Assembly: GCA_913047725.1 (NCBI GenBank)
Contig: CAJWTH010000002.1
Coordinates: 1-59,919 of the forward strand
Source of the DNA: an uncultured Planktomarina sp.
GTDB lineage: Bacteria; Pseudomonadota; Alphaproteobacteria; Rhodobacterales; Rhodobacteraceae
Reading direction: 5' to 3'
Length of the DNA: 59,919 bases
Shown: piece after piece, positions 1 to 59,919 of the stretch
Layout: every line of letters starts with the position of its first letter
How positions within the stretch are numbered: the first letter of the stretch is position 1
Program-made: the position numbers and the translations under genes
The notes under the pieces: model-generated
The model's database searches: none
The model's input: only the letters and a program-made list of their open reading frames with translations
Told to the model about the DNA's origin: nothing

Positions 1-27
1 TGGGAGTGTGAGAGATATTAAGGCCAT
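1..27 (-). CDS. 5' end of a truncated minus-strand gene, possibly threonyl-tRNA synthetase
   Basis: Minus-strand ATG at 27 preceded by a GAGGAG-type RBS; only MALISLTLP is readable, which resembles alphaproteobacterial ThrS N-termini. Nine residues only. Confidence 0.3.
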
Positions 28-247
28 CTGGGGCTCTCCTCGTCAGTTTGGCGCCCACGAAACGCCCGATTGCGGGTTGTTATTATAGGTCTGTGTGCCG
101 CTTTTGATTTTGTCTGTCAACTCATCCAAATTTAATTATATTACATATATTCATATTTATAGCTAATATGCCGTCTTCAATTATTACTGATGTAAAATAA
201 CAAAGAAATTGGTACAAATTATTTAAATTGATTTGGATAAATTGTTT

Positions 248-994
248 ATGAAATCATTGTTGACAGCGTGTGGCCGTAAGATTGCGTTTTCGCAATCTAA
301 TGGCGATGGGCCGGGAATAGTTTTTCTTGGTGGGTTCATGTCTGACATGGCTGGTACAAAGGCGCTCCACCTAGCTGCCTGGTGCAAAAAGCAAAAAAGG
401 CCATTTCTAAGGTTTGATTATTCTGGACATGGAGCTTCATCTGGATCCTTCATAGACGGGTGTATCGGGGATTGGGCTGAAGATGCTCAGGCTGCAATTA
501 CGAACTTGACCGAAGGGCCTCAGGTTTTAGTGGGTTCATCAATGGGCGGTTGGATATCACTCCTGATGGCGAAACGTGTCCCTGAAAGGGTCGCTGGCCT
601 CGTTACAATTGCTGCAGCTCCAGATTTTACTGAGGACGGATTTTGGAGAAATTTTAATGAGGACACGCGCAAACAACTAAATGATGATGGTGTGGTAAAA
701 ATCCCGTCAGAATACGGTGAGCCCTATCCAATAACTAAGCGCCTGATTGAGGATGGAAGATTACACCTAGTGTTACGTAAGCCTCTAAAATTATCGACTC
801 CAGCGCGCTTGTTGCAGGGAGATCAGGATGACGATGTCTCGGTTGAAACGGCCAATCAATTATTTCAACATCTTGAAGGGCCAGATGTACAACTCACTCT
901 GCTCAAGGGGGCTGATCATCGGTTTTCTACTCCTGCTGCTCTATCACTGATAAAGACTTCAATTTTAGATCTTATAGAGATCATTGAAAATTGA
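248..994 (+). CDS. alpha/beta hydrolase
   Basis: Full ORF with GSSMGG nucleophile elbow, DYSGHGAS and a C-terminal GADHRF His motif; ATG at 248 preferred over TTG at 233. Confidence 0.8.
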   Translation: MKSLLTACGRKIAFSQSNGDGPGIVFLGGFMSDMAGTKALHLAAWCKKQKRPFLRFDYSGHGASSGSFIDGCIGDWAEDAQAAITNLTEGPQVLVGSSMGGWISLLMAKRVPERVAGLVTIAAAPDFTEDGFWRNFNEDTRKQLNDDGVVKIPSEYGEPYPITKRLIEDGRLHLVLRKPLKLSTPARLLQGDQDDDVSVETANQLFQHLEGPDVQLTLLKGADHRFSTPAALSLIKTSILDLIEIIEN

Positions 995-1156
995 ATATTC
1001 TGAAATAACTCTGACGGTATTATTTTTAGTATACTTGGAAAAATTAAGATTTTGACTAAATCGATTTCAGAAAAATGTATGGTCGATTTAAAGTTATGTT
1101 TTGGCTAATTTAGTCAATTAGTTTATTGCTAATGTGAATTGAGGAGAAACTTTAAT

Positions 1157-2500
1157 ATGACTTTATCAATCTCTCAAAAGGCAGGTTGGGGTCTCGCTGA
1201 TATGGGAATTGTTGTTTTTGTAATTATAAAACAGCTCTTGATCCTCTCTTTTTTGACAAATTATCTTGGCGTACCAATTGCATTGGCAGGTATGGTGACA
1301 ACTTCTATTTTAGTATTTGATATATTTACTGATCCTATAGTGGGGTGGCTGTCTGACCGCACCAATACCCGTTGGGGTCGGCGGGCGCCATGGATTGTGA
1401 TAGGCGCATTAATAATGGTCGCCGGTATTATTGGTCTATTTGCTGCTCCATTAGGCATTAGTCCAATTGCAGCAGCAGTATGGGTGGGCGCATTTTTTTT
1501 AGTAGCCACTGTTGGTTTTACCATGGTCGCAATACCCTACAGCGCAACGGCAGGTGAAATGACTGAAAGTCCGAGTGAACGCTCTGCTATGATGGCATGG
1601 CGTATGGGTTTCGCCAGTATTGGTATTCTTATTGGTGGCGCCTTAATCCCAGTTTTGGCCGGAGATAGCCGCGAAGGGTTTTTTAGTGCAGCGTTAATAG
1701 TTTCGCCACTTATACTTGGTTCAATTTGGCTCTCTGTTTTTGTAACTCGTCATGCGCCACGTGTTCAAATTCCTAGTTCATTGGCGCCGTTTGATATGGT
1801 GCGTTTGGTGATACGTAATAAATCTTTTGTTGTTTTGACAATCCTGTATGGAGTTATGACACTTGCCGTTGCACTCATCACTGCTGGTCTGCCGTTTGCA
1901 GCCATTTATCTGATTTTAGATGATGGCGCGACTGCACTTTCAGGTATTGCGGCCGGGCTGGGAACTATGGCAACGATGTTTGCAGCCTTTGTCGTTGGAT
2001 CTATTTTGTCACAAGCGGTATGGGTTTGGGCCAGTAAACTCCTTGGCAAGGTAATTGCTTTGGCATTCGGGTTAATGTTGTACGTGTTATTACTTTACGC
2101 GCTGTATCTATCCTTACCCTCAGTCAACGTAACAGCGATAGCGGGGATGTTCGTTTTGGCTGGCATGGCAAATGGCTCTTACCAACAAATTCCATGGGCT
2201 ATGTATCCAGATTTGATGGATGTGACCCGATTACAAAGTGGGGAAGCAATAGAAGGCGCATTTTCAGGGATTTGGTTATTTGGTCAAAAGGTGGCTAACG
2301 CCTTTGCTCCGCTATTATTATCTATTTTTTTGGCCAGCTATGGCTGGCGTGAAACTACTGAGGGCCGAGTGGAGCAGCTTCCAGAAGCTATCGCGGCATT
2401 ACTCAAGTCTATAACCTTGGTCCCAGCGGCTATCTTAGTAGTTGCTGCTTTTGCGCTGATACTGATCTATAAACCCATGGCTGCAAAAGCTTTACGGTGA
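1157..2500 (+). CDS. MFS transporter (GPH/sugar-cation symporter-like)
   Basis: About 12 hydrophobic segments; motif DIFTDPIVGWLSDRTNTRWGRRAPWI typical of GPH-type MFS; ATG at 1157 has an upstream gaggag RBS. Confidence 0.8.
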   Translation: MTLSISQKAGWGLADMGIVVFVIIKQLLILSFLTNYLGVPIALAGMVTTSILVFDIFTDPIVGWLSDRTNTRWGRRAPWIVIGALIMVAGIIGLFAAPLGISPIAAAVWVGAFFLVATVGFTMVAIPYSATAGEMTESPSERSAMMAWRMGFASIGILIGGALIPVLAGDSREGFFSAALIVSPLILGSIWLSVFVTRHAPRVQIPSSLAPFDMVRLVIRNKSFVVLTILYGVMTLAVALITAGLPFAAIYLILDDGATALSGIAAGLGTMATMFAAFVVGSILSQAVWVWASKLLGKVIALAFGLMLYVLLLYALYLSLPSVNVTAIAGMFVLAGMANGSYQQIPWAMYPDLMDVTRLQSGEAIEGAFSGIWLFGQKVANAFAPLLLSIFLASYGWRETTEGRVEQLPEAIAALLKSITLVPAAILVVAAFALILIYKPMAAKALR

Positions 2501-2504
2501 ACTA

Positions 2505-3377
2505 ATGCAATTAGCGTCTATTTCTAATTTAGTTGAACGTCTTGCTGCCTCGGAATCTAAGGTACCTGAATTAAGGTTTGAGGTACGCAAGAGGGTAGTT
2601 TGGTTCAGTGAGCCTGAAGAAAAGACGGAGATATCAGTCATCTATGTCCATGGATTTTCAGCAACCTCACAAGAATTAAGACCCTTTCCAGATGATGTTG
2701 CCTCTGGCCTGAAAGCCAACCTTTTTTTTACACGTTTAGCTGGGCACGGGCAGGATAATAAGGCAATGGGCAAGGCTGAGTTGGCTCAATGGAGCGCTGA
2801 CATTGATGAAGCTATTGATATTGGCTGCACTTTGGGAAACCGTATTGTGGTTATTGCGTGCTCAACTGGGGCACCTTTGGTGTTGTCTGGCTTGAAAAAG
2901 CAATCAACTAACGTGGCTGCCTGCGTATTCGTATCTCCAAATTTTGGTCTCGCTCATCCTATACAAAATTTGCTTCTTCAATTACCCAAAGTTCGGATTT
3001 GGGGGCCATTTGTGATGGGCCGTAGCCGAGGGTTTGAGCCGCGAAGTTTGGCTCATGAAAAGTATTGGAACCAGAGCTATGGAATTGAAGCTGTTTATAC
3101 AATGATGGAGGCAGTTCAAGCTGCCGCAAGACTTAGGATAAAAGCTTTCACTACCCCGTTGGCATTAATTTACTGTTCGGAGGATAAGGTTGTTTCACCT
3201 AAAAAAATATTATCATTTTTTAAACGTTGGGGTGGCCCCAAGGAAGTCCTTCTGATGGATAAAGGTGATGACCCATCAGGACACTTGCTGATAGGTGACA
3301 TTATGAACCCAAACCAAACCAAACTTGCGACCCAATTCACTCTTGATTTTTGCCTTAAACACTTGAGATTAAATTAA
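2505..3377 (+). CDS. alpha/beta hydrolase / carboxylesterase-like
   Basis: YVHGFSATSQE, ACSTGAP nucleophile elbow, SEDKVVSP and SGHLL motifs. Confidence 0.75.
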   Translation: MQLASISNLVERLAASESKVPELRFEVRKRVVWFSEPEEKTEISVIYVHGFSATSQELRPFPDDVASGLKANLFFTRLAGHGQDNKAMGKAELAQWSADIDEAIDIGCTLGNRIVVIACSTGAPLVLSGLKKQSTNVAACVFVSPNFGLAHPIQNLLLQLPKVRIWGPFVMGRSRGFEPRSLAHEKYWNQSYGIEAVYTMMEAVQAAARLRIKAFTTPLALIYCSEDKVVSPKKILSFFKRWGGPKEVLLMDKGDDPSGHLLIGDIMNPNQTKLATQFTLDFCLKHLRLN

Positions 3378-3553
3378 AGTGTCAGTGAGTAATGGTCTTT
3401 TGGATCTCTATATTGCATTTTCAAGCGTATCTTTTTTCTTGGATAAATCTCCCTACTGCAATTAATATACTGAAAACTTAAATGCTTGATAATTATTTAA
3501 AATAAAAGATTTCTTCGCCTTGGCATATACCTAAAAACTTGACAAAATAGAGT

Positions 3554-4252
3554 ATGAGCTCTGAGCCAATTGTCTTCCTGCCAGGTATGATGTGTGATGC
3601 GAGATTGTTTGCACCACAGATTGATGGATTATCGCACCAGCATGCGGTCATGGTGGCGCCAACGCACCTCGGAGAGCGTGTGGAAGAAATTGCGAGTAGC
3701 ATATTAGACATGGCCCCGCATAAATTTGCCTTATGTGGTTTGTCTATGGGCGGAATTGTGGCGTTGGAAGTTGTACGCCGTGCACCAAATAGGGTGAAGC
3801 GTTTGTGCCTGATGGATACAAATCCGACCTGTGAAACGCCCGAACGTGCCGCCGAACGTGAGCCGCAGATCATCGCCGCGCGTACTGGCCGGCTAGAACA
3901 AATTATGCGTGAAGAGATTGCTTTAAATTATTTGACTGAGACACAGCACAAAGAACATATTTTCGAATTATTGATTGATATGGCGGTATCATTGGGCTTT
4001 GAGGCGTTTGTACGGCAATCGCGTGCGCTTCAAAAACGGCGGGATCAGCAATCCTTCCTGAGCAAAATAAAATGTCCCACTTTGATACTGTGTGGTGAGA
4101 AAGATCAGATATGCCTACCTAAACAGCATGAGTTTATGGCTGAGTTAATTGAAGGTGCAACGCTCGCAGTTATAAAGAATGCTGGCCACTTACCGACTTT
4201 AGAACAACCCGACGCCACCAATGAGGCGTTAAGGGCGTGGTTGGAGTCTTGA
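3554..4252 (+). CDS. alpha/beta hydrolase
   Basis: FLPGMMCDARLF, CGLSMGGIVA, GEKDQICLP and NAGHLPTLEQP motifs. Confidence 0.85.
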   Translation: MSSEPIVFLPGMMCDARLFAPQIDGLSHQHAVMVAPTHLGERVEEIASSILDMAPHKFALCGLSMGGIVALEVVRRAPNRVKRLCLMDTNPTCETPERAAEREPQIIAARTGRLEQIMREEIALNYLTETQHKEHIFELLIDMAVSLGFEAFVRQSRALQKRRDQQSFLSKIKCPTLILCGEKDQICLPKQHEFMAELIEGATLAVIKNAGHLPTLEQPDATNEALRAWLES

Positions 4253-4278
4253 GGCTTTTTAGCACAAAAGTGTCTAAC

Positions 4279-5352
4279 TTATTTTTGTTTGTACTTTTGT
4301 CTGCCACCAAATTGGTCTTTGGTGACATTTTCTTTATTGAGGCGTTTTGCTAAAATTTTTGTATTTTCCTGATCCTCTGCCACCAGCTTTAGCCAACGGT
4401 TAACACGGATCGTATCAATTATGCCGCTTGTAATCGAGGCTTGGATGGCACAGCCCGGTTCATGGTCATGGGAACAGTCATTAAATCGGCAATTTTGTTC
4501 GAGTTCATGTAAGTCTACAAATGTCTCTTTTATTCCTGTTGCGGCATCTGTTAATTGCAACTCGCGCATACCTGGCGTGTCTATCACGGCGCATCCCTGC
4601 GGTATAATGTGGAGTTGGCGACTGGTAGTGGTGTGGCGGCCTTTGTTATCTGCCTCACGGACAGCTTGAGTATCGATCAATGGGTTACCGGCTAACGTAT
4701 TCGTCAGTGTTGATTTCCCTACCCCGGAAGATCCTAAAAAGGCTACTGTCTGACCCAGCTTGCACCAAGGGGCTAGATGTTCTTTTGTCGATGGATCGCG
4801 AGCATCGACGTTCACAACAGCTACCTGCTCAGATATTTTTGATGCCTGCAGAGAAAAATTTGTGTAATCAGAGTTTAAATCAAATTTTGTTAGTACAATT
4901 ACTGCTGTTATTTCAGCCTCGTGAGTCATCGCGACGTAGCGTTCAAGGCGAGCTAGATTAAAGTCATTATTGCAAGATGAAACAATAAACGTAGTGTCGA
5001 GGTTTGCTGCAATTAGTTGCTCCCTCCGGTCATGTCCCGCGGCGCGGCGCTTTAATAGGCTCTTTCGTTTTAAAATTTTACTGTAGCGTGGATCTTTATG
5101 ATCCAACAGTAACCAATCCCCCACGGCCACGTCGTATAAAGACGGAATTTTTAGATCTATATTGACGCCAACAACATGCAGTTTGTTTCGATGAACTTGC
5201 GTAATGCGAACTGGGGGTGTCTCCGATATATCCGTGCTTACAACTTGGTCTTTGAAATATTTATTCCATCCCAAGGTTTTCAATTGAGCATCTACATCCA
5301 AGATATTTTGATGGTTACTTTGAGATTTAGGTTTTGGACCATCGCGCAGCAT
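4279..5352 (-). CDS. rsgA: ribosome small subunit-dependent GTPase A
   Basis: Circularly permuted GTPase motifs (TKFD, GSSGVGKSTL, DTPGMREL) and Cys-rich C-terminus CRFNDCSHDHEPGC. Confidence 0.92.
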   Translation of the reverse strand: MLRDGPKPKSQSNHQNILDVDAQLKTLGWNKYFKDQVVSTDISETPPVRITQVHRNKLHVVGVNIDLKIPSLYDVAVGDWLLLDHKDPRYSKILKRKSLLKRRAAGHDRREQLIAANLDTTFIVSSCNNDFNLARLERYVAMTHEAEITAVIVLTKFDLNSDYTNFSLQASKISEQVAVVNVDARDPSTKEHLAPWCKLGQTVAFLGSSGVGKSTLTNTLAGNPLIDTQAVREADNKGRHTTTSRQLHIIPQGCAVIDTPGMRELQLTDAATGIKETFVDLHELEQNCRFNDCSHDHEPGCAIQASITSGIIDTIRVNRWLKLVAEDQENTKILAKRLNKENVTKDQFGGRQKYKQK

Positions 5353-5519
5353 TAATTAAACTTTCTGTCCATCATTATAGAGTTGATGGATTTTTCCGAT
5401 ATGGCAAACCCTGCGCTGGCATTCGTATAAATCAAGTTAATCTCTGGGTCCTTTTGTATTTTTATTAAATTAAATACTGCGAATTATTATATAGAAATGG
5501 GTAGCATTTTTACGAGAAA

Positions 5520-6887
5520 CTAAGCTACCTCTGCAAAGACTTGTTTTAAAGACATCTCTAATTTTTCAAACATTTCATCAAGGTTGCTCTCCGTAAAAAT
5601 AAATGCAGGACATAGCACAATTGCCTGACCTAGTGGTCGGCATATTAATCCGTGATCTGTGCAGGTGTTTGCAATTCGTTCACTGACAGACAGGTTTGCG
5701 GAAAACGGAGTTTTAGTAGATTTATCTTGGACAGCTTCCAACGCTCCCATGAAGCCCTTAACACGCGATTCTCCTATATTAGGGTTTTCAAGTAAGCGTT
5801 CCATATGAGCCTCAAAGTATGGTGTTAAATTACGCACATTTTCGGCCAAGCCCTCATTCATAATTACATCAATGGCCTTGAGCGCAACGGCTGATCCAAC
5901 TGGGTGACCTGAGGCTGTGAACCCATGTGGAAATTCTTCGATTGCCTCTGATGCCTTCTGCAGGCGATGGGTAAGTTGTGGCCCGAGGACGACAGCACCC
6001 ATCGGGAAATAGCCTGCAGTGAGGTTTTTTGAGCTGATAATAGCATCTGGCATAAAGTCATAAGCTTCGCAGCCCCAAGTGTGACCGGTACGACCAAACC
6101 CACAAATAACTTCATCAGAAATAAGAGGAATATTATATTTCTGGAGGATTGGCTGTAGGCTCTGGAAGTATCCTACTGAGGGCGGAATGACGCCACCGGC
6201 ACCCATAACTGGCTCGGCAAAAAAGCCTGCGATGGTCTCTGGGCCTTCAGATAAGATCATATCTTCAAGTTCTTTGGCTAAGCGTGCGGTGAACTGCGCT
6301 TCGCTCTCTCCCTCTTGTCCCTCACGCCAGTAGTGAGGGCAGGTTAGGTGAAGAAATTCCGGCAGAGGAAGTCCGAATACAGCGTTGTATGGCTTGCCAG
6401 TCATTGAGGCTGAAACAGCAGTTACCCCGTGATATGCATTCTTTCTTGTTATGATTTTTCGACGTGTTGGATTGCCTTCAGATCCATGCAGAAACCAAAG
6501 CATTTTTACCATGGTGTCGTTAGCTTCAGAACCGGAATTTGTATAAAATACTTTTCCAGTTTCAAATGGCGACACCTCAATAAGTTTTTCAGATAGAACA
6601 ACAGTCTGATCTGCCATTCTACCAAAGAACGCATGATAGCCTGGAAATCGGTCATATTGGTCTTTTGCAGCTTGCGCTAAGCCTTTGTGATCAAAACCAG
6701 CGACCATATTCCACAATCCAGAATTTGCATCTAAAAACTTTTGACCGTGTACGTCAAAGACATATGGTCCAGTTCCATGGGTCAGTACAGTAGCGCCACG
6801 TTTTTCAATAGTAGGTAAGTCAGTGAAACCGTAAAAAGAGTGGGCATCGGCCCGGGCTTCCCAGCTGTTTGGCGATTGGTCTTTCAT
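5520..6887 (-). CDS. class III aminotransferase (putrescine/polyamine-pyruvate type)
   Basis: TNSGSEANDTMVKM, SDEVICGFGRTG, SSKNLTAGYFPMGAV PLP-Lys motif; last gene of amine catabolic operon. Confidence 0.85.
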   Translation of the reverse strand: MKDQSPNSWEARADAHSFYGFTDLPTIEKRGATVLTHGTGPYVFDVHGQKFLDANSGLWNMVAGFDHKGLAQAAKDQYDRFPGYHAFFGRMADQTVVLSEKLIEVSPFETGKVFYTNSGSEANDTMVKMLWFLHGSEGNPTRRKIITRKNAYHGVTAVSASMTGKPYNAVFGLPLPEFLHLTCPHYWREGQEGESEAQFTARLAKELEDMILSEGPETIAGFFAEPVMGAGGVIPPSVGYFQSLQPILQKYNIPLISDEVICGFGRTGHTWGCEAYDFMPDAIISSKNLTAGYFPMGAVVLGPQLTHRLQKASEAIEEFPHGFTASGHPVGSAVALKAIDVIMNEGLAENVRNLTPYFEAHMERLLENPNIGESRVKGFMGALEAVQDKSTKTPFSANLSVSERIANTCTDHGLICRPLGQAIVLCPAFIFTESNLDEMFEKLEMSLKQVFAEVA

Positions 6888-6961
6888 TCTAGGTTCTCCA
6901 ACAAATAGTATTCCATCTTAATTTAACGCAAAGTTTCTTTTAAACTTAACACCCAGTTTTT

Positions 6962-8266
6962 TCATATTCCAAGCCTATCGCGCAGTGAGAACCATGTCAT
7001 TGCTAAAGTCATCAGTGGGCTACGAAAGGTTTGCCCGCCAGGGAAGGCGGGGTGTGGGAGATCAGATAGTAAGTCAAACTGAGATGCATTTCCTGCTATT
7101 GTTTCGGCCAATACGCGACCAGCAAAGCCTGCCAGTGCCACGCCATGGCCTGAATAACCGGCTGCGGTCAATTGGTGTGTACCCACTCTTGCAAAAATTG
7201 GTAGCCGCGTCGTGGTTATTCCCAGAGTACCACCCCAGGCATGAGTTAATTTAACATCTGCAAGCTGTGGAAAAATTTCAGTTAACGGGCGGCGTACTTT
7301 TTCAAATATATCCTTGGGAAATTTTGTACCATAACTTTCACCACCACCGAAGATTAGTCGGTTGTCGTCACTTAATCTGTAGTAATTCAAAACAAACTGA
7401 CTGTCGGCAACTGCTATGTTTTTAGTCAGAATTTCTCCTGGATACTCTAGTGGTTCAGTTGCAACTATAAAATTATTGATCGGCATGACGTGTGCCGCTT
7501 GATTGCGATTGAGGTTAGTGTGATAGCCGTTTGTTGCATGTATAACATAGTCAGCTTTTACATCGCCTCGAACGGTTCTGACCAAATTTGGACTGCCATT
7601 TTTAACCTCTTGAACTAGGCTGGCCTCGTAGAGAACTGCTCCTGCTGCCTCAGCAGCCTTGGCCAAGCCCATGGCATATAACAGAGGGTGTAAGTGACCT
7701 GCCCCCCAGTCAATTGCTCCACCCGAGTACGCTTTTGACTTTACTACTTCTTGTAGAGAAGATTTATCTAGGCATTCAATTTCATTATAATTGTAATTTT
7801 TGTCCAGATAACTGGCAATTGCGTGACTATTTTTTCTTTCTTTATCGCTGAAGCACGCTTCCGCGACGCCGGCATTGTAGCCTGCGTCTGGTGCAAATTG
7901 GTTTACCAAGTCACGTGTCAATGATTTTGCGTCCTGCGTCATTTCCCAAAGACGGTGGGCTGCGTCTTGGCCCAATTTTTTTTCTAATTTCTGTTGGCCT
8001 TGGTTCCATCCAGACCCGACTTGACCACCATTACGGCCAGAGGCTCCAAACCCCACGCGGTGGGCATCCAAAACTATTACGTTAAAACCTTTCTGTGCCA
8101 GATGCAGAGCAGATGATAAGCCGGTAAACCCAGCACCAATTACACAGACGTCACAACTAAGATCACTTTCAAGTGAGGGACGGAGCTTTAAGTTGGGCGA
8201 GGTTTCTGCGTACCAGCTTGGCGGGTATGTAGCGGACGTATCGTTGGCGTATAGAAATTTAGACAT
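6962..8266 (-). CDS. FAD-dependent oxidoreductase (gamma-glutamylputrescine oxidase-like)
   Basis: CDVCVIGAGFTGLSSALHLAQKGFNVIVLDA FAD motif; GASGRNGGQ; AAGYSGHGVALAGFAGRVLAE C-terminal motif. Confidence 0.85.
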   Translation of the reverse strand: MSKFLYANDTSATYPPSWYAETSPNLKLRPSLESDLSCDVCVIGAGFTGLSSALHLAQKGFNVIVLDAHRVGFGASGRNGGQVGSGWNQGQQKLEKKLGQDAAHRLWEMTQDAKSLTRDLVNQFAPDAGYNAGVAEACFSDKERKNSHAIASYLDKNYNYNEIECLDKSSLQEVVKSKAYSGGAIDWGAGHLHPLLYAMGLAKAAEAAGAVLYEASLVQEVKNGSPNLVRTVRGDVKADYVIHATNGYHTNLNRNQAAHVMPINNFIVATEPLEYPGEILTKNIAVADSQFVLNYYRLSDDNRLIFGGGESYGTKFPKDIFEKVRRPLTEIFPQLADVKLTHAWGGTLGITTTRLPIFARVGTHQLTAAGYSGHGVALAGFAGRVLAETIAGNASQFDLLSDLPHPAFPGGQTFRSPLMTLAMTWFSLRDRLGI

Positions 8267-9611
8267 TCAACAATAGGTGTTCGCGTTCCCAGGGTGAGAT
8301 TACCTGAAGAAATTCACTGTATTCGGTGCGCTTCACAATTGAATAAACTCGAGCAAACTCAGGGTCTAAAACTTTATGAAGTTTCTTCGCATTATCAAAT
8401 AGATCTAGTGCGGTAAAAAGATCATAAGGAATTTCTTCTTCACCATCATAGGCATCACCCCGGTATTGTTTGTCGGGTCGATCCTGATCTTCCAAGCCCA
8501 GATAACAGCAAGCCAAAGACGCAGCGATCCCCAGATATGGATTGCAATCCATACCTGCCAAACGATTTTCAATCCGACGGGCTTGGGGGTCAGAGAGAGG
8601 GATGCGGATGCCCGTCGTGCGATTGTCCCGGGCCCACTCCAAATTAATAGGCGCCGCGTGATCTTTAACATATCGGCGATAGCTATTCACATAGGGTGCA
8701 AGCATTGCGATCGCTGAGGGGAGGTGGTTTTGAAGGCCTGCGATCATATGGTAAAATACATCTGTTTCCCCACCTTGTGGTCCAACAAATATATTCTGCC
8801 CATCGGCATCTAGGAATGAGTGATGGATATGCATTGCTGAGCCTGGCTCTTCTGCGATTGGCTTTGCCATGAAGGTGGCAAAGCAGTCGTGTTTGAGTGC
8901 TGCCTCTCTTATAAGCCGCTTAAAATAGAAAACCTCATCTGCCAGCTTGACTGGGTCTCCATGCCTGAGGTTAATCTCGACTTGTCCCGCTCCACCCTCC
9001 TGGGTGATCCCATCAATTTCAAAACCCTGTGCCTCGGCAAAGTCATAAATATCGTCGATAACTGGTCCATATTCGTCTACCGCTGACATCGAATAAGCCT
9101 GCCGGGCTGCGGCTGGCCGACCACTGCGCCCCATCATCGGTGTAATCGGTTGCGCTGGATCAATGTTGCGGGCAACTAAAAAAAACTCCATCTCTGGCGC
9201 CACTATGGGTTCCAACCCTTTTTCACGGAAGAGGTTAACCACGCGTTTTAGTACATTTCGTGGTGACGTTGGAATGGGTTCATCATCGCGACCAAAAGCA
9301 TCATGAATAACTTGGAGAGTTATATCGGCTGTCCATGGTGCGGCAGTTGCTGTGTCCAAGTCTGGTCTCAAGACCATGTCAGGCTCCACCCACCCTTCGT
9401 CCCCAGCCGCTTCAGCCCAGCCACCAGTAAGCGTCTGCAGGAAGATTGAGTTAGGTAAATAAAAGTGATTTTGTTTGGCGAACTTAGACGCCGGAACGGC
9501 CTTACCTCGGGCCACCCCTGGGAGGTCTGAGATAATACATTCCACTTCGTCGAGTGCCCGACCTTTAATGTAGGCCTGAGCTGCCTCAGGCAAATTGTCT
9601 TTCCAGTTCAT
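8259..9611 (-). CDS. glutamine synthetase family protein (gamma-glutamyl-amine ligase, PuuA-like)
   Basis: GS motifs EMEFFLV, GGAGQVEINLRHGDP, MAKPIAEEPGSAMHIHHSFLD, NRTTGIRIP, RIENRLAGMDCNPYL. Confidence 0.88.
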   Translation of the reverse strand: MNWKDNLPEAAQAYIKGRALDEVECIISDLPGVARGKAVPASKFAKQNHFYLPNSIFLQTLTGGWAEAAGDEGWVEPDMVLRPDLDTATAAPWTADITLQVIHDAFGRDDEPIPTSPRNVLKRVVNLFREKGLEPIVAPEMEFFLVARNIDPAQPITPMMGRSGRPAAARQAYSMSAVDEYGPVIDDIYDFAEAQGFEIDGITQEGGAGQVEINLRHGDPVKLADEVFYFKRLIREAALKHDCFATFMAKPIAEEPGSAMHIHHSFLDADGQNIFVGPQGGETDVFYHMIAGLQNHLPSAIAMLAPYVNSYRRYVKDHAAPINLEWARDNRTTGIRIPLSDPQARRIENRLAGMDCNPYLGIAASLACCYLGLEDQDRPDKQYRGDAYDGEEEIPYDLFTALDLFDNAKKLHKVLDPEFARVYSIVKRTEYSEFLQVISPWEREHLLLNV

Positions 9612-10309
9612 GTAACTACCTCAGGCTTGAAGATACCCCTAAAAAAGGAAGCAATATCACTTGCAATAACATTGTCATGGGTTGGAGCTTTGGTCAATTT
9701 ATCGGCACGGGCCATTAGGTGAGGTGGGTAGGTAGTATCGCTGCGTCGAGCAATTATATAATCAGAAATAATTGAATTGTTCATTTCGGGGTGTGGTTGA
9801 ATCGTATAAGCGCGGCTGCCATAAATTAAGCCAGCATTTTGACAAAAACTATTGCTCGCAATTACGCTTGCACCATCGGGTAGCTCTACAATTTGATCTT
9901 GGTGCCAGGCGTTCAGTGATATCTCTCCATGGCCTCCAAAGACATAATCTTGATGCCCAATAGCCCACCCACCATCAAATTTTTCTACTTTGCCACCAAG
10001 AGCCTGAGCGATTGCCTGATGGCCAAAGCATACGCCGACCATAGGGCGTGTGCTGGCGTAGATATTGTTTATGAACTCTTTGAGTGGCGCGATGAAGGGG
10101 AGATCTTCATAAATGCCATGTTTCGACCCCGTGATTAGCCAGCCTTCTGCATCAGTAGGTGAGGCAGGGAAATCACCATCTACCACATTCCAAGTCTGAT
10201 ACTTAAAGCCATGGCCTTCTAAAAAAGTTGAAAACATAGTATCATAATTGCCGTGATTATCTTTTACATTTTCTGGTGGGTAACCACAATTTAATATACC
10301 GATTAGCAT
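9608..10309 (-). CDS. type 1 glutamine amidotransferase
   Basis: Class I GATase triad motifs GVCFGHQ and QPHPE; start at MLIGILNCGYPP (10309) preferred to the longer ORF start at 10405. Confidence 0.85.
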   Translation of the reverse strand: MLIGILNCGYPPENVKDNHGNYDTMFSTFLEGHGFKYQTWNVVDGDFPASPTDAEGWLITGSKHGIYEDLPFIAPLKEFINNIYASTRPMVGVCFGHQAIAQALGGKVEKFDGGWAIGHQDYVFGGHGEISLNAWHQDQIVELPDGASVIASNSFCQNAGLIYGSRAYTIQPHPEMNNSIISDYIIARRSDTTYPPHLMARADKLTKAPTHDNVIASDIASFFRGIFKPEVVT

Positions 10310-10370
10310 AGATTTCTCTTTCAGATTTTGTGTCAATCTAGGCTTGAAAAATGAATTTGAAAAGAGATGA

Positions 10371-11648
10371 TTAAGCAGTATCAATAAGTGCCAGGAGCGT
10401 GTCATGATCTGACATCTGGCTAAAAAGTGTAAATTCCTGGGCTTTAGTGGCGGCCAGATTTTGTAAAATTACTTCCGAAAAGAAACCACTTATTGGTGAA
10501 TGGTTTATCGCCTCAATCGCTTCTGGTAAGTTTTTCAGCAATTCTGAGGAGAGGTTGGGTTTTTTGTAGGCGTTACCGGTTGTGGGCTCAGGTGGTTTTA
10601 TCTTAGATTTCACTCCCTGCAATGCAGCACTGAAGATGGCCGTAAATAGCAAGTAGGGATTGGCATCGCCTCCAGCCACGCGGTGCTCAATTCTAGTTGA
10701 GGCCGTGTTGCCGCCTGGAATGCGAATGGCGACGGTGCGGTTTTCAAAACCCCAAGTTGCAGATGTTGGGGCGTGTGCTCCAGATACAAAGCGGTTGTAG
10801 CTGTTTATGTATGGCGCAAAAAATAGAGTACTTGCGGAAAAGCTATTCAAACATCCGGCAACTGCTGACATAAGAACACCTTCATCACAAAATATATTCT
10901 CACCCGCATGATTTAATACCGAAAAATGAGTGTGAAGGCCGTTGCCACTTTCAGTTGCAAATGGCTTAGCCATAAAGGTAGCGGCCATGCCGTGGTTGCG
11001 TGCTGTTCCTTTAATAAGTTCCTTAAGTAAGATCACATTGTCCGCAATGTGGAGCGCGGGTCCGTGTTTCATTGTTACCTCAAATTGCCCGACACCCGCT
11101 TCCGCAGTGACGGCCAAATGGCCAAGCCCCATTACTTTGGCACTATTTGTGATATCGTCAAAAAATGCATCAAAACTATCCAACTCTCTTAGGGAAAGTA
11201 CTTCAGTACTGGATAGGCGGCGGCCAGTTTTTGGATTTATTGGCGGCGCTAAGTTGCCACCATCTTCGAGTAAAAAAAACTCTAATTCGCATGCGGCAAT
11301 GACTTGCCAGCCACGTGCCTCAAATTCGCCAAGAACACTGCTAAGTGCGACGCGGGGGTCCCCGGCAAAGGGAGTGCCGTCGTCATGTTGCATAGTCCGA
11401 AGGTCCAAATGTGCGTCACCCGAAACCCATGGAAGAGGAATGAGATCTCGGTCGGTAGGGACCATGATCCCATCTTGATCACCACTTTTAAATACGAGTG
11501 GTGAACCGTCTATGTCAGAACCAAAAATGTCTACATTCAGAGCTGAGAGGGGCATGCGCATTTCCTTGGCAGCCATAGAAGCTGCAACGCGCTTTCCCCT
11601 CAACTGGCCGTTTAAGTCAACTGCAGCAATCCTCAGGGACTTGCTCAT
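10371..11648 (-). CDS. second glutamine synthetase family protein
   Basis: ELEFFLLEDGG, EAGVGQFEVTMKHGPALH, MAKPFATESGNGLHTHFS, NRTVAIRIP, RIEHRVAGGDANPYL. Confidence 0.87.
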   Translation of the reverse strand: MSKSLRIAAVDLNGQLRGKRVAASMAAKEMRMPLSALNVDIFGSDIDGSPLVFKSGDQDGIMVPTDRDLIPLPWVSGDAHLDLRTMQHDDGTPFAGDPRVALSSVLGEFEARGWQVIAACELEFFLLEDGGNLAPPINPKTGRRLSSTEVLSLRELDSFDAFFDDITNSAKVMGLGHLAVTAEAGVGQFEVTMKHGPALHIADNVILLKELIKGTARNHGMAATFMAKPFATESGNGLHTHFSVLNHAGENIFCDEGVLMSAVAGCLNSFSASTLFFAPYINSYNRFVSGAHAPTSATWGFENRTVAIRIPGGNTASTRIEHRVAGGDANPYLLFTAIFSAALQGVKSKIKPPEPTTGNAYKKPNLSSELLKNLPEAIEAINHSPISGFFSEVILQNLAATKAQEFTLFSQMSDHDTLLALIDTA

Positions 11649-12448
11649 CTAATGACCTGTGGTCGATAGCGCAGGCGGGGACGCACATCTTTTGGGAGGT
11701 GGCGATTTAGTCGGTTATTGATTATTCCAAATAGCCCAATGATCACGAGTGTAAGAAGTATAAAGTAGAAGGCCAGAATGGGATAAGGTACAAAGGGATT
11801 GAAAGTCTTATCGGCAAAATATCTCGCATAGTATAACGCATCACCACGCTGTTGCCACGCTGGGAACCCGGAAAAGAAAACCAGCGTTGTGGCATGAAAT
11901 AGAAAAATAGCTTCGTTCACATATGCCGGCCATGCCAGTCGCATTGTCGTGGGCCAAATAATTCGAATGAACTTCTTCCAGCCAGCCATGCCATAGGCAT
12001 CAGCGGCCTCGACCTCACCCTTCGGAATGGAGCGCAGCGCCCCATAAAAAATTTCTGCTGAGTACGCGGCAGTATTGAGAATAAGGACTACTAGTGCGCC
12101 TACTTGTGCGGCTGTAAGCCAGGGTAAAATTCCCTTCTGCTTCAGGCGTAAAAAAATAAAATAGGCTAAGAAAAATTGGATAAATAGGGGGGAACCCCTA
12201 AACACCAAAATAAACCACTCTGCCGGTTTGCGGATTGTGGGATTGGGACTTGCCTTGGCGAGGGCAACTCCATTGGCAATAAAAAAACCAATGAGAAGTG
12301 CCACGGCGCCAAAGTAAATATTCCAGAGCAGGCCTGAGCCAATCAGAGTGAAATGTTGGCACAGCGTAAACTCAATTTTGGGTAATAGCCGGCTACCATA
12401 GCCAAGTGACCGAAGCCCATAATCTATAATTGTTTGTGTACAGCTCAT
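11645..12448 (-). CDS. ABC transporter permease, polar amino acid (HisM-like)
   Basis: Multiple TM segments; EAADAYGMAGWKKFIRIIWP EAA-loop; adjacent to permease, SBP and ATPase. Confidence 0.87.
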   Translation of the reverse strand: MSCTQTIIDYGLRSLGYGSRLLPKIEFTLCQHFTLIGSGLLWNIYFGAVALLIGFFIANGVALAKASPNPTIRKPAEWFILVFRGSPLFIQFFLAYFIFLRLKQKGILPWLTAAQVGALVVLILNTAAYSAEIFYGALRSIPKGEVEAADAYGMAGWKKFIRIIWPTTMRLAWPAYVNEAIFLFHATTLVFFSGFPAWQQRGDALYYARYFADKTFNPFVPYPILAFYFILLTLVIIGLFGIINNRLNRHLPKDVRPRLRYRPQVIR

Positions 12449-13329
12449 GCGTCACTTCCCAAAGTACCCTGCCCATGGGAAAGTCTTTTAGTTAAGCGCT
12501 GAAGAATAATTTCAGAGAGTTTCGTGAAGGCTAAGTAGAACACCATTAGAAATAAAAAGTAGTACATGCGCAAATCCCCGTGCGGGTAGGCAGAAAACTT
12601 GGCTAATTGGGTTCCGCCAAGTTCGCGCGCCCAATAAACGATATCTTCAATTCCGAGAAGGAAAAGTAGGGGAGTGGCCTTTATCAAAACCATCCAGAGA
12701 TTTGAGAGACCTGGCAGTGCATAAATCCACATTTGTGGGACTAATATGCGCCAAAAAACTTGTCTTTGGTTCATGCCATAGGACTGGCCAGTTTCTATTT
12801 GTGCTTTTGGCACGGCGCGCATTGCGCCGTAGAGGACGTTCGCGGCAAAGGCTCCAAAGACAATGGTAAACGTTAGTACAGCAGTAAAAAATCCGTAAAG
12901 ATCATGCACATATTGCGGTGCTGTTCCTAGCGGTAGTTTGGCAGATTGGCACACAATGAAATCGCTTCCTTGGCGAATTGGTTCGGACCAATCTGGACAA
13001 AAGACTTGGTGGCGCACCCACTCAAACCCCTGGTCTAAAGCAATCACAAAGAAAAGAAAAAATGCAATATCTGGCACACCCCTTACTATGGATATGTAAA
13101 TTTTCCCCAGCCACCGCAGTAAGAAAAACTTAGACTGTGCGAGTGTCGCCCCACCAAAACCAAATGCAAGAGCTGCAGGCCCAGTAATGGCCAGTAAGCC
13201 CAATACTGTTCCAAAAGAATAATAAAATAGAAAGTGTTTGCCTGTGGTTAGGTAGCAGCTAAGCCATGGGAGACTGGCAAGAGTACTTGGATCTGAGCAG
13301 AAGCTGAAAATCGTATAAACCCCCGGCAC
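12445..13329 (-). CDS. ABC transporter permease, polar amino acid (HisQ-like)
   Basis: Multiple TM segments; IETGQSYGMNQRQVFWRILVPQMW EAA-loop; GVPDIAFFLF motif. Confidence 0.87.
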   Translation of the reverse strand: MPGVYTIFSFCSDPSTLASLPWLSCYLTTGKHFLFYYSFGTVLGLLAITGPAALAFGFGGATLAQSKFFLLRWLGKIYISIVRGVPDIAFFLFFVIALDQGFEWVRHQVFCPDWSEPIRQGSDFIVCQSAKLPLGTAPQYVHDLYGFFTAVLTFTIVFGAFAANVLYGAMRAVPKAQIETGQSYGMNQRQVFWRILVPQMWIYALPGLSNLWMVLIKATPLLFLLGIEDIVYWARELGGTQLAKFSAYPHGDLRMYYFLFLMVFYLAFTKLSEIILQRLTKRLSHGQGTLGSDA

Positions 13330-13378
13330 TGGTGCTATTTTATAGCCTGATAAATATTATTGAAAGGTAGCTAAACAG

Positions 13379-13407
13379 GAGGGGCAAAGATTAACCCTTT
13401 GCCCCTC
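13379..13407 (-). terminator. intra-operon stem-loop between SBP and permease genes (attenuator-like)
   Basis: 11-bp perfect inverted repeat GAGGGGCAAAG / CTTTGCCCCTC just downstream of the SBP stop codon on the minus strand. Confidence 0.7.
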
Positions 13408-13421
13408 AGTAATAATTTTAT

Positions 13422-14141
13422 TTATGGAAATGGTTGGCCAACTTCCCATTTGACGATCAGAGCGTTAAGCGTTCCGTCTGCCTTCATTGACTTGATCGCA
13501 GCACTGAACTTGTCGCGTAAATCATTATCAGATTCACGCACACCCATGCCTACGCCACCACCGATGAATTCCTGCTTTTCTAGCATTACCAGGCCTGCAT
13601 CCTCTGCGGCTATTGGCGCAACATAATTCAAATCTGCCAAAACTGCATCTGCCTCGCCGTTTCTGACTGCAGAAATGGTTTCTTCTGGTGTCGCAAATTC
13701 AACTAAAGTAACCCCAGGTAACGCTGCTGCAAAAGCTGCTTGTATGGTATTTACCTGAGCAGCAATAACGGCGCCAGATAGATTAACATCAGCTGAGAGC
13801 GCGACGTAGGCAGACGGTTCTGGTAGCGTATACTCTTCTGTAAAATCAATTACGCTATCACGTTCGGCTGTCACTGACATGCCCGCTATAATGGTATCGT
13901 AGTTCCCGGATACTAGATTTGGGATTATGCTATCCCAATCATTAACAACCCAAGCACATGTGAGGGATGCACGTGCGCACAGTTCGTCACCTAATTCGCG
14001 CTCAAATCCATCAACTTCACCAGCGTCATTGATGAAATTATACGGTGGGTATGCGCCCTCTGTACCCATGCGGATGGTATCGGCAAAAGACATGCCCGCA
14101 GTAATCGCCATTGCGGCGGCAGTTAAGATCAGCTTTTTCAT
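13422..14141 (-). CDS. ABC transporter substrate-binding protein, family 3 (polar amino acid)
   Basis: Signal peptide MKKLILTAAAMAITAGMSFA; TEGAYPPYNFIND SBP_bac_3 motif. Confidence 0.9.
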   Translation of the reverse strand: MKKLILTAAAMAITAGMSFADTIRMGTEGAYPPYNFINDAGEVDGFERELGDELCARASLTCAWVVNDWDSIIPNLVSGNYDTIIAGMSVTAERDSVIDFTEEYTLPEPSAYVALSADVNLSGAVIAAQVNTIQAAFAAALPGVTLVEFATPEETISAVRNGEADAVLADLNYVAPIAAEDAGLVMLEKQEFIGGGVGMGVRESDNDLRDKFSAAIKSMKADGTLNALIVKWEVGQPFP

Positions 14142-14174
14142 GGTTATCTCCTTAAAATGAGTTGCTGAGTATGT

Positions 14175-14948
14175 TTAAGCTACAGCAGCAAGAAACTGCT
14201 GAAGCCGTTGTGATTTCGGTGCGCCAAATATCGCGCTGGGTGGTCCTTCTTCTTCTATTAAACCTAGATGCAAAAATATAATATGGTCTGCCACATCCCG
14301 TGCCAGTGCCATGTCGTGTGTAACAATCAACATTGTCCGGCCTTCAGACGCAAGGTTTTTAATAACACGAACAACTTCCTGTTCAAGTTCGGGGTCAAGT
14401 GCAGATGTAGGCTCGTCAAATAACAGAGCTTGTGGCTCCATAGCGAGGGCTCTGGCTATTGCCGCCCGTTGTTGCTGTCCACCGGAGAGTTGCGCCGGAT
14501 ACGCATCACACTTCTCGCTAATCCCCACTTTTTCTAATAGGGCCCGAGCGCGCGCCTCCACGTCCGCCTTGTCTTGCTTTAGAACGGTAACTGGAGCCTC
14601 CATCACATTTTGTAAAATTGTCATGTGGGCCCAGAGATTAAATTGTTGAAACACCATGGAAAGGTTAGTGCGTAATCTGGTCACTTGAGATAAGTCAGCC
14701 GGCCTTCGGTCGTGACCTGAGCCTCGCCACTTCACTGGCTCACCCTGGAAGTGGATGGAACCCTCTTGGCTAGTTTCCAACATATTGCAGCAGCGAAGTA
14801 GGGTGGACTTCCCAGAACCTGACGACCCAATAAGGGCCACGACACTTCCACGTTCGGCGGTGATGTCGATGCCTTTGAGAACCTGCAAATCTCCATAAGA
14901 TTTATGCAGACCCCTGATGTCTATTACTGGTGAGGTTTCGTTTGGCAC
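14175..14948 (-). CDS. amino acid ABC transporter ATP-binding protein
   Basis: Walker A GSSGSGKSTLLR, signature LSGGQQQR, Walker B ALLFDEPTSALD. Confidence 0.93.
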   Translation of the reverse strand: MPNETSPVIDIRGLHKSYGDLQVLKGIDITAERGSVVALIGSSGSGKSTLLRCCNMLETSQEGSIHFQGEPVKWRGSGHDRRPADLSQVTRLRTNLSMVFQQFNLWAHMTILQNVMEAPVTVLKQDKADVEARARALLEKVGISEKCDAYPAQLSGGQQQRAAIARALAMEPQALLFDEPTSALDPELEQEVVRVIKNLASEGRTMLIVTHDMALARDVADHIIFLHLGLIEEEGPPSAIFGAPKSQRLQQFLAAVA

Positions 14949-15027
14949 TTATATTCCTTAATAAGGTAAGTGATTATTAGTGCACAGAAGCTTTTTACGT
15001 ACAATCTAAAAGTGGGATTAATTAGCT

Positions 15028-15744
15028 TTAAGGGGCGACTGGCAGTGGATATTCCATGTAATCTTGCTCTGCAATACTGACCAACCCAAAGATTTGTAAA
15101 GTTTCTCGATCTTTTTCATCAATCCGTAGAATCGCTTTTTTTAAATTTTGAAACAAAATTTTTGCGTCGTTTTTTAATGAGGTGATGTAGGGAAGTGAAG
15201 GTGTCGGTGGCGTTGTAGTAACTACCTCAAGTTGTGATGCCTTATCCCAATCTCTGCACAAAAACTTCCAAGTAAGAGCATCAATGGCGGTAATATCAGC
15301 GACGCCTTCTGTTAAAGCCAGTGCCGATGCTGCGTGTCCTCCGGTACAAAGTTGGGATTTCCCGCTAATCCCAATAGATTGTGGGGCAGCCCAGCCTGAT
15401 TGAGATTGAGGCTCATTATATGCGAGTACAAAGTCATTTTTTTTGAGGTCAGGTGCTGACCCTTTACGTGCTAATATCACTGAGTGATAAAATCCTGGTG
15501 CGCAGTTCTCTATGTTGTTGTCAGGGGTGGCAATTAGCTTGACGTATCCACGTAAGCTTGCCCGAAATGGTAGGCCACATGTCTGAGAAAAAAACAGCTC
15601 TGGGTTCAACCAGTCTGACAGAAGGTTGTCACTGTGTCTGGTGAGTGCAGGGGCGCTAGGCATCAAGTCGCGGAATGCCTGCCATAGTCGTTGATGTGCT
15701 TGGTAATTTTTTGAGACATCATACATGGGCAGGTGTGCTATCAC
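15028..15744 (-). CDS. PhnD-like substrate-binding domain protein, no evident signal peptide
   Basis: GSAPDLKKNDFVLAYNEPQSQSGWAAP...GGHAASALALTEGVADITAIDALTWKF resembles PhnD/SsuA-type binding folds. Confidence 0.6.
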   Translation of the reverse strand: MIAHLPMYDVSKNYQAHQRLWQAFRDLMPSAPALTRHSDNLLSDWLNPELFFSQTCGLPFRASLRGYVKLIATPDNNIENCAPGFYHSVILARKGSAPDLKKNDFVLAYNEPQSQSGWAAPQSIGISGKSQLCTGGHAASALALTEGVADITAIDALTWKFLCRDWDKASQLEVVTTTPPTPSLPYITSLKNDAKILFQNLKKAILRIDEKDRETLQIFGLVSIAEQDYMEYPLPVAP

Positions 15745-15747
15745 TTG

Positions 15748-16167
15748 TTAGGCCTCTTTTCGGGCGATTGCACTGTCTCGATCATTGACACCTAACAGGC
15801 TCGCCAACAGGCGCATTAATGCGTCCTCCTCATGGTCACGTTCTCCGTCAGCTAAAACAACTTGCCAGAGGGCACGTACAACTTCAAAGCGATCCTCATA
15901 AGGAACTGCGTCTTTGATTGCTCTGGTAAACCTGACTGTATCAGGGGCGTCTGCTTCCAGAGCCTCGGCGTGACTGCGCAACGATGAAGCCTCTGTGGGT
16001 GACAAGCCATAAAGGATGCTCAGAATTGCGTCAATTCTTTCACATTCAGCTATCGCGTAATCATCGTCAGATTTTGCAATTCGCACCATCAGCGCGGCCA
16101 TAGCCTGCTTTGCATCAATCTCGTCATTGCTGCCTAATGGCTTACGCGAAAATAAATTCGAAAACAT
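15748..16167 (-). CDS. TerB family protein
   Basis: AMAALMVRIAKSDDDYAIAECERIDAIL...VLADGERDHEEDALMRLLASLLGV is the typical TerB-like helical acidic pattern. Confidence 0.75.
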   Translation of the reverse strand: MFSNLFSRKPLGSNDEIDAKQAMAALMVRIAKSDDDYAIAECERIDAILSILYGLSPTEASSLRSHAEALEADAPDTVRFTRAIKDAVPYEDRFEVVRALWQVVLADGERDHEEDALMRLLASLLGVNDRDSAIARKEA

Positions 16168-16209
16168 TTTAACCTCTACGATAAATTAAGTTATTATAGG
16201 TTTGAACTG

Positions 16210-17853
16210 CTAGACTAGCCGGCTCATATCTTTTGCCGCCCTTACAAAGTCACGAAAAAGTGGGTGTGGGTCAAAGGGTTTAGATTTGAGTTCAGGGTGA
16301 AACTGAACTCCAATAAACCATGGATGATCTTTTACCTCAACAATTTCTGGCAGTCGTCCGTCTGGAGACATACCAGAGAAGATCAAGCCCTTTTCTTCCA
16401 GCTGATTGCGAAACTCTATGTCGACCTCGTAGCGGTGCCTATGGCGTTCTTCAATATCTGTGCCTCCGTAAATATTTGCAACACGCGAACCCGCACTTAA
16501 AGATGCATTGTATGCGCCGAGGCGCATCGTTCCGCCTTTGTTGTCGGACTCTTTGCGACGGACTTTATGGCTGCCCTGCACCCACTCTTTTAGGTGATAA
16601 ACGACTGGCGTAAATCGTTTTTTACCGGCCTCATGATCGAACTCTTCGGAACCTGCATCCTTAACACCAATTAGGTTTCTGGCAGCCTCTATCACGGCCA
16701 TTTGCATCCCAAGACAAATACCTAAGTAAGGAACCTTGCGTTCTCGCGCAAATTGAGCTGCTTTTATTTTGCCTTCAGTCCCACGTTCACCAAACCCGCC
16801 AGGAACTAAGATGGCGTGGAAGCCCTCTAAATGAGGTGCCGCATCTTCATGATCAAATACTTCAGCATCGACCCACTCAACGTTAACTTTCACCCGGTTG
16901 GACATTCCACCGTGGGTTAGCGCTTCCTTGATGGATTTATATGCATCTTCCAGTTGGGTGTATTTTCCAACAATTGCCACATTCACTTCGCCCTCTGGAT
17001 TATTTACGCGGTCTTGTACGTCGACCCATTTCGCCAAATCAGGTTTTGGCGAAGGGGAAATATCAAACGCGTCTAAAACGGCTTGGTCAAGGCCCTGTGC
17101 GTGGTAAGCTAAGGGTGCCTCATAAATAGATTTTAGATCGTATGCTGCGACTACGGCATCTTTTCGTACGTTGCAGAATAAGGCAATTTTTGAGCGCTCC
17201 TTTTCTGGGATTGGATGTTCGGAGCGACACACTAAAATATCGGGTGCAATCCCAATAGATTGTAATTCTTTGACACTATGTTGTGTTGGCTTAGTCTTGA
17301 GTTCACCACTAGCTGCCAGGTAGGGCAGCAGAGTGAGATGCATAAAGATGCAATCGCCCCTAGGTTTGTCGTGTGAAAATTGACGAATTGCTTCAAAAAA
17401 GGGTAAGCCCTCAATGTCGCCCACGGTGCCACCAATTTCACATAACATGAAATCAACTTCATCATCGCCCACTTTTAGAAATTTTTTAATTTCGTCTGTT
17501 ACGTGCGGTACTACCTGAATGGTTTTCCCCAAGTAATCGCCACGCCGCTCCTTTTCTAGCACCGTTGAGTATATCCGTCCGGAAGAAACCGAATCGGACA
17601 TTCGAGCCGCAACGCCGGTGAAGCGCTCGTAATGACCAAGGTCAAGGTCCGTCTCAGCCCCGTCGTCTGTTACAAAAACCTCTCCGTGTTCAAACGGCGA
17701 CATAGTGCCTGGATCAACATTTAGGTAGGGATCGAGCTTGCGCAGTCGCACCGAAAACCCTCGTGCCTGTAATAAAGCTCCAAGTGCCGCAGATGCGAGC
17801 CCTTTACCAAGCGAGGAAACTACTCCACCTGTTATAAATATATATCGTGCCAT
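16210..17853 (-). CDS. pyrG: CTP synthase
   Basis: [32 protein letters not shown]; glutaminase motif GICLGMQ; VQFHPE. Confidence 0.97.
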
Positions 17854-18004
17854 TAAAGAAGGGTCCCCGCGCTTCATGTTTTGGCAAGAAAAATCCGAAC
17901 CATCACGGGATTAAACTAATACAACCTCTGGTATGATTCTACAATGTGTAGACCAACATTGAGGGGCTAAAATTTTTTTAGGCGCAAGATTTAGTATTAT
18001 CTGA

Positions 18005-18349
18005 TTAATCAGCGACTGGCAGCAGTGGAGTTGCATCTTCTGCAGGTGGTAGCAGGTCATCCGCATTTGGTTTGGTACCCATCTCACTGCTTGGAGACAA
18101 TTGATCCAAGATAGAACTGCCAGACGATTTTTGGGCCTGAATAATAGTAAGCCCAAGGGAGGTGCAGATGAAGGCAATCGCCAATATCCAAGTAAGCTTT
18201 GTCATTGCAGAGGCTGCTGCGCGCCCACTAGTTGCGCCACCACCGCCGCCGCCTATGCCCAGTCCACCGCCTTCGGAACGTTGCAAGAGAACGAGGCCGA
18301 TCAAGGAGACTGCCAAAAGGAGATGGATGATCAAGACGACGTTTTGCAT
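18005..18349 (-). CDS. secG: preprotein translocase subunit SecG
   Basis: MQNVVLIIHLLLAVSLIGLVLLQRSEGGGLGIGGG plus second TM. Confidence 0.93.
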   Translation of the reverse strand: MQNVVLIIHLLLAVSLIGLVLLQRSEGGGLGIGGGGGGATSGRAAASAMTKLTWILAIAFICTSLGLTIIQAQKSSGSSILDQLSPSSEMGTKPNADDLLPPAEDATPLLPVAD

Positions 18350-18648
18350 GCGAGCTTCCTAGGTTGTATTCTTGGCTATCTAAGCAAGGATAATCCGTTT
18401 GCCAAGCGCAAACCTGTAGATTGAGCCAGCTAAAAAAAAGAAAATATCGTAAATATGATCTAGTCGAAGTGGATTAGTCCTAATTATAAAAATTTACAAA
18501 ATAATGATCTGCTTCGGTTTAACTATGTTGCGAAAGAAAATCTTTCAAAAGATTAAGTCATGCCCAGTGTATTAGAATTTTTCAGTTTCCACCGGTTCAT
18601 ATCCCCGTTATACCGTAGACGTTTTAATTGGATCGAAAGTGTACATTT

Positions 18649-19941
18649 ATGGCAAATGTTGTTGTGGTTGGCACGCAGTGGGGTGACGAGGGCAAGGGCA
18701 AGATTGTCGATTGGCTTTCTGAGCGTGCTGATGTCATTGCCCGTTTTCAAGGTGGCCATAACGCGGGCCACACCCTCGTAATAGACGATGAGGTATTCAA
18801 GCTTCACGCCTTGCCCTCGGGTGTCGTGCGTGGGGGCAAACTTTCAGTGATTGGAAATGGCGTAGTTCTTGATCCGTGGCACTTAATAAAAGAGATTGAT
18901 GGTATACGCTCCCAGGGAGTAGAAATTACGCCTGATAACTTAATAATTGCTGAAAATACTCCGCTGATTATGCCGTACCATGGCGAACTAGATCGGGCCC
19001 GTGAGGGTCAGGTTTCGGTCGCAAAAATAGGTACTACTGGGCGCGGAATTGGTCCATGCTATGAAGATAAAGTTGGCCGCCGTGTTCTGCGTGTTTCAGA
19101 CTTAGATGATAAGGCTACGCTAGAATTACGAGTGGATCGGGCATTGTTGCATCACAATCCACTCCGAAAAGGTCTTGGGCTTGAGCCAGTAGATCGCAAC
19201 GTATTGCTAACTAGTTTACAAGAGATTGCTGCAAAAATTTTACCTTATGCTGCACCAGTTTGGAAAGTGCTTAATGAAAAGCGCCGAGCTGGCAAACGTA
19301 TTCTATTTGAAGGAGCGCAGGGTGCTTTGCTTGATATTGATTTTGGTACTTACCCGTTCGTAACATCATCTAATGTGATAGCGGGTCAAGCTGCTACTGG
19401 AACAGGGGTTGGCCCCGGAGTGATCGATTACGTCCTTGGGATAACCAAAGCATATACCACCCGCGTTGGTGAGGGACCTTTCCCAACAGAACTAAATGAT
19501 GCCGACGGTCAGCGTCTAGGTGAGCAGGGCCATGAGTTTGGGACAACTACTGGCCGAAAACGCCGCTGTGGCTGGTTTGATGCCTGTCTTGTCCGCCAAA
19601 CGTGTGTAATTTCGGGGGTCAATGGGATTTCTCTCACAAAGTTGGATGTTTTGGATGGATTTGACGAGCTAAAGATCTGTGTGGGTTACGAGCTTGACGG
19701 CAATAAATTAGACTATTTACCAACAGCTGCTGATAAGCAGGCCCGTGTGAAACCAATCTATGAAACAGTAGAGGGTTGGTCGGACAGTACTGCTGGCGCA
19801 CGTTCTTGGGCGGAGTTGCCCGCGCAAGCAATAAAATACGTACGCCGCATAGAGGAGTTAATCGATTGCCCTGTAGCGCTTGTCTCCACCTCACCAGAAC
19901 GGGAAGATACTATTCTCGTGACAGACCCGTTTGCTGATTGA
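18649..19941 (+). CDS. purA: adenylosuccinate synthase
   Basis: [41 protein letters not shown]; start at 18649. Confidence 0.97.
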
Positions 19942-20171
19942 TGGCCCTTAGTTATAAATCTCGCCGTCGATGGTCGCTTTTTATCTTTGTAATTGGTTTG
20001 CCTTTGTATGTTGTTATAGCGGTTAACCTAGTGGACCTTTTGCCAATTTTGCCGAAGTTTTTAGAATTTTTTATGTACGTAATTCTTGGAATTGCGTGGG
20101 TGTTCCCATTAAAATTTGTTTTTCTGGGAATTGGACAATCTAATCCTGATGATGACCAAGATAAAAAATAG
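19938..20171 (+). CDS. DUF2842 domain-containing small membrane protein
   Basis: Two-TM 77-aa protein overlapping purA stop; typical alphaproteobacterial DUF2842 pattern. Confidence 0.65.
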
Positions 20172-20293
20172 TATCAGTATCTTTCAACTGCAATATTAAT
20201 TGATTTTAAGCTAATATTTTTGTGAAATTTTGATGTTTTAGGTGATTTTTTAAATATCCACTTAACTTGGCAACGAATAGAGGTGAAAAAGTA

Positions 20294-20962
20294 ATGAACC
20301 AAGCTTTTATTCACAAATCTGCTATAACTTTGTTAGTTGGCGCAGGGCCTACTAGTAAAGAGATGATACTGTCTTCGTCCGCGTATGCGTCTTCCGTCGT
20401 TGCTGCAGATGGTGGCTTTAATGCGGCCACAGATGCGGGATTAGATGTTGCTCTTGTTGTTGGCGACATGGATTCGCAGTCTAAACCGTTTGGATCACAG
20501 AATTTTTTAGAAATGAAAGAGCAAGACACAACGGATTTTGAAAAATGCCTGCAGGTTTGTGATGCGGAAGTATTTTTGGGCGTTGGTTTTTTAGGTGGGA
20601 GGCTCGATCATCAAATGGCTGCCTTTTCGGCACTTTTGAGGGATAAGAGAGCTATAATTTTAATCGACACCTACCAATTAGTGTTTATTGTTCCGCCAGA
20701 ATTTCATATAAATTTAGAGCATGGAACAGAGGTTGCATTTTACCCGCTGGTTGGACTGCGGGCTGATGCCGTAGGGTTGCAGTGGCCACTTGATGATGTT
20801 GAAATGGCACCTGGTGGACTGATATCTACATCCAACAAAGTTGATGGCACCTTTCTCAAATTAAAAGTGAATCGACATGGGTTGCTTGCAATTTTACCAG
20901 TGGGCTGCCTTGAGCCTGTGTTAAAAGAACTGCGAACTGGAAGTTTTGCTGAGGAAAGCTAA
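20294..20962 (+). CDS. thiamine diphosphokinase
   Basis: AADGGFNAATDAGLDVALVVGDMDS, TTDFEKCLQ, FLGGRLDHQMA motifs; ATG at 20294 preferred. Confidence 0.88.
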   Translation: MNQAFIHKSAITLLVGAGPTSKEMILSSSAYASSVVAADGGFNAATDAGLDVALVVGDMDSQSKPFGSQNFLEMKEQDTTDFEKCLQVCDAEVFLGVGFLGGRLDHQMAAFSALLRDKRAIILIDTYQLVFIVPPEFHINLEHGTEVAFYPLVGLRADAVGLQWPLDDVEMAPGGLISTSNKVDGTFLKLKVNRHGLLAILPVGCLEPVLKELRTGSFAEES

Positions 20963-20964
20963 AA

Positions 20965-21133
20965 TTAGCATGCAGCAATAGTTACCAAAACCCCAATGGT
21001 GGGAATGCCATTTGGAAAGTCTTTAAAAATAAGCCATCCATAAAGTGTGGCAAAAGTAATTTGGAGATAATGCAATGTTGGGATATGGAGAGCCTATGGG
21101 TTAGGCCCAATGAGCATTGTCATGGTAGATGTC
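20965..21133 (-). pseudogene. C-terminal remnant of an EamA/DMT transporter
   Basis: Minus-strand translation ALHIPTLHYLQITFATLYGWLIFKDFPNGIPTIGVLVTIAAC*, with an in-frame TAG (21094-21096) upstream; resembles the conserved LQYLQ..FATL.GWLIFGD.P EamA C-terminus. Confidence 0.7.
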
Positions 21134-21152
21134 ACTTTTTTGTGAAACTATT

Positions 21153-22526
21153 TTAGCAATTTGGTAGGTTAACCGCGAGACCACCCTGCGATGTCTCTTT
21201 GTATTTTTCATGCATGTCTTTTCCAGTTTGCCGCATTGTTTCGATGCAGGCGTCTAGAGGCACTAGGTGCGTGCCATCTCCACGCATTGCGAGGCTTGCA
21301 GCGGAAACCGCCTTTATACAACCAAGGCCATTACGCTCGATGCACGGCACCTGCACCAAACCTTTTATTGGGTCGCAAGTCATACCAAGGTGATGTTCCA
21401 GAGCAATCTCTGCAGCATTTTCAACCTGCGCAGGCGAACCGCCCAAAACTGCACAGAGCCCTGCGGCTGCCATGGCGGCGGCGCTACCTACTTCAGCTTG
21501 GCAGCCACATTCTGCACCTGAAATACTTGCATTGAACTTTATTATGCCACCGATTGCAGCAGCTGTTAGCAAAAAGTCGGAAACTTTTTGGTTATTGGCG
21601 CCTGGGACATGATCTAGCCAATAGCGAATTGTGGCTGGGATTACACCGGCTGCTCCATTGGTGGGTGCTGTAACCACCTGACCTCCAGCCGCATTTTCTT
21701 CATTTACGGCCATTGCGTAGACACTCATCCAATCATTGATTGTATGTGGTGCCGAAAGATTGACGCCGCGTTCTGATACTAGTGAGTCGTGAATGCCTTT
21801 AGCGCGGCGCTTCACATTTAAACCTCCTGGCAAAATACCATCTGTGATCAACCCGCGGTCAATGCAGGAACTCATAACATCCCAGATTTCAGCAAGACCT
21901 CGGTCTAGTTCGAACGCACTCCGACGGCTCAGTTCGTTTTCTCGCTTAATTTCTGTTATTGATTTTCCTGTTTTGACACATATTTCCAATAGTGCAGAAG
22001 CAGTTTCAAATTCATGAGGATAGTGAGCCAGGTCACCGACAGCACGCCCACTCGTCATCTCTTCTTCAGTGACAACAAAGCCGCCACCGACTGAATAATA
22101 GGTCTGCTGCATCAGAACGTCACCTTGCTGATCTGTTGCAATCAAGATCAATCCATTTGCGTGACCTGGAAGTGCAGGGCCATAATCAAAGAGAATATCA
22201 CTGGCTGGATCAATTTTCATTTGTGGCAAGCCGTCTGGGTTTACTACTTTATCGTTTTTGATCAGACTGAGCGCTTTTTCGCCTTCGCTAGCGTTGAACG
22301 TCGCAGGTCGAAATCCAGCTAAACCTAATAAAATCGCTCGATCTGTTGCGTGTCCAATACCAGTAAAGGCTAATGAGCCATGGAGTTGGGCGCGGAGGCC
22401 GGTAGGTTCAAAAAGACTTTCTCGGAGAAGATCAAGAAACATGCCCGCAGCTAGCATCGGTCCCATGGTGTGTGATGAACTGGGGCCTATCCCAACCTTG
22501 AACATGTCAAATACAGATAAAAACAT
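21153..22526 (-). CDS. sdaA: L-serine ammonia-lyase
   Basis: MFLSVFDMFKVGIGPSSSHTMGPM; GAECGCQAEVGSAAAMAAAGL; HHLGMTCDPIKGLVQVPCIERN. Confidence 0.95.
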   Translation of the reverse strand: MFLSVFDMFKVGIGPSSSHTMGPMLAAGMFLDLLRESLFEPTGLRAQLHGSLAFTGIGHATDRAILLGLAGFRPATFNASEGEKALSLIKNDKVVNPDGLPQMKIDPASDILFDYGPALPGHANGLILIATDQQGDVLMQQTYYSVGGGFVVTEEEMTSGRAVGDLAHYPHEFETASALLEICVKTGKSITEIKRENELSRRSAFELDRGLAEIWDVMSSCIDRGLITDGILPGGLNVKRRAKGIHDSLVSERGVNLSAPHTINDWMSVYAMAVNEENAAGGQVVTAPTNGAAGVIPATIRYWLDHVPGANNQKVSDFLLTAAAIGGIIKFNASISGAECGCQAEVGSAAAMAAAGLCAVLGGSPAQVENAAEIALEHHLGMTCDPIKGLVQVPCIERNGLGCIKAVSAASLAMRGDGTHLVPLDACIETMRQTGKDMHEKYKETSQGGLAVNLPNC

Positions 22527-22698
22527 TTTTGACCCCAAACACCTTACCTGCCGCGTTGACCACGTTTGGCTTAAATACGCCGGTGAAAATGCGACCTATT
22601 TAGTGAATTACGCGCCGATAGTAAGGAAAGCTTTTTAAATCATAACTCATCTTGTATGTGGTTCTGTGTATCAGAAAAAAATTAAGGATTCGTGTGCT

Positions 22699-23433
22699 AT
22701 GCCCTCTGATTTATCTTTGAGTGATAAAGCAAAACTTGTGGCGGCCAAAAGAGCTTGTGAATTTGTACACGATGGAATGAAATTGGGTCTCGGTACTGGT
22801 TCTACCGCGGCCTGGATGGTGCGGTGCCTTGCTGAGCGCGTAAATAAAGAGGGCCTTAAGGTAAAAGGGGTACCGACATCTATCCAAACTGCTGATTTGG
22901 CTGAAGAGCTTGGAATTGAAGTTATAACTTTAGACTCGGCTGGCCAGTTGGATTTGACCATAGATGGCACAGATGAGTTTGATGGTGATCTGAATTTAAT
23001 CAAAGGTGGTGGGGGAGCATTACTAAGAGAAAAAATAGTTGCCACTGCAAGTGACAAAATAATTGTGATAGCAGATAATGGTAAACATGTTGAGCGGTTG
23101 GGTAGGTTTCCGTTGCCGGTTGAGGTGCTCAGTTTTGGTTTGAAATCTTCGCAATTTTTGATACGGTCCTTATTGGAATCTCAAAATGTGGATAGCCGAA
23201 TAATCAAAACTAGAATGCTGGATAACGTACCTTTTGTGACTGATGAGGGTAATTATATTCTTGATCTTTATCTGGGTCAGATTGGTGACGTAGCTGCCTT
23301 AAACTTAGCCCTAAACCAGATACCTGGCGTGGTTGAGAATGGATTATTTGTAGGACTTTGTGATATGGTAATTGTGGGTTCGCCGGATGGTACGGTGACG
23401 GAAAAAACTAAAGGTCCAAATTTGAAATTGTAG
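22699..23433 (+). CDS. rpiA: ribose-5-phosphate isomerase A
   Basis: GLGTGSTAAWMV, TIDGTDEFDGDLNLIKGGGGALLREKIVA. Confidence 0.95.
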   Translation: MPSDLSLSDKAKLVAAKRACEFVHDGMKLGLGTGSTAAWMVRCLAERVNKEGLKVKGVPTSIQTADLAEELGIEVITLDSAGQLDLTIDGTDEFDGDLNLIKGGGGALLREKIVATASDKIIVIADNGKHVERLGRFPLPVEVLSFGLKSSQFLIRSLLESQNVDSRIIKTRMLDNVPFVTDEGNYILDLYLGQIGDVAALNLALNQIPGVVENGLFVGLCDMVIVGSPDGTVTEKTKGPNLKL

Positions 23434-23480
23434 GGGCAGATTATCAAGTATGTTATTATTAATTATATTGGGTGTCGCTG

Positions 23481-24839
23481 ATGTCCTTTGATTTTGATCT
23501 TTTCGTCATTGGTGGCGGTTCGGGTGGCGTCCGCGCAGCACGAGTTGCAGCGTCGGATGCTGGAGCTAAAGTGGGGCTGGCTGAGGAAAGCCGCTATGGG
23601 GGAACCTGTGTTATTCGCGGCTGTGTTCCAAAGAAATTAATGGTCTTTGCGTCGACCTATTCTCTCGCCATGGATCAGGCGATGGCTTACGGATGGGATA
23701 TTAAAACTGGTGGATTTCATTGGTCAGCTTTCCGTTCTAAATTAGAAGGAGAGTTAGATCGTTTGGAAGGCGTCTATCGCAACCTACTGAAAAAGTCTGG
23801 CGTAAAAACCTATGATTTTCGTGCCACTGTGGTGGGACCGAACACGGTCCGCTTGGCAGACGGCCGTGAATTTACTGCTAAAATAATCCTACTGGCTACT
23901 GGGGGCTGGCCATCCCTCCCAAATATTCCGGGTACTGAGCATGCAATTACCTCTAATGAAATATTCCATCTTGATGCCCTACCCAAACGCATCTTGATCG
24001 TTGGGGGTGGGTACATTGCCTGTGAGTTTGCCGGAATTCTAAATGGCCTCGGTGTCGACACCCATCTTTGGTATAGGGGGACGCAAGTGCTGCGTGGATT
24101 TGACGTTGAGGCATGTGATGTTATCGCTAAAGGCATGCAAGAGCGTGGAATTTCAATCCTTACCGAAACAAATCTCGCAAAAATTGAAAAAAGTTCTGAC
24201 AGTTTTAAGGTTACTGATACGCATGCGCGGGAAGCAAGTTTTGATCTAGTGATGTGTGCAACTGGGCGTACACCTAATAGTGGCGGTCTTGGGCTGGAAA
24301 AACTGGGGATTACTCTGGACCGTGCCGGGGCCGTTAAAGTGGATGCTTATTCCAAGACTTCCTTGCCTTCAGTCTACGCGATTGGTGATGTGACTAACCG
24401 AATAAACCTCACGCCCGTGGCTATTCGCGAGGGGATGGCCTTCGTTGAGACAGCTTTCAAAGACAATCCCACTCCGCCAGACCATAGTTTGATACCATCG
24501 GCAGTTTTTACTCAGCCGGAATATGGAACAATTGGATTGAGTGAAGAGGATGCCCGCAATCAAGAGCCTATTGAAGTTTACGCCACGACCTTTAAACCCA
24601 TGAACACTGCATTTATTGCGGATCCACAAATTGTGTTGATGAAACTTGTTGTAAGCCAAGCGACGCGCAAAATTTTGGGTTGTCATATTGTTGCGGATGG
24701 AGCAGGCGAAATGATTCAAATGGCGGGTATTGCTGTAAAGATGGGTGCCACAAAAGAAGATTTCGATAGGGTTTGCGCTGTCCACCCAACAATGTCAGAA
24801 GAGTTAGTAACAATGAAATCTCCAGTGCGTAAGGGTTGA
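23481..24839 (+). CDS. gor: glutathione-disulfide reductase
   Basis: GGGSGGVRAARVA, YGGTCVIRGCVPKKLM redox-active disulfide, CAVHPTMSEELVTM. Confidence 0.94.
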   Translation: MSFDFDLFVIGGGSGGVRAARVAASDAGAKVGLAEESRYGGTCVIRGCVPKKLMVFASTYSLAMDQAMAYGWDIKTGGFHWSAFRSKLEGELDRLEGVYRNLLKKSGVKTYDFRATVVGPNTVRLADGREFTAKIILLATGGWPSLPNIPGTEHAITSNEIFHLDALPKRILIVGGGYIACEFAGILNGLGVDTHLWYRGTQVLRGFDVEACDVIAKGMQERGISILTETNLAKIEKSSDSFKVTDTHAREASFDLVMCATGRTPNSGGLGLEKLGITLDRAGAVKVDAYSKTSLPSVYAIGDVTNRINLTPVAIREGMAFVETAFKDNPTPPDHSLIPSAVFTQPEYGTIGLSEEDARNQEPIEVYATTFKPMNTAFIADPQIVLMKLVVSQATRKILGCHIVADGAGEMIQMAGIAVKMGATKEDFDRVCAVHPTMSEELVTMKSPVRKG

Positions 24840-24902
24840 AAACTTTAAAGTTAAGCACAGGTATGATAAACACGCACACAGATGGTAAAGGGAATTTGCT
24901 GA

Positions 24903-26072
24903 ATGGCAGACAATAATGGTGGACCTTGGGGCGGCGGCGGTAGCGGCGGTGATAAGGGTAATAAGAATGGTGGCGGTAATGGGCGCAAGCCAGATACCCC
25001 ACAAATCCCTGAAATTGATGAACTGATGCGTAAGGGCCAAGAGCAATTGCGTGTGCTGATGGGCGGCAAAGGCAGAGGAGGCGGTGGTGCCTCGGGTGAT
25101 GGTGGAGCAGGTCTGCCCCGTGGGACATTTTTGTTTGCAGGGCTAGCAGCTGTGGTTCTGTGGTTGTTTGCTTCCTTCTACACCGTAAAGCCTGAAGAAC
25201 AGTCTGTTGAATTGTTTTTGGGTGAATTTAACCAAATTGGCACCAACGGCCTGAATTTCGCGCCTTGGCCGCTTGTAACTTATGAAAAATTTAATGTCAC
25301 AACAAACCGGACAGAGTCTCTGGGTATTAATGGTAGTCGTGATAGTGGCTTAGGTTTAATGCTGACCACTGATGAAAATATCGTAGATATCGATTTTCAA
25401 GTGGTATGGAATATCAAAAATGCGCGTGACTTCCTGTTTAGTCTAAAAGAGCCTGAACTTTCCGTGCGTGCCATTTCAGAGGCCGCAATGCGTGAGGTGA
25501 TTGCACAGTCGGAGTTAGCCCCAATTTTGAACCGAGACCGTGCGGCCATCGAGGCAAATGTACGCCAGCTAATTCAGAAAACGCTTGACCAGCGTAAGAC
25601 CGGTATTTCGGTCCTTCGTGTTAACTTTAACAAAGTTGACCCTCCAAGCCGACAAGTAATTGTAACAGCTGTTGATGGATCGCAGAAACGAGTTTCTGTG
25701 ATTGATGCTTTCCGCGATGTTCAAGCAGCAGAGCAGGAACGGGATCAACGTGAAAGACAAGCAGATGCGTACGCCAACCAACGCTTGGCCCAGGCTCGTG
25801 GTGCTGGCGCGGAAATTTTGGAAGCGGCTGAAGGCTATCGCGCTAAGGTTGTTAACGCTGCCTTGGGTGAAGCCAGCCGTTTTTCGGCGGTATTAAAAGA
25901 ATATAAAGTGGCGCCAGAGGTAACACGCCGCCGCCTCTACATTGAAACTTTAGAAAAGGTTTTGGCAAACGTAGATAAAATTATAATGGACAATGGTGAG
26001 GGAGGGTCTGGTGTTGTGCCATATTTACCTCTCAACGAATTGCGGAAAAACTCACAAGGAGGATCGAACTGA
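24903..26072 (+). CDS. hflK: FtsH protease activity modulator HflK
   Basis: Gly-rich N-terminus, single TM, SPFH/band-7 domain; overlaps hflC. Confidence 0.93.
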   Translation: MADNNGGPWGGGGSGGDKGNKNGGGNGRKPDTPQIPEIDELMRKGQEQLRVLMGGKGRGGGGASGDGGAGLPRGTFLFAGLAAVVLWLFASFYTVKPEEQSVELFLGEFNQIGTNGLNFAPWPLVTYEKFNVTTNRTESLGINGSRDSGLGLMLTTDENIVDIDFQVVWNIKNARDFLFSLKEPELSVRAISEAAMREVIAQSELAPILNRDRAAIEANVRQLIQKTLDQRKTGISVLRVNFNKVDPPSRQVIVTAVDGSQKRVSVIDAFRDVQAAEQERDQRERQADAYANQRLAQARGAGAEILEAAEGYRAKVVNAALGEASRFSAVLKEYKVAPEVTRRRLYIETLEKVLANVDKIIMDNGEGGSGVVPYLPLNELRKNSQGGSN

Positions 26073-26959
26073 TGTCAATGAAATTTCGTATAGCAGTTAT
26101 ATCTGCCGTTGTAATTGTGGTCGTGGGTTTGATGTCTTTGTTTATTGTGGATGAGCGCGAGAAGGCGCTGGTACTACGATTTGGTCAGATCAAACAAGTC
26201 AAGACAGAGCCTGGCTTGGGCTTTAAGTTTCCGTGGTTGGATCAAGTAGTTCGATTTGAGGATCGAATTCTGCAACTTGAAACTCCACTTATTGAGGTAA
26301 CACCGGCCGATGATCGGCGCCTTGAGGTGGATGCCTTTGTTATGTACCGGATAGTTGATATTGTGCAATTCAGGCAGGCCATGGGTGCGGGTGGTGAGCG
26401 CGAGGCCAGTATTCAGCTGAACGACATTTTAGATGGCCAAATCCGGGCAGTTCTGGGTGCGGATGGTGTTACTTCCAACGCAATTCTTTCGCCAGAAAGA
26501 GCGTCCCTGATGGAAAGCATTCGGGTGGCCGCACAAGTTCGTGCTAAAGACCTCGGACTAGACGTGGTTGACGTAAGACTGCGCCAAACAAACCTTCCTG
26601 AACAAAACTTTGACGCGACATTGCAACGAATGATTGCTGAAAGGGAGCGTGAGGCAACTGATGAGCGCGCGCGTGGCCGCGAAGCAGCTCAACGCGTCAC
26701 CGCCGTCGCTGATCGTACTTATGAAGAGTTACTTTCAGAGGCGCGTAAGGATGGATTGATTATCGAGGGTGAGGCCGATGCCGAGCGGACGAGAATTTTG
26801 GCAGAAGCTTTTGGAGCTGATCCAGAGTTTTTTGATTTTTATAGATCTTTAAGGGCCTATGAAACTTCAATAAAGGCTGAAAATTCAACTTTAATCATAC
26901 CACCCGATCATGAGTTTTTGAATTACCTTCAGTCCTCTTCGCCGCGAAAAGATAAGTGA
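26072..26959 (+). CDS. hflC: protease modulator HflC
   Basis: LFIVDEREKALVLRFGQIKQVKTEPGLGFKFPW SPFH motif; follows hflK. Confidence 0.93.
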   Translation: MSMKFRIAVISAVVIVVVGLMSLFIVDEREKALVLRFGQIKQVKTEPGLGFKFPWLDQVVRFEDRILQLETPLIEVTPADDRRLEVDAFVMYRIVDIVQFRQAMGAGGEREASIQLNDILDGQIRAVLGADGVTSNAILSPERASLMESIRVAAQVRAKDLGLDVVDVRLRQTNLPEQNFDATLQRMIAEREREATDERARGREAAQRVTAVADRTYEELLSEARKDGLIIEGEADAERTRILAEAFGADPEFFDFYRSLRAYETSIKAENSTLIIPPDHEFLNYLQSSSPRKDK

Positions 26960-27141
26960 TTGAAAAATTAGTATTTGGCCTTGGTGCTGTATTAATTGTA
27001 GAGGGGCTGGTATATTTACTGGCCCCTAACGTTGTTAAAGATGTTCTTAAAGCGCTAGATTTGTTGTCTATAATGGATCGAAGAAAAATTGGGGCTCTAT
27101 TGGTAGTTGCCGGTTTTGTTTTAGTAGCATTGGTTACCTAA
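26956..27141 (+). CDS. DUF2065 family small membrane protein
   Basis: 61 aa, two TM; GTG start overlapping hflC stop; ALLVVAGFVLV pattern. Confidence 0.75.
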   Translation: MIEKLVFGLGAVLIVEGLVYLLAPNVVKDVLKALDLLSIMDRRKIGALLVVAGFVLVALVT

Positions 27142-27284
27142 ATTTTTATTTTTATTTTTCCCTTAAGTGCGCAACGCGACAGTATATACCATTGAGTTAA
27201 TCTTTTTTTGTACTACCTCTATCCTGATCTAAAAGTTGGGTCGTCTATCCGCTTAAGTAAGTTGTTTATAAAGAGGAGATACTG

Positions 27285-28769
27285 ATGAAATCTGCGGCCA
27301 TACCAGCGACTAATTCCTCCTATCAAAATCGAACCATCTGGCTTTCTTTTTTGATTTTTTTATTATTTTTCTTTCAGGCGACCCTGTCTTTCGCACAAAT
27401 GATGCCTAATAGTTTTGCTGATTTAGCAGAAAAAATTAGTCCGTCAGTAGTAAATATCACAACAACTACCGTGACTGCAGGCAAGGCAAATCAGGCTCCA
27501 CGAGGTATCGTGCCCGAAGGCTCGCCATTTGAAGAATTTTTTAAAGAATTTGATGACCGTCGCCGCGGTGGAAATCTAAGGCCACGCCGGTCTTCTGCGT
27601 TAGGTTCAGGCTTTGTAATTTCACCCAGTGGCTTCATTGTAACAAATAATCACGTAATCGATGGAGCTGATGAAATTCAGATAGAGTTTTTTTCCGGCAA
27701 AGTGCTGCCAGCAAAAGTAATTGGTACAGATAAAAATACTGACATCGCTGTGTTAAAGGTTGAGCCAGATCTGCCTCTAGAGTTTGTAGGTTTTGGCGAT
27801 AGTGACATCGCGCGGGTTGGTGATTGGGTGGTGGCAATGGGTAATCCAATGGGGCAAGGTTTTTCTGTGTCGGCAGGAATAGTGTCAGCGCGAAATAGAG
27901 CTTTAGCTGGTATTTATGACGATTACATACAGACTGACGCCGCTATAAACAGAGGAAACTCTGGTGGCCCATTGTTCAATTTGGAGGGGGATGTGGTAGG
28001 CGTAAATACAGCTATCTTATCGCCTAATGGAGGCTCGATTGGAATAGGGTTCTCCATGGCCTCTAATGTGGTTAGCCGAGTCACAGATCAACTGATTAAG
28101 TTTGGTGAGATCCGGAGAGGCTGGTTGGGTGTGCGTATCCAGGATTTGGACGAAGACCTCGTTGAAAGTATTGATGGCGTCGATCAGGTGGGTGGAGCGT
28201 TGGTCTCAGGCGTACCTGATGGGCCTGCTAAAGATGCGGGAATGAAGCAAAACGACGTGATCATGGTGTTTGATGGGCGCGAGGTTGAGGGTGTAAGAGA
28301 TCTAGTACAGACCGTAGGCAACACCGAAGTTGGTAAGGCCGTGGATGTTATCGTGGTACGAAATGGTAAGGAGGTCACTCTAAGTGTTACGCTAGGCCTA
28401 CGTGACGATGAGAAACTTGCCTCATCCGAAGATGTTCCTAAAAAAGAAACGGTACCCGAACCTCAGAAAAATTTTAAAGATCTAGGTATTACCTTGTCTA
28501 ATCTGACAGACGAAATTCGTTCGGGTCTTGGATTAAAGGATGAGTTGGAGGGTGTGGTTGTTATGGATGTTATTGAAACATCTGAAGCTTATGAAAAAGG
28601 ATTGCGCTCTGGTGATGTGATAGTTGAGGCAGGGCAAAGCAAAATTACTGCTATTTCTGAATTTGAAGATCAGGTAACTGCGACAAAAGAAGGTGGCCGT
28701 AAAACTATGTTACTTTTAGTGCGGCGAAATAGTGACCCAAGGTTTTTAGCCCTCACAATTCAAAAATAA
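27285..28769 (+). CDS. Do/DegP-like periplasmic serine endopeptidase
   Basis: GSGFVISPSGFIVTNNHVIDGA (His), DIAVLKV (Asp), NRGNSGGPLFN (Ser), two PDZ domains. Confidence 0.93.
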   Translation: MKSAAIPATNSSYQNRTIWLSFLIFLLFFFQATLSFAQMMPNSFADLAEKISPSVVNITTTTVTAGKANQAPRGIVPEGSPFEEFFKEFDDRRRGGNLRPRRSSALGSGFVISPSGFIVTNNHVIDGADEIQIEFFSGKVLPAKVIGTDKNTDIAVLKVEPDLPLEFVGFGDSDIARVGDWVVAMGNPMGQGFSVSAGIVSARNRALAGIYDDYIQTDAAINRGNSGGPLFNLEGDVVGVNTAILSPNGGSIGIGFSMASNVVSRVTDQLIKFGEIRRGWLGVRIQDLDEDLVESIDGVDQVGGALVSGVPDGPAKDAGMKQNDVIMVFDGREVEGVRDLVQTVGNTEVGKAVDVIVVRNGKEVTLSVTLGLRDDEKLASSEDVPKKETVPEPQKNFKDLGITLSNLTDEIRSGLGLKDELEGVVVMDVIETSEAYEKGLRSGDVIVEAGQSKITAISEFEDQVTATKEGGRKTMLLLVRRNSDPRFLALTIQK

Positions 28770-28807
28770 AAGAATGATTTAGTTTTTAATATCCTACGAC
28801 ATCGAAC

Positions 28808-29200
28808 TTAACTGTGTGCATCTGTGTCGCCTTCTTGGCTTCGTAGTAATTCGTCTAACATAGAGGAAATATCCTCTATGTTTTTAGCAATTATGTGGCA
28901 CACATCGCCATCTCGCTGAATGTGTCCGGTTATGCGAAGCATACGTCCTGAAATGATTGCGCGTCGGTAAGGTTCATAAAGTTTACGCCAAACAATAACG
29001 TTACAAATACCTGTCTCATCTTCAAGTGTTATAAAGATGACGCCATTAGCCGTTCCAGGTCTTTGCCTGACTAACACTAAACCAGCAACAACAACTTGTG
29101 CGCCATTGGGTGGTAAATCTAGCATTGAGTTAGGCAATGCAGCTGGTGGCTGGGGCCATTTATTTGGAGATGAAAAGTTCATAGAACAAAAGTAGAACAA
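28808..29200 (-). CDS. stand-alone OB-fold protein matching the C-terminus of error-prone DNA polymerase DnaE2 (probable remnant)
   Basis: VAGLVLVRQRPGTANGVIFITLEDETGICNVIVWRKLYEPYRR is the DnaE2 C-terminal OB signature; no polymerase domain precedes it. Confidence 0.75.
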   Translation of the reverse strand: MFYFCSMNFSSPNKWPQPPAALPNSMLDLPPNGAQVVVAGLVLVRQRPGTANGVIFITLEDETGICNVIVWRKLYEPYRRAIISGRMLRITGHIQRDGDVCHIIAKNIEDISSMLDELLRSQEGDTDAHS

Positions 29201-29383
29201 ATATAGTAAAGCACAAGTAAATTTCTGAATATTTTAGCCGCAGAGTAAATTAGCGCTATGGTATAAAAGCTATGAAATAGACAGTATTCATAATTATTTT
29301 TTATTATCTTCAGTTCTATCTTGATTTGGGTGCTGAGATTTCAGAATAAAAGAAAAAAAATGGACTAGAAATTTTGAAATTAA

Positions 29384-29746
<363 letters not shown>

Positions 29747-29778
29747 TATTATTGAGGCCTGCTTATTTAAAGGTACAG

Positions 29779-31041
29779 CTAAAGTGCTCGCCACCCTATG
29801 TCGCCACGGAAGAAGCCGTCAGGCCAATCAACTTCAACTACCATTTTATAGGCTTGGTTGCGGGCTTCTAACAATGTATCAGCGCGTGCTGTAACATTTA
29901 AAACCCGACCACCATTGGCCATAATCAGATCATCAGATTGGTTAGTACCAGCGTGAAAGCACATCGCTTTGGATGAGGTAGACAAATTATGCAAATTTCT
30001 GATTATACTACCTTTGCCATAAGCGCCTGGATAGCCTTTTGTGGCCATGACAACAGTCAAAGCATGGTCTTTAGCCCAATTTACAGTGATATTAGAAAGG
30101 TGGCCTTCGGCACAAGCCAGCATCAAGTCAAGTGCCTGGGCGCCAAGCCGCATCATCAAGACCTGACATTCCGGGTCACCAAAGCGTACATTATATTCAA
30201 CTAGCCTGGGGTTTTCGTCTTTTATCATTAGACCGGCGTAGAGTACGCCTCTATATGGTGTTCCGCGCCGTACTAATTCCGCAAGTGTAGGTTTAATTAT
30301 GTTTGACATAGCACTTTCTGCTACTTTTTTATTTAAAATTGGCGCTGGACTATAGGCACCCATGCCCCCAGTATTTTCTCCTGTGTCGCCATCGCCCACG
30401 CGTTTGTGATCTTGTGCAGTACCTATCTCTAAAACTTCATTGCCATCACATAAAACAAAATAGGAGGCTTCCTCACCTTCCATAAATTCTTCAATAATTA
30501 CTTCGCAGTCAGTATTATCAAGTTTACTTTCAAAAACATCATCAAGAGCATTTAATGCGTCTTGCAAAGTCATTGCCACTGTAACCCCTTTGCCTCCAGC
30601 TAATCCGTCCGCCTTTATGACGATAGGTGCGCCTACCAGTTGCACATAGTCTTTGGCATTTTGTATTTCTGTGAAGTACCGATAATCTGCTGTCGGAATA
30701 TTAGCTGTATCACAAATTGATTTGGTGAAAAACTTGGAGGCCTCAAGTTGTGCTGCCTTTTGGCTTGGACCAAAACACGATACGTTTGCAACTTGAAGTA
30801 CATCTGCTACGCCAGCAACAAGTGGGGCTTCAGGCCCAATAATAACAAAATCAATAGAGTTTGCCCTAACAAATTTTAATACGGCGGCACCATCTAAAAT
30901 GTTAAGAGTTACACATTGAGCAATTTTGGCTGTTCCGGGATTTCCTGGAGCAACAAACAGCTGGTCACATTTTGGATTTTGCGCTACAGCCCAAGCCAAA
31001 GAATGTTCGCGACCGCCTCCACCCAAGATTAGGATGTTCAA
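29779..31041 (-). CDS. purD: phosphoribosylamine-glycine ligase
   Basis: MNILILGGGGREHSLAWA; ADGLAGGKGVTVA; ARFGDPECQVLM-type motif (VRFGDPECQVLMMRL). Confidence 0.96.
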   Translation of the reverse strand: MNILILGGGGREHSLAWAVAQNPKCDQLFVAPGNPGTAKIAQCVTLNILDGAAVLKFVRANSIDFVIIGPEAPLVAGVADVLQVANVSCFGPSQKAAQLEASKFFTKSICDTANIPTADYRYFTEIQNAKDYVQLVGAPIVIKADGLAGGKGVTVAMTLQDALNALDDVFESKLDNTDCEVIIEEFMEGEEASYFVLCDGNEVLEIGTAQDHKRVGDGDTGENTGGMGAYSPAPILNKKVAESAMSNIIKPTLAELVRRGTPYRGVLYAGLMIKDENPRLVEYNVRFGDPECQVLMMRLGAQALDLMLACAEGHLSNITVNWAKDHALTVVMATKGYPGAYGKGSIIRNLHNLSTSSKAMCFHAGTNQSDDLIMANGGRVLNVTARADTLLEARNQAYKMVVEVDWPDGFFRGDIGWRAL

Positions 31042-31112
31042 AGCTTATACTCCTCTTGGCCTTTGTTCACTGTCGTTCTAGGCTGCATTAAATATAGTCA
31101 CAAGGTATCACA

Positions 31113-32666
31113 ATGTCTGATCTTATTGATGACCCGCGTGAGGGTGAAAATGCGCATGAGTTTACTGTTTCTGAGATCTCTGCTGCTGTTAAACGTTCAC
31201 TTGAAGCTGAGTTTGGCCGTATTCGGGTCAAGGGTGAAGTTGGGCGAGTCGTGCTAGCCCGTTCTGGCCACATGTATTTTGACGTCAAGGATGATAGAAA
31301 TTCATTGGCCTGTACAACTTGGAAGGGCCAGGTTCAAAAACTATCAGTATTACCAGAAGAGGGTCTAGAGGTTGTCGTAACAGGTAAAATGACAGCCTTT
31401 GGAGGACAGTCAAAATATAACCTCAACGTTGATGATGTCACAGTTGCAGGTGTTGGCGCACTCATGGCTATGCTGGAAAAACGGAAAATTGCTCTGGAAG
31501 CAGAGGGTTTATTTGATCGAACTAGAAAATATTCTCTGCCTTTTTTACCGGAAGTTATTGGGGTGGTTACCTCCCCAGCGGGCGCTGTAATTCGAGATAT
31601 TTTGCACCGATTACGTGATCGTTTTCCTCGAAAGGTTCTGGTGTGGCCTGTGGCTGTTCAGGGAAGTAACTGCGCCTTTGAAGTTGCTCGTGCGATAGAG
31701 GGATTTAATGCCTTAAAAACAGAAGGAGTACCGCCAAGGCCTGACTTGATTATTGTGGCGCGTGGTGGAGGCTCAATTGAAGATCTTTGGGGCTTTAACG
31801 AAGAAATCGTTGCGCGTGCAGCTTCGGCGTCGACAATACCATTAATATCGGCAATAGGGCATGAAACAGATACTACCCTAATTGATTTTGTATCCGACAT
31901 GCGTGCACCAACGCCCACAGCTGCAGCGGAGTTGGCAGTACCGGTGCGCCTTGAGCTACTCGCAGAAATAAACTCGATGAATGCACGGGCCGCGCAGGCC
32001 TTGGTCAATATAATGGCCCGCCATAGGCAACGATTAGTTGATGTAGCTCGGGCACTGCCGCGACCGGAAAATTTAATAACGCAACCCCAACAGCGGCTAG
32101 ATATTTGGGAAGGTAGACTACCACTGGCTTTGCGTAACTTGATGCAACGTCAACAGCTTAGATTGAGAGAAGCTGCAGCACAAATTAAACCTATTTCGGT
32201 GTCACAGCTGCTTAAAAGTGAAAATCGACAAATGGAAATAATGGGAAACCGCTTACAACCAGCCCTGGTTCGCCAGATTGCCTCAGCCCACCAAACATTA
32301 AACATCGCGGTTGCCAGTCTGAAGGCTACGCCTCTGGTTGATCATACAAAAAGATTACGAAGAGACCTCAATGATAGTGGTTTAGATTTAAGAAAAAACT
32401 TTAACCGTTTGATAATGGAACTTCGAAGTTTATTGGGTGCTGCAGATCGCTTACGTGAAACTCTTGGTTACCGTGAAACTTTGAGGCGAGGATATGCAGT
32501 TGTGCGATCAGATGCGTCGTTAATAACTGGGGTCGCTGACGCAAAACTTGCTAAGACCCTTGAAATTGAATTTATTGATGGTCACCTCCCAGTATATCCC
32601 ACCTCTATTTTGGGCGGTAATAAAGCTAAGAAATTAAAGCCACCAGAGCAAGGCCAGCTATTGTGA
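31113..32666 (+). CDS. xseA: exodeoxyribonuclease VII large subunit
   Basis: FTVSEISAAVKRSLEAEFGRIRVKGEVG OB domain; GVVTSPAGAVIRDIL; ARGGGSIEDLWGFNEE. Confidence 0.95.
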   Translation: MSDLIDDPREGENAHEFTVSEISAAVKRSLEAEFGRIRVKGEVGRVVLARSGHMYFDVKDDRNSLACTTWKGQVQKLSVLPEEGLEVVVTGKMTAFGGQSKYNLNVDDVTVAGVGALMAMLEKRKIALEAEGLFDRTRKYSLPFLPEVIGVVTSPAGAVIRDILHRLRDRFPRKVLVWPVAVQGSNCAFEVARAIEGFNALKTEGVPPRPDLIIVARGGGSIEDLWGFNEEIVARAASASTIPLISAIGHETDTTLIDFVSDMRAPTPTAAAELAVPVRLELLAEINSMNARAAQALVNIMARHRQRLVDVARALPRPENLITQPQQRLDIWEGRLPLALRNLMQRQQLRLREAAAQIKPISVSQLLKSENRQMEIMGNRLQPALVRQIASAHQTLNIAVASLKATPLVDHTKRLRRDLNDSGLDLRKNFNRLIMELRSLLGAADRLRETLGYRETLRRGYAVVRSDASLITGVADAKLAKTLEIEFIDGHLPVYPTSILGGNKAKKLKPPEQGQLL

Positions 32667-32683
32667 GTACTTGGAATATCTAA

Positions 32684-33862
32684 ATGTCTTTTTTTAAAAA
32701 ATTAAAAGCTAAGCTTTTTAAATCGTCGGCGAAGCTGGAAGCTGGCTTGGATGCTATCGTTGATGAAAAGCCAGAATCTGAAACTCAGGTAGTCCTGAAT
32801 AGTAAAAAAACGAGTAGTGGTGATTTAAATCAGAATATTGATGTTGCAGGCCAAGAAAATATTTCCAACTCTGATGCGCCACCGCTGCCTTTTGAGGAAA
32901 TAGAAGAGGTTGAGAATCTTATACCTAGCAGCCCAGGGGTGCCAGTAAGTGAAGAGCCTAATGAGCCGCTTAAAGTTGACACAAAGTCTCTTAATCCCTT
33001 GCCTGAAAAAACTGGTATATTTGCGCGCACCCCACGTCGACTTTTGGATGATGACATGCTGGAGCAGTTAGAGGAATTACTAATATCTTCAGATATGGGG
33101 GTAGATACCGCTGTTCAGATTACCGCCAACTTAGCGGAAGGACGTTTTGGAAAAAAGCTTTCAACGGCAGATATCAAAATGGCATTATCTCAAGAAATTG
33201 TCCGCGTCATGGAACCTGTTTCTCGGCCATTGCCTATCTATGAAAAGACCCCCCAAGTGATACTTGTGGTCGGCGTGAATGGCTCTGGTAAAACGACAAC
33301 CATTGGAAAATTAGCCAGCCAGTTCAAAAAAGCTGGTAAGTCGGTTGTTATAGCTGCTGGGGATACGTTTCGTGCGGCCGCGGTTGAACAACTTAAAGTT
33401 TGGGGAGACCGGGCTGGAGTTCCAGTTTTGACCGCGCCTCAGGGCTCTGACCCTGCCAGCTTAGCGTTTGAGGCCATGACGCAGGCCGAAACTGACGGCG
33501 TGGATTTACTGATGATTGATACGGCGGGTCGTCTACAAAACCGAACGGATTTGATGGAAGAATTAGCTAAAATTGTACGAGTAATAAAAAAGAAAGACCC
33601 AACTGCACCCCACAACACACTTTTAGTTCTGGATGCAACGACCGGTCAAAACACACTGAACCAAGTTGAGGTATTTCAAAAACTGGCGGATGTGTCGGGC
33701 CTCATTATGACTAAATTGGACGGCACAGCGAAGGGTGGTGTACTGGTATCATTAGCTGATAAATTTGCCCTACCAATCCACGCTATTGGTGTTGGTGAGC
33801 AGATTGATGATTTGGACGCATTTGACCCGCAAGATTTTGCCAACGCCCTGACGGGATCATAG
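32684..33862 (+). CDS. ftsY: signal recognition particle receptor FtsY
   Basis: GVNGSGKTTTIGKLA, AAGDTFRAAAVEQL, DTAGR, TKLDGTAKGG. Confidence 0.96.
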   Translation: MSFFKKLKAKLFKSSAKLEAGLDAIVDEKPESETQVVLNSKKTSSGDLNQNIDVAGQENISNSDAPPLPFEEIEEVENLIPSSPGVPVSEEPNEPLKVDTKSLNPLPEKTGIFARTPRRLLDDDMLEQLEELLISSDMGVDTAVQITANLAEGRFGKKLSTADIKMALSQEIVRVMEPVSRPLPIYEKTPQVILVVGVNGSGKTTTIGKLASQFKKAGKSVVIAAGDTFRAAAVEQLKVWGDRAGVPVLTAPQGSDPASLAFEAMTQAETDGVDLLMIDTAGRLQNRTDLMEELAKIVRVIKKKDPTAPHNTLLVLDATTGQNTLNQVEVFQKLADVSGLIMTKLDGTAKGGVLVSLADKFALPIHAIGVGEQIDDLDAFDPQDFANALTGS

Positions 33863-33901
33863 CTTAGAATATGCAAGACGGAATGGAATCTCGTTCAAGG
33901 G

Positions 33902-34138
33902 TCAGGGCCTTGTGTGCAGGGGCCCGACAAGTGGCTTTCTGGCAGTTGTTTCATTTGGATTAATACTACTAACCACAAGGCTGAATAAGGTCAGTGAGGC
34001 AGTAATTTTACATGAGACCTCAATTATATTTGCCGCACTAATTGGCTAACTTTTCCAAAAGACCGGGTGGCACTAAATAGATTGATAATGATGGCTTTGA
34101 TTGCACTAGGCGCTGTGATAGTTGAATTTCTAGATTAA
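33902..34138 (+). pseudogene. decayed EamA/DMT transporter C-terminus
   Basis: Frame 1: GFLAVVSFGLILLTTRLNKVSEAVILHETSIIFAALIG*; continuation in another frame LIMMALIALGAVIVEFLD*. EamA-like C-terminus broken by a stop and frameshift. Confidence 0.75.
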
Positions 34139-34155
34139 AAAAAGGACTACACACC

Positions 34156-34755
34156 ATGTCTGATGATAAATTGCCTAAATGGGTTAAGCCGTCGCTGGAG
34201 TTTGGTCCAATTGTGGCATTCTTTATTGCCTATATGAAAATGAAAGATAGCTTCTACAGTATTGGGGGAAATGACTATCAGGGTTTCATCATTGTCACCC
34301 TATTTTTTATTCCGTTACTTTTGATTTCAACTGTTGTTTTATGGTGGCTCACTGGAAAAATATCACCAATGCAAATTATTACTGCAGTTTTAGTGACAGT
34401 TTTTGGCGGATTAACGGTTTGGTTCAATGATGACCGTTTCATTAAAATGAAACCTACTATTATTTACCTTTTATTTGGTGGAATTTTGGGTTTTGGACTT
34501 ATAAGAGGACAATCTTATCTACGGTTAGTCATGCAAGAAATGCTACCGCTGCGAGACGAAGGCTGGATGTTGCTCACCCGCCGATTTGCACTTTTTTTCT
34601 TTGGATTGGCATTATTAAATGAGGCGATATGGAGGTCTTTTTCAACGGAGATTTGGGTGTATTTCAAGACCTTTGGTCTCACGGCAGCACTGTTTGCATT
34701 TCTTCTTATGCAGGGACGACTACTAAGTAAATTTGCAAGCGATAAAAAAGAGTAA
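34156..34755 (+). CDS. inner membrane-spanning protein YciB / septation protein A
   Basis: LEFGPIVAFFIAY; FGGLTVWFNDDRFIKMKPTIIYLLFG; LALLNEAIWRSFSTEIWVYFKTFG. Confidence 0.9.
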   Translation: MSDDKLPKWVKPSLEFGPIVAFFIAYMKMKDSFYSIGGNDYQGFIIVTLFFIPLLLISTVVLWWLTGKISPMQIITAVLVTVFGGLTVWFNDDRFIKMKPTIIYLLFGGILGFGLIRGQSYLRLVMQEMLPLRDEGWMLLTRRFALFFFGLALLNEAIWRSFSTEIWVYFKTFGLTAALFAFLLMQGRLLSKFASDKKE

Positions 34756-35038
34756 TATTAATGTAAATTTTTCAAGTTTAGTTTTAACTAAAAGCCTAGT
34801 GCAGTGAAAACACCCTTGGCGCCAATTTTTAAGCCATGCATTTTTCTGTTTTTTTGTACATTTGATCTAGCCTCTGTCTTTTAAATCAGGTTGTATGTAG
34901 CACTTAGGGATAAATAATTTTGATTAGGTTCTTGAATTCCTTATAGGCGAACTAAATATTTAAAAAGTCGTTGAACTCTATACTACCAATCTCCATAATA
35001 TCGGAGAAGGCCCGCACCTAATAGAAGGGGAAATTGCC

Positions 35039-36142
35039 GTGAATATTCATTCAAAAGATGTGGATGCTTCGCTGACTAGAGCCGATGCAGAAAGAGCACT
35101 TACTATTCTGCGACGCTGGGCTAGTACAGCAACTAAAAAAGAGCTGCATGAGATTGATACTTTGAGAGAGAGCCCTCTGCCTGGGCATTTATTGAATGTT
35201 TACCCCGATTTGAAGCGATCTTATCCAAAAGATTTTGTAGCTGATCAAGGTTATAAAGATAGCTTGCCTGACCTGCAAAATGGCTCCTCCTCTTTGATAC
35301 GGGGGGCAAAGCAGCATATCCAACATGTAGGAATTTCAAATTTTCGGTTGCCAATCAATTTTCAGACGCGAGATGGCAGTTCGCTGCAACTGGAGACCTC
35401 AGTGACTGGTACGGTTTCGCTTGATGCAGATAAAAAAGGGATAAACATGTCACGCATCATGCGTACATTTTATCGGCAAGCTGAAAAGACTTTCAGCTTT
35501 GATGTTATCGAGCGAGCATTAGATGATTATAAGACTGACCTTGAAAGTTTTGACGCCCGAATTCAAATGCGCTTTTCGTTTCCACTGAAAGTAAGAAGTT
35601 TGCGCAGTGAGTTGAGCGGCTACCAGTATTATGAATTAGCGCTGGAACTAGTTGAAATTGATGGGCAGCGCCAAAAAATTGTTCACTTAGATTATGTATA
35701 TTCGTCCACCTGCCCATGCTCACTTGAGTTATCTGAACACGCTCGCTCTGAGCGTGGTCAGCTAGCAACTCCGCATTCTCAACGCTCCGTTGCCAGAATA
35801 TCGGTCGTAGTTAATCTGGAGACTGACTGCCTATGGTTTGAGGATTTAATTGATCTTTGTCGCAAGGCAGTTCCAACTGAAACTCAGGTTATGGTCAAAC
35901 GTGAGGATGAACAGGCATTTGCAGAACTCAACGCTGCTAATCCAATTTTTGTGGAAGATGCCGCACGCTTATTTTACGAGCAGCTTCAGCAGGATCCAAG
36001 GGTTGGTGACTTTCGGGTAATTGCCAGCCACCAGGAAAGTTTACACAGTCACGACGCTATTTCCGTGTTGACGCAAGGTACAACTTTCGCGCAAAACAGC
36101 TTAGATCCACGCACCTTTGACAGCTTATTTCATGTTGGCTGA
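35039..36142 (+). CDS. folE2: GTP cyclohydrolase FolE2 (type IB)
   Basis: HVGISNFRLPINF, GINMSRIMR, YSSTCPCSLELSEHA, TPHSQRS. Confidence 0.92.
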   Translation: MNIHSKDVDASLTRADAERALTILRRWASTATKKELHEIDTLRESPLPGHLLNVYPDLKRSYPKDFVADQGYKDSLPDLQNGSSSLIRGAKQHIQHVGISNFRLPINFQTRDGSSLQLETSVTGTVSLDADKKGINMSRIMRTFYRQAEKTFSFDVIERALDDYKTDLESFDARIQMRFSFPLKVRSLRSELSGYQYYELALELVEIDGQRQKIVHLDYVYSSTCPCSLELSEHARSERGQLATPHSQRSVARISVVVNLETDCLWFEDLIDLCRKAVPTETQVMVKREDEQAFAELNAANPIFVEDAARLFYEQLQQDPRVGDFRVIASHQESLHSHDAISVLTQGTTFAQNSLDPRTFDSLFHVG

Positions 36143-36182
36143 TTGCTTGACTTAATCCCAATTCAGCGCCAACGCTGGCGCC

Positions 36183-37631
36183 ATGTTTGATGTACGTCCT
36201 GTTTTTAATGTAATCGGAATGTTGGTGAGTTTCCTCGGCCTCACCATGCTTTTTCCGTTACTATTAGACTTTTCGCGCGGTAATGGGCATTCGGGTGCAT
36301 TCTTTGAATCATTTTTAATCACCGTACTCATGGGTGGTATGGTGTATTTGGCTACCCGACGTCAAAAAGCTAGTGGCCTTTCCCTTCAACAAACTTTCTT
36401 ACTTACAACAGGGGTTTGGGTGGCCTTACCAATTTTTGGTGCCTTGCCTTTTGTTTTAGGTGCTACCGATGCCAGCTACACAGATGCATTTTTTGAAGCG
36501 ATGTCAGGACTTACTACTACAGGGGCCACCGTCTTTACTGGCTTAGATTATTTGCCAGATGGTCTACTTTTATGGCGCTCTATTTTGCAGTGGATAGGTG
36601 GTATTGGGATAATTGTGGTTGCGATGGTATTCCTACCAGAGTTGCGAGTTGGTGGCATGCAAATCTTTCGATCAGAGGGCTTTGATACTTCTGGAAAAAT
36701 TTTACCGCGCGCTACAGAAATTGCCGCTCAGATTGCTTGGCTTTATATTGGACTGACGGGTGCGTGTGCGTTTGTTTACTTGGCGTCTGGAATGCGCACT
36801 TTTGATGCTGTTTTACACTCTATGACAACAATCGCTACTGGTGGATTTTCCTCCTATGACGCATCTTTTGTAAGGTTTGGAGCAACGACAGAGTACGCAG
36901 GCACTGTTTTTATGTGTTTAGCCGCTTTACCATTTGTACGCTATGTCCAGCTTATAAATGGGCAACCCTTGTCTGTTTTTAAAGATACACAGGTGCGCAT
37001 GTTCTTTATAATACTAATATTTTTAGTAGCCTTTCTGACTTTGGTTTTATGGCAAGATAGCTCTTTAACTGGTGAACTTGGATTTCGTAAAGCGCTGTTT
37101 AATGTGGTCTCAATTGTGACTGGTACTGGCTACGTGAGTGCAGATTATGGCACCTGGGGGTCGGCCGCTATAGTAGTCTTTTTTTATGCTGGCCTAGTTG
37201 GAGGTTGTGCTGGCTCTACTTCTTGCTCAGTAAAAGTCTTCCGTTATCAACTATTGTTTTCAGCAATTCGGATGCAACTGCGTAAAATTAACAGTCCAAA
37301 CGGCGTGTTTAACTTGCGATATCAGGGGCGTCTTGTTGGATTGGATATTGTAAATTCTGTCATTTCATTTTTTGTGATTTTTTTTGTGACACTAGGGGTC
37401 TCGGCTATGGCCTTGGTATTCACTGGTCTGGATACATTGACAGCGCTCTCTGGGGCCGCAGCCGCTTTGGGAAATATCGGACCTGGTTTGGGTGAAATAA
37501 TAGGGCCAACGGGAAATTATAGTAGTATAAGTGGAGCTGCTAAATGGATCTTAGCAATAACTATGCTGCTTGGGCGGCTCGAATTGCTCGCGGTTTATGC
37601 TCTATTTACAATTAGATTTTGGAGAAATTGA
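36183..37631 (+). CDS. TrkH family potassium uptake protein
   Basis: Polytopic; MSGLTTTGATVFTGLD, MTTIATGGFSSYDASF, GCAGSTSCSVKVFR, AAALGNIGPGLG selectivity loops. Confidence 0.92.
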   Translation: MFDVRPVFNVIGMLVSFLGLTMLFPLLLDFSRGNGHSGAFFESFLITVLMGGMVYLATRRQKASGLSLQQTFLLTTGVWVALPIFGALPFVLGATDASYTDAFFEAMSGLTTTGATVFTGLDYLPDGLLLWRSILQWIGGIGIIVVAMVFLPELRVGGMQIFRSEGFDTSGKILPRATEIAAQIAWLYIGLTGACAFVYLASGMRTFDAVLHSMTTIATGGFSSYDASFVRFGATTEYAGTVFMCLAALPFVRYVQLINGQPLSVFKDTQVRMFFIILIFLVAFLTLVLWQDSSLTGELGFRKALFNVVSIVTGTGYVSADYGTWGSAAIVVFFYAGLVGGCAGSTSCSVKVFRYQLLFSAIRMQLRKINSPNGVFNLRYQGRLVGLDIVNSVISFFVIFFVTLGVSAMALVFTGLDTLTALSGAAAALGNIGPGLGEIIGPTGNYSSISGAAKWILAITMLLGRLELLAVYALFTIRFWRN

Positions 37632-39217
37632 TGCCTGATAAAAAATCGCTAGGCGCTCAAATTTCGTATAACTTGAGGGCACGAGGCGTAGATGTAATTT
37701 TTGGCATTCCTGGTGTTCATAATCAGGAGATGTACCGAGGTATTGAGGAAGCTGGAATTCGACATATTTTAGCTCGTCATGAGCAGGGTGCTGGATTCAT
37801 GGCAGACGGTTACGCAAGGGCATGTGGTAAACCGGGGGTTGCATACGTTATTACTGGCCCAGGCCTCTGTAATATTATGACGCCAATGGGCCAAGCCTAT
37901 TCTGATTCTATCCCTGTCCTGGTTTTATCAAGCTGCTTGGATGAGACGGCTATGCGTCGAGGGCAATTACATCAGATGTTGGACCAAGAAACAGCCGCTG
38001 GCTGTGTTTGTGATTGGTCTTATCAGGCAAATAATGCTCAGGCTGCTTATGGATTGATCGAACGCGCGTTTATGGAATTCAAAGCTCAACGCCCACGCAG
38101 CAAGCATATCCAAATACCGATAAACCTTTTAGAAGAAAAAACTAGCAGCCCTCCCAAACAAATATGTACGGTAGTTCAGGATTCTGATGTGGCGCATCCG
38201 AATATTAAATTACTAGCCAAAGTACTAGCTGAGGCTAGAAACCCACTTTTTATAATTGGTGGTGGAGCTGCTCAGGCACAGACTGAATTAGCTCAGGTGT
38301 TAAGTACCTGTGGCGCTGCGTGCTTTGAAACCTATGCTGGTCGAGGTGTCGTTCCTTGGGACTATCCATTGAATTATGGGGCAGCCTTAGCAAGGCCTAG
38401 CTCGCGACAAATTATGTCACAAGCAGACTGCATTGTTGCCATTGGTACGGAACTGGCTGAGGTAGATCTGTGGCGCAATGAATTGGGACACTCCTGTCCT
38501 CTTTATCGCATTGATATCGACCCTGAGTGCTTGAGTGATGAGCATCGTGCGGATGTGGTAATTAAGGCGCGTGCAAATATTGCTATGATTGGCTTGCTTA
38601 AAGCTATGTCAATTTCTGTTTCTGATTGGGCCGCCGCAAGCGTGGAGAGCCAGAAACTTTTATGGCGTTCTGAAACTGAGGCAGAGCGTTCAGGGATCAT
38701 CGCCATTGTGGATGCTTTACGGGCGGTAGTGCCAGAGGATACCATGATCTACTCTGATATGACTCAACTAGCATATGTTGCTAAGGAAGTTTGGCCAATG
38801 ACCCGACCTGGGCATTGGCATCATCCGTCTGGTTTCGGTACTTTAGGATATGCGTTGCCAGCGGCCATTGGAGGCGCAGTAGCGCGGCCTAATCACCCCA
38901 CAATGGCAATTGCTGGGGACTATGGCTTTCAGTACACAGTTCAGGAACTGGGGACCGCTGTTGAATTAAAACAGCCATTACCAATTATTGTGTGGGACAA
39001 TGGCAAACTTAAAGAAATTGAAGATAGCATGCGAAGGGCGCAAATAGCTCCAAATGCAGTGACTGCTAAAAACCCTGATTTTGTTCAATTAGCTCTCGCG
39101 TACGGTGCATACGCTGCTGCACCCAAAACTCTGGACGAAATGCAAAGAGTAGTGCTTGACGCGTTTTCGTCAGATAGGCCAATGTTAATCCATATTACAC
39201 CAGAGATCTTATCTTAA
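37631..39217 (+). CDS. thiamine-diphosphate-dependent enzyme (acetolactate synthase fold; possibly 5-guanidino-2-oxopentanoate decarboxylase)
   Basis: GIPGVHNQEMYRGIEEAGIRHILARHEQGAGFMADGYARA; GDYGFQYTVQELGTAVELKQPLPIIVWDNGKLKEI. Fold certain, substrate tentative. Confidence 0.8.
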   Translation: MPDKKSLGAQISYNLRARGVDVIFGIPGVHNQEMYRGIEEAGIRHILARHEQGAGFMADGYARACGKPGVAYVITGPGLCNIMTPMGQAYSDSIPVLVLSSCLDETAMRRGQLHQMLDQETAAGCVCDWSYQANNAQAAYGLIERAFMEFKAQRPRSKHIQIPINLLEEKTSSPPKQICTVVQDSDVAHPNIKLLAKVLAEARNPLFIIGGGAAQAQTELAQVLSTCGAACFETYAGRGVVPWDYPLNYGAALARPSSRQIMSQADCIVAIGTELAEVDLWRNELGHSCPLYRIDIDPECLSDEHRADVVIKARANIAMIGLLKAMSISVSDWAAASVESQKLLWRSETEAERSGIIAIVDALRAVVPEDTMIYSDMTQLAYVAKEVWPMTRPGHWHHPSGFGTLGYALPAAIGGAVARPNHPTMAIAGDYGFQYTVQELGTAVELKQPLPIIVWDNGKLKEIEDSMRRAQIAPNAVTAKNPDFVQLALAYGAYAAAPKTLDEMQRVVLDAFSSDRPMLIHITPEILS

Positions 39218-39283
39218 TATTAGAAGCAGTGCATTAATATCAGAAGACTTGGATAATTGATAATTTGCCAAATTTGAATTCCT

Positions 39284-41062
39284 CTATTCCCAACACGTTA
39301 TAAGTGCGATCGTATTTTTGGCCGCATCTGATAGGCTAATGAGGTCTGGATGGGGTTTGTCCTCTGTTAAAGAAATTGATATATTTGCCTCATTAAGAAG
39401 AGAAGAAATCAAATTCCAATTTGCAGAAAAATTAACATTATTTGGCAATTGTCTTTCGGTTTCTGCACTTTTTGGAAGTAAAATACCTATAACGTTCCCG
39501 CCGCTGTCATAGATTGGACCACCGGCGTCACCCGGCAATGTGTCTATTTGTAGGCGAGAAATTTTGTCATTACCGCTAAGGTCTCCTAATTCTTGCAAGA
39601 GGCCGCGTGTCAGTGTTGGAGCCCCTAATGAGCCACCAAAAGAATAGCCTCCGGCTGTAATCCGACGCGGCGCTTTTAGTGGTCCTAATTGGAAGGACGT
39701 AATTCCTGGGGGTGAAATTTTTTCCATAGGAGTGAGTACTGCGAGATGTGAGTTGAAAGCCTTCACCTTAGCTTGAGTTCCAAACCCCAACTCTATGGAA
39801 CCACAAAGTTCTAAATCTCGATTGGCTGTTAAGACCACGCCTTCTGCATTTAAGAAGACGCCAGAGCGCGCAAAAATAGGCTGACGAATTTTTAGTCCAG
39901 ATATTAAATCTTTTGGTAGAAGTCCGGTCTCGAAGAATTCGGCTTCGGGGAGGACGCCTCCAAGGCTACCAAAGCTATCGAATATTTGTGCTTTTAGTCG
40001 GAGCCTCCGTGCTTCGTCTTCAGAGGGCCAAACTAAAATTGCACCCTTTATCTTACCATCGATCAATTTTGCAAAACCAGTTGTGAAAAGTTCGTTGTTC
40101 GATGTCTCGATACTAAAGCCTGCCTCACCTAAGTTCAGTATTCCTCCCTTTGGAACTATGTCTAAAGTTTGGATCACCTCAAATAAAGCTTTCAAGCGCG
40201 TGGCATCACCCGCTTGGCTTATCAATATAATTTGAGTGTTACTATTATCAGTGGCCTCAAAGCGGACAAAAGGCGCTTCGTATTTTGCTGGTCCCAAAAT
40301 TCCCCTTGGGACCAAAAGCGTAATGCCAGCTCTCAAATTAGATATTTGTACCAAATTGAGTTTGCTAATTACTGAAGTATATTTATTAAGGAGTAAACTG
40401 CGTTCAGCCGGAGCCATAAAACCGGTGTGTGGGTACCTATTTTTAATTTGCCAGTCTAGCATTGCCTGTCGGGTTTCAGGCCCGTAAAGCCCATCAATTG
40501 CGCCCTGATAATGGTTGGCCCACGCTAGTGCTCTCTGCAGATATTTTTTTTCATCAAAGGTAAGAGCGTTCTCGGAGATTTTTGTAATTTCTAATTTTTC
40601 TGCGTCACTTAACTCTAACTCTGTAGCAGTTTCTGTGGCAATCGCTATTTCTGTAACAACTTGAGTAGTGGTCTCTATCTCTGCCTGATTTAATGATTGC
40701 TCAGCTATTAATTGTGGGCTGCTAGTTCGGGGCGTATAAAATTGGCTACCATAGGTAACTCTACGAGCAACAAAGCTATCAGGCGGAATTAACCCTTTTT
40801 CCTTAAATTCTGCTAATAAGGCATCAGCAATATGTGATTTGTATGGCCCAAGGGTAATCCCAAACCATCCACCTTCAATTTCAAATCCAACAACGTTCGA
40901 AATTTTCGTTCTATATACTTTGATACGGTTCATTGCAGATTTGAGATCAGGTCGAGCCTCGACTTGAATCCAAACATATTGATCAGGGGCGAGTTGCCCT
41001 ATCGCTGAGTGTCCCCAAACAAGAAAAATAAAAATAGCTAAATGGTGGATGGCCCGTTGCAT
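39284..41062 (-). CDS. exported protein with SPOR-like, peptidoglycan-binding and degenerate trypsin-like domains
   Basis: Signal peptide; YLQRALAWANHYQGAIDGLYGPETRQAMLDWQ PG_binding_1; C-terminal LPGDAGGPIYDSGGNVIGI trypsin-fold motif with Ser replaced by Ala. Confidence 0.75.
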   Translation of the reverse strand: MQRAIHHLAIFIFLVWGHSAIGQLAPDQYVWIQVEARPDLKSAMNRIKVYRTKISNVVGFEIEGGWFGITLGPYKSHIADALLAEFKEKGLIPPDSFVARRVTYGSQFYTPRTSSPQLIAEQSLNQAEIETTTQVVTEIAIATETATELELSDAEKLEITKISENALTFDEKKYLQRALAWANHYQGAIDGLYGPETRQAMLDWQIKNRYPHTGFMAPAERSLLLNKYTSVISKLNLVQISNLRAGITLLVPRGILGPAKYEAPFVRFEATDNSNTQIILISQAGDATRLKALFEVIQTLDIVPKGGILNLGEAGFSIETSNNELFTTGFAKLIDGKIKGAILVWPSEDEARRLRLKAQIFDSFGSLGGVLPEAEFFETGLLPKDLISGLKIRQPIFARSGVFLNAEGVVLTANRDLELCGSIELGFGTQAKVKAFNSHLAVLTPMEKISPPGITSFQLGPLKAPRRITAGGYSFGGSLGAPTLTRGLLQELGDLSGNDKISRLQIDTLPGDAGGPIYDSGGNVIGILLPKSAETERQLPNNVNFSANWNLISSLLNEANISISLTEDKPHPDLISLSDAAKNTIALITCWE

Positions 41063-41226
41063 TTATTTGCCCTTGCAAGAATTTGTACTGTTATTTGTCT
41101 GTTTGAGTGTCAAATCAAGGTGACTTTGTAAACTTTTCTGAGATGGGTAGATTTAGCACTGGCGGATTGATTGACGCTGACATGCGCAAAGCCTATTCAG
41201 GCATTATGCCACCAGCCGAGGATTAC

Positions 41227-42141
41227 ATGAGCACCCCTAAATCATTTCAAGAAATTATGTTGCGCCTTCAAAATTACTGGGCTGAACAGGGATGCGCGAT
41301 ATTGCAACCTTATGATATGGAAGTGGGTGCTGGGACCTTTCACCCAGCTACTGCATTGCGCGCCTTAGGCTCAAAGTCATGGGCAGTTGCCTATGTGCAA
41401 CCTTCAAGACGGCCAACAGATGGACGCTACGGAGAGAACCCGAACCGGCTACAGCATTATTACCAATATCAAGTATTGATCAAACCAAGCCCGCATAATC
41501 TACAAGAGTTGTATCTGGGAAGTCTGGAATCCATTGGTATCGATATGGCATTGCATGACATCCGTTTTGTGGAAGATGACTGGGAAAGTCCCACTTTGGG
41601 AGCATGGGGTCTAGGTTGGGAGGTTTGGTGCGATGGCATGGAAGTATCTCAATTTACCTATTTCCAGCAGGTTGGTGGCCATGATTGTCTACCAGTATCG
41701 GGAGAGTTGACTTATGGTTTGGAACGCCTGGCGATGTATGTATTAGGTGTGGATCATGTAATGGATATGCCGTTCAATGACCCCTCATCTATGATCCCGA
41801 TGACTTACCGTGATATCTTTAAACAAACTGAGGAAGAATACGCCCGTTGGAATTTTGATGTAGCCAATACAGAGGTCCTACTTAAGCAATTTGAAGAAGC
41901 GGAAGTGGAATGCGAAAATATTTTGGCCCAAGACTACTTAGATCCAAAAACGGGGATCGATATCATCATGGCGCATCCAGCCTACGATCAATGCATCAAA
42001 GCTAGTCACATATTCAACCTTCTGGATGCCCGAGGCGTTATCTCTGTAACAGAGCGGCAGGCATTTATTGGCCGTGTGAGGGCCTTAGCGACTAAATGTG
42101 CTGATGCATTTGTGAAAACTTCTGCAGCAGGCGCCATCTGA
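41227..42141 (+). CDS. glyQ: glycine-tRNA ligase alpha subunit
   Basis: [48 protein letters not shown]; start at 41227 rather than 41107. Confidence 0.96.
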
Positions 42142-42659
42142 TGCCTGTAAGTGGGAAAGTCGTAAGTGGTGGTATATTAGGAATTACAGCAGCCTTTGGG
42201 ATAGGCGTTTATTATGCGCAGATTTATGGATATTATGAATCTTTTTCAGAGGGAAGTGTCTCGCTAACCTCAATTGCGACTGGCAAGCCTGAGATTATAC
42301 CTGTTTCAGATTTTTCTGGAATCGATGCCAATAGTAGCCCGATCCGATACCGGGCTTGTTTCAACACAAGGCTAAGTACTGAAGTGCTAAATGAGACTTT
42401 TACTACTGTTGAAAACCCTGAACCTCGCAACGCACCAAATTGGTTTGAATGCTTTGACGCAAACGAAATAGGTAAAAATTTGAAATCGGGCACTGCCACC
42501 GCCTATATGGGTGAGGCAAACTTAGAATTTGGGATCGACCGCATCGTTGCGCTATATGATGATGGCCGTGGTTTTATATGGCATCAAATCAATGAATGTG
42601 GTGACAAACTTTATGACGGTTCACAGGCTTCTGAAAATTGCCCAGAAAGGGATCAATAA
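42141..42659 (+). CDS. DUF6446-like protein between glyQ and glyS
   Basis: 172-aa protein with N-terminal TM, overlapping glyQ stop and glyS start; position matches the roseobacter gly operon. Confidence 0.6.
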   Translation: MPVSGKVVSGGILGITAAFGIGVYYAQIYGYYESFSEGSVSLTSIATGKPEIIPVSDFSGIDANSSPIRYRACFNTRLSTEVLNETFTTVENPEPRNAPNWFECFDANEIGKNLKSGTATAYMGEANLEFGIDRIVALYDDGRGFIWHQINECGDKLYDGSQASENCPERDQ

Positions 42660-44716
42660 TGCCTGATCTTTTAATAGAACTTTTTTCAGAAGAAATTCCA
42701 GCAAGATTGCAAGCCCAAGCAGCTGATAGTCTTAAAAAACTGGTTACTACTGGTATGGTTAATGCTGGGCTCACCTATACTAATGCGGCAGCCTTTCACA
42801 CACCACGGCGTTTAACCTTGGCTGTGGCGGGCCTTAGTGAGGCTAGTCCCACAGTTCAAGAAGAGCGCAAGGGCCCTAAGGTTGGTGCGCCGGAACAGGC
42901 GATCCAGGGATTTTTGCGCGGTTCTGGTTTGAAGATGGAAGATCTTGAAATTAGAGATGACAAGAAAGGCCAAGCTTTTTTTGCTACAATTATTAGACCT
43001 AGCCGTCTTGCAACTGAGATTATAGCGGAGGTTTTGGAGGCTACAATTCGAAATTTTCCTTGGCCAAAGTCCATGCGCTGGGGAAATGGTAGTTTGCGTT
43101 GGGTGCGACCTCTGCAGTCGATTTTATGCCTTTTGTCCGGTGAAGCTGAAACTCAGATAGTCCCAGTTGAAGTTGATGGCATATTGGCGGGCAATACTAC
43201 ACGAGGTCACCGCTTTATGGCCCCTGATGCTTTTATGGTTAACGGGTTTGATGATTATGAGGCCAAATTAAAACGCGCTAAAGTAATCTTGCGGGCTGAT
43301 GAGCGAAGCGCCGTAATCTGGCAGGAGGCGACCAATCAAGCCTTTGCCTTGGGTCAGGATGTAGTTGAAGATGTAGATCTTTTGGCTGAAGTTTCAGGTC
43401 TTGTTGAATGGCCAGTGGTTCTGCAGGGTCAGATTGATAATGATTTTTTAGACCTCCCACCGGAGGTGCTGAAAACCTCCATGAAGGAACATCAGAAGTT
43501 TTTCTCAGTATCCAATACTAAGACTGGCAGAATTGAACGCTTTGTAACTGTAGCAAATATAGAAACTCCTGATCAGGGCGCTACGATCCTTAAGGGCAAT
43601 CAAAAGGTACTTGCAGCGCGTTTGGCCGATGCGAAGTTTTTTTGGGAAAATGATCTGCGTGAGGCTAAAGCTGGTATGGGGAAATGGCAGAATTCTTTAG
43701 AAAACGTAACTTTTCATAATAAATTAGGAAGTCAGTCTGATCGAATTAAGCGTATTGCCGCTTTAGCACGAGAATTGGCACCTTTTGTTAAGGCTGACGC
43801 GGATATTGCAGAAAAAGCAGCTCTTGTAGCCAAGTTAGATCTAAGTTCTGAGATGGTGTATGAGTTCCCCGAGCTTCAGGGGTTGATGGGCCGCTATTAT
43901 GCATTGGAGGCAGGCATGGGGGCTGATATCGCCCAAGCCTGCGAAGCTCATTACTCGCCGCTTGGTCCCTCAGACGACGTGCCGGAGGCGCCTGTGTCGG
44001 TGGCTGTAGCCTTAGCAGATAAGTTCGACATGCTTATGGGGTTTTGGTCGATTAATGAAAAGCCAACAGGATCTAAAGATCCCTTCGCTCTCCGCCGTGC
44101 AGCGCTTGGGGTGATCCGGTTGATTATGGTAAATGAGTTAACACTGCCTCTTACTGTAATTGTAAAATCCACAGGAGTAAGCTCAGGCGCCAATGATTTA
44201 ATTGAATTTTTTCAAGAACGGTTGAAAGGCTTCTTGCGGGAGGAGGGCATTCGTCATGACGTGATTGATGCTTGCATTGCGATGCCCAGTAGCGATGACC
44301 TTTCCTTGCTGGCTAAACGTGCAAGGGCTTTGCAGACTATGCTGACTACAGATGACGGTGAAAGCCTAGTCCAAGGCTTCAAGCGGGCTAATAATATTTT
44401 GAGTCAGGCTGAAAAAAAAGATGGGGTTGAGTATAGCTATGGAGCAGACATAAAATTTGCAGAGAGTGACGCCGAAAAAATGCTGTTTGCTGCGTTAGAT
44501 AAGGTTGATGCTCAAATAAAAACTTCGATTGACTCAGAAGATTTTTTAAGTGCAATGACAGCTATTGCGACATTGCGCGGCCCAATTGATCAATTCTTTG
44601 AGGCAGTAAAAATCAATGCAGACAGCGCTATGATCCGGCGCAACCGCCTAAACTTACTCAGCCGTATAAGAACCACTTGCCTGTCTGTCGCAGATCTCTC
44701 CAAACTGGAAGGCTAA
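42659..44716 (+). CDS. glyS: glycine-tRNA ligase beta subunit
   Basis: MPDLLIELFSEEIPARLQAQA; FHTPRRLTLAV; KEHQKFFSV; start overlaps upstream stop (TAATG). Confidence 0.96.
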   Translation: MPDLLIELFSEEIPARLQAQAADSLKKLVTTGMVNAGLTYTNAAAFHTPRRLTLAVAGLSEASPTVQEERKGPKVGAPEQAIQGFLRGSGLKMEDLEIRDDKKGQAFFATIIRPSRLATEIIAEVLEATIRNFPWPKSMRWGNGSLRWVRPLQSILCLLSGEAETQIVPVEVDGILAGNTTRGHRFMAPDAFMVNGFDDYEAKLKRAKVILRADERSAVIWQEATNQAFALGQDVVEDVDLLAEVSGLVEWPVVLQGQIDNDFLDLPPEVLKTSMKEHQKFFSVSNTKTGRIERFVTVANIETPDQGATILKGNQKVLAARLADAKFFWENDLREAKAGMGKWQNSLENVTFHNKLGSQSDRIKRIAALARELAPFVKADADIAEKAALVAKLDLSSEMVYEFPELQGLMGRYYALEAGMGADIAQACEAHYSPLGPSDDVPEAPVSVAVALADKFDMLMGFWSINEKPTGSKDPFALRRAALGVIRLIMVNELTLPLTVIVKSTGVSSGANDLIEFFQERLKGFLREEGIRHDVIDACIAMPSSDDLSLLAKRARALQTMLTTDDGESLVQGFKRANNILSQAEKKDGVEYSYGADIKFAESDAEKMLFAALDKVDAQIKTSIDSEDFLSAMTAIATLRGPIDQFFEAVKINADSAMIRRNRLNLLSRIRTTCLSVADLSKLEG

Positions 44717-44744
44717 TCACAGCCTTCTTGTACTAAAATAACAA

Positions 44745-47315
44745 GTGCCTATGCTATATTCTGAAAGGGATGCCGCCGTGGAAAGTGATCAGATATACGC
44801 ACCGGTTGTGCTAATTTCAAACACTACTCCTATGACGTCAGCCGCCTACGGTGGACGCGCAAAGTGCGCACAACGCTTGATACGGCTTGAGATGCCAATA
44901 CCAACAACCGTAGCGCTCTCATTCCTAGCGGTCCACGATATCGCGACGGGGAATGCAATTGACCCGAACTTAGTTCTTCCCCACTTTGATCAGAGCCCAC
45001 TGCTATCAGTTCGGCCATCGTCTGGCAGTCCAGATTGGGGTGGTCCTGGCGCCATTCTAAACATTGGAATGAATGACAAGAAATTTAGTGACTTATGTGA
45101 AACCTTAGGTGAAACACCAGCATCAATACTCTATCTCCGGTTTATCAATTCATATGCGACACACGTGGCGCGACTTGACTCAGACGCGTTTGAAGATCCT
45201 GAATCGCCCACCACTGAGGATGTGGAGAGTGCTTTAGGGGTATATGAGGATGAGGCCGCTGAACCTTTCCCTCAGGATGTGGATGAACAGTTGGTAAACG
45301 TTTTGCGCTCAATGGCGCGCGCATGGGAGGGGACAAGTGCGCGGCTTTTACGTCAAGCTAAAGGTGCACCTGGAGACGCAGGACTTGGATTGGTTGTGCA
45401 AGCTATGGCCATTGGTGTGGGACGTGGTGAATGTGGCTCAGGTGTAATTCAATTTGCATCTTCTGATACTGGACGACCAGAAATTCATGGCCGCTATTTG
45501 AGGCAATCGCAGGGTAGGGAGTCTTTAGATCGTCAGCTTGGTTCACTTTACCTGGGCAAAGATCCACGCGGGCCATCTCTTGAAGAAACCTGTCCTGAGG
45601 TATTTGGACAGCTTCTGGCACACTCGCTTTTGGCGCGGCAACGCTTGCGTGAAGAGATGCAAATTGAATTCACGGTAGAGAACGGTGAACTTAGAATATT
45701 AGATGCGGTACGAATTGTTCGGTCGTCTCGCGCCGCTGTACATATTGCTGTTGATTTGGCCAATGATGGAGTAATTTCGCGTGAAGAGGCACTCATGCGT
45801 GTGGATCCAAAAGCATTGTCTGAGCTACTCCATAGGCAAGTAGCTCCTAATGCGCCACGTACTGTATTGGCGAAAGGCATATCTGCAAGTCCTGGTGCGG
45901 CAACTGGAAAAATTGTGTTTACCGCTTCTGCAGCCCAAGCCTGTGCTGCTCGCGACGAAGCCGCTGTTTTAGTCCGTCGTGAAACTGGTCCTGAAGATAT
46001 CCGAGGAATGCACGCAGCAGTGGCAGTTATGACGGAGCGGGGTGGCGTAACCAGTCATGCGGCAGTTATTGGACGTGGTCTTGGACTGCCCTGTGTTGTT
46101 GGTGCATCAGACATGAGTATTGACGGGCAGAACTGCACCGTAATTGGACGTGGTAACCAAATTTTCCGTGAAGGAGATATAATCACGGTGGATGGAACAT
46201 CAGGTGAAGTTCTCGTCGGACATGTTGAAACTGTAGAGGCAGGGTTGGATGATGCGGTAACAGTGCTTTTGACTTGGGCTGATGAATTGCGTGATATTGG
46301 CATCCGTGCAAACGCAGACACACCGCGAGACGCGCAAACAGCAAAAAACTTCCATGCTGATGGTATTGGACTTTGTCGCAGTGAGCATATGTTCTTTGAG
46401 GCAGATCGTCTCTCAGTTATGAGAGAAATGATTTTTTCAGAAAATGAAGCAGATCGTGCGACTTCACTTGAGCGTCTTTTGCCAATGCAACGTGCCGATT
46501 TTACTGAACTTTTTCAGATTATGGAGGGAAAACCAGTTTGTATCCGCTTACTAGATCCTCCGCTACATGAGTTTCTACCAGCCGATCGTATAGGATTACG
46601 TGATTTGGCTGAAACTTTGAATTTGCCATTATCAAAAGTTACAGAACGGGTGGCGCAGATGTCTGAATACAACCCTATGTTGGGGCTTCGTGGGGTAAGA
46701 TTAGGGATCACAGTCCCAGAAATTTATGATATGCAAGCTCGTGCAATTTTTGAGGCTGCAATTGATAGCGGTGTTGAAGTAGAGCCAGAAATTATGATCC
46801 CACTCGTATCTGCCTGTCGTGAAGTTGAATTGGTAAAAACACGTATAGACGCTACCGCTGCGGCGGTGCGGGTAGAGCGCGGAAGAAGTTTCAACTACTC
46901 TCTTGGTGTCATGGTTGAGACACCACGAGCTGCCTTGCGTGCTGGAGAAATAGCGAACTACTCTCAATTTCTAAGCTTTGGTACAAATGACCTCACGCAA
47001 ATGACTTATGGGCTGTCGCGTGATGATGCTGGACGATTTATGTCCTCATATGTTCAGCAAGGCGTTTATGAGGAGGACCCGTTTCATCGTATAGATACGG
47101 ATGGAGTTGGTGAACTGCTTACACTGGGTGCGGAGCGTGGTCGTGCAGCGCGGCCAGAAATTATTTTATCAATTTGTGGCGAGCATGGTGGTGACCCTGA
47201 AGCAATATCTTTCTTTCGAAAATGTGGATTTACATATGTATCCTGCTCACCATTTAGGGTGCCTGTAGCACGCCTTGCGGCTGCACAATGTGCAATATTT
47301 GATAAAAATAAATAG
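44745..47315 (+). CDS. PPDK-like putative PEP-binding protein with divergent ATP-grasp domain
   Basis: TERGGVTSHAAVIGRGLGLPCVVG phospho-His motif, NADTPRDAQTAKNFHADGIGLCRSEHMFF, FLSFGTNDLTQMTYGLSRDDAGRF, ICGEHGGDPEAI; N-terminal catalytic motifs altered. Confidence 0.85.
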   Translation: MPMLYSERDAAVESDQIYAPVVLISNTTPMTSAAYGGRAKCAQRLIRLEMPIPTTVALSFLAVHDIATGNAIDPNLVLPHFDQSPLLSVRPSSGSPDWGGPGAILNIGMNDKKFSDLCETLGETPASILYLRFINSYATHVARLDSDAFEDPESPTTEDVESALGVYEDEAAEPFPQDVDEQLVNVLRSMARAWEGTSARLLRQAKGAPGDAGLGLVVQAMAIGVGRGECGSGVIQFASSDTGRPEIHGRYLRQSQGRESLDRQLGSLYLGKDPRGPSLEETCPEVFGQLLAHSLLARQRLREEMQIEFTVENGELRILDAVRIVRSSRAAVHIAVDLANDGVISREEALMRVDPKALSELLHRQVAPNAPRTVLAKGISASPGAATGKIVFTASAAQACAARDEAAVLVRRETGPEDIRGMHAAVAVMTERGGVTSHAAVIGRGLGLPCVVGASDMSIDGQNCTVIGRGNQIFREGDIITVDGTSGEVLVGHVETVEAGLDDAVTVLLTWADELRDIGIRANADTPRDAQTAKNFHADGIGLCRSEHMFFEADRLSVMREMIFSENEADRATSLERLLPMQRADFTELFQIMEGKPVCIRLLDPPLHEFLPADRIGLRDLAETLNLPLSKVTERVAQMSEYNPMLGLRGVRLGITVPEIYDMQARAIFEAAIDSGVEVEPEIMIPLVSACREVELVKTRIDATAAAVRVERGRSFNYSLGVMVETPRAALRAGEIANYSQFLSFGTNDLTQMTYGLSRDDAGRFMSSYVQQGVYEEDPFHRIDTDGVGELLTLGAERGRAARPEIILSICGEHGGDPEAISFFRKCGFTYVSCSPFRVPVARLAAAQCAIFDKNK

Positions 47316-47580
47316 TAATGTGACTTCTTAATTTAATCAAAAAAATGGTAAATATTAGTATAGACTAGAAATAGCCTGCGTGTTTTAGATTAATAAATTT
47401 GTACACTAGATTAGTTAATGATGAAAGTAGGCGAACCGTGTTTTAAAAGATTGGATGTCATATTAGGGCCGGTTCCCCAGCTTAAATTCTGATACTCATA
47501 ACTAATAGTTTTTATTTGTAATTCACTAAATTTAATTTTCGCCTAACTCCTAATTTTATAAAGATGGGGAAAGAAACAAT

Positions 47581-48498
47581 ATGACAGACGATATTGAAAC
47601 TGCATTTGGAAATCTGCTGTCTCGAGCTCAAACTTCTAGTCCAGAGCCTTATGACCGAATTTCGGTGCGTGACCATATCATAGAGGTCGAAATAGGTGCT
47701 TTTCAGACCGAGAGGGGTAATACTCAACGTATTAGGTTCAATGTTGTTGTCGAGGTTCAGTCTGTAAACTCTAGGATTGAAGATGATGTCGACCGGATAT
47801 TATCTTATGACCGTGTGACGGAGGCAATTGAAGGCGAGCTTTCTGAAGAACGGCTAAATTTACTTGAAACTTTAGCGGACCGAGTGGCTAATCGAATATT
47901 GATTGAGCCCCAAGCTTTACGCGTCTTTGTTCGAATTGAAAAAATAGACCGTGGCCCAGGGAATTTAGGCGTAGAGATTGTGCGATCTAAATCTGGAGAC
48001 GAGGGGCTACGCACATTGGCAGATACCCCGCACCCAATTGTACTTTTCTTATCAAATTCAGCTATTAATAGTCCGCGACTTTTAGACTGGCTTTCTGCAG
48101 CTGAGGCTAATGATCGTCCTGTTGTTATTTGTGTTGGCGCTCCGAGCGTATTATCGCCCAAGGTCAAGCGACACAAAATGGTACAACGTCGGATCGACCT
48201 TCTTGCTATTGAGCAAAATGCGTGGGTTTTGGCCAGTTTCGATGATAGATGTGTGGTTGTAGGAACTAAGACTGAACTTGATTGGGGCATGCGGCATGAT
48301 CAGATTAGCGTCTGGGCACCATCAAAGATTGTGTTGGATGCTGTTGATGGCCCACCGCTGGAAACTAAAGATCTTGCTGTTTTAGTTGAGTGGTTTGCTC
48401 AAGAAATTCAAGCTGTGCAGGTTGTGTTCGTTGGTGAAACTCCTACTGGTGATTTGAAAATTTCACGAGAGGCTGCCGTAGATGTGGCAGACTTATGA
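47581..48498 (+). CDS. folB: dihydroneopterin aldolase domain protein with extra C-terminal domain
   Basis: ISVRDHIIEVEIGAFQTERGNTQRIRFNVVVEV ... DRILSYDRVTEAIEG ... LLETLADRVANRIL; followed by folP. Confidence 0.8.
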   Translation: MTDDIETAFGNLLSRAQTSSPEPYDRISVRDHIIEVEIGAFQTERGNTQRIRFNVVVEVQSVNSRIEDDVDRILSYDRVTEAIEGELSEERLNLLETLADRVANRILIEPQALRVFVRIEKIDRGPGNLGVEIVRSKSGDEGLRTLADTPHPIVLFLSNSAINSPRLLDWLSAAEANDRPVVICVGAPSVLSPKVKRHKMVQRRIDLLAIEQNAWVLASFDDRCVVVGTKTELDWGMRHDQISVWAPSKIVLDAVDGPPLETKDLAVLVEWFAQEIQAVQVVFVGETPTGDLKISREAAVDVADL

Positions 48499-49481
48499 AG
48501 AAATACATCAGACCTTTAGTCGAAGAATATGGCGATTATTTATTAGCAGGTGGCTGGTGCCGATTTACCAAAGTTGAAGTTTTGCAGCGTGGGAAACCAC
48601 CTAGTATTTGCCCTGCTACAGATTTATCAAAAGCCCTTTTGCATCAATTGATTGAACCACGAGGAAACGTTGGCTTGCCTCAAATGCATCGGCCCCAGGT
48701 TATGGGTATTCTGAATACAACACCAGATAGCTTTTCTGATGGTGGGAAATATGATACTGTTTTAGCTGCTGAAAAACACCTAATTATGATGTTTGATCAT
48801 GGTGCTGACATTATAGATATCGGTGGTGAAAGCACTCGTCCTGGAGCAGAGTTTGTTGAAGCTGCTGAAGAAATCAGTCGAACTTATCCAGTAATTCAAG
48901 CTTTGCGGAAGGTATCATCTTTGCCTGTCTCAATAGACACACGCAAAGCAGAAGTGGCAGACTTGGCGATACAAGCTGGTGGAAATTGGATCAATGATGT
49001 TTCAGCGCTTTCATTTGATAGTGATATGGTTAATCTTGTGGTGAAAGAGGATGTACCACTTTGTATTATGCATTCGCCCGTGGATCTAAAAACCATGCAG
49101 AAAAATGCTAATTATGATGATGTGTTGCTTGATGTGTACGATTATTTGGAAGCACGTCTTGAATTTGCAGTTTCCCAGGGTGTGCCACGTACCAAAATCA
49201 TTATTGATCCAGGTATTGGGTTTGGTAAAACACAAGATCATAATTTGGCTCTTTTAAGAGGTTTGGGATTATTCCACAGCTTGGGATGTCTGATATTAGT
49301 GGGGGCCTCCCGGAAGCGCTTTATTGGTACAATCTCGGGGGCCGAAGACGCTAATAAGCGTATGCCTGGATCTCTTGCTGTCGCGTTGGCGGCTGTTGCA
49401 CAAGGTGCTCAGTTTGTGCGGGTGCACGATGTTTTGGAAACTGTGCAGGCCCTTAAACTTTGGGGTGCCGTGCGTTGCTAA
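48495..49481 (+). CDS. folP: dihydropteroate synthase
   Basis: VMGILNTTPDSFSDGGKY, DIGGESTRPGAE, IIIDPGIGFGKTQDHNLALLRGL, GASRKRFIG. Confidence 0.95.
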   Translation: MKKYIRPLVEEYGDYLLAGGWCRFTKVEVLQRGKPPSICPATDLSKALLHQLIEPRGNVGLPQMHRPQVMGILNTTPDSFSDGGKYDTVLAAEKHLIMMFDHGADIIDIGGESTRPGAEFVEAAEEISRTYPVIQALRKVSSLPVSIDTRKAEVADLAIQAGGNWINDVSALSFDSDMVNLVVKEDVPLCIMHSPVDLKTMQKNANYDDVLLDVYDYLEARLEFAVSQGVPRTKIIIDPGIGFGKTQDHNLALLRGLGLFHSLGCLILVGASRKRFIGTISGAEDANKRMPGSLAVALAAVAQGAQFVRVHDVLETVQALKLWGAVRC

Positions 49482-50376
49482 AAATTGATTGAAAAATATT
49501 TTTCTGAGTTATAGCCAACCCTAGAAGAATAAGCCCAAGCGCTACAAATAGTGTCACGGGTAAAATTTCTCCAAGGAATATACTGCCAAAAATGACTGAC
49601 CAAACTGGCACCTGATAGTTGGTAAGTGTCATAAAGGATGGGCCTGCGCTTCGGGTGACTGCAACTTTTATAATGAAAGCTAATGCCGTAGGTATGAGAC
49701 CCAAATAGAGAATGGCCAATATTCCTGTGAAGCTTGGTATTTTTGGCAGTCCATCAAACAATAAAGCAACGGGAGTTAGGATTAGGGCTGCCAGGATAAG
49801 GGATCCAGTGGACAGGGCAAGCTCATTGACTGGTGGGCACTGTCGCGTTGCTATAGAACCACACGCATAACAGAAAGCTGCTGTGATGCACGCAACTCGC
49901 GCCAGTGTTTCAATTTTCCCCTCTGCAACCCCTAAGTTGCTGGTGCCAATTAACAAAATTGCTCCTAAAAACCCAACGGAAAAACCTATTACCTTTCTTA
50001 AGTAGATCTGTTCTCCTGGCACAAAAAAATGGGCAAGGGGTAAGACAAAAATTGGTAGAGCTGCCATGGTCATACCCGCAAATGCTGATGGGACGTGTTG
50101 CTGACCCCAACTAAGCAATGCAAACGGCATTGAGCTGGATAAAAGGGCAACTAATAAGATGAAGCGCCATAACCGGGCATCTTTGAAGCTGGGTAATGAT
50201 AACCCGCGCAAGCGCATTAATGCGTAAAGTGAAATTGCTCCAATTAAAATTCGACCAGCTGCTAAAGTAAGGGGTGGGAAATCACTTAAGGCAATGCGCA
50301 CGAACATAAAAGCGCCGCCCCATATTATTGCGATAAAGCTAATGCGAAACCAATTGAGCAGTCCTGGAGACGTCAT
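49453..50376 (-). CDS. EamA/DMT family transporter
   Basis: 10-TM pattern, IIWGGAFMFVRIAL and LTNYQVPVWSVIFGSIFLGE EamA motifs. Confidence 0.88.
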   Translation of the reverse strand: MTSPGLLNWFRISFIAIIWGGAFMFVRIALSDFPPLTLAAGRILIGAISLYALMRLRGLSLPSFKDARLWRFILLVALLSSSMPFALLSWGQQHVPSAFAGMTMAALPIFVLPLAHFFVPGEQIYLRKVIGFSVGFLGAILLIGTSNLGVAEGKIETLARVACITAAFCYACGSIATRQCPPVNELALSTGSLILAALILTPVALLFDGLPKIPSFTGILAILYLGLIPTALAFIIKVAVTRSAGPSFMTLTNYQVPVWSVIFGSIFLGEILPVTLFVALGLILLGLAITQKNIFQSIFSNARHPKV

Positions 50377-50403
50377 TTTTTAAATCCGATACTCTTATAA
50401 TAA

Positions 50404-50431
50404 GGGGGGCCAATCACCTGACTGGCCCCCC
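50404..50431 (-). terminator. strong hairpin terminator downstream of ilvC
   Basis: Perfect 9-bp inverted repeat GGGGGGCCA / TGGCCCCCC, 36 bp past the ilvC stop on the minus strand; T-tract is clearer on the plus strand (ATTTTT). Confidence 0.75.
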
Positions 50432-50466
50432 ATTTTTGCTATTGTTTAATAGAAATCGTTGCAAGC

Positions 50467-51633
<1,167 letters not shown>

Positions 51634-52089
51634 ATGCTTGATACTCTTGATCGACGTATTCTACGCTGTTTGCAATCTGATCCGGTTGCACCGATGTCAG
51701 ACGTTGCTGAGAGATGTCAATCGCAGGTGGCTACAGTGGCCCGTCGGTTGGCCCGCCTGAAAAAAAATAAAGTTTTGCGTGGCCAGTATGCTGTGATTGA
51801 TTGGGCAGCACTTGGTTATGAGGTAGAAGTAAGTCTCCGCTTCACGCTCGATAAAACCAATCCCAAAGCTTTTGATGATTTTCTAAGTGCTGCCCGCAAA
51901 GTCCGACAGGTGATAGCTATACAGACATTCTTGGGGCGGGTTGATGTGCGTCTGTCTGTGGTTGCCAGAGACATGTCAGACTATCGGCAATTATACCGAA
52001 ACGAAATATTAAATTTACCACATATATCTGAATTGGAAGCTTTGATGCATGTGGCGACATTGAAAACCTCTGAAGAATTGCCGTTGTGA
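51634..52089 (+). CDS. Lrp/AsnC family transcriptional regulator
   Basis: LDRRILRCLQSDPVAPMSDVAERCQSQVATVARRLARLKKNKVL HTH plus RAM domain. Confidence 0.9.
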   Translation: MLDTLDRRILRCLQSDPVAPMSDVAERCQSQVATVARRLARLKKNKVLRGQYAVIDWAALGYEVEVSLRFTLDKTNPKAFDDFLSAARKVRQVIAIQTFLGRVDVRLSVVARDMSDYRQLYRNEILNLPHISELEALMHVATLKTSEELPL

Positions 52090-52541
52090 GTGTCTGGGAC
52101 AATATAGATTATGAAATCTTGCGTGAACTTACTATAGATGCAAGTAAATCAGCTGGTGCGTTAGGACGTCAAGTTGGGTTAAGTCAACCTGCCACATGGC
52201 GGCGTATCAAGCTTCTTAAGAAAGCAGGGGTCTTAGTTGGACGACGAATTGATCTTGATGCAGAGGCGTTGGGCTTTGGTGTGACGGTATTTTTGGGCAT
52301 AAAACTTGCTACAAAAGGCCGGGTTTCTTTGGAGGATTTCGAACGGGCTGTTACTGCGATACCTGAAGTTCAGACTGTACAGCATGTGTTAGGCTTATAC
52401 GATTATCGTTTACGTGTTGTTGCCCGTGACATCTCAGATTTTGAGAGGGTATTGCGGCGGCGCATTATGGCCCTTCCGGGAGTTGGTGACGTCGAAGCCA
52501 ACGTTTTATTGAGCGAAGAGAGGCTCGCTGGGCCAATTTGA
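52086..52541 (+). CDS. Lrp/AsnC family transcriptional regulator
   Basis: IDYEILRELTIDASKSAGALGRQVGLSQPATWRRIKLLKKAGVLVG HTH plus RAM; 4-bp overlap with preceding lrp gene. Confidence 0.9.
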   Translation: MSVWDNIDYEILRELTIDASKSAGALGRQVGLSQPATWRRIKLLKKAGVLVGRRIDLDAEALGFGVTVFLGIKLATKGRVSLEDFERAVTAIPEVQTVQHVLGLYDYRLRVVARDISDFERVLRRRIMALPGVGDVEANVLLSEERLAGPI

Positions 52542-52630
52542 ATTATACAACCTTTATAAAAAACATAAACTTTGAGAAATTTATAAAATGGAAATAATAT
52601 GGGTAAAAACTTAAGTGTGCTTTTCTTAAG

Positions 52631-53818
52631 TCAACGCAAACCAATTCCGAGTTGCATTAAGACATGGCGAAGAGGTTTAATTTTGTGGATCGCGTTTAAT
52701 CCCATTGCACGTGCATGAGTGGCCATGGTTCCCTCAACTTTAGACGCGCGATTGAGTAATCCAACGCCAATTACTCTAGATTGAGCAATTGGGCGACGAA
52801 TTTGATGATATTTTTTTAACACTTTAAGGCTGCCAATATCATTGGCTGATGAATCGGTCAGCTGTAGAAGCGCTTCAATATCACCTATACTTAGGTTTAA
52901 GCCTTGGGCCCCAATAGGTGGGACCACATGCGCAGTTTCTGCGATAAAGGCAGTACGTTCTGCATAAAAGTAATCTGTGAGTTGGCTGACAATTGGCCAT
53001 TTGTTGCAGTAGGTTATGGAAGTTAATTTACCCAACACTCCCCCTGATCGCTCTGTAATTAAATTATCAAATACAGTGTTAGGCAAGCTCTTTAGCTGAT
53101 CCATATTTTCAGAGTTATCCATCCATACGATTGCAGAGCAAGGTTTCCCCTCAAAGTCAGGCAAAGGTACTAGAGTAAAAGGTCCACCAGTTTTGTGTAC
53201 TTCTGTTGAGATGTTATTATGTGGAACCTCATGGGTCACTGAGAAGCTTAAAGCTGATTGGTCAAAGTCAGTATACTTTACAGCAACACCGGCTTGCGTA
53301 CGAATAGAGCTATCACGTCCATCTGCAGCTATTAATAGGCTACAGTCAACTATATGTCCGTTACTTAGGGATACTCTGGCCATACCACTGCGTGTAGTAG
53401 TTGATAGTGTTGAGAGCCCCATTTCAAATTTTACATTTGGAAGGGTTTTAATTTTAGCCAGTAGCCCTGCTCGCATATCTGAGTTTCTAACATTCCAACC
53501 AAATGGTGTGCCTGAAATATCAGATGAATTAAAATCTTTTACTGTCAGTTTCTTACCCGCGGCATCAATAATTCGCATTGTTTTAAGTGGGGCTGAACTA
53601 CCATCGACAAGCTGCCACACCCCAATCTTTTGTAGAAATATCTGACTGGGCTGCAAATATGCCGTGGTCCTCATATCTAAATTTTCTTGTTGGCTTTTAT
53701 TTTTTGATTTTTTGGGATCGATGCAGAGTACTTTATAACCAGAATTACCAAAGGCAGCTGCAGCAATAAGCCCAGCTAGACCTCCTCCAGAGATAACGAT
53801 TTCTTTTCTCTCTATCAT
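52631..53818 (-). CDS. UbiH/UbiF family FAD-dependent monooxygenase
   Basis: EIVISGGGLAGLIAAAAFGNSGYKVLCID, LIAADGRDSSIR, HVVPPIGAQGLNLSIGDIEAL. Confidence 0.85.
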   Translation of the reverse strand: MIERKEIVISGGGLAGLIAAAAFGNSGYKVLCIDPKKSKNKSQQENLDMRTTAYLQPSQIFLQKIGVWQLVDGSSAPLKTMRIIDAAGKKLTVKDFNSSDISGTPFGWNVRNSDMRAGLLAKIKTLPNVKFEMGLSTLSTTTRSGMARVSLSNGHIVDCSLLIAADGRDSSIRTQAGVAVKYTDFDQSALSFSVTHEVPHNNISTEVHKTGGPFTLVPLPDFEGKPCSAIVWMDNSENMDQLKSLPNTVFDNLITERSGGVLGKLTSITYCNKWPIVSQLTDYFYAERTAFIAETAHVVPPIGAQGLNLSIGDIEALLQLTDSSANDIGSLKVLKKYHQIRRPIAQSRVIGVGLLNRASKVEGTMATHARAMGLNAIHKIKPLRHVLMQLGIGLR

Positions 53819-54504
53819 GTTTCTTCATTTGTTGTTTTTAGGCGCTCTGGAAAGCAGGTTGTGACAATTTGTGACAAGAGTAATTCTAGATCTGGATGAG
53901 CGATATCAACATAGTTTGGTATTTCGAGCTCTGATGATACAAATACTGTTTTCATACCCAGCCGAGCTGGAACTTCAAGATTGCGGTGATCATCTTCAAA
54001 CATAGCCGAATTATTAGGAGTAACATTAGCTAGATTGAATACTTTTTTAAAAGCTTTGGCTAATGGTTTGGGATGATAATTAGCATGTTCAATACCAAAT
54101 ACTGCCTCAAATTCATTTTCAAGTTCTCGAGCTTGCAAAACTTTACGTGCGTAAGGCTCTGTTCCATTTGTATAGACAATTTTGCGACCGGGTAGTGCTG
54201 CCAGCAATTTTGCAATTGATGGTGATGGGGGCACAACTGAAAAATCTATGTCATGTACAACCTTTAGAAAACTCTCTGGTGGCATCGAATGTATATCCAT
54301 CATGCCAGCCAATGTCGTACCATGACTTTGCCAATATCTAGCCCGAAGAGTATCGGCTTCAGCAAGGCTTACATCAAGAAAATTGGCGACAAATGTTCGC
54401 ATCTTCTCTTCTATTTGATCAAACAGACAAACTTCTGGCGGATACAAAGTGTTATCAAGATCAAAAACCCAAGTTTTTATGTGAAAAAATTTCTCAAATT
54501 TCAT
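53815..54504 (-). CDS. HAD pyrimidine 5'-nucleotidase
   Basis: VFDLDNTLYPPEVCLFDQIEEKM, IVYTNGTEPYARKVL, AMFEDDHRNLEVPARLGMKTVFV. Confidence 0.88.
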   Translation of the reverse strand: MKFEKFFHIKTWVFDLDNTLYPPEVCLFDQIEEKMRTFVANFLDVSLAEADTLRARYWQSHGTTLAGMMDIHSMPPESFLKVVHDIDFSVVPPSPSIAKLLAALPGRKIVYTNGTEPYARKVLQARELENEFEAVFGIEHANYHPKPLAKAFKKVFNLANVTPNNSAMFEDDHRNLEVPARLGMKTVFVSSELEIPNYVDIAHPDLELLLSQIVTTCFPERLKTTNEET

Positions 54505-54544
54505 AGTAGTCTCTTCACAAATACAGCAGTATTTTTATAATAGG

Positions 54545-55708
54545 TCATGCTGATTTGGCGGATTCAATTGCACTTGCAAATTTCTCAAAAAGATAAAAAC
54601 TATCCTGAGGTCCGGGGCTTGCTTCTGGGTGATACTGAACTGAAAATACTGCTCGGTCTTTCAACCTAATTCCACAATTAGAGCCATCAAATAGTGATAT
54701 ATGCGTTTCTATTACATTAGAAGGCAAGCTATTCCCATCAACCGCAAAACCATGGTTCATAGAAGTGATTTCAACCTTGTTATTTTCTAAATCTTTAACC
54801 GGATGATTTGCACCGTGGTGGCCGTGGTTCATTTTTATGGTTTTCCCTCCTAGGGCAAGCGCTAGCATTTGGTGGCCCAAACAAATGCCAAAAACTGGAA
54901 GAGATGTCTGAGTTAATAAGGATTTGATTATTGGAACAGCATAAGCGCCTGTTGCCGCTGGGTCGCCTGGTCCATTTGACAGAAAGATACCATCTGGCTT
55001 TAGCGCCAAAATAGACTTTATGGAGGCGTTTGATGGTACAACTGTAACGTCACATCCGACTGACGCTAGACAACGAAGTATATTATGTTTGGCACCGTAA
55101 TCAATTGCCACAACTTTGTACTTTGGTGCAGCTTCATTGCTGTAGCCTTCCGGCCAATTCCATTTTTTTTCAGACCACGTGTAAGATTTTTTACAACTTA
55201 CTTCTGTTGCTAAATCTGTGCCTTCCAGACCTTTGAATGCACGAGCTTTTTTTAGAAGATCTTCAACATTAAAAATACCTTTGGGATCGTGGCAAATTGC
55301 AACATGAGGGGCACCATTTTTACGAATTATTCGAGTTAGGCGTCGAGTATCAATTCCACCAATTGCAATACGATTGTGTGATTCTAGCCATAAAGAAAGG
55401 TGGCTTTGAGCGCGCCAGTTTGATGGATTAGTTGGATCCCATTTAACAACCATACCCGAAGCGTGTGGGCTGAGTGCTTCGTTATCATGAGTTGTTATGC
55501 CAGTGTTTCCTATATGGGGAAATGTAAAGGTTATGATTTGATTTACATAAGAGGGATCAGTCATTATTTCCTGATAGCCTGTGATTGATGTGTTGAAGCA
55601 AAGCTCGGCAACTTCTATGCCTGTAGCCCCAAAACCATGGCCATAAAAAACTGACCCGTCAGCAAGCACAAGGCAGGCAGTCAGTTTTTTTTTCGATGAC
55701 ATGGTCAT
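54545..55708 (-). CDS. carA: carbamoyl-phosphate synthase small subunit
   Basis: ACLVLADGSVFYGHGFGATG; NGPGDPAATG; GICLGHQMLALALGGKT; VQYHPEASPGPQDS. Confidence 0.96.
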   Translation of the reverse strand: MTMSSKKKLTACLVLADGSVFYGHGFGATGIEVAELCFNTSITGYQEIMTDPSYVNQIITFTFPHIGNTGITTHDNEALSPHASGMVVKWDPTNPSNWRAQSHLSLWLESHNRIAIGGIDTRRLTRIIRKNGAPHVAICHDPKGIFNVEDLLKKARAFKGLEGTDLATEVSCKKSYTWSEKKWNWPEGYSNEAAPKYKVVAIDYGAKHNILRCLASVGCDVTVVPSNASIKSILALKPDGIFLSNGPGDPAATGAYAVPIIKSLLTQTSLPVFGICLGHQMLALALGGKTIKMNHGHHGANHPVKDLENNKVEITSMNHGFAVDGNSLPSNVIETHISLFDGSNCGIRLKDRAVFSVQYHPEASPGPQDSFYLFEKFASAIESAKSA

Positions 55709-55846
55709 TAAAATAGTCCTAATCGATTAGGCCGTTCGTAAAGTCTGAAGTTGAAGAGATCAAGTACTCCCAAAATCTGCCATTCTTGTAAAAAAAGTGG
55801 ACTAGCACTATAGATTCGTCCTGACTAATATGAGGATAAGCATAGA

Positions 55847-56305
55847 ATGAGTTTGCGGGATCGATTGAGCGCGTCGCTGAAAGAAGCGATGAGGGCCAAA
55901 GATGCAACACGATTGATGACATTACGGCTTATTAATGCGGCAATAAAAGATCGTGATATTGACGCGCGATCAGACGGCAATGGGTCAGGTGTTCCAGACG
56001 AAGCTTTATTGGCCATACTTAGTAAAATGGTGAAACAACGTCAGGAAAGTGCACGTGCCTATGAGGAGGGTGGACGGCTAGAGCTGGCCGAGCAGGAACT
56101 GTTTGAGATAACTATCGTTGAGGAGTTTCTACCACGTCAATTAAGTTATGATGAGACCGAGAAGGCTATTGCTTCAGCGATATCTGAATGTGGCGCCAGC
56201 TCAATTCGGGACATGGGCAAGGTTATGGGTGTACTAAAAGAAAAGTATACTGGCCAGTTAGATTTCAGCAAAGTTGGTGGTGAGGTTAAGTCGCAGCTTA
56301 GTTAA
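55847..56305 (+). CDS. GatB/YqeY domain-containing protein
   Basis: RLSASLKEAMRAKDATRLMTLRLINAAIKDRDI; MGKVMGVLKEKYTGQLDFSKVGGEVKSQL. Confidence 0.92.
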   Translation: MSLRDRLSASLKEAMRAKDATRLMTLRLINAAIKDRDIDARSDGNGSGVPDEALLAILSKMVKQRQESARAYEEGGRLELAEQELFEITIVEEFLPRQLSYDETEKAIASAISECGASSIRDMGKVMGVLKEKYTGQLDFSKVGGEVKSQLS

Positions 56306-56310
56306 ATCCT

Positions 56311-56838
56311 TTAAGCCTTTCCTATGGCAGCATTGAGGACAACACGTAGCTCGTTAGCTAGTATTGGGCGCTCATCTTCTGATAAAAATGCACCTAACTC
56401 TACTGTTCGGCCGCTCCCGCGCAGTGTTAAGTAGTTTGGTACCGGGCCGGCTTTTTCTATTATACTTATCTCCGTCCAGTACGGGTTAGCCTCCCATTCT
56501 TGTATACTACCGTTAGGGTTGGTTCTTTTAAGTCTGACATGATCAGTCCAGATCTCCAATACTTCAGAAACTTTGCCCCGACGCCAACTAGCCTTCAAAG
56601 CTGTCCAAACGGCTAGTAAGGTTAACCCTAAAGTTCCGGCTATTATCCATAAAAACGTATGCCCTAGAAAAGCAAAAATAGGGATGAGCATCATAACGGC
56701 GGTGATTGAAATAAATTTAACAAAGCCGGACGGTGTAAGAGAGTTGTGGGAACTTAAATAAAGGCAAAGACCAACATTTCCAATTTCTTTAGCAACAAAG
56801 TCAGCAGAGGATGGTAACTTGGACCAATGATAAGGCAT
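56311..56838 (-). CDS. DUF2244 domain-containing membrane protein
   Basis: Two TM segments followed by RTNPNGSIQEWEANPYWTEI and LTLRGSGRTVELGAFLSEDER; start MPYHWSKLPSS (56838) preferred. Confidence 0.8.
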   Translation of the reverse strand: MPYHWSKLPSSADFVAKEIGNVGLCLYLSSHNSLTPSGFVKFISITAVMMLIPIFAFLGHTFLWIIAGTLGLTLLAVWTALKASWRRGKVSEVLEIWTDHVRLKRTNPNGSIQEWEANPYWTEISIIEKAGPVPNYLTLRGSGRTVELGAFLSEDERPILANELRVVLNAAIGKA

Positions 56839-56911
56839 AAAGTTATAGTATTCTTTTGAACGAGGTTTTTCTCTGCGCCAAAGTGTCTTAATTAGATTTA
56901 TTTTAATTTCC

Positions 56912-56940
56912 AAAAAAAGAGACCTTAGAAATTTCTAAGG
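56912..56940 (-). terminator. rho-independent terminator of ctaD
   Basis: Palindrome CCTTAGAAATTTCTAAGG (56923-56940) followed on the minus strand by a T-run (56912-56918). Confidence 0.75.
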
Positions 56941-56969
56941 CCTCCAAATTTTATGCCACAACTAATAAT

Positions 56970-58643
56970 TTAGTGGGAGGGACTTTTATCCCAATCTTCT
57001 TGCTTAGGTAAGATTTCAAATGTGTGCTCTGGGGGAGGTGATGGGATTGTCCACTCCAGAGTGTCAGCCCATTCATTCCATGGATTATTAGCGTTTACCC
57101 GGCGTCCCGCGAAGACAGCCCAGAATATGAGACCAATAAACAAAATGAATGAAGCAAAGGATAGAAAAGCGCCCCAGCTTGACCAGTAGTTCCAATATGC
57201 AAATGCCTCAGGATAATCGATATAACGGCGTGGCATTCCCTGTCGACCTAAGAAATGCTGAGGAAAAAAGGTTATATTTGTACCTATGAAAAACATCCAA
57301 AAGTGAATTTTTCCTAATGTTTCGTTATACCAACGGCCAGACATTTTGGGCAAATAGAAGTAAACACCAGCAAAAATACCGAACGCAGCTGCAATCGCCA
57401 TCACGTAATGAAAATGCGCCACCACGTAGTATGTATCGTGATAGGCCCTGTCCACTGCTGCTTGTGACAGTACAATGCCTGTGACACCACCAACTGTAAA
57501 CATAAACACAAATCCCACTGCGAATAGCATGGGTGTTTTGAACTCAATAGATCCGCCCCACATTGTCGCAATCCATGAAAAGATTTTGACGCCTGTGGGA
57601 ACAGCAATAACCATTGTTGCTAACATGAAGTATGATTGTTGAGTGAGTGACATACCAACAGTGTACATGTGATGTGCCCATACGACAAAACCCAGAGCGC
57701 CAATTGCGATCAAAGCCCAAACCATTGGAAGATAGCCAAAAACTGGTTTCTTTGAGAATGTAGCTATTACATGCGAAACAATTCCGAATGCTGGAAGTAT
57801 TACAATATAAACCTCTGGGTGACCGAAAAACCATAGTATGTGTTGATAAAGGATAGGATCACCACCACCAGCTGGATCAAAAAAAGCTGTACCAAAATTA
57901 CGGTCGGTCAACAGCATCGTGATTGCACCGGCTAGAACTGGTAAGGATAACAATATAAGCCAAGACGTCACAAAGATTGACCATGAGAATAAGGGAACTT
58001 TAAACAAGGTCATACCGGGTGTTCTCATGTTCAAAAAAGTAGTTATCATATTTATTGCGCCTAAGATCGAGGAGGCACCTGACAGGTGAACAGCAAAGAT
58101 TGCAAAGTCCATAGACATGCCCCCTTCATTTACGGATAGCGGTGGATATAATACCCAGCCAACACCAGAACCAGCTTGCCCATTTCCACCTGGCATCACC
58201 ACCGACAGCACTGCCATCGTCGTACCCGCAACATACATCCAGTAGGAAAGATTGTTCATTCGGGGAAAAGCCATGTCTGGCGCGCCAATTTGTAGTGGCA
58301 TGAAGTAGTTTCCAAAACCACCAAACAAGGCTGGAATGACCACGAAGAACATCATTAAAATACCATGTCCTGTAATTAAAACATTCCACAGGTGACCGTT
58401 TGGAGTACAGTCACCAACCGCCGCTGCAGTCATTCGGGCCCCCTCGAGGCACATGTATTGTACACCTGGTTCCATCAACTCCAGCCGCATATAGACCGTA
58501 AATGCCACTGAAATAAATCCTGCAAGACCCCCTGTTAGTAGGTAAAGAATACCAATATCTTTATGGTTTGTGGACATAAACCAACGTGTAAAAAACCCAC
58601 GGTTATCTTCGTGCTCTTGTCCGTGTACAGCTGCGTCGGCCAT
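56970..58643 (-). CDS. ctaD: cytochrome c oxidase subunit I
   Basis: Haem-copper oxidase motifs [43 protein letters not shown]. Confidence 0.97.
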
Positions 58644-58901
58644 CAGGCTCTCCCGTTTAATTTCGATAGCTATAGCTGCGTCGCCACTATCTTCGTTCTT
58701 ATCATAGTCTCTAACGCTCTAAGTGTTTTAGCGCAACGTACCAGGGGTTGTTTTTAATGGGTTAAAATGGCGCAGGCAAAGTGGGTTAAATCCAGTACAG
58801 TTTTCAAAACCAATAAAACTACAAACAAGACTAGATACTTATTAATTTTTAGCTTGAGCAGCTACAAATTAAAATGTGTTTGAAAGCTTTAGAAGAGGTT
58901 T

Positions 58902-59627
58902 CTAAAATGTTTGGTTAAATGTTTTGCGCAAAACTAAGTCGAGATCTTTAAATGAGGTTTGTTGGCCCAAATCAGCAAATGACGTAATTCCAAAGCCATC
59001 GATCCCACATGGCACAATTCCAGAAAAATGGTTTAGATTTGGGTTTAGGTTTATAGAGATGCCGTGGTAACTTACCCACTTGCGTAGTCGAATTCCAATC
59101 GCTGCGATTTTTTGTTCGACTACAGTTCCTTGGGAGCTGAACGGCAGATCTGGGCGTTGTACCCAAACACCAACGCGTCCTTCGCGGACCTCACCTGCTA
59201 CGTTGAATTCAGCGAGAGTATGAATAATCCAATCCTCAAGGTCCTTGATAAATTTTCTTATATCATGACCGCGTTTTGCTACATCTAGCATTACATAGAT
59301 AATTCTTTGGCCTGGCCCGTGATATGTATATTGCCCGCCACGTTGTGTTTTGAAAACTGGAAATCGATCTGGTTCGATAAGATCTTTTACGTCAGAGCTT
59401 GTGCCAGCTGTGTACATGGGCGGGTGTTCAAGAAGCCACACTACCTCTGGGGCGCTCCCCGATATGATCTGCGCTATGCGGGTATCCATCCATTCAACAG
59501 CACTCTCATAGGCTACAGGTTGCGCAGATACTTTCCATTCCACTTCGCCAGAAGTTCTATCTTGCAGCATCATTTTCAAATACAGCCCTTGAGTCCATTT
59601 AACCGTTTCTATATGCGCCCTTAACAA
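58902..59627 (-). CDS. lipB: lipoyl(octanoyl) transferase
   Basis: [50 protein letters not shown]. Exact start uncertain. Confidence 0.93.
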
Positions 59628-59639
59628 TGCCTATGGCAA

Positions 59640-59726
59640 GCGGTCGTGGCGGAATTGGTAGACGCGCAGCGTTGAGGTCGCTGTGAGGTAACACTCGTGC
59701 GGGTTCGAGTCCCGCCGACCGCACCA
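59640..59726 (+). tRNA. tRNA-Leu(GAG)
   Basis: Acceptor stem GCGGTCG/CGACCGC, anticodon arm CAGCG-TTGAGGT-CGCTG, long variable arm, GGTTCGAGTCC T-loop and encoded CCA. Confidence 0.95.
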
Positions 59727-59783
59727 CAACTTCAAGATAACTTATTGAAATTCCTTCGAGATTAACCATCGAGGGGGACCGTC

Positions 59784-59919
59784 GTGTCACACATTCAGTA
59801 CACATTATGTAGATCAGGCAGATATTATTATAATCGTCGTGTGCCTAAACACGCAGTTCATTCATATGGATCCTTTATAAGATTAGCACTGTCTAAAGAT
59901 CCTGTTGAGGCTGCAGCTT
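59784..59919 (+). CDS. partial tyrosine-recombinase/phage integrase-like protein (N-terminus), runs off window
   Basis: GTG start gives VSHIQYTLCRSGRYYYNRRVPKHAVHSYGSFIRLALSKDPVEAAA with no stop to the edge; matches the integrase N-terminal RRG.YYYRRRVP pattern; lies just downstream of tRNA-Leu. Absent from the ORF track. Confidence 0.75.
   Translation, partial: MSHIQYTLCRSGRYYYNRRVPKHAVHSYGSFIRLALSKDPVEAAA

Follow-up and report, generated by a model that had tools for sequence, protein, structure and literature searches.

The right-hand end of the window, by which we mean the whole 59,919-nucleotide stretch analysed here from an uncultured Planktomarina sp., is very probably the left junction of a tRNA-Leu(GAG)-targeting integrative element, and the host integrase gene would be complete beyond the point at which the contig breaks. 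The tRNA and the start of the integrase are present in the window, and complete islands, an empty site and a spread that is independent of the flanking DNA are found among relatives in a comparison set of 20 genomes of one genus (the host and 19 others). The element is a new example of a tRNA-targeted island, an element kind that is already known and that has a well-known mechanism.

Organization of the left junction

Contig C2 has a length of 59919 bases, so that the window edge coincides with its true end, 193 bp past the tRNA. The host genome assembly is 2.13 Mb in 203 contigs and 86% complete, and a search among its other contigs for an overlap with the end of C2 found none. The junction is composed of the following features.

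58902..59627, strand -: LplA/LipB-type lipoyl ligase gene (PF21948, 3.1e-35), a conserved chromosomal neighbour outside the element, with the same neighbour in congeners
59640..59726, strand +: tRNA-Leu(GAG), the intact target gene and left end of the element (ARAGORN, one tRNA found)
59666..59726, strand +: putative attachment core, from the anticodon arm to the tRNA 3' end, the section of the tRNA that recurs at the right-hand boundary of complete congener islands (from the 60-bp repeats of three congeners and the decayed 57-nt copy on G000:C120)
59771..59778, strand +: ribosome-binding-like sequence GAGGGGGA, 5 nt ahead of the GTG
59784..59919, strand +: 5' end of a DUF6538-type tyrosine recombinase gene, 45 codons, truncated by the contig end

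The best-matching relatives of the lipB-type neighbour gene are in Planktomarina MAGs, at 92% and 79% identity, which marks the host as a Planktomarina-like Roseobacter. On the other side of the tRNA, a GTG-initiated frame (59784-59918, 45 codons) begins after a gap of 57 bp, runs on the same strand and is open to the edge. A preliminary description of this DNA had pointed out this unlisted frame and its co-directional position next to tRNA-Leu(GAG); the translation is exactly as given there, and ARAGORN places the tRNA at 59640-59726 on the plus strand.

An open frame of 45 codons is expected by chance at the local base composition with a probability of about 7%, so that openness alone is weak evidence for a gene. 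We consider the frame a real coding sequence because of its weak match to DUF6538 (PF20172, E=3.2e-5), its homologues in 9 of the 19 other genomes of the genus (eight strong and a ninth, in G003, marginal at E=0.004) and a pS far above pN in comparisons with three distant congeners (0.59-0.75 and 0.13-0.16, respectively). Judged by these comparisons, the frame is a conserved coding sequence under purifying selection.

The frame encodes the start of a tyrosine recombinase

Over 44 residues the piece in the window shares 70% identity with a protein of G018; its identity to one of G014 is 72%. In both of these congeners the homologous frame is complete, encodes 379 aa and is located at the same tRNA. 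The complete homologue matches Phage_integrase (PF00589, 1.1e-17), together with the DUF6538 domain, and the phrog_1 integrase family (1.7e-38); the G014 and G018 proteins carry the catalytic motifs GCR, HSLRH (HxLRH), GGW and NYGHGY. The likeness to tyrosine-recombinase N-termini that had been suggested earlier is thus borne out by identity to complete congener recombinases. The accompanying expectation of an R..HxxR..Y catalytic domain holds for the full-length congener homologues; in the host this domain would lie beyond the contig end. The domain combination corresponds to the DUF6538-containing tyrosine recombinases (PF20172 plus PF00589), the N-terminus in the window matching PF20172 and the full homologue having both domains, though neither the window piece (23.9 bits) nor the complete congener homologue (22.2 bits) reaches the curated PF20172 threshold of 27. 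In Ruegeria sp. TM1040, one replicon encodes a distant relative that is annotated as a DUF6538 protein.

Within the host genome, the only close match to the complete homologue is the 45-codon piece itself, and the catalytic domain of the host copy is absent from the assembly. PF00589 genes on host contigs C73 and C36 were considered as the missing C-terminus and not adopted; neither frame reaches a stop codon, and the C73 gene shares just 23% identity with the complete homologue. Searches of phage and plasmid sequences with the 45 aa gave no match, and among the papers searched none dealt with DUF6538 or with tRNA islands of Planktomarina.

Filled, empty and decayed sites in congeners

In G013, G014 and G018 an intact tRNA-Leu is followed by the integrase, and 7-8 kb further on a 60-bp copy of the tRNA closes the island. 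These far-end repeats correspond to tRNA positions 28-87, reaching the 3' end, and are 90-93% identical to the tRNA. G019, a genome in a single contig, has immediately behind its tRNA the same sequence that lies beyond the right-hand copy in G013 (95% identity over 2.0 kb); G019 is therefore an empty site, and G013, G014 and G018 are filled. G017, where tRNA-Leu and tRNA-Arg are just 154 bp apart, was also counted as empty, and relics are found in G001, G002 and G015. A different integrase is located at the same tRNA in G003 and on a second contig of G002. The tRNA-Leu site is a repeatedly used hotspot that holds the same element, another integrase, decayed integrases or nothing. The complete islands of relatives, their repeats of about 60 bp and the empty site support the earlier proposal that the window ends in the left end of a tRNA-targeted integrative element; the direct repeat of the tRNA 3' end that was expected with it is present at the far end in three congeners, and the host has only a decayed fragment of it on another contig.

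A tyrosine recombinase would have recombined the attachment site of the element with the tRNA gene across the stretch from the anticodon arm to the 3' end. The element would have brought a replacement 3' part, leaving the tRNA intact, and the displaced 3' part would have come to lie at the far end of the element.

The nearest known counterparts are the Islander tRNA-targeted islands with an anticodon-type site (PMC4383910). The host shares with them an intact tRNA at the integrase-side end. Of the adjacent tyrosine integrase expected inside such an island, the host shows the N-terminal 45 codons, cut by the contig end, and G014 and G018 have the complete gene. The fragment of the tRNA 3' part that these islands carry at their far end, in the same orientation as the tRNA, is seen in three congeners as a repeat that starts in the anticodon arm; the candidate far end of the host is decayed and on another contig. 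Strain-variable presence, which we used as an extra criterion and which is not an Islander rule, is evident from the filled, empty and relic sites above. A more generic resemblance is seen to the tycheposons, described in Prochlorococcus and reported in Methylophilaceae (PMC10872708), with which the element has in common a tRNA at its border, a tyrosine recombinase, cargo and a marine streamlined host.

A candidate right end in the host

On host contig C120, which is 5.5 kb long, the 3' part of tRNA-Leu is present as a decayed copy of 57 nt (86% identity); the contig has no complete tRNA-Leu. The fragment breaks in the anticodon arm, like the right ends of the congener islands, and is the sole right-end candidate in the host genome, on a contig separate from C2. 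It is flanked on one side by a TPR-methyltransferase and on the other by a 101-aa gene, an EamA-like transporter (putative, named from sequence), glutamine synthetase and tRNA-Arg(TCT). Contig G004:C168 is collinear with C120 and ends in an intact 55-nt tRNA-Leu copy. The fragment is likely the old right boundary of the host island, which it would close now or would have closed once.

The stretch between the tRNA-Leu fragment and tRNA-Arg on C120 (glutamine synthetase, EamA-like gene and 101-aa gene; L086, 375-3421) is contiguous only in G000, the host, and G004. It may represent an older insertion at the same site; a second tRNA-Leu fragment was looked for near the tRNA-Arg, and none was seen.

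Movement and target preference

The 193 bp between the tRNA and the contig end have a 97.9% identical counterpart on G016:C19, located downstream of a tRNA-Leu(CAG) gene, whereas the lipB/cox flank shared by the host and G016 is only 84.6% identical; the element therefore moves independently of its flanks. The first 74 bp after the tRNA are identical to G004, the flank of which is 92% identical. The G016:C19 copy (L143:9913-10191) and the second G016 copy both break at contig ends.

We tabulated 18 related loci from the genus and from 298 family genomes, requiring the integrase start to be in view and a tRNA to be nearby. The adjacent tRNA is tRNA-Leu (GAG, CAG or TAG) in 16 loci, tRNA-Arg in one and tRNA-Met in one; the gap between tRNA and integrase is 56-59 bp in 17 of the 18, and all 18 integrases are co-directional with the tRNA. 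Outside this table, some related integrases have no tRNA in the fetched flank or are located at tRNA-Asn, -Ser or -Thr.

Alternative explanations

The host copy could be a relic, because related integrases at the same site are broken by stops in G001, G002, G015 and G013, in the last case within a filled island. The frame would then be the surviving stub of a decayed integrase that stayed at the tRNA once the island had been lost or broken, with no active element left. G015, with a fragment of an integrase and only 441 bp between tRNA-Leu and tRNA-Arg, offers a picture of such an outcome, and the tRNA fragment at the candidate right end of the host is itself decayed. We nevertheless consider this explanation unlikely: the visible host frame is intact with few changes from its nearest copies, the G016 copy has no stop over 173 codons, as far as its own contig end, and the near identity of the host DNA to the copy at another tRNA points to recent movement.

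A prophage nature of the element, in place of a non-phage island, appears improbable. The integrase family does match phage integrases (phrog_1), and a phage of the RCA lineage, CRP-3, integrates at tRNA-Met(CAT) (PMC6918029). However, a close relative of this integrase is in no phage record (a viral contig scan with the complete homologue and a phage search were both empty), the complete congener islands are 7-8 kb long, and none of the open frames tested in them was recognised as a structural gene. A chance open frame or an assembly chimera, to which the 7% expectation and the position at a contig end could point, is already contradicted by the purifying selection on the frame and by the order lipB, tRNA-Leu, integrase, which recurs in other assemblies (G004, G006, G016 and others), and can be dismissed.

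Cargo of the congener islands

Among the cargo of the complete congener islands are an M10 protease, a protein with Sel1 repeats and a polymerase-like protein. The protease, a serralysin-like M10 metalloprotease with RTX repeats (L136:5065-6840, strand +), is found in the 7-8 kb islands of G013, G014 and G018.

The phrog_4756 family (490-524 aa, no named function) recurs in tRNA-anchored elements of Rhodobacteraceae.

L136:6856-8325, L135:6121-7590 and L137:8632-10203, strand -: phrog_4756 members, found also in L274, L275, L278, L269, L272 and others

Of the 298 family genomes, 37 hold a phrog_4756 protein. By raw count, most of the 36 loci inspected have a tyrosine recombinase no more than about 6 kb away, and this recombinase often follows immediately on a tRNA, of one kind or another. 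Searched against Pfam and NCBIfam, the protein matched no family above cut-off. In an AlphaFold model of modest confidence, the nearest solved folds are family-A DNA polymerases (E about 1e-3, TM 0.3); the DFSxLH and VHDS motifs resemble polymerase motifs A and C. Phages of Vibrio, Aeromonas and Pseudoalteromonas with genomes of 110-145 kb encode distant relatives, annotated as hypothetical proteins. A search of the host assembly, which is incomplete, did not find the protein. It is improbable that the host element is one of an undescribed group of small Rhodobacteraceae elements that are anchored at tRNAs and encode a stand-alone polymerase-A-like protein of their own (phrog_4756) for replication of the element after excision.

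Significance of the junction

Reading the end of C2 as the left junction of an integrative element at tRNA-Leu(GAG) defines one boundary of a variable region in a lineage of marine Roseobacter, and for annotation the end of this contig would be recorded as a mobile element's left junction. A single tRNA-Leu gene is a repeatedly used landing site in this lineage, found in whole, decayed and empty states across the 20 genomes of the genus.
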